NCBI GenBank assembly: GCA_021160725.1 | Contig: JAGHCA010000016.1 | Coordinates: forward strand, 1-40,997 | Reading direction: 5' to 3' | Source of the DNA: Dehalococcoidia bacterium | Lineage (GTDB): Bacteria; Chloroflexota; Dehalococcoidia; GIF9; AB-539-J10 | Length of the DNA stretch: 40,997 bases | Part shown: positions 1 through 40,997 of the stretch, piece by piece | Layout: every line of letters begins with the position of its first letter | Numbering within the stretch: position 1 is the stretch's first letter | Program-made: the position numbers and the translations under genes | Notes under the pieces: model-generated | The model's input: only the letters and a program-made list of their open reading frames with translations | Told to the model about the DNA's origin: nothing | Database searches by the model: none

Positions 1-171
1 GTAAACCACTGCTCGGTTTATCCCGAAGATAGAAGCAGCCTCTGAAATATTGTGATTACTCGCCTTTAGATACTCCAGAACAGCTCTCCTTGCTGCTTCG
101 GGATTGGTCTTCCGCAGTTGCTTATAATCAATCTTCCTGCTTGGTTGGTAAGTACGGAGTCCAATTTTCAT
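1..171 (-). CDS. Helix-turn-helix N-terminus of a transposase/integrase-like protein (partial)
   Basis: The reverse strand opens with ATG at 171 and stays open for 57 codons to the window edge, so the C-terminus lies outside. The peptide begins MKIGLRTYQPSRKIDY and has a basic N-terminus, then a helix-turn-helix of the type (NISEAASIFGINRAVVY) found at the N-terminus of many IS transposases and integrases. An in-frame TGA lies three codons before the ATG, and a GGAG-like site precedes it. A second small frame, GTG at 283 to stop at 128, overlaps its start and could be an upstream coupled ORF. The family call rests on the motif only. The catalytic part is not visible, so it could also be a stand-alone HTH regulator. 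Confidence 0.55.
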   Translation of the reverse strand, partial: MKIGLRTYQPSRKIDYKQLRKTNPEAARRAVLEYLKASNHNISEAASIFGINRAVVY

Positions 172-292
172 ATTGCTTCATCTCCAGATCATCAACGTTG
201 ATATTAAGAAGTTCCAACGCCTTTTTAATGTACTCAGTATACCCGTAGTTCAAAAACTGTATAGTATGTCTTGGACACCGCACATTTTCTCT

Positions 293-321
293 TTGACGGG
301 GTTATAGTGCTATGGTATAGT
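293..321 (+). promoter_or_regulatory. recA promoter with overlapping palindrome
   Basis: TTGACG (293-298), a 17-bp spacer and TATAGT (316-321) form a near-consensus sigma-70 type promoter. The predicted transcription start is around 328, about 3 nt before the recA ATG at 331, and no Shine-Dalgarno is present, so the mRNA is probably leaderless. The -10 overlaps a 19-bp imperfect palindrome, AGTGCTAT-GGT-ATAGTACT (306-324), which could be an SOS-type operator. Confidence 0.7.
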
Positions 322-330
322 ACTCAAGAA

Positions 331-1368
331 ATGGCTAGCGAGAAAGAGAAGGCAGTAGAATTAGCCATTGAGCAAATCGAGAGACAACACGGCAAAGGTT
401 CGATTATGAAGTTGGGCGAAGCTCCAGTTCGAGTGGCTGGAGACGCCATTCCTACTGGCGCACTTGCTCTTGATTTAGCTTTGGGAATAGGTGGTATACC
501 CAGAGGGCGAGTCACGGAGATATTCGGTTCTGAGTCTTCGGGTAAAACTACACTTGCCCAGCATATAATTGCTGAAGCTCAAAAAGCTGGCGGTATTGCC
601 GCATATATTGATGCTGAACATGCCCTTGACCCTCATTATGCCGCCAACTGCGGTGTTAAACTGAACGATTTGTATATCTCACAACCTGATACCGGTGAGC
701 AAGCTCTGGAAATTACAGAAACACTGGTGAGAAGTAGTGCCTTAGACGTGATAGTCATTGATAGTGTGGCTGCTTTGGTGCCTAGAGCAGAGATAGAAGG
801 GGAGATGGGCGATGCCCATGTTGGTTTACAGGCGCGATTGATGTCCCAGGCACTGAGAAAATTGAGTGCTGCTATCAGTAAGTCTAAAACAGCGGTTATT
901 TTTATTAACCAGTTACGAGAAAAAGTAGGCATTATTTTCGGTAATCCGGAAGTAACTCCTGGGGGAAGAGCACTTAAGTTCTATAGCTCTGTAAGGATAG
1001 ATTTGAGGCGGGGTGATTCCATCAAACAGGGCTCAGAGATGGTAGGTGCCAAGGTAAAGGCCAGGGTGGTTAAGAATAAGGTAGCCCCACCTTTCCGCAG
1101 CGCTGAATTTGATATTATGTTCAATCACGGGATAAGTAAAGAGGGGAATTTGGTTGACCTCGGAGTGGTAACAGGGGCGATAAAGAAAGCTGGCGTCTTC
1201 TTTACTTATGGCGACACGAAATTAGGGCAGGGTAGGGAAAATGCCAAGAATTATCTGAAGCAACACCCTGAGCTAGCTTCACAACTGGAAAGCACAATAA
1301 GAGCTTCAGCAGCTATTCCCGGCATCTCTCCCAGAGAAAGTTCAGCGACCTCTCCGCAACAAAGTTGA
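331..1368 (+). CDS. recA: Recombinase RecA
   Basis: RecA is the DNA-dependent ATPase that forms filaments on single-stranded DNA, carries out strand exchange and triggers LexA self-cleavage. The ATG at 331 gives 345 aa, a normal length. The ORF-track start (TTG at 271) adds 20 aa unlike RecA and lies upstream of the promoter. Walker A is GSESSGKT (66-73), with Ser where most RecA proteins have Pro. IDAEHALDP carries the catalytic Glu, and [21 protein letters not shown] covers Walker B and loop L1. [18 protein letters not shown] is the conserved distal core. The C-terminus is short and not very acidic. recX overlaps the stop codon, a classic pairing. Identification is certain; the start is well supported by promoter position and the family N-terminus. 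Confidence 0.98.
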
Positions 1369-1865
1369 TATTACTCGGGAAAAGCCAGTTGGCAGATAGA
1401 AATTCCTTACAGTCGTGTCTTGATGCAGCATACCGTTATCTCAGTTATCGCCCGCGTAGTGAAGCAGAAATAAGGCAGTGGCTTCGCCGGCGCAATTTTG
1501 CCAGTGAAGTGACAGAGGAAGCAATTGCCAGACTCAGAGAGCAAAACTTGAGCGATGATTTTGCCTTCGCCCAATTCTGGAGAGATAACCGCTTATCTTT
1601 CAGGCCTAAAAGCAAGAGGTTGATAGAAAAGGAATTAAGAGATAAAAAAGTAGCCGCAGAAATTATTGAACAAGTGACCGAGAATATAAATGACGAGGAG
1701 ATTGCTTATAAGTTAGGCTCCAGTCGGATGCCGGCTCTTGCCCATTTAGATTATCCAGATTTCCTTCGTCGTCTAGCAAATTATCTTGGTTACCGCGGCT
1801 TCAGTTACCAGGTTATCCGTGACACAGCAGCACGCTTGTGGCGAGAGAAAGAAAACAATAAATGA
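1365..1865 (+). CDS. recX: Regulatory protein RecX
   Basis: RecX binds RecA filaments and modulates their extension and ATPase activity. The 166-aa protein has the three-helix tandem-repeat pattern of the family, with the typical early motif [21 protein letters not shown] and the later [30 protein letters not shown]. Its TTG start overlaps the recA TGA (TTGA), implying translational coupling. The true start is uncertain, because the first about 15 residues are not family-like. Its stop lies 6 nt from that of the convergent oadB. Confidence 0.92.
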
Positions 1866-1871
1866 TCAGCA

Positions 1872-3065
1872 TCAGCCCACTAAAGATAAAAATACTCCCG
1901 CTGCAGCAACTGTGCCCATAACACCAGCAGCATTAGGCCCCATAGCATGCATTAATAGAAAATTCCTGGGGTTGGCTTCTTGCCCCAACCTCTGTGCCAC
2001 TCTGGCTGCCATAGGAACAGCTGAAACACCTGCAGCCCCAATCATAGGATTTATCTTCGGTCTTAGGAACAGATTCATTAACTTGGCAAAGAGCACACCA
2101 CCCATAGTAGCGAAGGCAAAGGCAAGTATACCTAAACCGAAGACTGTTAATGGTTCGGGGAGCAGAAATGCTGGAGCCGCGACATAAGCACCGACACAAA
2201 CACCAAGGAAGACGGTCGCTATATCTATAAAAGCTCCAGACATAGTCAGTCCTAATCTATCAGTAACACCGCTAACACGGAGAAGATTGCCCAGCATAAA
2301 ACAACCAATGATGGGTAGTGCCGCGGGGAGTAGAAGTCCAACAATAATCACGACCATAATGGGGAATATTATCTGCTCTGCCTTAGAGACTTGTCGCAGC
2401 GTCGGTGCCATGTAGATTTTTCTTTCCTCTTTGGTAGTCAATGCCTTGATTATCGGAGGTTGAATCAATGGCACCATAGCCATATAGGTATAAGCAGCTA
2501 TAGCGGTAGCACCCAGAAGCCATGGCGCTAACTTTGTCGTAAGGTAGACCGTAGTAGGGCCATCCGCACCGCCTATAATTCCTATACTGCAAGCTTCTGG
2601 TAGGCCAAATCCCAGTCCTAGCTCTCCCAGTCCTAGAGCTATAAAGAAAGCAGCATAGACTCCAAGCTGAGCTGCAGCTCCCAGGAGGAAGTAAATAGGC
2701 CGAGCGATGAGAGGGCTGAAGTCAGTCATCGCTCCAATGCCTATGAACATGAATAGAGGGAGTAGCTCCCAGCCAAAGCCATATTGGAAGATGCGGGCTA
2801 GGAACCCAATTGGTCTCCCACCCTGCTCTATCAGCTGCGGCCAGGTAGGTGGTAAGTAATCCAGGTAAGTCCCATCAGGCATTTGGAACCCCATAACGTC
2901 GTAACCCAGGGGTATGTTGACCAGCATGATACCAAAACCTATGGGTACCAAAAGCAGTGGTTCCCATTTCTTAGCTATGCCCAGGTAAACGAATACGCCG
3001 CCGATAGCCAGCATTATCAAGCGTTGCCAGGTAAGGAAACCAAATCCCATTTCTAAGCCAAACAT
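1872..3065 (-). CDS. oadB: Sodium-translocating decarboxylase beta subunit (OadB/GcdB/MmdB family)
   Basis: This polytopic inner-membrane subunit couples decarboxylation of a carboxybiotin carrier to sodium export. The 397-aa protein has about ten hydrophobic segments. Family hallmarks include EPLLLVPIGFG near residue 36, the GGADGPTTVYLTTKLAP motif with the functional Asp at 168, and a C-terminal NFLLMHAMGPNAAGVMGT with the conserved Asn near 378. A strong GGAGGT lies 6 nt before the ATG. It follows oadG by 54 nt on the same strand. No alpha (carboxyltransferase) or biotin-carrier gene is nearby, so the substrate (oxaloacetate, methylmalonyl-CoA or glutaconyl-CoA) cannot be assigned. Confidence 0.93.
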   Translation of the reverse strand: MFGLEMGFGFLTWQRLIMLAIGGVFVYLGIAKKWEPLLLVPIGFGIMLVNIPLGYDVMGFQMPDGTYLDYLPPTWPQLIEQGGRPIGFLARIFQYGFGWELLPLFMFIGIGAMTDFSPLIARPIYFLLGAAAQLGVYAAFFIALGLGELGLGFGLPEACSIGIIGGADGPTTVYLTTKLAPWLLGATAIAAYTYMAMVPLIQPPIIKALTTKEERKIYMAPTLRQVSKAEQIIFPIMVVIIVGLLLPAALPIIGCFMLGNLLRVSGVTDRLGLTMSGAFIDIATVFLGVCVGAYVAAPAFLLPEPLTVFGLGILAFAFATMGGVLFAKLMNLFLRPKINPMIGAAGVSAVPMAARVAQRLGQEANPRNFLLMHAMGPNAAGVMGTVAAAGVFLSLVG

Positions 3066-3119
3066 GGTTATACCTCCGATTTAATTTGAGTCAGACTCTG
3101 TAAGAGTGGTGATTTTCAC

Positions 3120-3311
3120 CTAATTCTGAGTCTTAGCTGTTTCAGCTTCAGTCGCCGACTTGGCTTTTTCCTGCCCCTTGTTAATTCTTTGAAATGCAAA
3201 TCCTACTAGCCAAGTTGCTACAGCGAGTATGATTAATATGAGAAAGACAGTGCCAAAGCCCCTCCCCGCTAGTAAACCAGCCTCACCCCAATTTATTGTC
3301 ATTGGTGTCAC
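3120..3311 (-). CDS. Sodium pump decarboxylase gamma subunit-like protein (OadG family)
   Basis: The 63-aa protein has one transmembrane segment (residues about 17-39, FGTVFLILIILAVATWLVGF) followed by a charged Lys/Glu/Ala-rich cytoplasmic tail, the architecture of OadG/MmdC, which anchors and assembles the alpha and beta subunits. A strong AGGAGGTGAG sits 8 nt before the GTG start. A second possible start (ATG, three codons in) is less well placed. It immediately precedes oadB, which supports the assignment more than the sequence does. No promoter was confidently located upstream. Confidence 0.75.
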   Translation of the reverse strand: MTPMTINWGEAGLLAGRGFGTVFLILIILAVATWLVGFAFQRINKGQEKAKSATEAETAKTQN

Positions 3312-3930
3312 AGTATCTCACCTCCTTAGATTAAGAAATGTCGCTTATTTTAACACAGAAATGAGACAATTATATACTGCGTCAATCGCAGTGGGAAAGG
3401 ATACTGTAACATTTTGGTTGGTCTGTGTTGAAAGTAAAAGAGAGGCCCCACAGAGTTCTGAGACGGATTCGAGTAAGTCAATCTTTGAATTAAGTAAGTT
3501 TCTCAAGGGAAAGCATTGAGGAACTGGTGAGGCAGAAGAAGCCGGAGTCTCAAGGTAGAATCGCTAAAGTGGCAACGAATAATCATAGTTTTTAGTTATG
3601 TCAGGATGAAGAGAAGGCTGTACCAAAACCTATATTGATGTAGAGGGTGAAATTGATAAGGTTAATAGAATATTAATTCAGATATTGATCTAGGCGCAAC
3701 GGAAGGCAACTATTGAGGAAGCTAGAGGAGCTGGCTAGCCAAGGGGCTATCTGCTGGAAAACTCTTTTGGTTTGAGGGATTATTACCGGGGGGTAGGTGG
3801 TGATGGTTTTAAATCGTCTCTGGGTGCAAGTTCTGCGGGAATTGACTTATGGAATTGGAGGTTTAACCTGATTGGTTATCCGGAATTCTTACCACTCAAG
3901 AATTGACAGTTACCCCGATCCTTACCAGAC
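3312..3930. other. Intergenic stretch without intact gene
   Basis: Between oadG (minus) and the pyrG promoter no frame on either strand has a credible product. Short open runs, such as one encoding YIDVEGEIDKVNRILIQ near 3630-3690, end quickly and have no start or ribosome-binding site. The area may hold a decayed gene, but I could not name one. The ORF-track entry at 3229-3519 is mostly antisense to oadG and its leader and is rejected. Confidence 0.4.
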
Positions 3931-3960
3931 TTGACAATTTTGCCTGCGACTTTTTATAAT
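3931..3960 (+). promoter_or_regulatory. Consensus promoter for pyrG
   Basis: TTGACA (3931-3936) and TATAAT (3955-3960) are both perfect consensus hexamers with an 18-bp spacer. Transcription would start near 3967, leaving a leader of about 85 nt before the GTG of pyrG at 4052. A weaker -10-like TGTAAT lies just before that GTG, but it has no matching -35. Confidence 0.75.
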
Positions 3961-4051
3961 ACAAAAGAATTCGAGTTTGTTTCGCATTCCAATATCAGCC
4001 CACAGAATTTAGTTTTCTTTATATTGGTGTAATATATTCTTGTAATCGGCA

Positions 4052-5680
4052 GTGAGCAAGTACATTTTTATTACTGGTGGCGTAGTTAGTTCTGTAGGTA
4101 AGGGAATTTCAGTAGCCTCCATAGGAAAAATATTGAAAAGTCGTGGTATATCTGTCTCTGCACAAAAGCTTGACCCTTACCTGAATGTTGATCCGGGAAC
4201 GATGTCCCCTTATCAGCACGGTGAAGTGTTTGTTACTCAGGATGGTGCTGAGACTGATTTGGACTTGGGACATTATGAGAGGTTTATTGGAATAGAACTA
4301 ACCCAGGCTTCTAATGTGACTTCCGGTCAAGTCTATTCTTCGGTAATTGCTCATGAGAGGCAGGGAGATTTCTTAGGTGGTACAATTCAGGTGGTTCCCC
4401 ATGTAACCAATGAAATAAAGAGGCGGATAAGAGAAGTAGCCGAAATATCAGGGGCTGATTTAATGATTGTTGAAGTTGGTGGCACGGTGGGGGATATTGA
4501 AGGACAACCCTTTCTAGAAGCTATAAGGCAAATGAAAAAAGATGAAGGCAGGGATAATGTGCTATACATTCACGTCACTTTTTTACCGCACATCGCTGCC
4601 ACCAACGAACTAAAAACCAAGCCTACTCAACATAGTGTCAACGAGCTGAGGAGAATTGGTATTCAGCCTGATGTTATATTGTGTCGCAGCGATAAGGAGA
4701 TATCTGAAGGGATAAAGGACAAAATATCATTATTCTGTGATGTAGATAAGGAGGCGGTTATCTCCCTCGTTACCAGCGAAACTATCTATGAGGTTCCCCT
4801 GCTGCTTGAAGATGCCGGGTTAGGGGAATTGATAGTTAACCGATTGGGATTGAGAGCCGAAAGAAGTAATTTAGAAGAATGGCGAGACATAGTAGCCAGG
4901 CTGAAAGCTCCTAAAGAACTTGTGACTATTGGGTTGGTAGGTAAATACGTGGAACTCCAAGATGCGTATTACTCTGTGCGTGAAGCATTGTGCCATGCGG
5001 CATTGGCTCACAATCGTGAGGTGAAAATAGAGTGGCTGGATTCGGAACAATTGGATGGTCTGGCTGATGAGAAACTCGGACAAGTTCAAGGCATAATTGT
5101 TCCTGGTGGCTTTGGTTATCGAGGAATTGAAGGTATGATAAAAGCTGCCAAATTTGCCCGAGAAAGGGAAATTCCTTACTTGGGCTTATGCTTGGGGATG
5201 CAAACTATGGTCATCGAATTTGGTCGTCATGTTTTTCATACTGACAGAGTAAATTCCACTGAGTTTGATGCTAGCAGCACTTATCCTGTCATCGATCTTC
5301 TCCCTGAACAGCATGGCATAGAGCAAAAAGGGGGAACCATGAGGCTTGGGACTTATCCTTGTCATCTAATGGCGGGAACGATAGCAGCTCGAGCCTATGG
5401 CAGAGAAGTAGTCTATGAAAGGCATCGCCATCGTTATGAGTTTAATAATAAGTTCCGCCAGCCATTGAAGGAAGCTGGTCTTATACCCTCCGGATTATCT
5501 CCGGATGGGAAATTAGTGGAGGTTGTTGAGTTGCAAGGGCATTCTTGGATGCTTGCCTGCCAATTTCACCCTGAATTTAAATCTCGTCCTGATTCTCCTC
5601 ACCCGTTGTTTGTGGGATTTATTGGGGCAGCCAAGGAAACACTTATTGAAGGTGCACAGACAAGCTTGCCTTTGAATTAA
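4052..5680 (+). CDS. pyrG: CTP synthase
   Basis: CTP synthase makes CTP from UTP, ATP and glutamine in the cytoplasm. The 542-aa protein has a synthetase domain (about 1-268) starting [19 protein letters not shown], with the conserved [27 protein letters not shown] and KTKPTQHSV. Its class I glutamine amidotransferase domain (about 290-540) has PGGFGYRG, nucleophile Cys380 in GLCLGMQ and the His-Glu pair in FHPEFKSRP. Start is GTG; the N-terminus matches the family exactly. The transaldolase starts 4 nt after its stop, so the two are probably co-transcribed from the promoter at 3931. Confidence 0.98.
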
Positions 5681-5684
5681 GAAG

Positions 5685-6347
5685 ATGAAGATATTTTTAG
5701 ATACTGCCAATATAGAACATATTTCCCACGGAGTAAGGCTAGGAGTGGTTGCGGGGGTAACCACTAATCCTAGCCTTGTATCGCGGGAAGGCAATGTTGA
5801 TTACCGAAAGTTAGTCCAGGAAATCTGCTCCATCGTTCCTGGCCCAGTATCTACTGAGGTATTGGGCCAGGATGTTCAAACAATGGTAACTGAGGCTAGA
5901 GAAATAGCTAAATGGGCGGATAACATCGTGGTTAAGATACCTGCAACCCTTGAAGGAGTGGAGGCCACCTCAGTGTTGGCCAAGGAAAATATAAAGGTGA
6001 ATTTAACTCTATGCTTCGCCTTGAACCAGGCTTTGCTAGGAGCAGCAGCAGGAGCCACTTTTATAAGCCCTTTTGTGGGCAGGCTAGATGACATCGGTGA
6101 GGATGGGATGAAGGTGGTGTCTGACATAGTGGAGTATTTGGATTATTATCAACTCCCAACGCAAGTTATCGCCGCTAGTATCAGACATCCTCAACATTGT
6201 TTAGCGGCAGCTAGGGTTGGTGCACATATTGCCACGGTGCCCTATGAGGTGTTATTGCAACTGATACGACATCCTCTGACAGATATTGGCATCGAGCGTT
6301 TTAGGAATGATTGGAAGAGGGTGATGGCGAGAGAAGGGTTGTTATAA
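5685..6347 (+). CDS. Transaldolase / fructose-6-phosphate aldolase-like (TalC/MipB family)
   Basis: The 220-aa length is that of the small transaldolases, which transfer or release dihydroxyacetone units in sugar phosphate metabolism. MKIFLDTANIEHI at the start, AGVTTNPSLVSREG, the Schiff-base Lys84 in NIVVKIPAT, and NLTLCFALNQALLGAAAGATFISPFVGRLDDIGEDG are all family hallmarks. It lies 4 nt after pyrG and about 60 nt before rho, so it sits within a likely pyrG-tal-rho unit. Whether it is a true transaldolase or a fructose-6-phosphate aldolase cannot be told from the sequence alone. Confidence 0.93.
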   Translation: MKIFLDTANIEHISHGVRLGVVAGVTTNPSLVSREGNVDYRKLVQEICSIVPGPVSTEVLGQDVQTMVTEAREIAKWADNIVVKIPATLEGVEATSVLAKENIKVNLTLCFALNQALLGAAAGATFISPFVGRLDDIGEDGMKVVSDIVEYLDYYQLPTQVIAASIRHPQHCLAAARVGAHIATVPYEVLLQLIRHPLTDIGIERFRNDWKRVMAREGLL

Positions 6348-6407
6348 CCAACCACCAAACCATCCCAATACAATCGGGGAAAAGAAAGGATTTAAAAAGA
6401 GGTTACT

Positions 6408-7673
6408 ATGTCAACTATGGCGGAACTAGAAAGTAAAAATCGAGATGAATTGGAGGCAATAGCCAAGGAGTGTGGCATCGTTGGTTACTCTGCTTTGAAG
6501 AAATCGGAACTTGTCCACCGTATTCTGCAGGCGGAAGCAGAGGAACAGGGGAATGTGTTTGTAACGGGCGTTTTAGAAATCATCAGTGAGGGCTATGGCT
6601 TCCTACGGCAGGATACCTTCCGGCGTGGGGCAAATGATGTCTACGTATCAAATTCCCAGATACGCCGTTTTAATTTAAGAGACGGAGATGCTATTCATGG
6701 ACAAGCTAGACCCCCTAAAGAAAGCGAGAAATACTACGGCTTACTTCGAGTGGAGAGTATTAATGGACTTGACCCTGAACTGGCAAGAACGCGCCGCAAC
6801 TTTGCTTCCTTGACCCCTATCTTCCCTAATAAGCTCATTAATCTGGAAACAACATCAGATGAGTTATCCACCCGTCTAATTAATCTTGTGGCACCTATAG
6901 GTCGGGGGCAACGAGGGCTTATTGTATCACCACCTAAGGCAGGTAAGACTGTGCTTCTTCAAAAAATTGCCAATGGCATAACTACTAACTACAATGATAT
7001 TCATCTCATGGTTTGTCTTATTGGTGAAAGGCCTGAAGAGGTCACTGATATGAAGAAGTCGGTTAAGGCTGAGGTTATCGCTGCCACCTTCGACGAACCG
7101 GTGGAGAGCCAGACTCGGGTAGCAGAATTAGCGTTAGAGAGAGCCAAAAGGCTAGTAGAAATGGGCAAAGATGTGGTTATACTCCTTGATGGTATTACCA
7201 GACTTACAAGAGCATACAACTTGGCTCTACCCGCCAGTGGACGCACTTTATCTGGTGGTATTGATTCAATAGCCCTGCATCCTCCCAAGCGATTCTTTGG
7301 CACTGCTCGCAACACTGAGGAGGATGGGAGTCTAACCATTATTGCTACTTGCCTTGTGGACACCGGTAGCCGCATGGACGACCTAATATATGAAGAGTTT
7401 AAAGGAACAGGGAACATGGAACTCCATCTGGATAGGAAATTAGCTGAGAGGAGAATCTTCCCGGCTATCAATATTATGCCTAGTAGTACGAGAAGGGAAG
7501 AGCTTTTGCTGGATGAAAATACGTTGAAGCAGGTGTGGCTGCTCAGGCGCATAGTTAATATGATAGATAGCGATTCCTCTAACCACGGCGAGGCCACTCA
7601 AAAGGTATTGGAAAGGCTGGCCAAGACGAAGAATAACGCTGAATTCTTAGCCACTCTATCTAAGGATGTCTAG
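6408..7673 (+). CDS. rho: Transcription termination factor Rho
   Basis: Rho is the hexameric RNA-dependent ATPase that terminates transcription. The 421-aa protein has a Rho N domain (about 5-45), a cold-shock-like RNA-binding domain (about 50-120, with EGYGFLR and DVYVSNSQIRRF) and a RecA-type ATPase. The ATPase carries Walker A PPKAGKT (175-181), GERPEEVTDM, the conserved ATFDEP and the R-loop region ALHPPKRFFGTARN. There is no large insertion in the N-terminal region. A purine-rich AAAGAGG precedes the ATG. A palindrome follows closely after the stop. Confidence 0.98.
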   Translation: MSTMAELESKNRDELEAIAKECGIVGYSALKKSELVHRILQAEAEEQGNVFVTGVLEIISEGYGFLRQDTFRRGANDVYVSNSQIRRFNLRDGDAIHGQARPPKESEKYYGLLRVESINGLDPELARTRRNFASLTPIFPNKLINLETTSDELSTRLINLVAPIGRGQRGLIVSPPKAGKTVLLQKIANGITTNYNDIHLMVCLIGERPEEVTDMKKSVKAEVIAATFDEPVESQTRVAELALERAKRLVEMGKDVVILLDGITRLTRAYNLALPASGRTLSGGIDSIALHPPKRFFGTARNTEEDGSLTIIATCLVDTGSRMDDLIYEEFKGTGNMELHLDRKLAERRIFPAINIMPSSTRREELLLDENTLKQVWLLRRIVNMIDSDSSNHGEATQKVLERLAKTKNNAEFLATLSKDV

Positions 7674-7675
7674 AG

Positions 7676-7696
7676 AATTCCGATTTATTCGGAATT
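7676..7696 (+). other. Hairpin immediately after rho
   Basis: AATTCCGA-TTTAT-TCGGAATT is a perfect 8-bp inverted repeat starting 3 nt after the rho stop. No T-run follows, so it is not a typical intrinsic terminator. It may protect the mRNA 3' end or be a processing site before the next small ORF. Confidence 0.5.
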
Positions 7697-7717
7697 TCCA
7701 CGGCTGCAACTCCGAAC

Positions 7718-7897
7718 ATGGTGAAAAAGCGAAGCAATCCCAGTTGGATAGATAAATTAATACTTAGGGGCAAGAAAAGCCTGGGCATTAATATTTTCCT
7801 CTGTGATAGTTGTAAATGGAACTGGAGAACTGCTTGTCACCGTCCTGAGCGCCCCAACGCCACATGGTGCCCTGATTACGTAAAGAAGGGGAAATAA
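7718..7897 (+). CDS. Small Cys-rich protein (putative metal-binding), 59 aa
   Basis: This ORF was just too short for the supplied track. It encodes 59 aa starting MVKKRSNPSW, with a basic N-terminus and four cysteines at 29, 32, 40 and 51 (FLCDSCKW, RTACH, TWCPDY), plus a His next to Cys40. The CxxC plus Cys-His plus Cys spacing suggests a single metal site or small zinc finger. It lies between rho and alaS on the same strand, where many bacteria carry rpmE (L31) after rho. It is not recognisably L31. No clear Shine-Dalgarno precedes it. The coding call rests on the ordered Cys pattern and the position; function is unknown. Confidence 0.6.
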   Translation: MVKKRSNPSWIDKLILRGKKSLGINIFLCDSCKWNWRTACHRPERPNATWCPDYVKKGK

Positions 7898-7919
7898 TTA
7901 AATTCCCCGTTGGCGAAAA

Positions 7920-7940
7920 GGTTATATCTGGTATATAACC
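7920..7940 (+). other. Hairpin between the small Cys-rich ORF and alaS
   Basis: GGTTATAT-CTGGT-ATATAACC is a perfect 8-bp inverted repeat 22 nt after the small ORF stop. There is no T-tract. It could mark the end of the rho transcript or be part of the alaS leader. Confidence 0.4.
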
Positions 7941-8039
7941 CATATCGGCAGTGAGGTGTTTTTAGGTTCTTCATCATTGTTCGTTATGGTTCAGAATAGC
8001 ATCACTTGCTCTTTTCAGCCTGATTGACATTATAGCTGC

Positions 8040-8062
8040 CACCTTCTAAAATCAAGAAGGTG
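8040..8062 (+). promoter_or_regulatory. Hairpin covering the alaS ribosome-binding site
   Basis: CACCTTCT-AAAATCA-AGAAGGTG is a perfect 8-bp inverted repeat. Its 3' arm contains the only Shine-Dalgarno (AAGGTG), 8 nt before the alaS GTG. Folding would hide the ribosome-binding site, so translation of alaS may be controlled by this structure. No T-box signature was seen in the leader. Confidence 0.5.
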
Positions 8063-8070
8063 ACTGATAA

Positions 8071-10698
8071 GTGACTGGCGATGAACTGAGGCAAGCCTTT
8101 CTGAACTTTTTCCAGGATAGGGGACATAAGATTATCTCCAGCTCCTCATTGGTGCCTCACGAAGATCCTACTTTATTGTTGACTAGTGCTGGCATGGTAC
8201 AGATTAAACCATATTATCTGGGGTTGGAGACTCCACCTAGCCCGCGATTGACCTCCTGTCAAAAGTGTTTCCGCACTACTGATATAGATTCGGTGGGTGA
8301 TAGCAAACACCTTACCTTCTTCGAGATGCTGGGCAATTTCAGTGTCGGTGATTACTTTAAGCAAGAGGCCATTTCTTGGGCTTGGGAGTTTGTTACTGAG
8401 CATTTGAGACTGCCTGAGGAACGGCTCTGGATCACTATCTATCTTGATGATGATGAATCCTTCGCCTATTGGCGAGATGTTGGCGTGCCTGCTGAGAAGA
8501 TATTGCGATTTGGCAAAGAGGATAATTTCTGGGGACCAGTTGGCGATTCTGGTCCTTGCGGACCGTGCAGCGAGATACATTATGATCTGGGTGAAGAATT
8601 TGGCTGTGGTGGACCTGAATGTAAGCCCAATTGTGACGGTGGTCGCTTCTTCGAGGTATGGAACCTGGTATTCACCCAATATAATCAGGACCAAAGCGGA
8701 CGACGCAGTCCTTTAGACAAACCGAACATTGATACCGGTATGGGATTGGAGAGGGCTTTAGCAGCTATTCAGGGCAAGTCCTCTCCTTATGAAACGGATT
8801 TGTTCTCTCCTTTGGTGGAGCACATTTGTCACTTGTCCGGGAAGGAATATGGACGGGACGAGAATGTTGACCGGGCCATTAGAATTGTGGCTGAGCATTC
8901 ACGCGGCATTGCCTTTCTCATTGCCGATGGCGTAATGCCTTCTAATGAAGCCAGGGGATATGTCCTGCGGCGAATACTCAGGCGTGCTTCGCTCTTTGGC
9001 AGGAAACTGGAATTGAACGATCCTTTCCTTAATGAAATGGCTGAAGTTGTCATCGGCACAATGAGTCATATATATCCCGAGCTTATCGTTAATCAGAACC
9101 TGATTAGCGAAGTAATTAGAGTTGAGGAGGAGAAGTTCATTGCGACGCTGGATAGCGGACTCAACTCGGTGGAAAAGGTCATTGACCAAGCTTTAGCTCA
9201 GGAAAGGGTGCAACTGACGGGCGCAGAATTATTCAGGCTTTACGATACCTATGGTTTCCCTCCGGAGCTAACCGCCGAAATTGCCAAGGAAAAAGGCTTA
9301 TCCATAGACTGGGAAGGTTTCCAGGCTGAGATGGAGAAACAACGGGAGATGGCTAGGGCAGCAACCAAGACCACATCGATTGGAATAGATGTCATTATAG
9401 CAATGCCTAAAGTTCCTAGCACAGAGTTTGTTGGTTGCGAAACGACTACATTTCAATCTAAAGTTCTGCAACTCTTGGTAGCAGGGCAGGTTAAACAAAC
9501 TGCTTCCCAGGGTGATGAGGTTGATATGGTGCTGGACAAAACTCCTTTCTATGGTGAGATGGGGGGGCAAGTAGGCGATACCGGTGAAATCAGCAGCCAA
9601 AATGGGAAGGTAACCATCACAAATGCGATTAGAGCTCCCTCCGATGTGATTGTCCACCAGGGAAAAGTTGTTGAAGGTAGCATATCTGTTGGTGACAAAG
9701 TTGAAGCTAGAGTTGATGTCGCCCGCCGTCTGGATATCGCTCGCAACCATACTGCCACCCACCTCCTCCAGGCTGCTTTGAGGCAAATATTAGGCGACAG
9801 TGTTTATCAAAAAGGTTCGTTAGTAGAGCCGGAAAGGCTTAGATTTGACTTCTCCTATTTAGGACAGATAACTGATGAGCAACTCAGTGAAGTTCAACGA
9901 CAGGTTAATGAGTGGATACGCCAGAACTTAAAAGCGGGAGCAAAAGTACTCCCTTATAAGCAAGCCATTGCTGAGGGTGCTATCGCCTTATTTGAAGAAA
10001 AATACGGAGAAGAAGTTCGAATGCTGGAAATCGGAGAGCCAGCCATAAGTAAAGAACTCTGCGGCGGTACCCATGTGAGTTCAACAGGAGAAATCGGCAT
10101 ATTCTTGATAACCAGTGAAGGCAGCATTGGCACGGGACTGCATCGTATTGAAGCGGTAACGGGAAGAAAAGCTGAAGCCTTAATTGAATCTCGCTTAACT
10201 GCATTGCAGAGCGTAGCCAAAGAAGTAGAAGGCTCGATGGCAGAGGTTCCTGGGAAAGTGAAAGCTCTCATCAGCGACCTAGAAGCAGAGCGCAAGAGGG
10301 TGCTTTCACTGGAAAGAGAGCTGTCACGTAAAATAGCAGAGGATTTGCCTGGGCAAGCTGAGCAGGTGAATGGTGTGACAGTTCTGGCTGCTAGGGTGCC
10401 AGTATTGACTATGCCTATCCTGAGAGAAATGGGCGATTTATTGAGAGACAAGCTAAAGAGTGCCATAGTGGTTTTGGCTATAGTTTATAACGGTAAACCT
10501 AATTTTTTGGCTATGGTGACTCCTGACTTGATAGAAAGAGGGTTTCATGCCGGCGATATTATTAATCAAGTAGCCAGGGTTACTGGTGGAGGGGGTGGTG
10601 GCAAGGCTGCTATGGCTCAAGCTGGCGGAAAAGAAGCAGCCAAGATTGATGAAGCCCTGAAATTGGTGAAAAGTATTGTTGCTAGCAAAATCTGCTGA
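8071..10698 (+). CDS. alaS: Alanine--tRNA ligase
   Basis: This class II synthetase charges tRNA-Ala and edits mis-charged Ser and Gly. The 875-aa protein is full length. The catalytic core (1 to about 460) carries FLNFFQDRGHKI, motif 2 around CFRTTDID and GDSGPCGPCSEI. The editing domain has HTATHLLQ near residue 558 and CGGTHV near 663, the zinc-binding set. The DHHA1-type C-terminal domain ends GGGGGGKAAMAQAGGK. Start is GTG; the N-terminus matches the family. It probably begins a transcript running through ruvX-aroE-sppA-aroC, though a 116-nt repeat-bearing gap separates it from ruvX. Confidence 0.98.
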   Translation: MTGDELRQAFLNFFQDRGHKIISSSSLVPHEDPTLLLTSAGMVQIKPYYLGLETPPSPRLTSCQKCFRTTDIDSVGDSKHLTFFEMLGNFSVGDYFKQEAISWAWEFVTEHLRLPEERLWITIYLDDDESFAYWRDVGVPAEKILRFGKEDNFWGPVGDSGPCGPCSEIHYDLGEEFGCGGPECKPNCDGGRFFEVWNLVFTQYNQDQSGRRSPLDKPNIDTGMGLERALAAIQGKSSPYETDLFSPLVEHICHLSGKEYGRDENVDRAIRIVAEHSRGIAFLIADGVMPSNEARGYVLRRILRRASLFGRKLELNDPFLNEMAEVVIGTMSHIYPELIVNQNLISEVIRVEEEKFIATLDSGLNSVEKVIDQALAQERVQLTGAELFRLYDTYGFPPELTAEIAKEKGLSIDWEGFQAEMEKQREMARAATKTTSIGIDVIIAMPKVPSTEFVGCETTTFQSKVLQLLVAGQVKQTASQGDEVDMVLDKTPFYGEMGGQVGDTGEISSQNGKVTITNAIRAPSDVIVHQGKVVEGSISVGDKVEARVDVARRLDIARNHTATHLLQAALRQILGDSVYQKGSLVEPERLRFDFSYLGQITDEQLSEVQRQVNEWIRQNLKAGAKVLPYKQAIAEGAIALFEEKYGEEVRMLEIGEPAISKELCGGTHVSSTGEIGIFLITSEGSIGTGLHRIEAVTGRKAEALIESRLTALQSVAKEVEGSMAEVPGKVKALISDLEAERKRVLSLERELSRKIAEDLPGQAEQVNGVTVLAARVPVLTMPILREMGDLLRDKLKSAIVVLAIVYNGKPNFLAMVTPDLIERGFHAGDIINQVARVTGGGGGGKAAMAQAGGKEAAKIDEALKLVKSIVASKIC

Positions 10699-10710
10699 GA
10701 TTGTTTACTT

Positions 10711-10780
10711 TGTCACCCTGAGATCTAGTGAAGGGACTGAGAGATTCTGTGCTCAATTGCAGCGAGACTCAGAATGGCAA
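10711..10780. repeat. Imperfect palindromic intergenic repeat (copy 1)
   Basis: The gap after alaS begins TGTCACCCTGAG and ends CTCAGAATGGCA, an imperfect inverted repeat of the dispersed kind found between genes. A related but more degraded copy is at 24142-24216. Both share the CTGAG/CTCAG and GTGAAGGG-like core. Confidence 0.5.
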
Positions 10781-10814
10781 AAAGAAAGGCCTATGATTCA
10801 AAGGCGAAAGTGAA

Positions 10815-11309
10815 ATGCGCAGCTTAGGACTGGATATTGGAGATAAGAGAACTGGCGTAGCTATATGCGACCCCCAAGGGATTTTGGCTACCCCTCTCAC
10901 CGTACTTGACAGTAAAGACGAAGATACTCTTATAGATGTGATTCTCAAACTGGTGAAACAATATAAGGCGGAGCGTATTGTAGTTGGCTTGCCTCGCCGC
11001 TTAAATGGTGAGCTTGGTAAACAAGCTCATAAGGTGACGACTTTCGCCGACAAGCTATCATGGCAAGCTAAGCGAAGCAACTTCAACCAGCTTGATGTGC
11101 AGCTATGGGATGAACGATTCTCTACTAGAGCTGCGGAGCGATTAAAGCTAGAAACCGGTGGCAAGGGAAGGAGACTGCGCCCAAGATCAAAGAAAGGGGC
11201 CCAAAATTACAACTTTCAGGCTAAAGCCGAAGTAGATGCCATAGCGGCAGCTTTTATTCTCCAGGGTTTTTTGAATAGCTGCCGCCCGAGCAATAGCGAA
11301 GGACTTTAA
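10815..11309 (+). CDS. ruvX: Holliday junction resolvase-like RuvX (YqgF)
   Basis: The 164-aa RNase H-fold protein has the family start LGLDIGDKRTGVAICD, with the first catalytic Asp. RIVVGLPRRLNGELGKQA is the conserved strand-loop, LWDERFSTRAAE follows, and AEVDAIAAAFILQGFL carries the last Asp. Members are linked to 16S rRNA 5'-end maturation and to junction resolution. A short Arg/Lys-rich insertion (GGKGRRLRPRSKKGAQN) lies before the last motif, and the C-terminal tail is slightly extended. aroE starts 3 nt after the stop. Confidence 0.94.
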   Translation: MRSLGLDIGDKRTGVAICDPQGILATPLTVLDSKDEDTLIDVILKLVKQYKAERIVVGLPRRLNGELGKQAHKVTTFADKLSWQAKRSNFNQLDVQLWDERFSTRAAERLKLETGGKGRRLRPRSKKGAQNYNFQAKAEVDAIAAAFILQGFLNSCRPSNSEGL

Positions 11310-11312
11310 GTA

Positions 11313-12203
11313 ATGTCGAGACACGTAGGCCTCATCGGTTATCCCATTAAGCATTCTATCTCTCCTTATTTCCAGCAGGCGGCTCTAGATTATTACCAAC
11401 TTGATATTCGCTACGAAGCTTGGGAGACAGTCCCTGCCCAACTTCATGACACAGTGAATGATTTAAGAAAACCTCAAAATATTGGAGCTAATGTAACCGT
11501 GCCCTATAAAGAGACAGTTTTGCCTTTGTTAGACGAAGTTGACGAGTTGGCAAATTTGATCGGTGCTGTCAATACCATAGTCAAAAAGGGTGACAGGCTT
11601 CTGGGTTTTAATAGCGACCTTTATGGCTTTAGTGAGGCGCTAGATAAAGAAGGGCACTTTGATCCTGAGGGCAAGCGAGTGGTCATTTTAGGTGCTGGTG
11701 GGGCGGCTAAGGCAGTGGGCTTTGCCCTAGTGCAAAAGAATGTGAACTCACTGGTCATCATTAACCGTACTTTTAGGCGAGCACAGATATTGGCAGATAG
11801 CCTGACAAGCTACAGCACCGACTCTTCATCAGGCTTGGAGACCATAAAAACCAAAATTGCTGCTTTGCCCTGGGAAAGCTTAGACTCCCAGGAAACTTTT
11901 AGTCATTGCCACTTAATTATCAATTGTACTACCATGGGAATGAAACACAGTCCACAAGAAGGGCAATCGCCTTTGAGGCTGGAAGTAATTCCTAGGGGCG
12001 CCTTAGTTTGTGATCTGGTATATAATCCTTGGCCGACTCCTCTGTTAGAGTTAGCACGGAAGGCGGGGGCTGATATACTTGGTGGTCTACCTATGTTAGT
12101 ATACCAAGGAGCGGCTTCCTTTAAGTTATGGACGGGAAAGGAAGCTCCAGTAGACATAATGTTTACTAAAGCTAAGGAAATACTGACAGGAGTAAAGAGG
12201 TGA
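11313..12203 (+). CDS. aroE: Shikimate dehydrogenase (NADP+)
   Basis: AroE reduces 3-dehydroshikimate to shikimate. The 296-aa protein has the substrate site GYPIKHSISP (9-18) and NVTVPYKE with catalytic Lys66. GAVNT (85-89) and the NSDLYGF loop follow, where many AroE proteins have NTDG. The Rossmann glycine loop is GAGGAAKA (127-134). The C-terminal DLVYNPWPTPLL and GGLPMLVYQGAASFKLWTG are typical. sppA overlaps its stop by GTGA. Confidence 0.97.
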   Translation: MSRHVGLIGYPIKHSISPYFQQAALDYYQLDIRYEAWETVPAQLHDTVNDLRKPQNIGANVTVPYKETVLPLLDEVDELANLIGAVNTIVKKGDRLLGFNSDLYGFSEALDKEGHFDPEGKRVVILGAGGAAKAVGFALVQKNVNSLVIINRTFRRAQILADSLTSYSTDSSSGLETIKTKIAALPWESLDSQETFSHCHLIINCTTMGMKHSPQEGQSPLRLEVIPRGALVCDLVYNPWPTPLLELARKAGADILGGLPMLVYQGAASFKLWTGKEAPVDIMFTKAKEILTGVKR

Positions 12204-13129
12204 AGAAGAAGGTAATTATCATTGGTGTAAGCGTAGTAGTGGTTGTGGCTATAGTGGCTCTGGTTCTAACTCTGGGCGTCCTCAGCAGACCAACGGTAGG
12301 TAAAATTGCTGTAATCTCGCTCAGTGGAACTATTACCATGCAAGATTCCTCGTTGTTCTCTGGTGTAACTATTACTCCGGATTTGGTGAAAGATTATTTA
12401 ACCAGAGCAGAGAAAGATAAGGCAGTCAAGGCAGTTGTCCTCCGTATAGAAAGCCCTGGGGGTGAGATAGCGCCTTGTCAGGAAATCTTGTGGGAGATAG
12501 AAAGAGTAAAGGAGATAAAACCCATTGTGGTAAGCATGGGGGGTATGGCCGCTTCAGGAGGCTACTATATCTCAACCAAAGCAGACAAGATTGTTGCCTT
12601 GCCCACCACAATGACGGGGAGCATTGGAGTTATCTCTCAAATAATAAATGTCCAGGAACTCTTTGAGAAGCTGGGTATCCAGATGGAGACCTTCAAAGGC
12701 GGGAAATACAAGGATATGTATTCAGGGTACAGGGAGATGACATCGGAAGAGAAAGAAATCATGCAGGGAATGATTGACGAGTATTATGAACTCTTTGTAG
12801 ATGTGGTGGTTGAGGGGAGAGGGTTGAGCAAGGACGAGGTCAGGGAACTGGCTACCGGGCAAATTTATACTGGTACCGAAGCCAAAGAGTTGGGTCTGGT
12901 TGATGCACTAGGTGGCTTGGACACAGCCATGGATTTGGCTATGGAACTGGCTGATGTCGAAGTTGCGAGAGTGGAGTATTATAAACCACCTAGAGTAACA
13001 CTATGGTCGCTATTAGGATTTGCTGATGCTATACGAGTGAGACTGTCAGGATTGAGCGCACAGGATATAATTTTATTGGAAATCTTAAACCATAACTATA
13101 GCCAACCGCTATTTCTATATCAAAGCTAA
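12200..13129 (+). CDS. sppA: Signal peptide peptidase SppA (short, single-domain type)
   Basis: SppA is a membrane-anchored serine protease that digests leftover signal peptides. The 309-aa protein has an N-terminal transmembrane segment (about 4-28) and one S49 protease domain, the short Bacillus/archaeal form. The Ser nucleophile is Ser119 in MGGMAASGGYYIS. The Lys of the Ser-Lys dyad lies in KGGKYKDM, near 167-171. ATGQIYTGTEAKELGLVDALGG is the conserved C-terminal motif. Its GTG overlaps the aroE stop, and its TAA overlaps the aroC ATG (TAATG), so it is translationally coupled inside an aromatic amino acid operon, with no functional link obvious. Confidence 0.94.
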   Translation: MKKKVIIIGVSVVVVVAIVALVLTLGVLSRPTVGKIAVISLSGTITMQDSSLFSGVTITPDLVKDYLTRAEKDKAVKAVVLRIESPGGEIAPCQEILWEIERVKEIKPIVVSMGGMAASGGYYISTKADKIVALPTTMTGSIGVISQIINVQELFEKLGIQMETFKGGKYKDMYSGYREMTSEEKEIMQGMIDEYYELFVDVVVEGRGLSKDEVRELATGQIYTGTEAKELGLVDALGGLDTAMDLAMELADVEVARVEYYKPPRVTLWSLLGFADAIRVRLSGLSAQDIILLEILNHNYSQPLFLYQS

Positions 13130-14298
13130 TGGGACAATTTCGCTTTCTTACTGGTGGAGAATCACACGGAAAGGGGTTGGTAGCTATAGTGGAAGGAATG
13201 GTGGCTGACCTTCCCCTGGAAGAGGGGTATATCAAGAAGGAGCTGAAGCGTCGCCAGCAGGGCTACGGACGTGGCCCCCGTATGAAGATTGAAGAGGATA
13301 AGGCGGAAATTATGGCCGGTGTTCGCTATGGGCTTACTACGGGTAGCCCCATCACACTCTTTATCAACAACCGGGATTGGCAAAACTGGCAGGAACAGCT
13401 AAGCATTTCTCCGGTAGAGGAAGAAGCCAAGTCTGTAACCTGTCCTCGACCGGGGCATGCCGACCTGGCAGGAGTGACTAAATATGGACTCAAGGATATC
13501 AGGCCAATTATAGAAAGAGCCAGTGCCCGGGAAACAGCCGCCAGAGTCGCTGTCGGAGCTATAGCCCGAAGATTCCTGGAGGAGTTTGGAATTGCCATTC
13601 ATAGCTACACTGTGGCAATTGGACAACATCACTTGGAACGAGATGAAGCAAGCTCTATAGACTGGCAGCAAGTAGAAGCTTCCCCGGTTCGTTGTGTCCA
13701 TGCCAAACTAGAAAAGAGGATGATGACAGCCATTGATGAAGCCAAAGCCAAGGGAGACACGTTGGGTGGTATTTTTGAGGTGGTTGCTACTGGCGTCCCC
13801 ATCGGCCTGGGCAGCCATGTTAGCTGGGACCGCCGTCTCGACGGCAGGATTGCTCAAGCCATAATGAGCATCAATGCCGTGAAAGGGGTGGAAATTGGAG
13901 TAGGATTTGCTTTAGCCGAACTTAAAGGCTCTCAAGCTCACGACGTTATAGAACCAAATTCATGTAGCAAAGCGAAAGGGCTTCCCTGGCGACATGCCAG
14001 TAATCGTGCTGGAGGTATAGAAGGTGGTATAAGCAATGGCGAGGACATAATAGTCCGGGCGGCAGTCAAGCCTATTGCTACCCTAGCCAGTCCTTTGCCT
14101 TCTATAGACCTTCGCAGTGGTAAGAAGGTCGAGGCTCACTACGAGCGCAGCGATATTTGTGTTGTCCCGGCTGCCGGAGTAATCGCCGAAGCCATGCTGG
14201 CTATTGTTTTAGCCGATGCTTGCTTGGAGAAATTCGGCGGCGATAACTTAAAGGAGACCCTGGCAAATTACCGTAATTATTTACGCAGCATATCTTAA
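13129..14298 (+). CDS. aroC: Chorismate synthase
   Basis: AroC is the last shikimate pathway enzyme: it converts EPSP to chorismate with reduced FMN. The 389-aa protein contains the family signatures FLTGGESHGKGLVAIVEG, RRQQGYGRGPRMKIE, CPRPGHADLAGVTKYG with IIERASARETAARVAVGAIA, and HASNRAGGIEGGISNGEDIIVRAAVKPI. It overlaps sppA by one base. About 80 nt after its stop lies the ISL3 relic, which probably separates it from former downstream neighbours. Confidence 0.98.
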   Translation: MGQFRFLTGGESHGKGLVAIVEGMVADLPLEEGYIKKELKRRQQGYGRGPRMKIEEDKAEIMAGVRYGLTTGSPITLFINNRDWQNWQEQLSISPVEEEAKSVTCPRPGHADLAGVTKYGLKDIRPIIERASARETAARVAVGAIARRFLEEFGIAIHSYTVAIGQHHLERDEASSIDWQQVEASPVRCVHAKLEKRMMTAIDEAKAKGDTLGGIFEVVATGVPIGLGSHVSWDRRLDGRIAQAIMSINAVKGVEIGVGFALAELKGSQAHDVIEPNSCSKAKGLPWRHASNRAGGIEGGISNGEDIIVRAAVKPIATLASPLPSIDLRSGKKVEAHYERSDICVVPAAGVIAEAMLAIVLADACLEKFGGDNLKETLANYRNYLRSIS

Positions 14299-14381
14299 TT
14301 GAGCGACTATTTTCTTATGGCAAACGAAGAATTATCAGCGAAAGCGAAAATTTGCCCGAAGAGGTCTCTGGAGAGGATAAT

Positions 14382-14797
14382 GGCTCTTTGTCAAATGTTA
14401 TGGAAACAGCTACGAGATGGTATAAACCCCAGCAGCATTTTTCTCCAGTAGACCTCTGCTTTTCTCAGTCCGTAGAAGACGCTCTTCAGCATCTTGATCT
14501 TGGTATTACAGCCTTCGGTAAAGCCATTAGTTGTCCTCCTATCAAAGTAGTTCAGTAACCGTGGCGATATAACCTCACCGAACTACAGCAGGGACAAACA
14601 GGGTTTCTTTCTTTAGTCTTTACCTCTACTATTATCCTCCCTTCCCTCTCAGCTACCATTCCCCCCTCGCATCCTTTAAGCCCCAACAAAATTGTGGTAC
14701 CATTTTCCTGGCTTTTAGCCATCCGTGGTAAGTCCTCCTTTCTTTCTCTGGAGTTCTTACCACCTTATCTCCTTTCCACAACTTTTAGAATACAGCC
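14382..14797 (-). mobile_element. Internally deleted ISL3-type insertion sequence
   Basis: A 416-bp element runs from GGCTCTTTGTCAAATG (14382) to the imperfect inverted copy ending ACAGCC (14797); the 22-bp ends match at 15 positions. It holds the first about 54 and last about 50 codons of one ISL3 transposase on the minus strand, with the whole catalytic middle missing. It resembles a MITE in size. No target-site duplication was found. It lies between aroC and the ABC genes. Confidence 0.72.
14391..14722 (-). pseudogene. ISL3 family transposase, large internal deletion
   Basis: Read from ATG at 14722 (GGAGG 11 nt upstream), the frame encodes MAKSQENGTTILLGLKGCEG, then NPVCPCCSSVRLYRHG, the N-terminal zinc-binding region of ISL3 transposases. 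It stops at 14552. In another frame the sequence continues LLNYFDRRTTNGFTEGCNTKIK, the hallmark end of the ISL3 DDE domain, to a TGA at 14391. Roughly three quarters of the normal protein, including the catalytic acids, is deleted and the junction is out of frame. It cannot encode a working transposase. The ORF track missed it because the fragments are short; the track ORF 14352-14558 is its antisense shadow. Confidence 0.85.
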
Positions 14798-14894
14798 CCT
14801 ATTGTAGAGTGTATACAATATGTTATTAGTTGACACTACGGAGGAAACCGCTGGTAAATGAAGTCGTTTAGCAGATTGAATCGTCATAGGGAAA

Positions 14895-14938
14895 TTGCAA
14901 TTTTTTGCATTTTCGAGTATAAGTGTAAGCACTCTTAT
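14895..14938 (+). promoter_or_regulatory. Promoter and palindromic operator candidate for the ABC pair
   Basis: TTGCAA (14895-14900), 17 bp and TATAAG (14918-14923) form a promoter whose start would be near 14930, only about 7 nt before the ATG at 14937. A 20-bp near-palindrome, ATAAGTGT-AAGC-ACTCTTAT (14919-14938, one mismatch pair), covers the -10, the start point and the initiation codon, a good place for a repressor. Confidence 0.55.
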
Positions 14939-15677
14939 GACTACTGTTCTGCGCGTAAGAAATCTGACTAAACAATACAACAATCTTACAGCGGTAAATC
15001 GCATTTCTTTTGAAATCAAAGAAGGTGAGATTGTTAGCCTGCTGGGTCCTAACGGGGCTGGCAAGACTACAACTATCCAGATGCTCCTCGCCCTCGTTTC
15101 TCCCACGAGCGGTGATATTGAAATTTTTGGCAAAAATCTCAAGGAGCATCGCGAAGAGTTGCTTTCTCTGATGAATTTTACTGGTCCTTATTCTCTTTTG
15201 CCCTATAATCTTACTCCCAAGGAAGGGTTAACTGTGTTTGCGCTGCTTTATGGGGTACGGGATTATAAGGAAAGGGCGAAGTCCCTTCTTGATGAATTTG
15301 GTCTTGCTGGCTTGGCTAATAAAAAGATAGGCCAACTTTCTTCAGGTGAGCACATGCGTCTCGGCGTAGCTAAGGCGTTTGTTAACAATCCCAGGCTTCT
15401 TTTACTTGATGAACCCACTGCCTCCCTTGATCCAGCCATTGCCCAAGGGCTGCGGGCTAAAATCTTGAAACGCGTCCAGGAATCAAGCGGCGCTGTTCTC
15501 TGGACCTCCCATAATATGCGAGAAATAGAAAAAGTATCGGATAGAATTGTTTTTCTTTCTCGGGGACAGATTATAGCCGATGCTACTCCCAAGACCTTAA
15601 AGAAACGCTTTGGTCAGGAAGATTTAGAAGATATTTTTATTACTATTGCCCAAAACCCAACCAGCAAATCTCTATGA
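14937..15677 (+). CDS. ABC-2 type exporter, ATP-binding protein
   Basis: The ATPase subunit of a two-gene exporter. The ATG at 14937 gives 246 aa; the ORF-track start at 14895 lies on the promoter and adds non-homologous residues. Walker A is GPNGAGKT (37-44), the signature LSSGE (134-138) replaces LSGGQ, Walker B is LLLLDEP (154-160) and the switch His is His192. It overlaps the permease gene by ATGA, so the two are coupled. Substrate is unknown; related pairs export drugs, lipids or polysaccharides. The pair interrupts the aro genes next to an IS relic and may be a later insertion. Confidence 0.92.
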   Translation: MTTVLRVRNLTKQYNNLTAVNRISFEIKEGEIVSLLGPNGAGKTTTIQMLLALVSPTSGDIEIFGKNLKEHREELLSLMNFTGPYSLLPYNLTPKEGLTVFALLYGVRDYKERAKSLLDEFGLAGLANKKIGQLSSGEHMRLGVAKAFVNNPRLLLLDEPTASLDPAIAQGLRAKILKRVQESSGAVLWTSHNMREIEKVSDRIVFLSRGQIIADATPKTLKKRFGQEDLEDIFITIAQNPTSKSL

Positions 15678-16474
15678 ACTTACTGCACATACTAGGTATA
15701 TTCTACAGAAACATAGTTATTATCCGGCGAAGTATACCGAAACTATTCTCGCTTTTTGGTTTTATTACTGTTGAATTATTTCTCTGGGGATTTATCACTC
15801 TCTGGGTGGAAACTGTTGCTCCGGCTGACGGCAATTATGATTTCATGTTGCTTATTCTCAGCGCCTTTATCTTTTGGTCCATGTTCGACCTCTCCCAGCG
15901 GTCTTTTGGTGTTTCTTTTTTGGAAGAGGTATGGTCGCGCAATATCATCAATCTTTTCGCCTCTCCAGTAAAGGTGAGTGAACTGATTCTAGGATTTGCC
16001 CTGATAGGTGTTGCTCAAGTTTTGCTGGCTTTCTTTTACGTCACTCCTCTGGCTTTCTTGCTCTACACTCTCAAAATCTGGGACTTGGGGCTTTACATTA
16101 TCCCCTTTTTTGTGAACATTCTTGTTTTTGGCTGGGTGCTTGGTGTGGTGACCATCGGGCTCGTTGTCCGTTTCGGACCGTCAGCCGATATTTTGGCTTT
16201 CTTCATTCCTTTTCTACTGCTGCCTTTTTCCGCAGTATATTATCCCATATCTGTATTTCCTCCTTTATTGCAAAAGCTCACCTTTGTTCTGCCAACCAGG
16301 CATATGTTTGAAGGTATGCGTATAGCTATAACCGAGGGAATAGTTCCCCTGCATAATGTGTTTTGGGCAAGTGTTCTGAACTTAATCTGCGTTCTTCTGG
16401 GGTTTCTCTTCTTGTATTGGATGCTTCGCCTTGCCCGAACGAAGGGATATCTCAGCCGATTAGTCCAGGATTAA
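15674..16474 (+). CDS. ABC-2 type transporter permease
   Basis: The 266-aa membrane subunit has six predicted transmembrane segments and the ABC-2 fold. An amphipathic N-terminus precedes the first membrane segment (FSLFGFITVELFLWGFITLW). A cytoplasmic loop, SFLEEVWSRNIINLFASPVKVSELILG, is typical of this family. The late PFSAVYYPISVFPPLLQKLTFVLPTRHMFEGMR is the usual motif between the last helices. Its start overlaps the ATPase stop. Only one permease gene is present, so a homodimer is likely. Confidence 0.9.
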   Translation: MNLLHILGIFYRNIVIIRRSIPKLFSLFGFITVELFLWGFITLWVETVAPADGNYDFMLLILSAFIFWSMFDLSQRSFGVSFLEEVWSRNIINLFASPVKVSELILGFALIGVAQVLLAFFYVTPLAFLLYTLKIWDLGLYIIPFFVNILVFGWVLGVVTIGLVVRFGPSADILAFFIPFLLLPFSAVYYPISVFPPLLQKLTFVLPTRHMFEGMRIAITEGIVPLHNVFWASVLNLICVLLGFLFLYWMLRLARTKGYLSRLVQD

Positions 16475-16592
16475 ACTTGTGCTTCTGTCTCCCATGGCAG
16501 TAGCAACCCTCATTGGAAAGTGCCAGCCGAAATTCAAGCTCTCAACGCGTGATTTACAAACAATTGCAAACAATCAAGTGCAAATCTGAGTC

Positions 16593-16621
16593 TTGCTCTA
16601 ATCTGGCTTTTTCAATATACT
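16593..16621 (+). promoter_or_regulatory. Promoter for aroKB
   Basis: TTGCTC (16593-16598), 17 bp, TATACT (16616-16621). The predicted transcript begins near 16628, about 9 nt before the ATG at 16637, with only a weak purine run (AGAGA) between. This gives another very short leader. Confidence 0.5.
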
Positions 16622-16636
16622 GACAGAGATAACTGG

Positions 16637-18346
16637 ATGAAATTGGACAGGCGAATAAGCAATCTCTGTATCACAGGTTTCTCGGGCACTGGTAAATCTC
16701 TGGTGGCTGAAGAAGTAGCGCGGAGATTAGATTGGGATTTTCTTGATACCGATGACGAGATAGTTAGACAAACGGGGAAACCTATCGCCGAAATTTTTCG
16801 TCAGGATGGGGAGGGTAGGTTCAGGGAATTGGAACGGCAGACGATTAGAAAAGCTTGTCAGCAAAGGCGGACAGTTATAGCTATCGGTGGTGGTGCCATA
16901 GTTGACCCGCAAAACTATGAGTTGCTTGCCAAAACCGGGCTAATTGTTTGCCTGGAGGCTAAACCTGAGACAATCTATGAGCGCTTGTTCCGTGAGGCTC
17001 CTTACAGTCCTGAGACCGAAGTTCGCCCCCTTTTGGCTACCGATAATCCTTTGGAACGCATTAAGCAACTTAAAGCCTCCCGGCAGCCTTACTATGCTGA
17101 AGCGGATTGGACAATCCATACTGATGGTTTGAGTGTCAGTGAAGTGGCAGGGGAGGTAATAAGGGCATGGGGATTGCTTCGTCACATGCATCCTCACCTT
17201 AATCCTCTCCCATCAAGGGAGAGCAGATTAGGCTCGCAGCTAAAAGCTAATGATGACGTCGCTTGCCTGGTAGAAACTGCGACTCAGAGTTATCCTGTCT
17301 TTGTTGGCTATGGTTTGTTGAATAAAATCGGTGGGAAGATGAGGCAGGCTGCTCTATCTGGCAGAGCCACCATAATTAGCGACAAAAATGTCTTCTCTAT
17401 TTATGGCAGCAAAGTTGCGGAAATTCTCGAGGGCGCTGGTTTTGCGGTTAATTCCTTTGTAGTGCCGCCGGGCGAAGAGACGAAAAATATGGGCTACGCT
17501 GTCAGGATTTATGATTTCCTTGTCGAGCATCGAGCGGAGCGAGATGATGTTATCGTCGCTTTGGGTGGGGGCATGGTAGGCGACTTAGCTGGTTTTGCTG
17601 CTGCCACCTTTTTGCGGGGCATATTCTGGGTACAGGTGCCGACCAGCTTGATAGCCATGGTGGATGCCAGCATCGGGGGTAAGGTCGGAGTTAACCATGC
17701 TGAGGGCAAAAACCTTATTGGTGCCTTCTATCAGCCTACCCTGGTTTTGGCTGACCCTCAGACTCTTACCACCCTGCCTCAGCGTGAACTGGTCTCAGGC
17801 TGGGCTGAGGTTATTAAGCACGGTATGATTCTGGACAAAGAATTCTTGGAGTTCTTAGAGACTAATATAAATAAACTTCTGAAGCTAGAGCCGGAGGCGC
17901 TCGCCCAGGCAGTAGCCCGTAGTGCTGCTATCAAGGCACAGGTGGTCAACCAGGATGAAAAAGAAAGGGAAGGAAAACGCACTATCTTAAATTACGGACA
18001 TACCATTGCTCATGGACTAGAGGCGGCTACCCAGTATAAGCGATTTCTTCATGGCGAAGCAGTGGCCATTGGCATGATGGGAGCCGCTAAGCTCAGTCAA
18101 CGGTTAGGCCTTCTGCCTGCAGCGGCAGTGGAACGCCAACAAGCCCTATTACAGAAATTTGGCTTACCCACGGCCTTCTCTGGCTTAGATTTAACTGAGA
18201 TAACGAGAGCTATGGAATTAGACAAGAAGACCAAGGGAAAAGCAATTCGTTGGGTACTGTTACAGGATATCGGTAAAACAGTAATTCGTAGTGATGTGCC
18301 TCAGCAGGATGTGCAAGCCGTTCTCCAAGAGTTGACAGAGCTGTGA
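16637..18346 (+). CDS. aroKB: Bifunctional shikimate kinase / 3-dehydroquinate synthase (AroK-AroB fusion)
   Basis: Two shikimate enzymes are fused in one 569-aa chain. Residues 1 to about 178 are shikimate kinase: P-loop GFSGTGKS (14-21), DTDDEI, FRELERQTI and GGGAIV. Residues about 207-569 are 3-dehydroquinate synthase: PPGEETKNM, ALGGGMVGDLAGFAAATFLRG, VPTSLIAMVDASIGGKVGVNH with the NAD and metal site, NYGHTIAHGLE and HGEAVAIGM. The linker (183-206, HMHPHLNPLPSRE then SRLGSQLK) is encoded by a palindromic repeat of the dispersed kind. Fusions of this order are known in other bacteria, for example Thermotoga. The C-terminus is complete. Confidence 0.96.
   Translation: MKLDRRISNLCITGFSGTGKSLVAEEVARRLDWDFLDTDDEIVRQTGKPIAEIFRQDGEGRFRELERQTIRKACQQRRTVIAIGGGAIVDPQNYELLAKTGLIVCLEAKPETIYERLFREAPYSPETEVRPLLATDNPLERIKQLKASRQPYYAEADWTIHTDGLSVSEVAGEVIRAWGLLRHMHPHLNPLPSRESRLGSQLKANDDVACLVETATQSYPVFVGYGLLNKIGGKMRQAALSGRATIISDKNVFSIYGSKVAEILEGAGFAVNSFVVPPGEETKNMGYAVRIYDFLVEHRAERDDVIVALGGGMVGDLAGFAAATFLRGIFWVQVPTSLIAMVDASIGGKVGVNHAEGKNLIGAFYQPTLVLADPQTLTTLPQRELVSGWAEVIKHGMILDKEFLEFLETNINKLLKLEPEALAQAVARSAAIKAQVVNQDEKEREGKRTILNYGHTIAHGLEAATQYKRFLHGEAVAIGMMGAAKLSQRLGLLPAAAVERQQALLQKFGLPTAFSGLDLTEITRAMELDKKTKGKAIRWVLLQDIGKTVIRSDVPQQDVQAVLQELTEL
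17187..17232. repeat. Palindromic repeat translated in frame as the AroK-AroB linker
   Basis: The stretch starting CATGCATCCTCACC contains CTCTCCC-ATCAA-GGGAGAG (17205-17223), a perfect 7-bp stem with a 5-nt loop. This sequence type is common as an intergenic palindromic repeat in several bacterial groups. Here it lies inside the fused gene without breaking the frame and encodes HPHLNPLPSRE. Confidence 0.65.
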
Positions 18347-18359
18347 CCTATTTGTTCAA

Positions 18360-18389
18360 TTGAAGGCAAGCCCTTTTATAAGCTATAAT
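18360..18389 (+). promoter_or_regulatory. Promoter for aspS-tig-clpP
   Basis: TTGAAG (18360-18365), 18 bp, and a perfect TATAAT (18384-18389). The start would be near 18396, followed by AAAAGGAG and the TTG start of aspS at 18416, so this transcript has a conventional short leader with a Shine-Dalgarno. Confidence 0.6.
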
Positions 18390-18415
18390 GGACAATTCAG
18401 AAAAGGAGACTATCC

Positions 18416-20227
18416 TTGCTTAAAAGCCATAACTGTGGAGAATTGAAGGAAAACCATGCCGGGCAGATGGTAACTTTAGCAGGTTGGGTACATCGGCGTC
18501 GTGACCATGGTGGAAAGGTATTCATTGACCTGCGTGACCGGGAAGGTATAGTTCAGGTAGTGTTCAATCCCCAGGTCTCACAAGAAGCATACCAGGTAGC
18601 TGGTTCGCTCCGTAGTGAGTATGTAATCCAGGTTACAGGAGAAGTTGTTCTCCGCCCTGAAGGGACGGAGAATCCCAAACTGCCTAGCGGAGATATTGAG
18701 GTCATAGCAAAAAAAGCTGTTATTCTTAATCCGTCGAAAACGCCGCCATTTTACATAAGTGAAGATGAAGATGTTGAAGAGTCGCTTTGCCTCAAAAACC
18801 GCTACCTGTATCTGAGAAGACCGAGGATGAAGGATAATCTTCTCTTACGCCACAGGGCAATAAAGTTTATTCGTGATTTCCTCGACGCCAGAGGGTTTGT
18901 TGAAATTGAAACACCTATTTTGATTAAAAGCACACCAGAAGGAGCCCGGGACTATCTTGTGCCTAGCCGTATCAATCCCGGCAAGTTTTATGCCCTTCCT
19001 CAATCTCCACAGCAACTCAAACAAATCCTCATGATAGCTGGGTTTGATAAGTACTTCCAGATAGCACGGTGCTTCAGGGATGAAGATCTTAGGGCGGATC
19101 GCCAGCCTGAGTTTACCCAGCTTGACATGGAAATGAGTTTCATCGGAGTAAAGGATATATTACAGCTTATGGAGGAACTTTTTACTTCGCTTGTGGAGAC
19201 AGTTAGACCTGATATGCGCTTACTAAAGCCCTTTCCCTACCTCTCCTATAAAGAAGCGATGGAGAAATATGGTACAGATAAACCAGATATCAGGTTTGGT
19301 CTGGAGATTAAGGATATATCTGATATCGCCGCTGGCATCGACTTTCAAATCTTCCGCTCAGTCCTCGACCGTAATGGCAAGGTGAAGGGGATATGTGTTC
19401 CCGGTTGTGGTCATTATACTCGTCATCAACTTGATGCTTTGATAAATTTCGCCAAGAGCTGTGGTGCCCAGGGTTTAATGACCATAGCTTTCACAGGCGG
19501 GGCAATAACTTTGGATGAGGTGAAATCGGCGGCTGCTAAATACTTAACTCCTAACCAATTGGAAGAAATAGCTGGTAGATTTGAGGCAAAGCCTGGCGAC
19601 CTTTTACTTATCGTGGCTGATAAGCTGAATGTAGTTAACAAGACACTGGATGAGTTACGACGCGAGATGGCACAGCGGCTTAATCTAACTGATGCTGACC
19701 AACTGGCTTTTACATTCATAGTTGATTTTCCTTTTTTGGAATGGAATGGGGAGGAGAAGCGTTGGGAACCAATGCACCATCCTTTTACTGCTCCTCGTTG
19801 GGAAGATGTAGCGCTTCTTGATACAGAACCAGATAAGGTTTATGGACAACATTATGATGTAGTGTGCAATGGTTGTGAACTTGGCAGTGGCAGTATCAGG
19901 ATTCATAATCGACAGTTTCAAGAAAAAATATTTAACCTCCTGGGTTACAGTAAAGAGGAAACAGAAAGCCGATTCGGAGGCTTATTAGAGGCACTGGAAT
20001 ATGGAGCACCGCCCCATGGCGGTATTGCCATAGGACTGGACCGCCTGGTAATGTTATTTGCTGGGGAGAGGAGCATAAGGGAGGTTATTGCTTTTCCTAA
20101 AAATCAGAATGCCGTTGATCTCATGCTGGGCAGCCCTTCCTATGTTGAGAAACACCAGCTTGACGAATTAAATCTCAAGCTAAAGTGTGGAATTCTGCGA
20201 CCCAAAGAGAAGGAGTATGGTATATGA
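18416..20227 (+). CDS. aspS: Aspartate--tRNA ligase, probably non-discriminating
   Basis: This class IIb synthetase has 603 aa: an OB-fold anticodon-binding domain (about 1-110), a catalytic core with motif 2 FRDEDLRADRQPEFTQLDMEMSF, a GAD insertion (about 290-420) and motif 3 GLDRLVMLFAGERSIREVIAFPK. The anticodon loop reads GWVHRRRDHGG, with His where Asn-excluding enzymes such as E. coli AspRS usually differ. This suggests that it also charges tRNA-Asn and needs GatCAB. The TTG start has AAAAGGAG 7 nt upstream. Its stop overlaps the tig ATG (ATGA). Confidence 0.97.
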   Translation: MLKSHNCGELKENHAGQMVTLAGWVHRRRDHGGKVFIDLRDREGIVQVVFNPQVSQEAYQVAGSLRSEYVIQVTGEVVLRPEGTENPKLPSGDIEVIAKKAVILNPSKTPPFYISEDEDVEESLCLKNRYLYLRRPRMKDNLLLRHRAIKFIRDFLDARGFVEIETPILIKSTPEGARDYLVPSRINPGKFYALPQSPQQLKQILMIAGFDKYFQIARCFRDEDLRADRQPEFTQLDMEMSFIGVKDILQLMEELFTSLVETVRPDMRLLKPFPYLSYKEAMEKYGTDKPDIRFGLEIKDISDIAAGIDFQIFRSVLDRNGKVKGICVPGCGHYTRHQLDALINFAKSCGAQGLMTIAFTGGAITLDEVKSAAAKYLTPNQLEEIAGRFEAKPGDLLLIVADKLNVVNKTLDELRREMAQRLNLTDADQLAFTFIVDFPFLEWNGEEKRWEPMHHPFTAPRWEDVALLDTEPDKVYGQHYDVVCNGCELGSGSIRIHNRQFQEKIFNLLGYSKEETESRFGGLLEALEYGAPPHGGIAIGLDRLVMLFAGERSIREVIAFPKNQNAVDLMLGSPSYVEKHQLDELNLKLKCGILRPKEKEYGI

Positions 20228-21516
20228 AAGTAAGCACAGAAAATTTGGGAGGTTGTCAGGCAGTTCTTACTATTGAGGCTGAAGCCAGTGAGTTAGATAA
20301 ATCGCTGAATGAAGCTTATCATCACTTGGTTAACGAGGTGTCCATACCAGGTTTTCGTAAAGGGAAAGCGCCGCGGGCTATTCTGATGCAGCATGTAGGA
20401 AAAAAAAGTTTGTTAGGAGAGGCATTCGAGCATCTTATACCCCAGCTTTATAAACAAGCAATCGAGTCTCAAGAACTCGAACCTATTGCTAGGCCTGAAA
20501 TCGAAATTATTCAAACTGAGCCTTTGGTTTTCAAAGCCAGGGTGTCACTCAAACCTGAAGTTAAGCTTGGCGATTACCATAGCATAAAGCTGAAACCAGC
20601 TCCCGCAGTAAAAATTGCCAGGAAAGAAATCGCTGCTGCCATGGAAGAATTCCGGGCAAGACAAGGAACGTGGGTGCCTGTGGAACGCCCTGTCGAGTTG
20701 GGTGATTTAGTTACCATAGACGTCGAAGCCAATGTTGATGGTAAACCCTGGTTAAATCACAAGGGTGTATCATACGAGGTGGATAAAAATTCAAGTTCGC
20801 CTGTGCCTGGCTTTGCCTCTCATTTGCAGGGCGCTGAAAAAAACAAAGAAGTGACTTTCAGCTTGACTATCCCTGGTGACTATCCCATTAAAGAATTGCG
20901 CGATAAGGAAAGCTATTTTAAAGTTACTGTTAGCGAAATCAAAGGGAAGCAGTTGCCAGAGCTCGATGATGAATTTGCCCGGAGCGCTGGCTATGAAAAC
21001 CTGGCGAATATGAAGAAGAAAGTGGCTGCTGATTTAAGAGCCCAAGCTGAGGCCAGTAATCGCTCGGAGTTAAGACAAAAGGCGCTTGATGCTCTGGTGG
21101 AAATCAGCGAGGTAGATTATCCCCTTATTCTGGAGGATGAGGAAATCATGGGACTTCTTAGAGATGAGTCGCAGCGCCTGGGTTTCACAGAACTAGCAGA
21201 GTATCTAAAGAGAAGTAATAAAACGGAAGAAGAACTTAAACAAGAACTGCGCCCTATAGCGAAAAAGCGGCTTATTCGGAGCCTTGTTCTGGAGAAATTA
21301 GCTGAGGAGGAAGAGATTGAAATTAGTTCCTCAGAGGTAGATAATAAAGTAAGTGAGATTGCCAATAGTGCTGAGGATAAGGAACAGGCGGCGCAGTTTT
21401 TCTCTCTGCCTCAAGTAAGGCAATCAATTGAACAGTCTCTGCGTACGCAAAAGACAATGGACAGACTATTGCAAATAGCTATTGGCAATGGCGAAGTTAC
21501 GACAAAGGAGGAATAA
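20224..21516 (+). CDS. tig: Trigger factor
   Basis: The ribosome-bound chaperone and peptidyl-prolyl isomerase. From the ATG at 20224 it has 430 aa; the ORF-track start (20185) lies inside aspS. The ribosome-docking motif GFRKGKAP (43-50) is intact. The FKBP-like domain spans about 150-245 and is followed by the helical C-terminal arms. It overlaps aspS by ATGA and clpP by TAATG, so three genes are translationally chained. A GAAGGAG site lies inside the end of aspS. Confidence 0.97.
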
Positions 21517-22121
21517 TGGAAACAGTAGCTCAGGTAGTAATTCCTACAGTGACCGAGACCAGTGCTCGGGGCGAACGTATTTTTGATATATATTCTCTTT
21601 TGCTCAGAGAGCGAATCGTTTTTTTGGGCACACCGATTAATGACCAGATAGCTAATCTTATTATTGCGCAGCTCCTCTATTTGGAGAGGGAAGACCCGGA
21701 AAAAGATGTAAACCTTTATATTCATTGTCCTGGTGGCGTTATCAGCGCTGGTTTGGCTATCTATGATACTATGCAGATTCTTCGCTGCCCTGTATCCACT
21801 ATTTGCGTTGGTTTAGCAGCTAGCATGGGTACCTTGCTTCTTTGTGCTGGAAGCAAGGGAAAAAGGTATGCTTTACCCAATTCAACTATACATCTCCACC
21901 AGGCAGTTGGAGGTGCCCAGGGACAAGCGGCGGATATCGAAATCGCCGCCAGAGAAATTATGAGGATGCAGGAAATGATACGCAACATCATAGCTAAGCA
22001 TACTGGTCAGCCAGTAGAGAAGATTGCCCACGACACAGACAGAGACTTCTATCTTAGCGCTGAGCAAGCAGTGGAATACGGCATTATAGACGAGATACTT
22101 AGCAAACCAGCCAAAAAATAA
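21516..22121 (+). CDS. clpP: ATP-dependent Clp protease proteolytic subunit
   Basis: The 201-aa serine protease subunit forms a barrel that degrades proteins fed by a Clp ATPase. The triad is Ser103 ([11 protein letters not shown]), His128 (IHLHQAVGG) and Asp177 ([10 protein letters not shown]). [20 protein letters not shown] is the conserved N-terminal loop. GGAGG precedes the ATG within the tig stop region. clpX does not follow, unlike in many genomes; the next ORF encodes a tiny membrane protein. Confidence 0.98.
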
Positions 22122-22134
22122 AATGGCTGCGCTA

Positions 22135-22155
22135 CCTCTCCTTTCAAAAGAGAGG
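22135..22155. other. Hairpin after clpP
   Basis: CCTCTC-CTTTCAAAA-GAGAGG begins 14 nt after the clpP stop. It lacks a clear T-run and may be a weak terminator or another dispersed palindrome. Confidence 0.4.
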
Positions 22156-22194
22156 GGTTTCATAAGACCTTAGTTTTCTGTTTTTACTGATAGG

Positions 22195-22362
22195 ATGATA
22201 ATCGGGATGCCAGACTGGATAGGGGCAAGTGCTGCGGTTTATACCGCAGATGAAGCGTTTGGTGGGTTGGGTAGAGGAGGCTTGATTGCCGTCATTGTTA
22301 TTTCCGTGATTGCTATTGTCACCTTCGTATGGATATTCCGTGAGACAGGAAGGAGGGATTAA
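22195..22362 (+). CDS. Small single-pass membrane protein, 55 aa
   Basis: Too short for the ORF track. ATG at 22195 (or the in-frame ATG at 22207) gives 55 or 51 aa. The sequence is a short N-terminal part (MPDWIGASAAVYTADEAFGG), one transmembrane helix (LIAVIVISVIAIVTFVWIF) and a basic tail RETGRRD, so the C-terminus is probably cytoplasmic. It sits between clpP and the convergent HAD gene. No strong Shine-Dalgarno was seen. Function unknown; the clean hydrophobic segment flanked by charges argues that it is real. Confidence 0.5.
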   Translation: MIIGMPDWIGASAAVYTADEAFGGLGRGGLIAVIVISVIAIVTFVWIFRETGRRD

Positions 22363-22372
22363 GTAATTTATA

Positions 22373-23362
22373 TTAACCCAATTGGGCAGCTTCCTCTCTA
22401 GCCAGGTGTCGAATCCTTTTATGGATTTCCAGCGCGGGAGTTATATCCTTTGCTCCAGCTAACCAGTGAAACCACATTCTATCCTCTGAACCTCCAGTCT
22501 CCTCCCTTTCCTTAACCACCCTTTCGACAATGTGACGATCACCTTTCTCCCAGGCTTCCAGGACCAGCCATAAATCAGCCAAGCTTACCGATGCCAGCCC
22601 TAGAGTGGAATGGGGCAAAGCATATTCGTTCGCATTGAAGGCAATGGCTAAGCCGCCTGCTTTGTTCACAGTGCGAAGCATTTTGAAATCTGTGATGCTA
22701 TCCCCTATCGCTGCCCAACTAGAAAGTGGTTGTCCCATCCTGGCGCTAAAGCTTTCCAATGCCTCTACCTTGCGTCTCCCCCCTACTGGTTTCACCTGAC
22801 TTATAATTCTTCCCAAACCTGTTTGAGGCAACTTCTGCGCATAAAAATAGTCCAGGCATTCCCTTATTTTGGTATCGTCAACAAAAGGATTAAGCTTTAC
22901 AATTTCGCGTTCTGTCTGCTCCAGTAAGATAGATTCATCGTGGCTTAATAGTTGGCGAAGCTGGGTTAGGGGAAAGGAAGTGCAAGCTACATTCTCACTA
23001 GATATGCCCAGTCTCTGTGTGATGGTGAAGGCATATTGTTCATAACTGGTACTAATGCAAAATATGTACCACCCTCGAGATTTGAGTTTGGAGATTAATT
23101 CAGCGGCTCCTGGGGTTAATCCGGCTTTCTGTCCCATGGCAGCGATTTGCTCCTCTTCTATTCCGTGATAAGCAAGGAAAGGGGCAATGAGAGCAAGTGT
23201 ATCTCCTGGCTCATAGTCAGGCCGACCCTCAAGAGTCAACAGATCATCATAGCGGCTGATGATTTCGAAAATTTTGCCGCCACAGGGGAATAGTTTCATC
23301 AGTTCGTAGGCATTATCTTGGGGAGCTAGAGGCCCTTCGAGATCAAAGCAAATCAGGTTCAT
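22373..23362 (-). CDS. HAD-superfamily protein with DxE motif I
   Basis: The 329-aa protein has the HAD order: motif I FDLEGPL at 6-12, where Asp7 is the expected nucleophile but the second Asp is replaced by Glu9; motif II CISTSYEQ near 103; and motif III with GDSITDFKML. The N-terminal FDLEGPLAPQDNAYELM resembles a group mostly known from methanogens and annotated near energy-converting hydrogenase genes (from memory). Its start overlaps the stop of the formyltransferase gene (ATGA). Reaction unknown; phosphatase activity is likely but altered by the Glu. The C-terminal about 60 residues are Glu/Arg-rich. Confidence 0.75.
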   Translation of the reverse strand: MNLICFDLEGPLAPQDNAYELMKLFPCGGKIFEIISRYDDLLTLEGRPDYEPGDTLALIAPFLAYHGIEEEQIAAMGQKAGLTPGAAELISKLKSRGWYIFCISTSYEQYAFTITQRLGISSENVACTSFPLTQLRQLLSHDESILLEQTEREIVKLNPFVDDTKIRECLDYFYAQKLPQTGLGRIISQVKPVGGRRKVEALESFSARMGQPLSSWAAIGDSITDFKMLRTVNKAGGLAIAFNANEYALPHSTLGLASVSLADLWLVLEAWEKGDRHIVERVVKEREETGGSEDRMWFHWLAGAKDITPALEIHKRIRHLAREEAAQLG

Positions 23363-24123
23363 TCCAGACTTTTCTTCACCTCCTCATCTACTTTACCGCT
23401 AAGGTCATAGCCGCTGATTAATCTTCCTTGTTTATCGATTATTTCCCTATTCTGTATGCCGACCTCACCCCTGCCCAGAGATTGTAATGTCAAGAGGATA
23501 AGAGGGAATTCTCTAGCAAGTTCGTGCTGGCGGATAAGCCGAAACAACATCTCTTTATCATCATTGCGCCAGTGTTCAGCAAATGGTGCATCCTTAATAG
23601 AGAAGAGGCAATAGCTAACTACCGGCCCCCTGTCTAGTTCGGGAGTAACCAGGTGCATCATTGCTCCGCCTGTGTCGGCTTTATTTTGTATCAACGTCCA
23701 GATCACCTCCTGCCAACTACCTGTAGGCCCGCCGGGAGGTGCAGGATGAAGATTAATCATATCGTATTTCTGGCATAGCTCTTCACTCACAATGAGCATA
23801 TAGCCGGCAAGAACACAGAGGTCGGGGGCAAACAATTCAATTCTGTTGTTTACCTCTCTATCATATTTGATGCGCCAATCTTTTTCTTCTACGCCAGTCC
23901 TGAACCTTTTGTGGGATAAGCAGACCAGAGGAATGTTGTAACTCCGAACAAGCTCGAAGAACAGGTCGCTTTCCTTTGCCTCGCCTGGTTCTCGGTTGCT
24001 AAATACGAAGCCAATTTTCACATTGATATCGCCGCTGCATGTCTTATCCTGCACAGCTTGCAAAAGCTGTCGGGCAGCTTCATCTCTTCCCGTGGAAAAC
24101 CAACCAATGTTTAGCAAGGGCAT
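23359..24123 (-). CDS. PurN-like formyltransferase family protein
   Basis: The 254-aa protein has the formyltransferase N-terminal fold with the catalytic set Asn124 and His126 in INLHPAPPGGPTG and Asp164 in TPELDRGPVV, matching Asn-His-Asp of glycinamide ribonucleotide transformylase. It differs at the N-terminus (GWFSTGRDEAARQL instead of the phosphate-binding loop of PurN) and in the longer C-terminal region. It may use formyl-tetrahydrofolate on another substrate. It overlaps the HAD gene and follows the PHP gene, separated by a palindromic repeat. True PurN cannot be excluded but looks less likely. Confidence 0.72.
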   Translation of the reverse strand: MPLLNIGWFSTGRDEAARQLLQAVQDKTCSGDINVKIGFVFSNREPGEAKESDLFFELVRSYNIPLVCLSHKRFRTGVEEKDWRIKYDREVNNRIELFAPDLCVLAGYMLIVSEELCQKYDMINLHPAPPGGPTGSWQEVIWTLIQNKADTGGAMMHLVTPELDRGPVVSYCLFSIKDAPFAEHWRNDDKEMLFRLIRQHELAREFPLILLTLQSLGRGEVGIQNREIIDKQGRLISGYDLSGKVDEEVKKSLE

Positions 24124-24141
24124 GCTTTTCCCTCCGTATTT

Positions 24142-24216
24142 ATGTCATTTTGAGCCCTTCGCTTTTTTGTCATTGGCGAAGCAGTTTTCTGTTGCTCAGG
24201 GTAAACTCCGTGACAA
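24142..24216. repeat. Imperfect palindromic repeat (copy 2), overlapping the PHP gene end
   Basis: A sequence beginning TGTCATTTTGAGCCCTTCGC pairs imperfectly with GCGAAG and GCTCAGGGTAAACTCCGTGACA downstream. It resembles the copy at 10711-10780. Its last about 20 bases encode the C-terminal residues of the PHP protein, so the repeat has been absorbed into the gene. Confidence 0.5.
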
Positions 24217-24867
24217 ATCTCCCAATACATGTTTTCTCATCCTGGCCCACATGCTGGCAAAATGAGCTAAATAGCTGGATTTTTGCCCGAATATTTTGCC
24301 CTGAGCTAAAGAATTGAGGAAATCGTCAGGTCCATTGAATTCGGGCATTTCAACATATGCCCGGCCAATTTCGCCTAAAGTGTGGGCATCGCTACCAGCG
24401 CTGGCAGCCTTTCCCTGCTCTTTAGCTAATTTCCATGCTCTGGCATTGCTATTGGAAAATGGTGTGCGAGAATTAAAGGTTTCGATGATATCGACCCGGG
24501 ATAAAATCTCTGCTGAGGTTAGAGGGTTAGACTTCCACGACAGCGACCTGCCAAATGGGTGGGGAATGGCCACTAGACCGCCCTGGCTTCTAATTCGAGA
24601 TATTGTTTCTTGGGGAGACAGTCCACGGGGGACTTCTTTATTAAGAAAGAGTCCCATTATTTCACCCACAGGTGTTAAGATCTCCTCAGCTATGATTACT
24701 TTAAGCGGAGCGATTTCCTTTAATTTTAAGGCGCCAGCAATGGTGTTGTGGTCGGCTACAGCAATACAATTTATGCCTATTTTTAGGCAGTGGTCAGCTA
24801 TTCGCTCTAGAGGCGTGAGACAATCTATGGAATAGCAGGTATGGACGTGTAAATCAGCTTTTATCAA
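24196..24867 (-). CDS. PHP-domain metal-dependent phosphoesterase
   Basis: The 223-aa PHP-fold protein has metal ligands in DLHVHTCYSIDC (His7, His9), VADHNT (Asp39, His40), IPHPFG and GSDAH near residue 158. Such stand-alone PHP proteins hydrolyse phosphoesters, for example nucleoside 3',5'-bisphosphates or histidinol phosphate. The C-terminal GDLSRSLP is encoded by a palindromic repeat. It heads a trio with the formyltransferase and HAD genes and lies 155 nt after efp. The reaction is not known. Confidence 0.85.
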   Translation of the reverse strand: MIKADLHVHTCYSIDCLTPLERIADHCLKIGINCIAVADHNTIAGALKLKEIAPLKVIIAEEILTPVGEIMGLFLNKEVPRGLSPQETISRIRSQGGLVAIPHPFGRSLSWKSNPLTSAEILSRVDIIETFNSRTPFSNSNARAWKLAKEQGKAASAGSDAHTLGEIGRAYVEMPEFNGPDDFLNSLAQGKIFGQKSSYLAHFASMWARMRKHVLGDLSRSLP

Positions 24868-25022
24868 CTAGCTTACCTAATCTTGTTGTTGTCTATTGAC
24901 CATTCTGGGCGACCAAAGGATCTGCCTCTTTGCCTGTTATCTGATTATAGCAGATTCCTTAAGCTTTGAGGCTAAATCCGGTCAGCATCGGTGCTGATAA
25001 GTAAGAGGTGAGTCAAGCAGTA

Positions 25023-25583
25023 TTAACCTGCTTTCTCTTGATATTCCCCGGTGCGTGTATTAACCTTGATTATGTCGCCTGGATTAATGAAGAGAGGAAC
25101 CTGAATGGTTATCCCTGTTTCCAGCTTAGCTGCCTTAGTGCCTGCGGTTGCTCTGTCTCCTTTGAAACCAGGTTCTGTTTCTATGACCTGAAGCTCCACA
25201 GAATTAGGTAGCTCTATAGCCACTATGTCTGTCTTGCTGGTTAGAACCTCTAGCGGCAGTCCTTCTTTTAGGTAATTTGTGCCCTCTCCTATTTGAGCAG
25301 AAGTTAACATAATTTGCTCGTAACTCTCATTATCCATGAAATAATAAATGTCGCCATCGTTATAAAGGTACTGGACGGGACGGTGTTCTAGAAATACTGG
25401 TGTGACTTTGTCTCCGGATTGGAAATTCCGCTCGGCGACATTCCCGCTACGAACATCACGAAGTTTCAATTTGACTATAGGCTGCCTTTGTTGCATCTTA
25501 ACGTGTTGATATTCCAGAATCTGATATATTTCGCCATCTAATTCTATGGCAGCTCCCTTTCTCAATTCTCCAGCATCAATCAT
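25023..25583 (-). CDS. efp: Elongation factor P with atypical loop
   Basis: EF-P enters the ribosomal E site and relieves stalling at polyproline. The 186-aa protein has the three beta-barrel domains, with VQYLYNDGDIYYFMDNESYEQ and the C-terminal GDIIKVNTRTGEY intact. The tip loop, normally VKPGKG with a modified Lys at 34, reads VKMQQRQP (28-35): Gln32 replaces the Lys and Arg33 follows, so lysylation, hydroxylation or 5-aminopentanolation at that site is impossible. AGGAGGT precedes the ATG. Its usual partner pepP lies upstream, but an S23 cassette now separates them. Confidence 0.95.
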   Translation of the reverse strand: MIDAGELRKGAAIELDGEIYQILEYQHVKMQQRQPIVKLKLRDVRSGNVAERNFQSGDKVTPVFLEHRPVQYLYNDGDIYYFMDNESYEQIMLTSAQIGEGTNYLKEGLPLEVLTSKTDIVAIELPNSVELQVIETEPGFKGDRATAGTKAAKLETGITIQVPLFINPGDIIKVNTRTGEYQEKAG

Positions 25584-25611
25584 TTAGTAACCTCCTGGTT
25601 AAGTATTCAGC

Positions 25612-26048
25612 CCTCAGCTATCAGCTGGCAGCATCCAGTTTTTGCATCAATCTCGTAAGCATACGTTTTACTTCCGTTACTTGGTTATTCAACTCTTCAT
25701 GAGTTTTTGTACCCAAGTATTTCAGGTCTTGGGCCAGAATCAGGTAATATTCAGTTTCGCTAGCGCTCCTTGAAGCAATTTCTAAAAAGCGGGCGAACTC
25801 GCGATTTCCATTACACCCGCATCCCTCTGCAATATTTGCCGGAACTGATGAAGCAGCTCTTCGAAGCTGACTTATCAATCCGTAGGTTTCTTCTCGAGGA
25901 AAGAGCGGTGTAATCTTATATACAGATAGTGACAACTCATGGCTTTTTGCCATACCTTCAAGCTTTTGAAATTTCTCATCGCTAAGCTCTTGATGGACAC
26001 TTGCCAGTGTTCGGTATATTACTGATTGCTGCTAACTGAAAGCTGAAA
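25612..26048 (-). mobile_element. S23/four-helix-bundle cassette with inverted ends
   Basis: A 437-bp segment carrying the S23-type gene is bounded by 21-bp imperfect inverted repeats (left CCTCAGCTATCAGCTGGCAGC, right GCTGCTAACTGAAAGCTGAAA; 16 of 21 match). It sits exactly between pepP and efp, which are usually adjacent. The right repeat encodes the last residues of PepP. No transposase is present. Confidence 0.55.
25621..25979 (-). pseudogene. Four-helix-bundle (S23, IVS-type) protein, frameshifted
   Basis: The family is encoded by intervening sequences of 23S rRNA and by stand-alone cassettes; its function is unknown. The normal start MRNFKSLKVWQKA is present from ATG at 25979 but is one base out of frame with the rest, HELSLSVYKITPLFPREETYGLISQLRRAASSVPANIAEGCG, which runs to 25621. 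The missing base lies near the T5 run at 25944-25948. The ORF-track product (110 aa from 25953) is the downstream frame only and lacks the first helix. The body is otherwise intact, so the lesion may be recent, a sequencing error, or bypassed by an internal start. Confidence 0.75.
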
Positions 26049-27176
26049 GCTATTTTTCTCTGCCTTGGTCAGCACTCTGGCCTTGCCATTTTCCAAAACT
26101 ACCATATCCTCAATTCTAACACCACCTTGTCCCTCAAGATAAATTCCCGGTTCTATAGTAAAAACCATGCCATCTGCAAGTGAATTAGAGGAATTGGGAC
26201 TAAGTGTGGGAAGTTCATGCACCGCTAGTCCAACACCATGTCCCAGACCATGTCCAAAGGCATCTCCGTAACCAGCTTCTTCAACAATGCTTCGCGCCAA
26301 TCGGTCTGCCTGTGAAGCATCCATGCCCGATTCAATTCCCTCTATAGCAGTAATCTGTGCTTTGAGAACTATATCATAAATTTCCCGTAGGATTTTATCT
26401 GTCTTGCCCAAGAGCAAGGTGCGGCTGAGGTCGCTACAATAACCGTTAGTTCTGGCACCCATGTCAATCAATACTGGTTCACCAGGGTGCATTATTTTTT
26501 CCGTAGGTTGAGCGTGGGGCAAAGCTGAATTGGTGCCTGAAGCTACAATGATTTCAAAGGGGATGCCCTCACTGTCTTCTTGACGAAGAAATTTTTCTAT
26601 CTGCCATGCCGCCTCCTTTTCTGTTATGCCGGGGCGGATTATTGCTTTGGCCTGTTCAAAAGCGGCGTCAACTAGAGCTACTGCCTTGGTGATGAACTCC
26701 AGCTCTTGAGGCTCTTTTATGCAGCGAAGCTGCTCTACTATGTCGGTGGTGGGCACAAGCGAAAGGTCAATTTGCTTGGTCTTTATTGTCTCGTTGAGCT
26801 TGTGGTGAGTATTGTAGGAGATGTAGTTTGACTCGAAACCTAATTTGTGCCACCTGAAATCAGAGGCCAAATCAGGAAGCCAATTACTCAACTCTCGTTT
26901 AGCCTGGATAATTTCAAAATCTGGTGACTCCTTCTTGGCTTGCTCCACATAGCGAAAATCGGTAGCCAAAATATTCTTTTTCTCCGAAATAAGGAGCCAT
27001 CCTGATGAGCCGGTAAATCCGGAAAGGTAGCGGCAGTTCTCTGGCTGAGAAAGCAAGAGAGCATCTAGTTCCTTTTCGGAGATCGCCGTTCGCAGCTTCT
27101 GCAACCTCTTTATTCCCGACTTTCTTCCCGGGTCACCGATAATTCTATTCTTCATTTCGAGCCTCTCTTTACCCAT
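26019..27176 (-). CDS. pepP: Xaa-Pro aminopeptidase (M24B)
   Basis: This metallopeptidase removes N-terminal residues preceding proline. The 385-aa protein has a creatinase N-terminal domain (about 20-150) and a pita-bread catalytic domain with the five metal ligands: two Asp in IDMGARTNGYCSDLSRT, His in GHGLGHGVGLAVHELP, and Glu in FTIEPGIYL and GVRIEDMVVL. The first about 15 residues are not family-like, so the real start may be an internal codon. The C-terminal tail NSFQLSVSSNQ is encoded by the inverted repeat of the S23 cassette. It lies 30 nt after mgtE. Confidence 0.94.
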   Translation of the reverse strand: MGKERLEMKNRIIGDPGRKSGIKRLQKLRTAISEKELDALLLSQPENCRYLSGFTGSSGWLLISEKKNILATDFRYVEQAKKESPDFEIIQAKRELSNWLPDLASDFRWHKLGFESNYISYNTHHKLNETIKTKQIDLSLVPTTDIVEQLRCIKEPQELEFITKAVALVDAAFEQAKAIIRPGITEKEAAWQIEKFLRQEDSEGIPFEIIVASGTNSALPHAQPTEKIMHPGEPVLIDMGARTNGYCSDLSRTLLLGKTDKILREIYDIVLKAQITAIEGIESGMDASQADRLARSIVEEAGYGDAFGHGLGHGVGLAVHELPTLSPNSSNSLADGMVFTIEPGIYLEGQGGVRIEDMVVLENGKARVLTKAEKNSFQLSVSSNQ

Positions 27177-27206
27177 GAAATTTTATATCTTGTTTCGCTA
27201 GGCTGA

Positions 27207-28583
27207 TTACAATCCCAGTATCAAGTATGCAATCCCGAAATAAACCGCCACGCCGAATATGTCCATGATCGTAGTTATAAAAGGGGCAGAGACCAGAGCA
27301 GGGTCAATCTTGAGTAAACGGAAGATGAATGGTAAGGCTCCGCCTGTCAGGGTTGCCACCACAGAGATAGCCACCAGCGTCGTGCTTACTACTATGGCTA
27401 CTTTGAGGTTCCCGCTGCCGATCATGTAAGACCAGCCCAGGGCAACTGCACCAAGGATAATGCCCAGGAGGGCACCTATCCCGACTTCTCGCAGGATCAC
27501 AGCTAGAGCCCGTCTTGGGTTTACCTCCCCGGTAGCTAGTCCTCGAATGACGACGGTGGCAGATTGTGCTCCTACGTTTCCGCCGGTGCCAATCAATAAT
27601 GGAATAAAGGCAGCCATTATCAATAACTCGCCGAGCAACTCTTGCTGTCGGGCGATAATAGCTCCGGTAACTGTGTTCACCACGATAAGCAAGAAGAGCC
27701 AGGGGGCTCGGCGCCGGACAACACTGAGGATACGGCTGGTAAAGTAACCTCGCTCTGTACCAGGTACGGCACCGAAGCGATAGATATCCTCGGTAGCCTC
27801 TTGCTCGATGATGTCCGCTACATCATCATAGGTGATGATGCCGACCAGACGCTGTTCGGCATCGACTACCGGAATTGCCAGAAGATCGTGCTCACGGAGT
27901 TCCTTGGCCGCCTCCTCCCGGTCAGCATGGGTGAAGACGAACGAGGGGTTTGGCTTCATGATGTCGGCCACCCTGACATCCGGGTCAGCAATGACCAGGT
28001 CTTTGAGTGAAACAGTGCCTATAAGATGGCGGCGGCGATCCATGACGTAGCACTCGTAGACAGTCTCCCGGTTGATGGCCAGCCGCCGGACCCTTTCCAG
28101 AGCCTGTGCCACAGTCATATCGCTGTGTAAGTCTACGAATAGAGGAGTCATCTCACGCCCGGCTGTTCCTTCCTCATAACCTAACAACTGCATGGTGACA
28201 CGGCGCTGGTCAGGCGAGAGTATCTGTAGCAGCCTGCGGGCTACCTTGGCGGGCACCTCGTCAAACAGCTCCGTTCGGTCATCAGGTGGCATCGCTTCGA
28301 GGAAGCTTCTGGCTGCTTGGTCACTGAAAGCTTCAAGCAGTTGGTTCTGGAAAGCTCCATCCACATAGTCGAAAACAGAAATAGCAAGATCCTTTGGGAG
28401 GAGGCGAAATGCTATAACTGCTTGGTCTGACGGGATACTGGCTAGCAGGTCGGCGATGTCTGCAGGCTCTGAAGCTGCTAGCCTCTCCCGCAACGCTCTA
28501 TATTGCTTGTTCTCCAACAGGTCTTTGAATGTGTTTTCATCCAAAGACTCTGTGGGTAGATTCTCTGTAAACTGTTCGCTCAT
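27207..28583 (-). CDS. mgtE: Magnesium transporter MgtE
   Basis: MgtE is a homodimeric Mg2+ channel gated by cytoplasmic Mg2+. From ATG at 28583 it has 458 aa. The ORF-track start adds 16 residues that lie on the terminator hairpin. Order: an MgtE N domain (about 20-125), two CBS domains (about 130-255) and five transmembrane helices (about 275-458). Conserved IGTGGNVGAQSATVVIRGLATGEV and DPALVSAPFITTIMDIFG (the pore Asp region) are present. The start is preceded by an intrinsic terminator that can form an alternative pairing (see the leader feature). Confidence 0.96.
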   Translation of the reverse strand: MSEQFTENLPTESLDENTFKDLLENKQYRALRERLAASEPADIADLLASIPSDQAVIAFRLLPKDLAISVFDYVDGAFQNQLLEAFSDQAARSFLEAMPPDDRTELFDEVPAKVARRLLQILSPDQRRVTMQLLGYEEGTAGREMTPLFVDLHSDMTVAQALERVRRLAINRETVYECYVMDRRRHLIGTVSLKDLVIADPDVRVADIMKPNPSFVFTHADREEAAKELREHDLLAIPVVDAEQRLVGIITYDDVADIIEQEATEDIYRFGAVPGTERGYFTSRILSVVRRRAPWLFLLIVVNTVTGAIIARQQELLGELLIMAAFIPLLIGTGGNVGAQSATVVIRGLATGEVNPRRALAVILREVGIGALLGIILGAVALGWSYMIGSGNLKVAIVVSTTLVAISVVATLTGGALPFIFRLLKIDPALVSAPFITTIMDIFGVAVYFGIAYLILGL

Positions 28584-28596
28584 TTTACAGGCAAAC

Positions 28597-28673
28597 AAAA
28601 AGCCCCACGTCCGGTGGGACGTGGGGCGCAAACGCCTCCCTCAGATATCTATACTAAGGCAAACCCCACCACC
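28597..28673 (-). promoter_or_regulatory. Terminator and possible anti-terminator in the mgtE leader
   Basis: On the minus strand GCCCCACGTCC-CACC-GGACGTGGGGC followed by TTTTTG (28627-28597) is a strong intrinsic terminator ending 13 nt before the mgtE ATG. Upstream, GGTGGTGGGG (28673-28664) can instead pair with CCCCA and CCACC of the 5' arm and loop. This mutually exclusive pairing is what an attenuation or riboswitch mechanism needs. No full M-box consensus was recognised. Confidence 0.6.
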
Positions 28674-28980
28674 GAACTAAAATGCCAATCTGTCGTCGTT
28701 TATGATCTGGGTCTGGTGATGCTCTCGTTTCCATACCTTGTATCTCTTTCCGCGGACGATTATAATCCTCTCGTATAACCATGTCAATACGGCAAAGATT
28801 CTCAGTCGCAGTACACAGGCATCCAAACCACTCAGATTCCAACAGGCATAGCCCCCGACCACGATGCGCTTGTTAGGGATAATTAGGTGTCCATTTTGTC
28901 TATTTCACAGCACCAGCCCTTTCATTTTACTTGGTGTTCTAGTACTATAACAGGTCACCTGCTTGGAAAGGTTTCTACAC
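28632..28980. other. Leader region of mgtE and divergent spacer
   Basis: About 350 bp upstream of mgtE. On the minus strand a frame of about 60 codons ends AF-stop at 28677 and contains LRLRIFAVLTWLYERIIIVRGKRYKVWKRE; it has a weak start and no Shine-Dalgarno, so I do not call it a gene. The palindrome CAGGT-C-ACCTG is at 28951-28961. A TATAAC -10-like hexamer on the plus strand (28946) could serve the tiny ORF at 28981. Confidence 0.35.
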
Positions 28981-29070
28981 ATGAATAAGAAGCTACTGAT
29001 TGGCTTATTAGCTTTGGGAGTTACAATGCTGGTGGTGGGCTTTGTGATACTGTTTGCAGGCTTGCCCTAA
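28981..29070 (+). CDS. Tiny hydrophobic peptide, 29 aa
   Basis: ATG at 28981, with GGAAAGG 10 nt upstream, encodes MNKKLLIGLLALGVTMLVVG followed by nine residues ending FAGLP. This is a Lys-initiated single membrane helix or signal-like peptide. It is below the ORF-track cutoff. It could be a small membrane protein or chance. Nothing else is legible on this strand nearby. Confidence 0.35.
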   Translation: MNKKLLIGLLALGVTMLVVGFVILFAGLP

Positions 29071-29284
29071 TTTAATCGCTGTTGCAGCTGGTTGTGCGCT
29101 TCTTTAACGTTCCCGGTCGAACGCCGGCGAGTTACCCAAAGATAAATATCGGAATGTTTGTCCTTCTATGGTTATGTGCTAGCTATGTAGATATGGTTGT
29201 GTTTGTCGGGTGATGTGTATAATGGTTGAGATTGTTTACTCTTCCCCTTAATCCTTGATTGTTCATGAGAGGCTCTGTCCCTGA

Positions 29285-29842
29285 CTAGTAGACGCGAGTT
29301 GATGAAAGGATATAGTTAGCAATCTTCTGAATTGATGCCCAGTCTTGGCTTGTCGGCTCAAATCGCCTATCTATCTGCAGCGTCCATCCATGGAATTCCT
29401 TGGCATAGCTGTGAATTGTCAAATTCCCAATCCTTTTCGCCAAATTCTTTACTGATTCATCGTTGGAAAGAACCTCGATTAGCCCGGTATGATGATCGTT
29501 ACCTTTCCAGGTCACATCTACCACTTTCCCGAACAATGGAAATGTCTTTTTCCTGATTGTCTTGATATCAACTGCCTTGTGGTTTGAGAGAGGTCTCTCG
29601 TCTGGTATACCAAGAATGACCCACCATTGAGGAGGGCTTCTGCCACTACTATCTTTTTTCAAGATATTTATCCACCTGATCAGTCCGTCTGGTATGTCTA
29701 TTATCCCCAAAGAACGTTGATACCATGAGTTCTCTACTTTCTCTTCGGGCCGGCCGCGTTCAGCCAGCTCTGCTCTAATACCCAGGGAGTTGAGGTTTCG
29801 AGCAAGATTATCTCTTGTCTTATCACGAAATAGGTCTTTCAT
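29285..29842 (-). CDS. Orphan hypothetical protein, 185 aa
   Basis: I do not recognise this family. From ATG at 29842 (the track uses a TTG two codons earlier) the 185-aa product starts MKDLFRDKTRDNLARNLNSLG, is soluble and rich in Lys, Arg and Trp. It carries PPQWWVILGIPDERPLSNHKAVD and TWKGNDHHTGLIEVL, with a conserved-looking Trp/His pattern in the middle. Its promoter region has TATAAT at 29871-29866 and shares CTATGGTAT with the recA promoter. It stands alone among intergenic DNA. It is probably a real gene, given its length and no competing frame. Confidence 0.55.
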   Translation of the reverse strand: MKDLFRDKTRDNLARNLNSLGIRAELAERGRPEEKVENSWYQRSLGIIDIPDGLIRWINILKKDSSGRSPPQWWVILGIPDERPLSNHKAVDIKTIRKKTFPLFGKVVDVTWKGNDHHTGLIEVLSNDESVKNLAKRIGNLTIHSYAKEFHGWTLQIDRRFEPTSQDWASIQKIANYILSSTRVY

Positions 29843-29848
29843 GCGCAA

Positions 29849-30151
29849 GAATCATACCATAGTATATTATAGGCGGCTACCAGGTTATTTTGTTTCCGGA
29901 AAACCTGCATTGTCATGTGCCTTAACCGACAAGACCAAGCTAGATTCGTGTGAATTTTTCAACCAGTGGAGCCTTTCCCACAGAGTTGTTATTCGTTTAC
30001 ATTGTCGTCAGCGTCCGCGGCAGCTTCTGTTTTTTACGCTAATTTGGTACGTTCTCCTATATATTCAACACCGGATGTGACTGCTGTTGATACGGAAATA
30101 TCTTCGCAATTGTATATGCGCTGCCTCATTGATTTAACATAACTTCAGGAT
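29849..30151. other. Intergenic stretch, no gene seen
   Basis: Between the orphan gene and the pseudouridine synthase terminator no frame looks coding. The ORF-track entry 29790-30080 is low-complexity chance translation over the orphan's start. The palindrome TTTCCGGAAA lies near 29894. Confidence 0.4.
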
Positions 30152-30183
30152 AACAAATTGCCCCGTATAGACTACCGAGGCAA
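30152..30183 (-). terminator. Intrinsic terminator after the pseudouridine synthase gene
   Basis: On the minus strand TTGCCTCG-10 nt-CGGGGCAA (30183-30158, one G-U pair) is followed by TTTGTT, about 35 nt after the gene's stop. It is a plausible Rho-independent terminator. Confidence 0.55.
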
Positions 30184-30216
30184 CCGCGGCATGTTTTTAA
30201 TCCAGTGGACTGCCAT

Positions 30217-30945
30217 TCAAGTCCTTAGTCCTCTTTTTAGTGATTGAATCTGCCTGGGAGTAAGCTCGCGGATTTCGCCCTCCGGTAGGTTGCCTAATCT
30301 AAGGCTACCGAGTCTTATTCTTTTCAATTCCAGGACCTTGTAGCCCAGAGCGGCGAACATCCGGCGCACTTGACGTTTTTTACCTTCGTGAATGGTGATA
30401 GAGTAGCTGAAGGGCAGATACTTGCAAGCCTTGACTTCAGCCGGGGATGTTGTGCCGTCATCTAGGTGGATTCCATTTTGCAGCTTCATTTTGTCCTCCG
30501 ACTTCAGATTTTGTTCTATTCGGACCAGGTATTCCTTTTCCTGTTCAAAACGGGGGTGAGTCAATCGGAAAGTCAACTCGCCATCGTTGGTCAGGAGAAT
30601 CAAGCCCGTGGAATCCTTATCCAGGCGACCAACCGGGTAAAGGCGGATATGACGGTATTTCTCCGGAAGGAAATCGATTACCGTCTTCTCTCCTCGTTTG
30701 TCACTAGTGCTGGAAATAACTCCCTTAGGCTTGTTAAGCATGAGATAAACCCGAGGCTCTGCTGTGACTGAGGTGTGTTTACCATCAATTTTTATAACGT
30801 CCTTAACTGGGTCAACCGGCTCAGTGAGGTTGTGGACTATCTCCCCATTAACGGCTATGCTACCTCTCTTGATAAGGGCGGCTACCTGTCTCCGCGAACC
30901 GATGCCGGAGCTGGCGAGTAACTTGATTAATGGTTGAGATGGCAT
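30217..30945 (-). CDS. rluB: 23S rRNA pseudouridine synthase, RsuA/RluB family
   Basis: The 242-aa protein has an S4 RNA-binding domain (about 4-60, LIKLLASSGIGSRRQVAALIKRGSIAVNG) and the pseudouridine synthase core. The catalytic Asp109 lies in VGRLDKDSTGLILLTNDG, and LMLNKPKGVISS and HEGKKRQVRRMFAALGY complete the family set. Proteins with this order are usually RluB (U2605 of 23S rRNA). Assignment as RluB rather than RsuA or RluE is likely but not proven. It is a single gene with its own terminator. Confidence 0.9.
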   Translation of the reverse strand: MPSQPLIKLLASSGIGSRRQVAALIKRGSIAVNGEIVHNLTEPVDPVKDVIKIDGKHTSVTAEPRVYLMLNKPKGVISSTSDKRGEKTVIDFLPEKYRHIRLYPVGRLDKDSTGLILLTNDGELTFRLTHPRFEQEKEYLVRIEQNLKSEDKMKLQNGIHLDDGTTSPAEVKACKYLPFSYSITIHEGKKRQVRRMFAALGYKVLELKRIRLGSLRLGNLPEGEIRELTPRQIQSLKRGLRT

Positions 30946-31021
30946 TTTTTGGATTTACTCCAATCTGAAATTTATTACCACTGCAAAAAATATTTAGACG
31001 AAGGTTAATCCATAGCAAAAA

Positions 31022-31235
31022 CAAATTCAAGGCTGTGCCAGGATTGTACTATTTCCCTGGTACCTTATTCTTGATTTTAGTGTGGTCATGTGCTAACATT
31101 CCAAAATCGGAAGCTGAAACTGCGCATGCAATAATAAAAGCAAATTCAAAGTTGTGGTAAAATTGTTGCTGTTTTCAGCGTTATTTAGCTCTTGTTTCGC
31201 ACGCAGTTGTGTGCTAATTCTATAAAATTAGGAGG
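31022..31235 (+). repeat. Diverged tandem duplication upstream of the acetate transporter
   Basis: CAAATTCAA at 31022 recurs at 31141, and GTGCTAA at 31090 recurs at 31211, in the same order with offsets of 119-121 bp. Between them TTGTACTATTTCC and TTGTTGCTGTTTTC also align, and CCAAAATCGGAAG aligns with TAAAATTAGGAGG. Two diverged copies of a leader of about 100 bp therefore lie in tandem; the second ends at the gene's Shine-Dalgarno. Confidence 0.6.
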
Positions 31236-31242
31236 TGATATT

Positions 31243-31842
31243 GTGCAGTCAATAATGAACGAGGCCTCGGTGCAACTGAAAGATAATACCGCCAACCCAG
31301 CACCACTTGGGTTGCTGGCATTTGGCATTACCACGGTATTGCTCAATTTGCATAATGCTGGTTTGTTTCCCCTCGATACTATGATATTAGCGATGGGTAT
31401 TTTCTATGGAGGCCTAGCTCAAGTTATCGCCGGCATTATGGAATGGAAGAAAAATAATACCTTTGGCACCACAGCCTTTTTATCTTATGGCTTTTTCTGG
31501 CTCACACTAGTTGGTCTGCTGGTGATGCCTGTGCTTGGATGGGGCGCAACGCCGGAGATTTCTGCTATGGTAGCCTATCTGGTAATGTGGGGAATCTTCA
31601 CTGGGGTCATGTTCTTCGCGACGTTAAAACTCAACCGTGCCCTTCAAGTCGTCTTCGCTACCCTGACCATTCTCTTCTTTATGCTGGCTATCGCCGACGC
31701 TACTGGCAGCACTCTAGCGAAACAAATTGCAGGCTACGTAGGAATTATCTGTGGGCTTTCCGCGGTTTATACCGGACTGGCTCAGGTGATCAATGAAGTT
31801 TACAAAAGAACGATATTACCTATCTGTCCCGTCAAACGATAA
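31243..31842 (+). CDS. satP: Acetate/succinate transporter, GPR1/FUN34/SatP family
   Basis: The 199-aa inner-membrane protein has six transmembrane segments. Near the first is the family motif [23 protein letters not shown], followed by [32 protein letters not shown], the two SatP signatures. It takes up acetate (and succinate) with protons. The GTG at 31243 is chosen because AGGAGGTGAT, a perfect Shine-Dalgarno, lies 7 nt upstream; the ORF-track TTG at 31192 lies in the leader. It is followed by the cNMP-domain and acs genes on the same strand. Confidence 0.93.
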
Positions 31843-32071
31843 TTTAAATGATTATTTTATGATAGTGTAGTGTTGAGATTTTTGTGGTTAAGCGCAATTT
31901 AGTTGCCAGGCAGTTATGAGATCCTATGGCAGCATGCGTAACGGATTAACTGCGGTAGAGAAGAAGGTAAGCGAAGTAGATAGGTAGAAAGGAGCATGGA
32001 TGAGGCAAGAAAGAGCGGGCGTTATCGTTTTAAAGCAATTGTGAAAAGTATAATTAATGGGAGGATAGGTA

Positions 32072-32536
32072 ATGGCTAAATTTGATGTGTTGAAGCGATG
32101 CTCATTGGTGCGGGATCTGAATGATGAGCAGCTCAGAACTATTGCTAATCTAGCTAATGAAGAGACTTATGAGGTGGGGGAACTGCTGGTTAAGCAGGGT
32201 AGAAAGGCAGAGAAGCTTTTTTTAATTGAAGATGGGTTGGTGGGGATTTACCTGGAGCTGGGTCCAATAACGCATCGGTTGCTTCAGTCTGCCTCCGAAT
32301 TTGAAATGGTCGGCTGGACTTCTATGTTGCCGCCTTACCGGGCGCGTGCTAGTGCTAAGGCTATCGAGACTACCAGAGCATTGGCTTTCAGCGCTAAGGG
32401 CCTGATTGAGCTGTGTGAGCAGAATCCTGAGATTGGTGCTCAAATCTATCGCAGCTTAGCTGCTCTGATAGCGCTGAGGCTCAATAACGCTTTTATCCAG
32501 TTAATGGGTGTTACGTCGCAGGATGCAAATTTGTAA
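32072..32536 (+). CDS. Stand-alone cyclic-nucleotide-binding-domain protein
   Basis: The 154-aa protein is a single Crp-like cNMP-binding beta-roll (about 5-120) with [41 protein letters not shown], followed by a helix (about 120-150). There is no helix-turn-helix DNA-binding domain, unlike Crp/Fnr regulators, and the phosphate-binding cassette is degenerate ([21 protein letters not shown]). It lies between satP and acs, so it may sense a ligand and control the transporter or Acs by protein contact. GGGAGG precedes the ATG. Confidence 0.85.
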
Positions 32537-32649
32537 TTAACTACGGATGTCTGAGAGCAGGGCAGGGTCGCGATTCTGGATTTGACAGCGGATTGAAGTT
32601 AGAAGAACATGGAAAGAAAAAATATTTATTTATAGGAAAGAGAGGTGCT

Positions 32650-34614
32650 ATGCCAGAAGAAAAAATAATTACTTCAGTGATGGGGGAGAAGCGGTTATTT
32701 TATCCCCCTGAAGAATTAAGCCGAAAAGCTTATATAAAGAGTATCGATGAATATCGCCAGATATACCAGCGTTCTATAAGTGACCCGGAGGGATTCTGGG
32801 GAGAGATGGCAGAGCAAATTGACTGGTATAAGAAGTGGGACAAGGTACTGGTGGAAAATTTCGCAGAAGGTAAACATCAGTGGTTTGTGGGTGGTAAGCT
32901 TAATGTCTGTTATAACTGCTTGGACAGGCATTTAGGAACCTGGCGTAAAAATAGAGCGGCATTAATTTGGGAAGGAGATATTGGTGATAGTCGTGTACTG
33001 ACCTATCAACAGCTGTTCCGAGAGGTATGCCGGTTTGCCAATACCTTGAAGAAATTTGGAGTGAAGAAGGGCGACCGTGTTGCTATCTATCTGCCTATGA
33101 TTCCGGAGTTGCCTATAGCTATGTTGGCATGCGCGCGAATTGGAGCTATTCACAGCGTGGTCTTTGGGGGGTTCAGCGCCGATGCTTTGCGCAACCGGAT
33201 ACAGGATTGCAATGCTGAGATGCTTATTTGTTGCGATGGCTATTATCGTGGTGGTAAAGTGATGCGGAGTAAAGACAATGCTGATGCAGCACTCGATGAG
33301 TGTCCCAGTGTCAAAAATGTGATTGTGGTGAAGAGGACTGACTTGGCGGTAGAGTTAAAACCAAAGCGCGACTTCTGGTGGCATGATGTAGTGACTTCTG
33401 AATCTGTCAAGCTGTATTGCGATGCTGAGGAATTAGATGCTGAGGACCCACTTTTTATCCTGTATACCAGCGGCAGTACAGGCAAGCCGAAAGGGGTGTT
33501 GCATACCCAGGCTGGATATTTGTTGTATGTTCTCCAGACCATGAAATGGATATTTGATGTTAAAGAGGAAGATACTTACTGGTGTACGGCAGACATTGGC
33601 TGGGTAACCGGCCATAGTTATATTGTCTATGGTCCACTGGCGCTGGGGACGACCAGTATGATGTTTGAGGGTGTTCCCAACTATCCACATCCAGATAGGT
33701 TCTGGAGTATCGTGGAAAACTATCAGGTGAATGTTTTCTATACGGCACCAACGGCTATTCGGGCAATAATGAGGGAAGGTGATGAATGGCCTAGGAAGCA
33801 TGATTTAAGCTCGCTGAGGATTCTGGGCACTGTTGGAGAGCCGATTAACCCCGAAGCCTGGATGTGGTATTACAATGTTATTGGTGAGGGCAGATGTCCG
33901 GTTGTAGATACCTGGTGGCAGACGGAGACTGGTGGAATTCTTATTAGTCCTTTACCTGGTGCAATACCAACTAAGCCGGGTTCGGCAACGGTACCTTTTC
34001 CAGGTATTGAGCCAGCGGTGTTGAGAGAGGATGGTACTCCCGCCGAAGTCAACGAGGGTGGCTACTTAGTGATGAAGCGCCCTTGGCCAGGTCTGATGCG
34101 TGGTGTCTACGGTGATCCAGAGAGATTTAGAGAGACTTATTTTACCCGCTTCCCCGGTGTTTACAATACCGGCGACGGTGCCCGGATAGATGAGGATGGC
34201 TATTACTGGTTGATGGGGCGTATAGATGATGTCATTAATGTGTCCGGACACCGCTTGGGTACTGCGGAAATTGAGAGTGCACTGGTGTCTCACCCCAAGG
34301 TTGCCGAGGCAGCGGTGGTAGGTATAAGTCATGATGTCAAGGGACAGGGTATATATGCTTTTGTGACCTTGAAAGAAGGAGTCGAGGCGTCTGACAATCT
34401 TTCGAAGGAACTGGTTGCTCATGTCCGTCGGGAGATTGGTCCCATAGCTACCCCGGACAAGATTCAGTTTGCGGAAGCACTACCCAAGACCAGGAGCGGT
34501 AAGATTATGCGGCGGATACTGGTTAAGGTTGCCTCTGGTGCCACTGAATTGGGTGATACCAGTACTCTGGCTGACCCCTCAGTAGTAGAACAACTGCTTG
34601 AGGGCAGACAATAG
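32650..34614 (+). CDS. acs: Acetyl-CoA synthetase (AMP-forming)
   Basis: Acs activates acetate to acetyl-CoA through acetyl-AMP. The ATG at 32650 (GAGAGGTG upstream) gives 654 aa, the family length; the track's start adds 19 odd residues. The ATP loop [16 protein letters not shown], the acetate and adenylate region [51 protein letters not shown] and the acetylation site [11 protein letters not shown] (Lys about 618) are all intact. With satP it forms an acetate assimilation module. Confidence 0.97.
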
Positions 34615-34919
34615 TTCGGACTAAACAGGCACCGCGTATAGCTCAGTGCCATATCCGGTATTTTTCAACCGCGACTAACTGCATGTAGTAAGCGAAAGTT
34701 GAACAATTGGTGTAGGGAAACCTCACTCGGATTTTTTGCTTATATGTGGGCCTTGGTACCCATTACTTGTGAAAACTTTAATGTTGATGAGGTGCTTCTG
34801 TCATGGCCGGTGCGGTGCATTCCCAAAGTGGGTGCTGGGCTATAAGTTGGACAAAACGGCGTTGACACAAAGGTAAATGCAAGGAATAAGCACCTGATGC
34901 CAGGGAAGCTATAGTCCAT
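34615..34919. other. Intergenic stretch after acs
   Basis: About 300 bp without a convincing gene. GGCAC and GTGCC (34628-34632, 34646-34650) could form a weak hairpin before TATTTTT, a possible acs terminator. A 33-codon plus-strand frame starting at 34745 (MWALVPITCENF) continues after a stop with coding-like sequence and may be a decayed gene, but I cannot name it. Confidence 0.35.
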
Positions 34920-34925
34920 TATAAT
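34920..34925 (+). promoter_or_regulatory. -10 box abutting the DNA glycosylase start
   Basis: A perfect TATAAT ends 7 nt before the ATG at 34933. The predicted start point falls at or one base before the ATG and there is no Shine-Dalgarno, so a leaderless mRNA is expected. No clear -35 hexamer was seen at 16-18 bp. Confidence 0.5.
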
Positions 34926-34932
34926 TGCTTTC

Positions 34933-35625
34933 ATGGAATATCCATTAATGGACATTTACCACAAACTCCTTGCTGCGTTCGGGCATCGGCATTGGTGGCC
35001 TGCTCAGACAAGAGATGAGGTGATCATAGGTGCAATTCTTACCCAGAACGTGGCATGGAAAAATGCAAAGGCAGCTATTGATAATCTCAGGAAGCACAAC
35101 CTGCTCACTTTAAAGGCAATTCATGAAGTTAGCATTTCAGAAATTGCTACCTTGATCAAGCCGGCCAGGTTCTATAACCAGAAGGCACAAAAACTGAAGT
35201 ATTTCATAGATTTCCTATTCTACAAATACGGTGGGAATTTGGATGCCCTGTTCTCACAGGATACTGGTGAGCTAAGACGGGAACTCCTCAACATCAAGGG
35301 TTTAGGTGAGGAAACAGTGGATTCTATACTGCTCTACGCTGGGGAAAAACCTGTGTTTGTTATTGATGCCTACACGAAGAGGATATTTTCAAGGCTGGGA
35401 TTAACAGATAAAGAGTGGAGTTACCATGCATATCAGCATTTCTTCATGGAGCGCCTGGTTAAGGATGCGAAATTATACAGTGATTACCATGCTCAAATAG
35501 TGCATCTAGGGCATGTGTATTGTAAAAAGCATGAACCTAAGTGCACAGAATGTCCTTTGAATAAGCTTTGCCGGTCTTGTGTACCCAATCCTCCACTGGA
35601 ATACTTGAAAGTAGTTGAAGTGTAG
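34933..35625 (+). CDS. HhH-GPD DNA glycosylase with [4Fe-4S] cluster, endonuclease III / MagIII-like
   Basis: A base-excision repair glycosylase of 230 aa. The helix-hairpin-helix is LLNIKGLGEETVDSILLYAG (118-137), the catalytic Asp145 is in PVFVIDAYTKR, and the cluster ligands Cys197, 204, 207 and 213 have exactly the endonuclease III spacing C-x6-C-x2-C-x5-C. The Lys that gives endonuclease III its AP-lyase activity is replaced by Glu127, so it should be a monofunctional glycosylase. ETVDSILLYA and FVIDAYTKR resemble 3-methyladenine glycosylase MagIII. Substrate not provable here. Confidence 0.85.
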   Translation: MEYPLMDIYHKLLAAFGHRHWWPAQTRDEVIIGAILTQNVAWKNAKAAIDNLRKHNLLTLKAIHEVSISEIATLIKPARFYNQKAQKLKYFIDFLFYKYGGNLDALFSQDTGELRRELLNIKGLGEETVDSILLYAGEKPVFVIDAYTKRIFSRLGLTDKEWSYHAYQHFFMERLVKDAKLYSDYHAQIVHLGHVYCKKHEPKCTECPLNKLCRSCVPNPPLEYLKVVEV

Positions 35626-35631
35626 GAGTTA

Positions 35632-35828
35632 GTGGAGATATTTCGGTGGAGGTTGGAAGAGGAGAGCACTCAACTAAGTAAAGATAAGAGGACTAAGCTG
35701 GCGGAAGAGATCGGTGATGTCGTGATTTATCTAGCTAACCTGTCAGACAAATTTGATATAGAGCCATTAACGGCTGCTAAGAAAAACTCAAGCTAAATGA
35801 AGCAATATATCCCAGTCATATTACCTGA
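35632..35828 (+). pseudogene. MazG-like nucleotide pyrophosphohydrolase, truncated and frameshifted
   Basis: Seven nt after the glycosylase a frame reads VEIFRWRLEEESTQLSKDKR then LAEEIGDVVIYLANLSDKF, the second half of the MazG/dCTPase helical bundle with its EEx and ExxD metal ligands. The first about 45 residues are absent and the frame breaks in the A5 run near 35782-35786; one base later it reads KLKLNEAIYPS, the expected C-terminus, to a TGA at 35828. The relic would have cleaned nucleotide pools, which fits its neighbour. Confidence 0.7.
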
Positions 35829-36114
35829 GGTAGTGTTAGGAAGTATTCAGAATATTAGGCAAACTTGAGCCAATAATTAGAAATGGGAGACGATGTGAGG
35901 AGATTTGAACTACTAAAAAGTTCCTGACTCAAGCGCCGGATGCCGTTTTCAAATTGGCTGTAGCTATAATTTATTACCAATACACGAACTTAGGGATGTT
36001 TGATTCTTGTGCACTGCAACCATACAACCCGCGAAGAGTTCGCAAGCATTCTGCCAGTGCCCAACTCCCCATTACACCGTAGTATTTACGTCGACTCTAT
36101 ACCACAACTAACAA
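35829..36114. other. Intergenic stretch, no gene seen
   Basis: No ORF or structured element was recognised between the MazG relic and the small membrane protein gene. Confidence 0.4.
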
Positions 36115-36318
36115 TTAGATGTATCCAAGAGCTATAAATACTCCGAAAACGATGACAATTATTCCTGCGATCTGATGGAAACGATACGTTTTCTCGCCCC
36201 ATAGCATCTTTGAGCGAGCAACAAGTAACCGATAGATAAAAAACTCGCTTTTTAAACTACTGCACACCAGTAAGAACAGACCTGCTAAAATTACTAAAGT
36301 CCCCCATAGTAGATGCAT
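36115..36318 (-). CDS. Small membrane protein with two helices, 67 aa
   Basis: The 67-aa product has two transmembrane helices (about 2-20, LLWGTLVILAGLFLLVCSS, and about 48-66, IAGIIVIVFGVFIALGYI) joined by a basic loop with RSKMLWGEKTYRFHQ. GGGAG precedes the ATG by 7 nt. It is not a family I recognise. A possible promoter is the extended -10 in the palindrome at 36395-36419. The ORF has no rival frame and a good start site. Confidence 0.6.
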   Translation of the reverse strand: MHLLWGTLVILAGLFLLVCSSLKSEFFIYRLLVARSKMLWGEKTYRFHQIAGIIVIVFGVFIALGYI

Positions 36319-36394
36319 CTTTCATCTCCCTTAATAGTTATATCTAAAGTCTTTGTGAATATCCATAATCATTCCTTGAATATGGATTTTAGGT

Positions 36395-36419
36395 ATTATA
36401 GCACGGTGGTTGCTATAAT
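36395..36419. promoter_or_regulatory. Palindrome holding two divergent extended -10 promoters
   Basis: ATTATAGC-9 nt-GCTATAAT is a perfect inverted repeat. Each arm reads TGCTATAAT on its own strand, an extended -10 (TGnTATAAT). The minus arm points to the small membrane protein; the plus arm points into a region with no gene (36420-36660). Confidence 0.5.
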
Positions 36420-36666
36420 GCGTGATATCATTTGCTTAATAATGTGAGAATTACCACTGGGCAAACATCGGGATGAGTATCCTGACTACGTAGGTTTGCC
36501 TTTCCGAGGCACCCCACTTAAGCCTACCTCGTAGCTTCTTGCCTGTCAACCATGGTGGGGTATAACAAAGTCAGAGTTGTTGGGTCACTTTCTGATGATT
36601 TGAGTAGCGCGTGAATTAGGGCAGCAATTAGGTATTTCAGCCATTTTAACGATAAACCCTGGTCTA
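36420..36666 (+). other. Non-coding stretch with foldable segment
   Basis: Downstream of the plus-strand -10 no gene is seen. At 36486-36534 CTACG/CGTAG and TAGG/CCTA enclose a small GCCT-TTCCG-AGGC hairpin, a possible structured RNA. The stretch ends at the typA stop on the other strand. Confidence 0.35.
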
Positions 36667-38496
36667 TTACTTTATGCTTCGCTTAGAAGAAGAGATGTCC
36701 CTTAATCGTTGTGCCTGGGTAAGTAACTTTTTCCTCAGTCTGATATTCTCAGGAGTTACCTCAGCCAGTTCATCATTATTTATAAAATCAATGGCTTGCT
36801 CCAGGCTCAACTGTATGGGATGTGTCAGCTTTATGGCAATATCGGATGTAGACGCGCGCATATTGGTCTTCCTCTTTTCTTTGCACACGTTGATAGCTAT
36901 GTCTTGCAGCCGCGAATTTAACCCTACTATCATACCCTCATAGACTAGTGTACCGGGTTTAATAAAGGTGAAGCCCCGCCCCTGGGCATTATTTAGACCA
37001 TAGGTGACAGCTATGCCCTGTTCTGATGCTACCAGCACCCCGTTACGAGTCGTAATTATATCTCCATAATAAGGTTCATAGCCAAGAAAAGTGGTATTCA
37101 TGATGCTTTCACCACGTGTGGCGGCAGAGAAAGCATTACGGAAGCCAATGAGTCCTTTTGTAGGCACATGGAATACTAAACGCACATTATCGTGGCCATC
37201 ATTGTGCATATTCACAAGTTGAGCTTGTCGCTTGCTCAGCATCTCGGTTAAAACTCCAAGATATTTATCTTTGGTATCAATGGTAAGAACCTCCACAGGT
37301 TCTACAAGATTACCGTCAACAACTTTGGTGATAGCTTCTGGCTTGGAGACCTCAAATTCGTAGCCCTCCCGGCGCATGGTCTCAATGAGGATAGCCAGAT
37401 GCAGTTCTCCCCTCCCTTTTACCAGAAAGGTGTCTGGACTATCTGTATCCTGTACTCGGAGGCTGAGATTAGTTTCCAGCTCCCTGTAGAGTCGTGCCCG
37501 TAATTGGCGTGTGGTGCAAAAGCTCCCCTCGCGACCGGCAAAAGGTGAGGTGTTTACTCCAATGGTCATCTCTACCGTTGGTTCGCCAATCTCTATGCGT
37601 GGTAGAGCTTCAGGCTGCTCCGGGCTGGCAATGGTATCTCCAATGTTGATTTTGTCGATACCGGTCACAGCTACTATATCACCTGCCTCGGCTTCATCTA
37701 CCTTCAAGCGCTTGAGACCGAGATAGGTAAACACTTCACTAATCTCATAATGAGATACACTTCCGTCAACACCCACACCGACTACCGGGCCGTGTGGAGC
37801 AACCTTTCCTCTTCGGATTCTACCAATAGCTATCTTACCTTTATGGCTGTCATAGCCTAGATTAGAAACCAGCATTTGAAATGGCCCACTTTCAATTTGC
37901 GGTGGTGGTACTTTTTTCAATATGCATTCGAAGAGGGGAGCAATATCCTTGCCTTTCATGCCCAATTCAGTTACGACAGTGCCTTCCCGTGCACTGGCAT
38001 ACAGCACCGGAAAGTCAAGCTGGTCAGCACTGATAGCTAATTCTAAGAACAGATCCTCGGTAAGTTTTAGCACGTCTGCTATCCGTGAGTTTCGCCTGTC
38101 TACTTTGTTGATAACTACAATGGGTTTTATACCCATTTCCATTGCCAGTCGAAGCACAAACTTAGTCTGGGGCATGGGGCCTTCTATAGAGTCCACCAGA
38201 AGCAGACAACCATCAGCCATACTTACGACACGCTCTACTTCCCCGCTGAAATCAGCGTGTCCTGGTGTATCAATAATATTGATTTTGACACCCTGGTAAA
38301 CTACGGCAGCATTCTTAGACCTGATGGTAATACCTTTTTCTAGCTCAAGCGCATTCTGGTCCATTATTAATTCGCCAACCATCTGGTTATTTCGGAAAAC
38401 CTTGCTTTGTTTGAGCATGGCATCTACTAAGGTGGTCTTACCGTGGTCAACATGAGCAATAATAGCTATGTTTCTTATGTCGCTGCGATAATTCAT
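36667..38496 (-). CDS. typA: GTP-binding translation factor TypA/BipA
   Basis: This ribosome-associated GTPase is linked to stress, low temperature and 50S assembly. The 609-aa protein has the EF-G-like G domain: G1 [10 protein letters not shown] (14-23), G2 ITIRSKNA, G3 DTPGHADF and G4 NKVDR. Domain II, domain III, domain V and the TypA-specific C-terminal domain (about 485-609, with [44 protein letters not shown]) follow. It is a single gene with a long inverted repeat in its upstream region. Confidence 0.97.
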
Positions 38497-38530
38497 ATAT
38501 GTTTGCGAAATCCTATACCTTAATTACTAT

Positions 38531-38572
38531 AATTGGCATTATTATGATGTCCAGGAAGTTCAAATGCCAATT
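38531..38572. repeat. Long inverted repeat upstream of typA
   Basis: AATTGGCATT (38531-38540) and AATGCCAATT (38563-38572) are perfect 10-bp inverted arms 22 nt apart, 35 bp before the typA start. It could be a regulator site with a looped centre or a leader hairpin. Confidence 0.5.
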
Positions 38573-38749
38573 CATACTCTTCATGAGGAAGACATTTTAA
38601 CTGACATATCTTAGTTCGATGTCGAGAGCTATGGCAATGTGCCAAATGAGACTTTATTGCTCCTAGTCTCCATCAAGCAAGATAGCGTTTTGCCTTGTTT
38701 AGGTACCAGTTACCTTTTTGTTATCACCCCGCTCATTCTGTATTGCACG

Positions 38750-39919
38750 CTATCGTAATTGCTGTGAAGAGCGAATGTATCTCTTAGATGGTAAAGGCAT
38801 TGCGTAATCAAAGTTTTGCAGCCTCCGGTGTTCCAGTAGCATGTTGAGAAGGTGTTCAAGAGCGCGTACCATGGGCGTATCTTCACTTGTCACGAATGTA
38901 AATGCGGTGCCTGTTTTGCCAATTCGTCCGGTGCGGCCGATACGATTAATGTAGGCGTCCGTACTGTCAGGCATGTCGTAGTTAACAACGTGCGAAATAT
39001 TCAGAACATCGATGCCACGGGCGGCAATATCAGTCGCCACCAGAACCTTAAATGAGCCAGCACGGAAGCCATCAAGCGCGGTTCGACGCTGGCACTGAGA
39101 CATGTTACCTTGCAATGAGGTCGCCCGATAGCCCGCTTTCGTCAGTTGCTGCGTAACATGCGCGGCACGGTGTTTGGTGCGGGTAAAGACAAGTACTGAC
39201 TCCGTTTCAGTATGGTGTAAGAGTTCTATCAGCAGCGCAGTTTTGCGATGTTGCTTCACGGGATACAGTGTGTGAGACACTGTGGTTGCCGGTGATATGT
39301 GACCAATTTGTACCGTGACCGGGTCATGCAGGATTTCTTGTACCAGATGCCGGATATCATCAGGCATGGTGGCTGAGAAAAGGAGTGTCTGCCGCGGCTT
39401 TAGCAGACATCTCAAAATATTACGGATGTCGGACAGAAAACCCATATCGAACATACGGTCTGCCTCGTCGATTACAAGGACTTCCAGTTGTGAAAGGTCG
39501 ATCGTACCTTTCCAAAGATGGTCGAGCAATCGCCCGGGGCAGGCTACTATGATTTCGATTCCATTGCGTAGTCTCCAGGCTTGTTGTTCCATACTCACAC
39601 CACCGTAGATGGAAATACTTCGCAACCCGGTTTGTTTCCCCAATTCATCTATAGTTTCATATGTTTGCTCAGCCAGCTCGCGTGTGGGCGAGATTATGAG
39701 AGCACCTACACGACCTTTTGGGCTTTGCAACAGACGCTGCAGAATTGGCAGCACAAAAGCTGCAGTTTTGCCTGTGCCGGTCTGGGCCAGACCAATGAGA
39801 TCGCGGCCCTGCATAATGGATGGGATGGATTTAGCTTGGATTGGTGTAGGTGTAATGTAACCGACTGCTTGTACACCAGCCATGACCCTCGGATGAAGAT
39901 TAAAGATTTCGAAGTTCAT
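38750..39919 (-). CDS. DEAD-box RNA helicase (RhlE/CshA-like)
   Basis: This ATP-dependent RNA helicase has 389 aa and is compact, with only a short basic C-terminal tail. Motifs: Q motif YITPTPIQ (21-28), Walker A AQTGTGKT (45-52), PTRELAEQ, DEAD (151-154), SAT near 185, ARGID and HxxGRxGR (here INRIGRTGRIGKTG). RecA-like domain 1 spans about 1-205 and domain 2 about 210-365. It begins 23 nt after the RRM protein gene with AAGGGGA upstream, so it is the last gene of a likely cold-responsive RNA operon. Confidence 0.95.
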   Translation of the reverse strand: MNFEIFNLHPRVMAGVQAVGYITPTPIQAKSIPSIMQGRDLIGLAQTGTGKTAAFVLPILQRLLQSPKGRVGALIISPTRELAEQTYETIDELGKQTGLRSISIYGGVSMEQQAWRLRNGIEIIVACPGRLLDHLWKGTIDLSQLEVLVIDEADRMFDMGFLSDIRNILRCLLKPRQTLLFSATMPDDIRHLVQEILHDPVTVQIGHISPATTVSHTLYPVKQHRKTALLIELLHHTETESVLVFTRTKHRAAHVTQQLTKAGYRATSLQGNMSQCQRRTALDGFRAGSFKVLVATDIAARGIDVLNISHVVNYDMPDSTDAYINRIGRTGRIGKTGTAFTFVTSEDTPMVRALEHLLNMLLEHRRLQNFDYAMPLPSKRYIRSSQQLR

Positions 39920-39942
39920 TATGTCCCCTTATATCGGGTAGG

Positions 39943-40281
39943 CTAATACCTTTTCTGCCTACCGCCTCTTTCACCACCGTAGCCACCACCATAGCCACCA
40001 CCCCTCCTATTATCATGGAACCCACCGTCTCTGTTGCCAGAACGAGGACGTGCCTCATTAACCACAATAGTTCGCTTTCTTAGTACCTTCCCGTTAAGGT
40101 CTGTAATTGCAGCTTCAGCCTCAGACTTTGAGGCCATTTCAACAAAGCCAAATCCCTTAGGTTGCCCGCTGAACTTATCGTTCAGGATGCTTGCAGATAC
40201 CATTTCTCCGTAAGCCAAGAATTCCTTCTGTAATTCCTCTTCGGTCGAGTCATAGGATAAATTACCTACATAGATTCTCAT
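39943..40281 (-). CDS. RRM-type RNA-binding protein with Gly-rich tail
   Basis: The 112-aa protein is one RNA recognition motif (1-80) with RNP2 IYVGNL (3-8) and RNP1 KGFGFVEM (42-49), then a Gly/Arg-rich tail (about 86-112, RRGGGYGGGYGGERGG). It resembles cyanobacterial cold-induced Rbp proteins. It binds RNA and probably helps the helicase encoded directly after it. AAGGAGGG precedes the ATG. Confidence 0.94.
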   Translation of the reverse strand: MRIYVGNLSYDSTEEELQKEFLAYGEMVSASILNDKFSGQPKGFGFVEMASKSEAEAAITDLNGKVLRKRTIVVNEARPRSGNRDGGFHDNRRGGGYGGGYGGERGGRQKRY

Positions 40282-40449
40282 ATTAAAACCCTCCTTTTTA
40301 AATTACTTAAATCTTAATTACCTGTTTGTTGCATCGCGACTTGCAATGACATGTCACGCCAACACATTTTAAAAACATGCATAACCTGGGTATACCTGGA
40401 CTATGTGTGCTATTGAAGCTAAGCTAGCGTTATCTACTCAATCCGACCT

Positions 40450-40471
40450 TATTGTAGCGATCGCTACAATA
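40450..40471. repeat. 22-bp perfect palindrome between the RRM and zinc-ribbon genes
   Basis: TATTGTAGCGATCGCTACAATA is self-complementary over all 22 bases. It lies about 75 bp after the zinc-ribbon stop and about 170 bp before the RRM start. A second small inverted repeat, ATGCTA-CACT-TAGCAT, is at 40515-40530. A regulator-binding site or RNA hairpin is possible. Confidence 0.6.
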
Positions 40472-40545
40472 CAACAATCTCTTTTCGCCGAACTTGAAGG
40501 AGACTCTGTCTTGCATGCTACACTTAGCATACATACCCGGAAGGT

Positions 40546-40734
40546 TTAATAGCGTGATGTATAGTTGTCGCCACCGCTTCCACTACGCTGTGCTTTTCTT
40601 GCTCGACGGCATTGGGGACAACGCTTAGGTTCATTCTGCAGTCCACGAGAGGAATAGAACTCTTGTTCTCCAGCCGTGAAGATGAACTCTTGCCCACAAT
40701 CGGAGCATTGAAGTGACTTATCTTGAAAACTCAT
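40546..40734 (-). CDS. Small zinc-ribbon protein
   Basis: The 62-aa protein has one treble-clef-like zinc site from Cys10, Cys13, Cys39 and Cys42 (LQCSDCGQEF and KRCPQCRRARK) and the family core EFIFTAGEQEFY with NEPKRCP. Homologues are small zinc-ribbon proteins of unknown role, often near RNA-binding genes. GAGGAGGT precedes the ATG. It lies upstream of the RRM and helicase genes on the same strand; a 260-nt gap with palindromes separates them. Confidence 0.85.
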   Translation of the reverse strand: MSFQDKSLQCSDCGQEFIFTAGEQEFYSSRGLQNEPKRCPQCRRARKAQRSGSGGDNYTSRY

Positions 40735-40837
40735 TGGATAACCTCCTCTTTTTAAATTTTGGTTAGAGTCCGGCTATCCAATACTTAAATAAACCTGCTG
40801 ATATTCCAGGAAGCTTGTAATAACCTGAACTATTCAT

Positions 40838-40866
40838 ATTATACACTAAAGAGAACTCTTTTACAA
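40838..40866 (-). promoter_or_regulatory. Promoter for the zinc-ribbon gene
   Basis: On the minus strand TTGTAA (40866-40861), 17 bp and perfect TATAAT (40843-40838). The start point would be near 40831, leaving a 5' leader of about 97 nt before the zinc-ribbon ATG, long enough for a temperature- or structure-sensing leader. Confidence 0.55.
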
Positions 40867-40886
40867 TTCGTCGATTTGAATCATCT

Positions 40887-40936
40887 AAAATCTAACCCAA
40901 GGGGGAGTTATTAAATCACGAAAATCTAACCGAAGG
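40887..40936. repeat. Direct repeat upstream of the last gene start
   Basis: AAAATCTAACCCAAGG (40887-40902) and AAAATCTAACCGAAGG (40921-40936) differ at one base and are 34 bp apart, about three helical turns. They may be paired binding sites for a regulator of the gene starting at 40988. Confidence 0.5.
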
Positions 40937-40946
40937 TATTAAGATT

Positions 40947-40988
40947 TGGCCCGGTTACTACTGCTGTAAAGGAGGTAAAACCGGGCCA
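40947..40988 (+). promoter_or_regulatory. Hairpin enclosing a Shine-Dalgarno at the window end
   Basis: TGGCCCGGTT (40947-40956) and AACCGGGCCA (40979-40988) form a perfect 10-bp GC-rich stem. The loop holds AAAGGAGG and the A of the next ATG closes the stem, so folding would affect initiation. Confidence 0.55.
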
Positions 40989-40997
40989 TGGAAAGGA
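40988..40997 (+). CDS. Start of an unidentified gene (partial)
   Basis: ATG at 40988 follows GGAGG by 12 nt and opens with Met-Glu-Arg before the window ends. Nothing can be said about the product. The strong ribosome-binding site and hairpin make a gene start likely. Confidence 0.35.

Follow-up and report, generated by a model that had tools for sequence, protein, structure and literature searches.

Genes and features of the locus

The window, that is, the whole stretch of 40,997 nt that was analysed, comes from a Dehalococcoidia bacterium, and the relatives bearing the leader described below are Dehalococcoidia MAGs. A run of four genes on one strand (25023-28583, minus strand) is arranged in the order mgtE, Xaa-Pro peptidase, four-helix-bundle protein and efp. 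The identity of mgtE (27207-28583, minus strand, 458 aa, start codon ATG at 28583-28581), the gene of a Mg2+ importer, was confirmed by family matches (TIGR00400 at 490 bits, PF01769, PF03448 and CBS). The Xaa-Pro peptidase (M24) gene (26019-27176, minus strand) lies 30 nt 3' of mgtE and is probably in one operon with it. The last gene of the run (25023-25583, minus strand) was named efp, for elongation factor P, from its sequence and position. Upstream of the leader, on the same strand, is a 187-aa ORF (29285-29848, minus strand) that had no Pfam or NCBIfam match.

A sigma-70 type promoter (TTGACA-17-TATAAT, 28759-28787, minus strand) agrees with the consensus at 12 of 12 positions, and the leader RNA from this promoter (28787-28759) to the terminator is about 155 nt long. 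Between the two lies a leader ORF, METRASPDPDHKRRQIGILVRWWGLP*, of 26 codons plus TAG (28654-28734, minus strand), with a weak Shine-Dalgarno sequence. Both the perfect promoter and this ORF (28734-28654) had been overlooked in the initial annotation. The peptide starts METRASPDPDH..., with KRR following PDPD, and the codons of this acidic/proline motif (P7-D8-P9-D10, 28705-28716, minus strand) are where we propose that ribosomes drop off in a Mg2+-sensitive way. The strand GGTGGTGGGG (28664-28673, minus strand), which had been put forward as an anti-terminator and is here called R1, turned out to be the RWWG codons (R21-W22-W23-G24) of the same ORF. The 26-nt gap from the stop codon to the terminator (R2, 28628-28653, minus strand) contains a small hairpin in most relatives. 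The intrinsic terminator hairpin, GCCCCACGTCC-CACC-GGACGTGGGGC (28602-28627, minus strand), has 11 bp, 9 of them G-C, and consists of the 5' arm R3 (28627-28617), the loop (28616-28613) and the 3' arm R4 (28612-28602), followed by the tract TTTTT (28597-28601, minus strand). Between the end of this terminator and the mgtE ATG there are 13 nt. The stem length, CACC loop, T5 tract and 13-nt spacing given in the initial annotation were all confirmed in the sequence, and between 24 and 34 kb of the window this was by far the strongest terminator-like site.

Conservation within the genus

A DNA search recovered the leader from 15 genomes of the same genus besides the source, one of them (L016) retaining only the last 41 nt. 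Thirteen intact leaders encode METKSSPDPDHKRRQIAIFVRWWWGL[LP], with variations, and residues M1, E2, S6, P7, P9, D10, R14, V20, R21, W22, W23, G24 and L25 are invariant or nearly so among them. In the annotated frame pS was 0.36 and pN 0.14 for these 13 leaders, versus about equal values when the frame was shifted by one or two bases. Such comparisons support a leader that evolves as coding sequence, with a putatively translated short ORF placed before a Mg2+ importer gene. Both promoter hexamers are invariant across 15 aligned leaders, the stop codon lies 25-26 nt before the terminator in every intact genus leader, and the promoter has been kept together with the ORF and the terminator, as a unit of fixed spacing. 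The earlier view of this region as an attenuator was borne out: the terminator is conserved, the space between it and mgtE cannot hold a promoter, and an invariant strong promoter lies 5' of the leader.

Terminator, anti-terminator pairing and folding

R1 is able to base-pair with the 5' arm and the loop of the terminator. Retention of this pairing in related genomes had been set in advance as the check on the anti-terminator, and the pairing is indeed kept in the genus, mostly through invariance and with little covariation. When covarying stems were sought in the leader alignment, two of the three helices gave some signal: terminator stem cells were paired in 98.8% of cases (15 leaders) with compensatory changes at two pairs, which shows the terminator to be under selection, and R1:R3 cells in 95%, a single pair being compensatory (in L015, where U-A has become C-G). 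No compensatory change was found in the R2 hairpin.

The leader region folded better than all of 200 shuffled sequences (z -2.4). In nascent RNA lacking R4, R1:R3 together with the hairpin that it encloses amounted to -20.5 to -31 kcal/mol in the genus leaders and the terminator hairpin to -19 to -23 kcal/mol, so that the former was at least as stable as the terminator in 12 of 13 leaders. When a mask the size of a ribosome was placed at the stop codon, covering R1, only -5 to -11 kcal/mol remained. At full-length equilibrium the terminator won in the genus leaders whatever mask was applied and a ribosome-dependent switch was not seen; because of this, a switch in the genus must be kinetic. 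The only folded leader with a clear equilibrium switch was L336, in which the terminator probability was 0.08 for free RNA and rose to 0.98 once a ribosome occupied the stop codon, the predicted direction.

Genomes that have lost mgtE

In two genomes (G019 and G015, carrying leaders L012 and L013, respectively) mgtE is gone at the same junction, GGAAGCATTGTAATCAGCTTA, and no MgtE_N match was found in either. From the sequence this looks like one shared deletion. Their leaders persist, now in front of the peptidase-efp genes, and have decayed: L012 has lost its ATG and acquired an internal TAG, and L013 carries P7L, K-to-E and G-to-D changes. In both, R1 has changed from GGGGC to GGGAC, which breaks R1:R3 and is probably a single event common to the two. 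CorA is present in these two genomes and absent from most of the leader-bearing ones. Within the genus (G000-G019) MgtE and CorA were nearly complementary, genomes with leader and mgtE mostly lacking CorA and the reverse.

Leaders beyond the genus

A profile of the leader peptide, run against 393 genomes of the class, yielded no convincing match beyond the genus apart from G272, whose leader (E 0.008) was recognised solely through its position before mgtE. Since short peptides are poor queries, we located divergent leaders by inspecting the sequence 5' of mgtE genes. The leaders of f77 (METKSDREPDKRENKFVCVQWVMPKVALE and relatives) and f112 (MEAKSSPEPDDKRGQVNIFIRWMTVVQALG) share the start [ME][EK][TA]KS...EPD.KR and vary at the C-terminus; f100 has MSTNTSSDIDDKRRMLSFFLRCGALSPMQI. 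In the sister genus g13 (MNSDSDQDNRSRRRRLKICRATGRAMAP) the leaders start MNSDSDQDNR, MDADTDQGD, MEADSDSGD, MESDSEQGD, MNEDTDQDG and MDADSDPGN, and each precedes a terminator and an mgtE copy. Tandem mgtE copies occur in this genus, and every copy is preceded by an acidic leader and a terminator of its own (L242, L247, L248, L072, L244, L249). G085 has MDADPSGDRS... and G112 has MDIDLPSSKPKQP..., and in other classes of Chloroflexota the leaders start MNDDDLAGDR, MSDSDSSPRTKR and MDADGSKSSDD (as listed more fully, MNDDDLAGDRYF..., MSDSDSSPRTKRP... and MDADGSKSSDD...).

In these divergent leaders the distance from stop codon to terminator is mostly 23-30 nt, although G112 and G085 have 38-42 nt, and promoter-like sites were seen upstream of many, not all. 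The ATG of L257 follows the -10 box by about 8 nt, and for that reason its mRNA may be leaderless when translated. An R1:R3 helix like that of the genus was not found in the f77 and g13 leaders, in which the partner of R3 differs, and their expression platform may accordingly be a different one. The evidence is stronger for the sensor part than for the exact form of the expression platform. In a further Chloroflexota family, with the start seen in f129 (L309, L310, L311, L314), the leader is conserved but not acidic (MDSSHSRQR...GLIG..CR..*), and from its end it is 22-25 nt to a terminator, followed by mgtE.

Outside the genus, nine families or lineages have [DE]x[DE] or [DE][DE] within residues 2-12 of the leader. 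Among those with a terminator before mgtE, an acidic ORF was present in 9 of about 18 (f1/g13, f77, f112, f100, G085, G112, f152, f167 and f123, as against f59, f26, f36, f28, f11, f129, f149, f143 and f139). Dinucleotide shuffles of the source leader and of the divergent acidic-leader loci gave an expectation of 1-7% per locus. Calculated by hand, the binomial probability of at least 9 of 18 families at 5% each is near 6e-8, and that of 7 of 16, with two sequence-similar families left out, is near 6e-6; both figures apply to a motif chosen after the genus had been seen and to families that are not fully independent. Scanning of the Chloroflexota loci yielded 77 distinct terminators. For 27 of them an acidic ORF came to its end 18-45 nt upstream, and 26 of these 27 pairs stood directly before mgtE. 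No acidic-ORF/terminator pair was found at corA loci of the same order (n = 27) or at mgtE loci of other phyla (Cyanobacteria, Clostridia and others, n = 69). Judged from these sequences, the same design, built from unrelated peptides with a common acidic [DE]x[DE] start, is present before mgtE in several Chloroflexota lineages.

Proposed mechanism and alternatives

The explanation that we favour, and hold to be rather probable, is a translation-dependent transcription attenuator of mgtE that answers Mg2+ through a short acidic leader peptide acting as the sensor. It probably also controls the peptidase-efp genes behind mgtE. The sequence supports the promoter, the coding leader and the terminator, the joint conservation of all three and the association with mgtE; we infer that the leader is translated in the cell and that drop-off depends on Mg2+, and also the polarity and a kinetic anti-terminator. 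The conserved promoter sequence suggests that leader RNA would be made constitutively and at a high rate, and the coding-type evolution suggests that a ribosome would translate METRASPDPDH.... By analogy with MgtL, ribosomes making PDPD in low Mg2+ would be unstable and fall off. Drop-off would free R1, which could pair with R3 (a conserved pairing) before R4 is made, and polymerase would then read through into mgtE. With sufficient Mg2+ the ribosome would get as far as the stop codon, which precedes the terminator by 26 nt, and cover R1 and not the hairpin; with R1 masked, the terminator would form and mgtE would be off. Because mgtE is the sole MgtE-family gene of the source genome and no CorA gene was found there, the leader may set the Mg2+ import of the cell. 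It may also influence efp expression, because EF-P itself serves proline-containing leader peptides.

The same architecture could report not on Mg2+ but on the general state of translation, for example the supply of ribosomes or ATP or the activity of EF-P; the acidic N-terminus would then merely tune how the leader is translated. The presence of efp in the gene run of mgtE, the action of EF-P on the proline codons of MgtL in Salmonella (PMC6460261) and the existence of Chloroflexota mgtE leaders of the same layout that are non-acidic (f129, MDSSHSRQR...) fit such a signal. We nevertheless regard it as unlikely, given that 26 of the 27 acidic leaders found precede a Mg2+ importer and that the known Mg2+-related destabilisers are acidic nascent chains (PMC11282234, PMC8092293, PMC11552253). 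Control by amino-acid starvation, with stalling at the Trp (or Pro/Asp) codons of the leader as in trp-type attenuators, appeared improbable. RWWWG is conserved in the genus with its Trp codons near the stop codon, and the Salmonella mgtA leader also answers proline-tRNA supply via mgtL (PMC6460261), but the number of Trp residues in the genus varies from one to three (WWW, WW, RWRW, RRRW) while the nucleotides GGTGGG stay. Leaders of f77 have one Trp and those of g13 none at that place, yet both keep the acidic start and the terminator. Stalling at WWW would moreover place the ribosome over R1 and so promote termination, a response of the wrong sign, and the gene under control is a Mg2+ importer. 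Lack of conservation of the Trp codons was our ground for setting Trp sensing aside.

The initial annotation had also considered a riboswitch, perhaps a diverged M-box, although it could not recognise the M-box consensus. A diverged M-box or a new Mg2+ riboswitch with an RNA aptamer would suit the position before mgtE, the terminator and the stable fold of the leader, and for the enterobacterial mgtA the RNA's own sensing of Mg2+ is still debated (PMC11552253). In agreement with the unrecognised consensus, however, the Rfam search at gathering and relaxed thresholds returned only chance-level matches of unrelated families, with no M-box and nothing near a gathering score. The conserved element evolves as a peptide-coding frame and not as an aptamer, and related mgtE leaders have an acidic start in common, not a fold; the riboswitch reading did not stand up and we consider it highly improbable. 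That the hairpin is simply the end of an upstream transcript, with an incidental leader ORF, is the idea to which we give almost no credence. Ends of transcription units look like terminators too, and the 187-aa ORF of no known family does lie upstream on the same strand, but about 500 nt separate its end from the leader promoter, a promoter does not fit into the 13 nt that follow the terminator, and promoter, ORF and terminator are conserved together at fixed spacing.

Taken more widely, the attenuator with an acidic leader peptide could represent a Mg2+ sensor class found across the phylum Chloroflexota, in which ribosome drop-off on acidic leaders controls intrinsic termination before mgtE and the peptides diverge while keeping a destabilising acidic start; we see the chances of this as evenly balanced. 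Mg2+ sensing by ribosome destabilisation is so far known from a few enterobacterial leaders (mgtL, mgtQ). No literature on mgtE leader peptides, or on such control in Chloroflexi, was found in a search that covered subscription papers only in small part. If the proposal is true, the ribosome would be a recurrent Mg2+ sensor that serves another transporter family beyond the enterobacteria. A conserved, independent-looking set from a distant phylum, with another transporter and a simple intrinsic terminator, would make sensing by destabilisation a general strategy, and the Chloroflexota leaders would supply a large choice of natural peptides with which to test what kinds of nascent chain render ribosomes Mg2+-dependent.

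Comparison with known systems

In the mgtL leader of mgtA (Escherichia coli, Salmonella), ribosomes drop off at EPDP in low Mg2+, the mRNA refolds and mgtA is transcribed; in high Mg2+ translation completes and expression falls (PMC11282234, PMC11552253). EF-P acts through the proline codons of MgtL (PMC6460261). The leader described here resembles mgtL in having a short leader ORF, a gene for a Mg2+ importer and acidic/proline N-terminal codons (EPDP there, PDPD here). It differs in its transporter, which is MgtE in Chloroflexota whereas that of mgtL is a P-type ATPase in another phylum, in its intrinsic terminator 26 nt past the stop codon, where the Salmonella mgtA leader uses Rho-dependent termination, and in the position of the motif (residues 7-10 versus 2-5 in MgtL). 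We propose by analogy that it acts like MgtL, and do not file it as MgtL: termination is intrinsic, and the peptides are too short and too different to argue common descent.

In mgtQ, which lies between mgtC and mgtB in Salmonella, Asp and Glu codons of a tiny ORF likewise destabilise the ribosome and switch stem-loops before a Mg2+ importer gene, Asp2 and Glu5 being required for mgtB translation (PMC8092293). However, mgtQ acts on translation initiation within an operon, whereas the likely target here is an intrinsic terminator in a 5' leader. The M-box (ykoK) is likewise a leader RNA that controls Mg2+ transporter genes in other bacteria, but here an ORF takes the place of a common aptamer fold as the conserved element. 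With trp-type attenuators the leader shares a leader peptide, mutually exclusive hairpins and an intrinsic terminator before the gene; as in leader-peptide attenuators generally, the terminator lies between ORF and gene and its 5' arm has an alternative pairing. In contrast to the trp type, there is no regular run of codons for one amino acid, the target is a Mg2+ importer, and the anti-terminator strand is formed by the last codons of the ORF itself.
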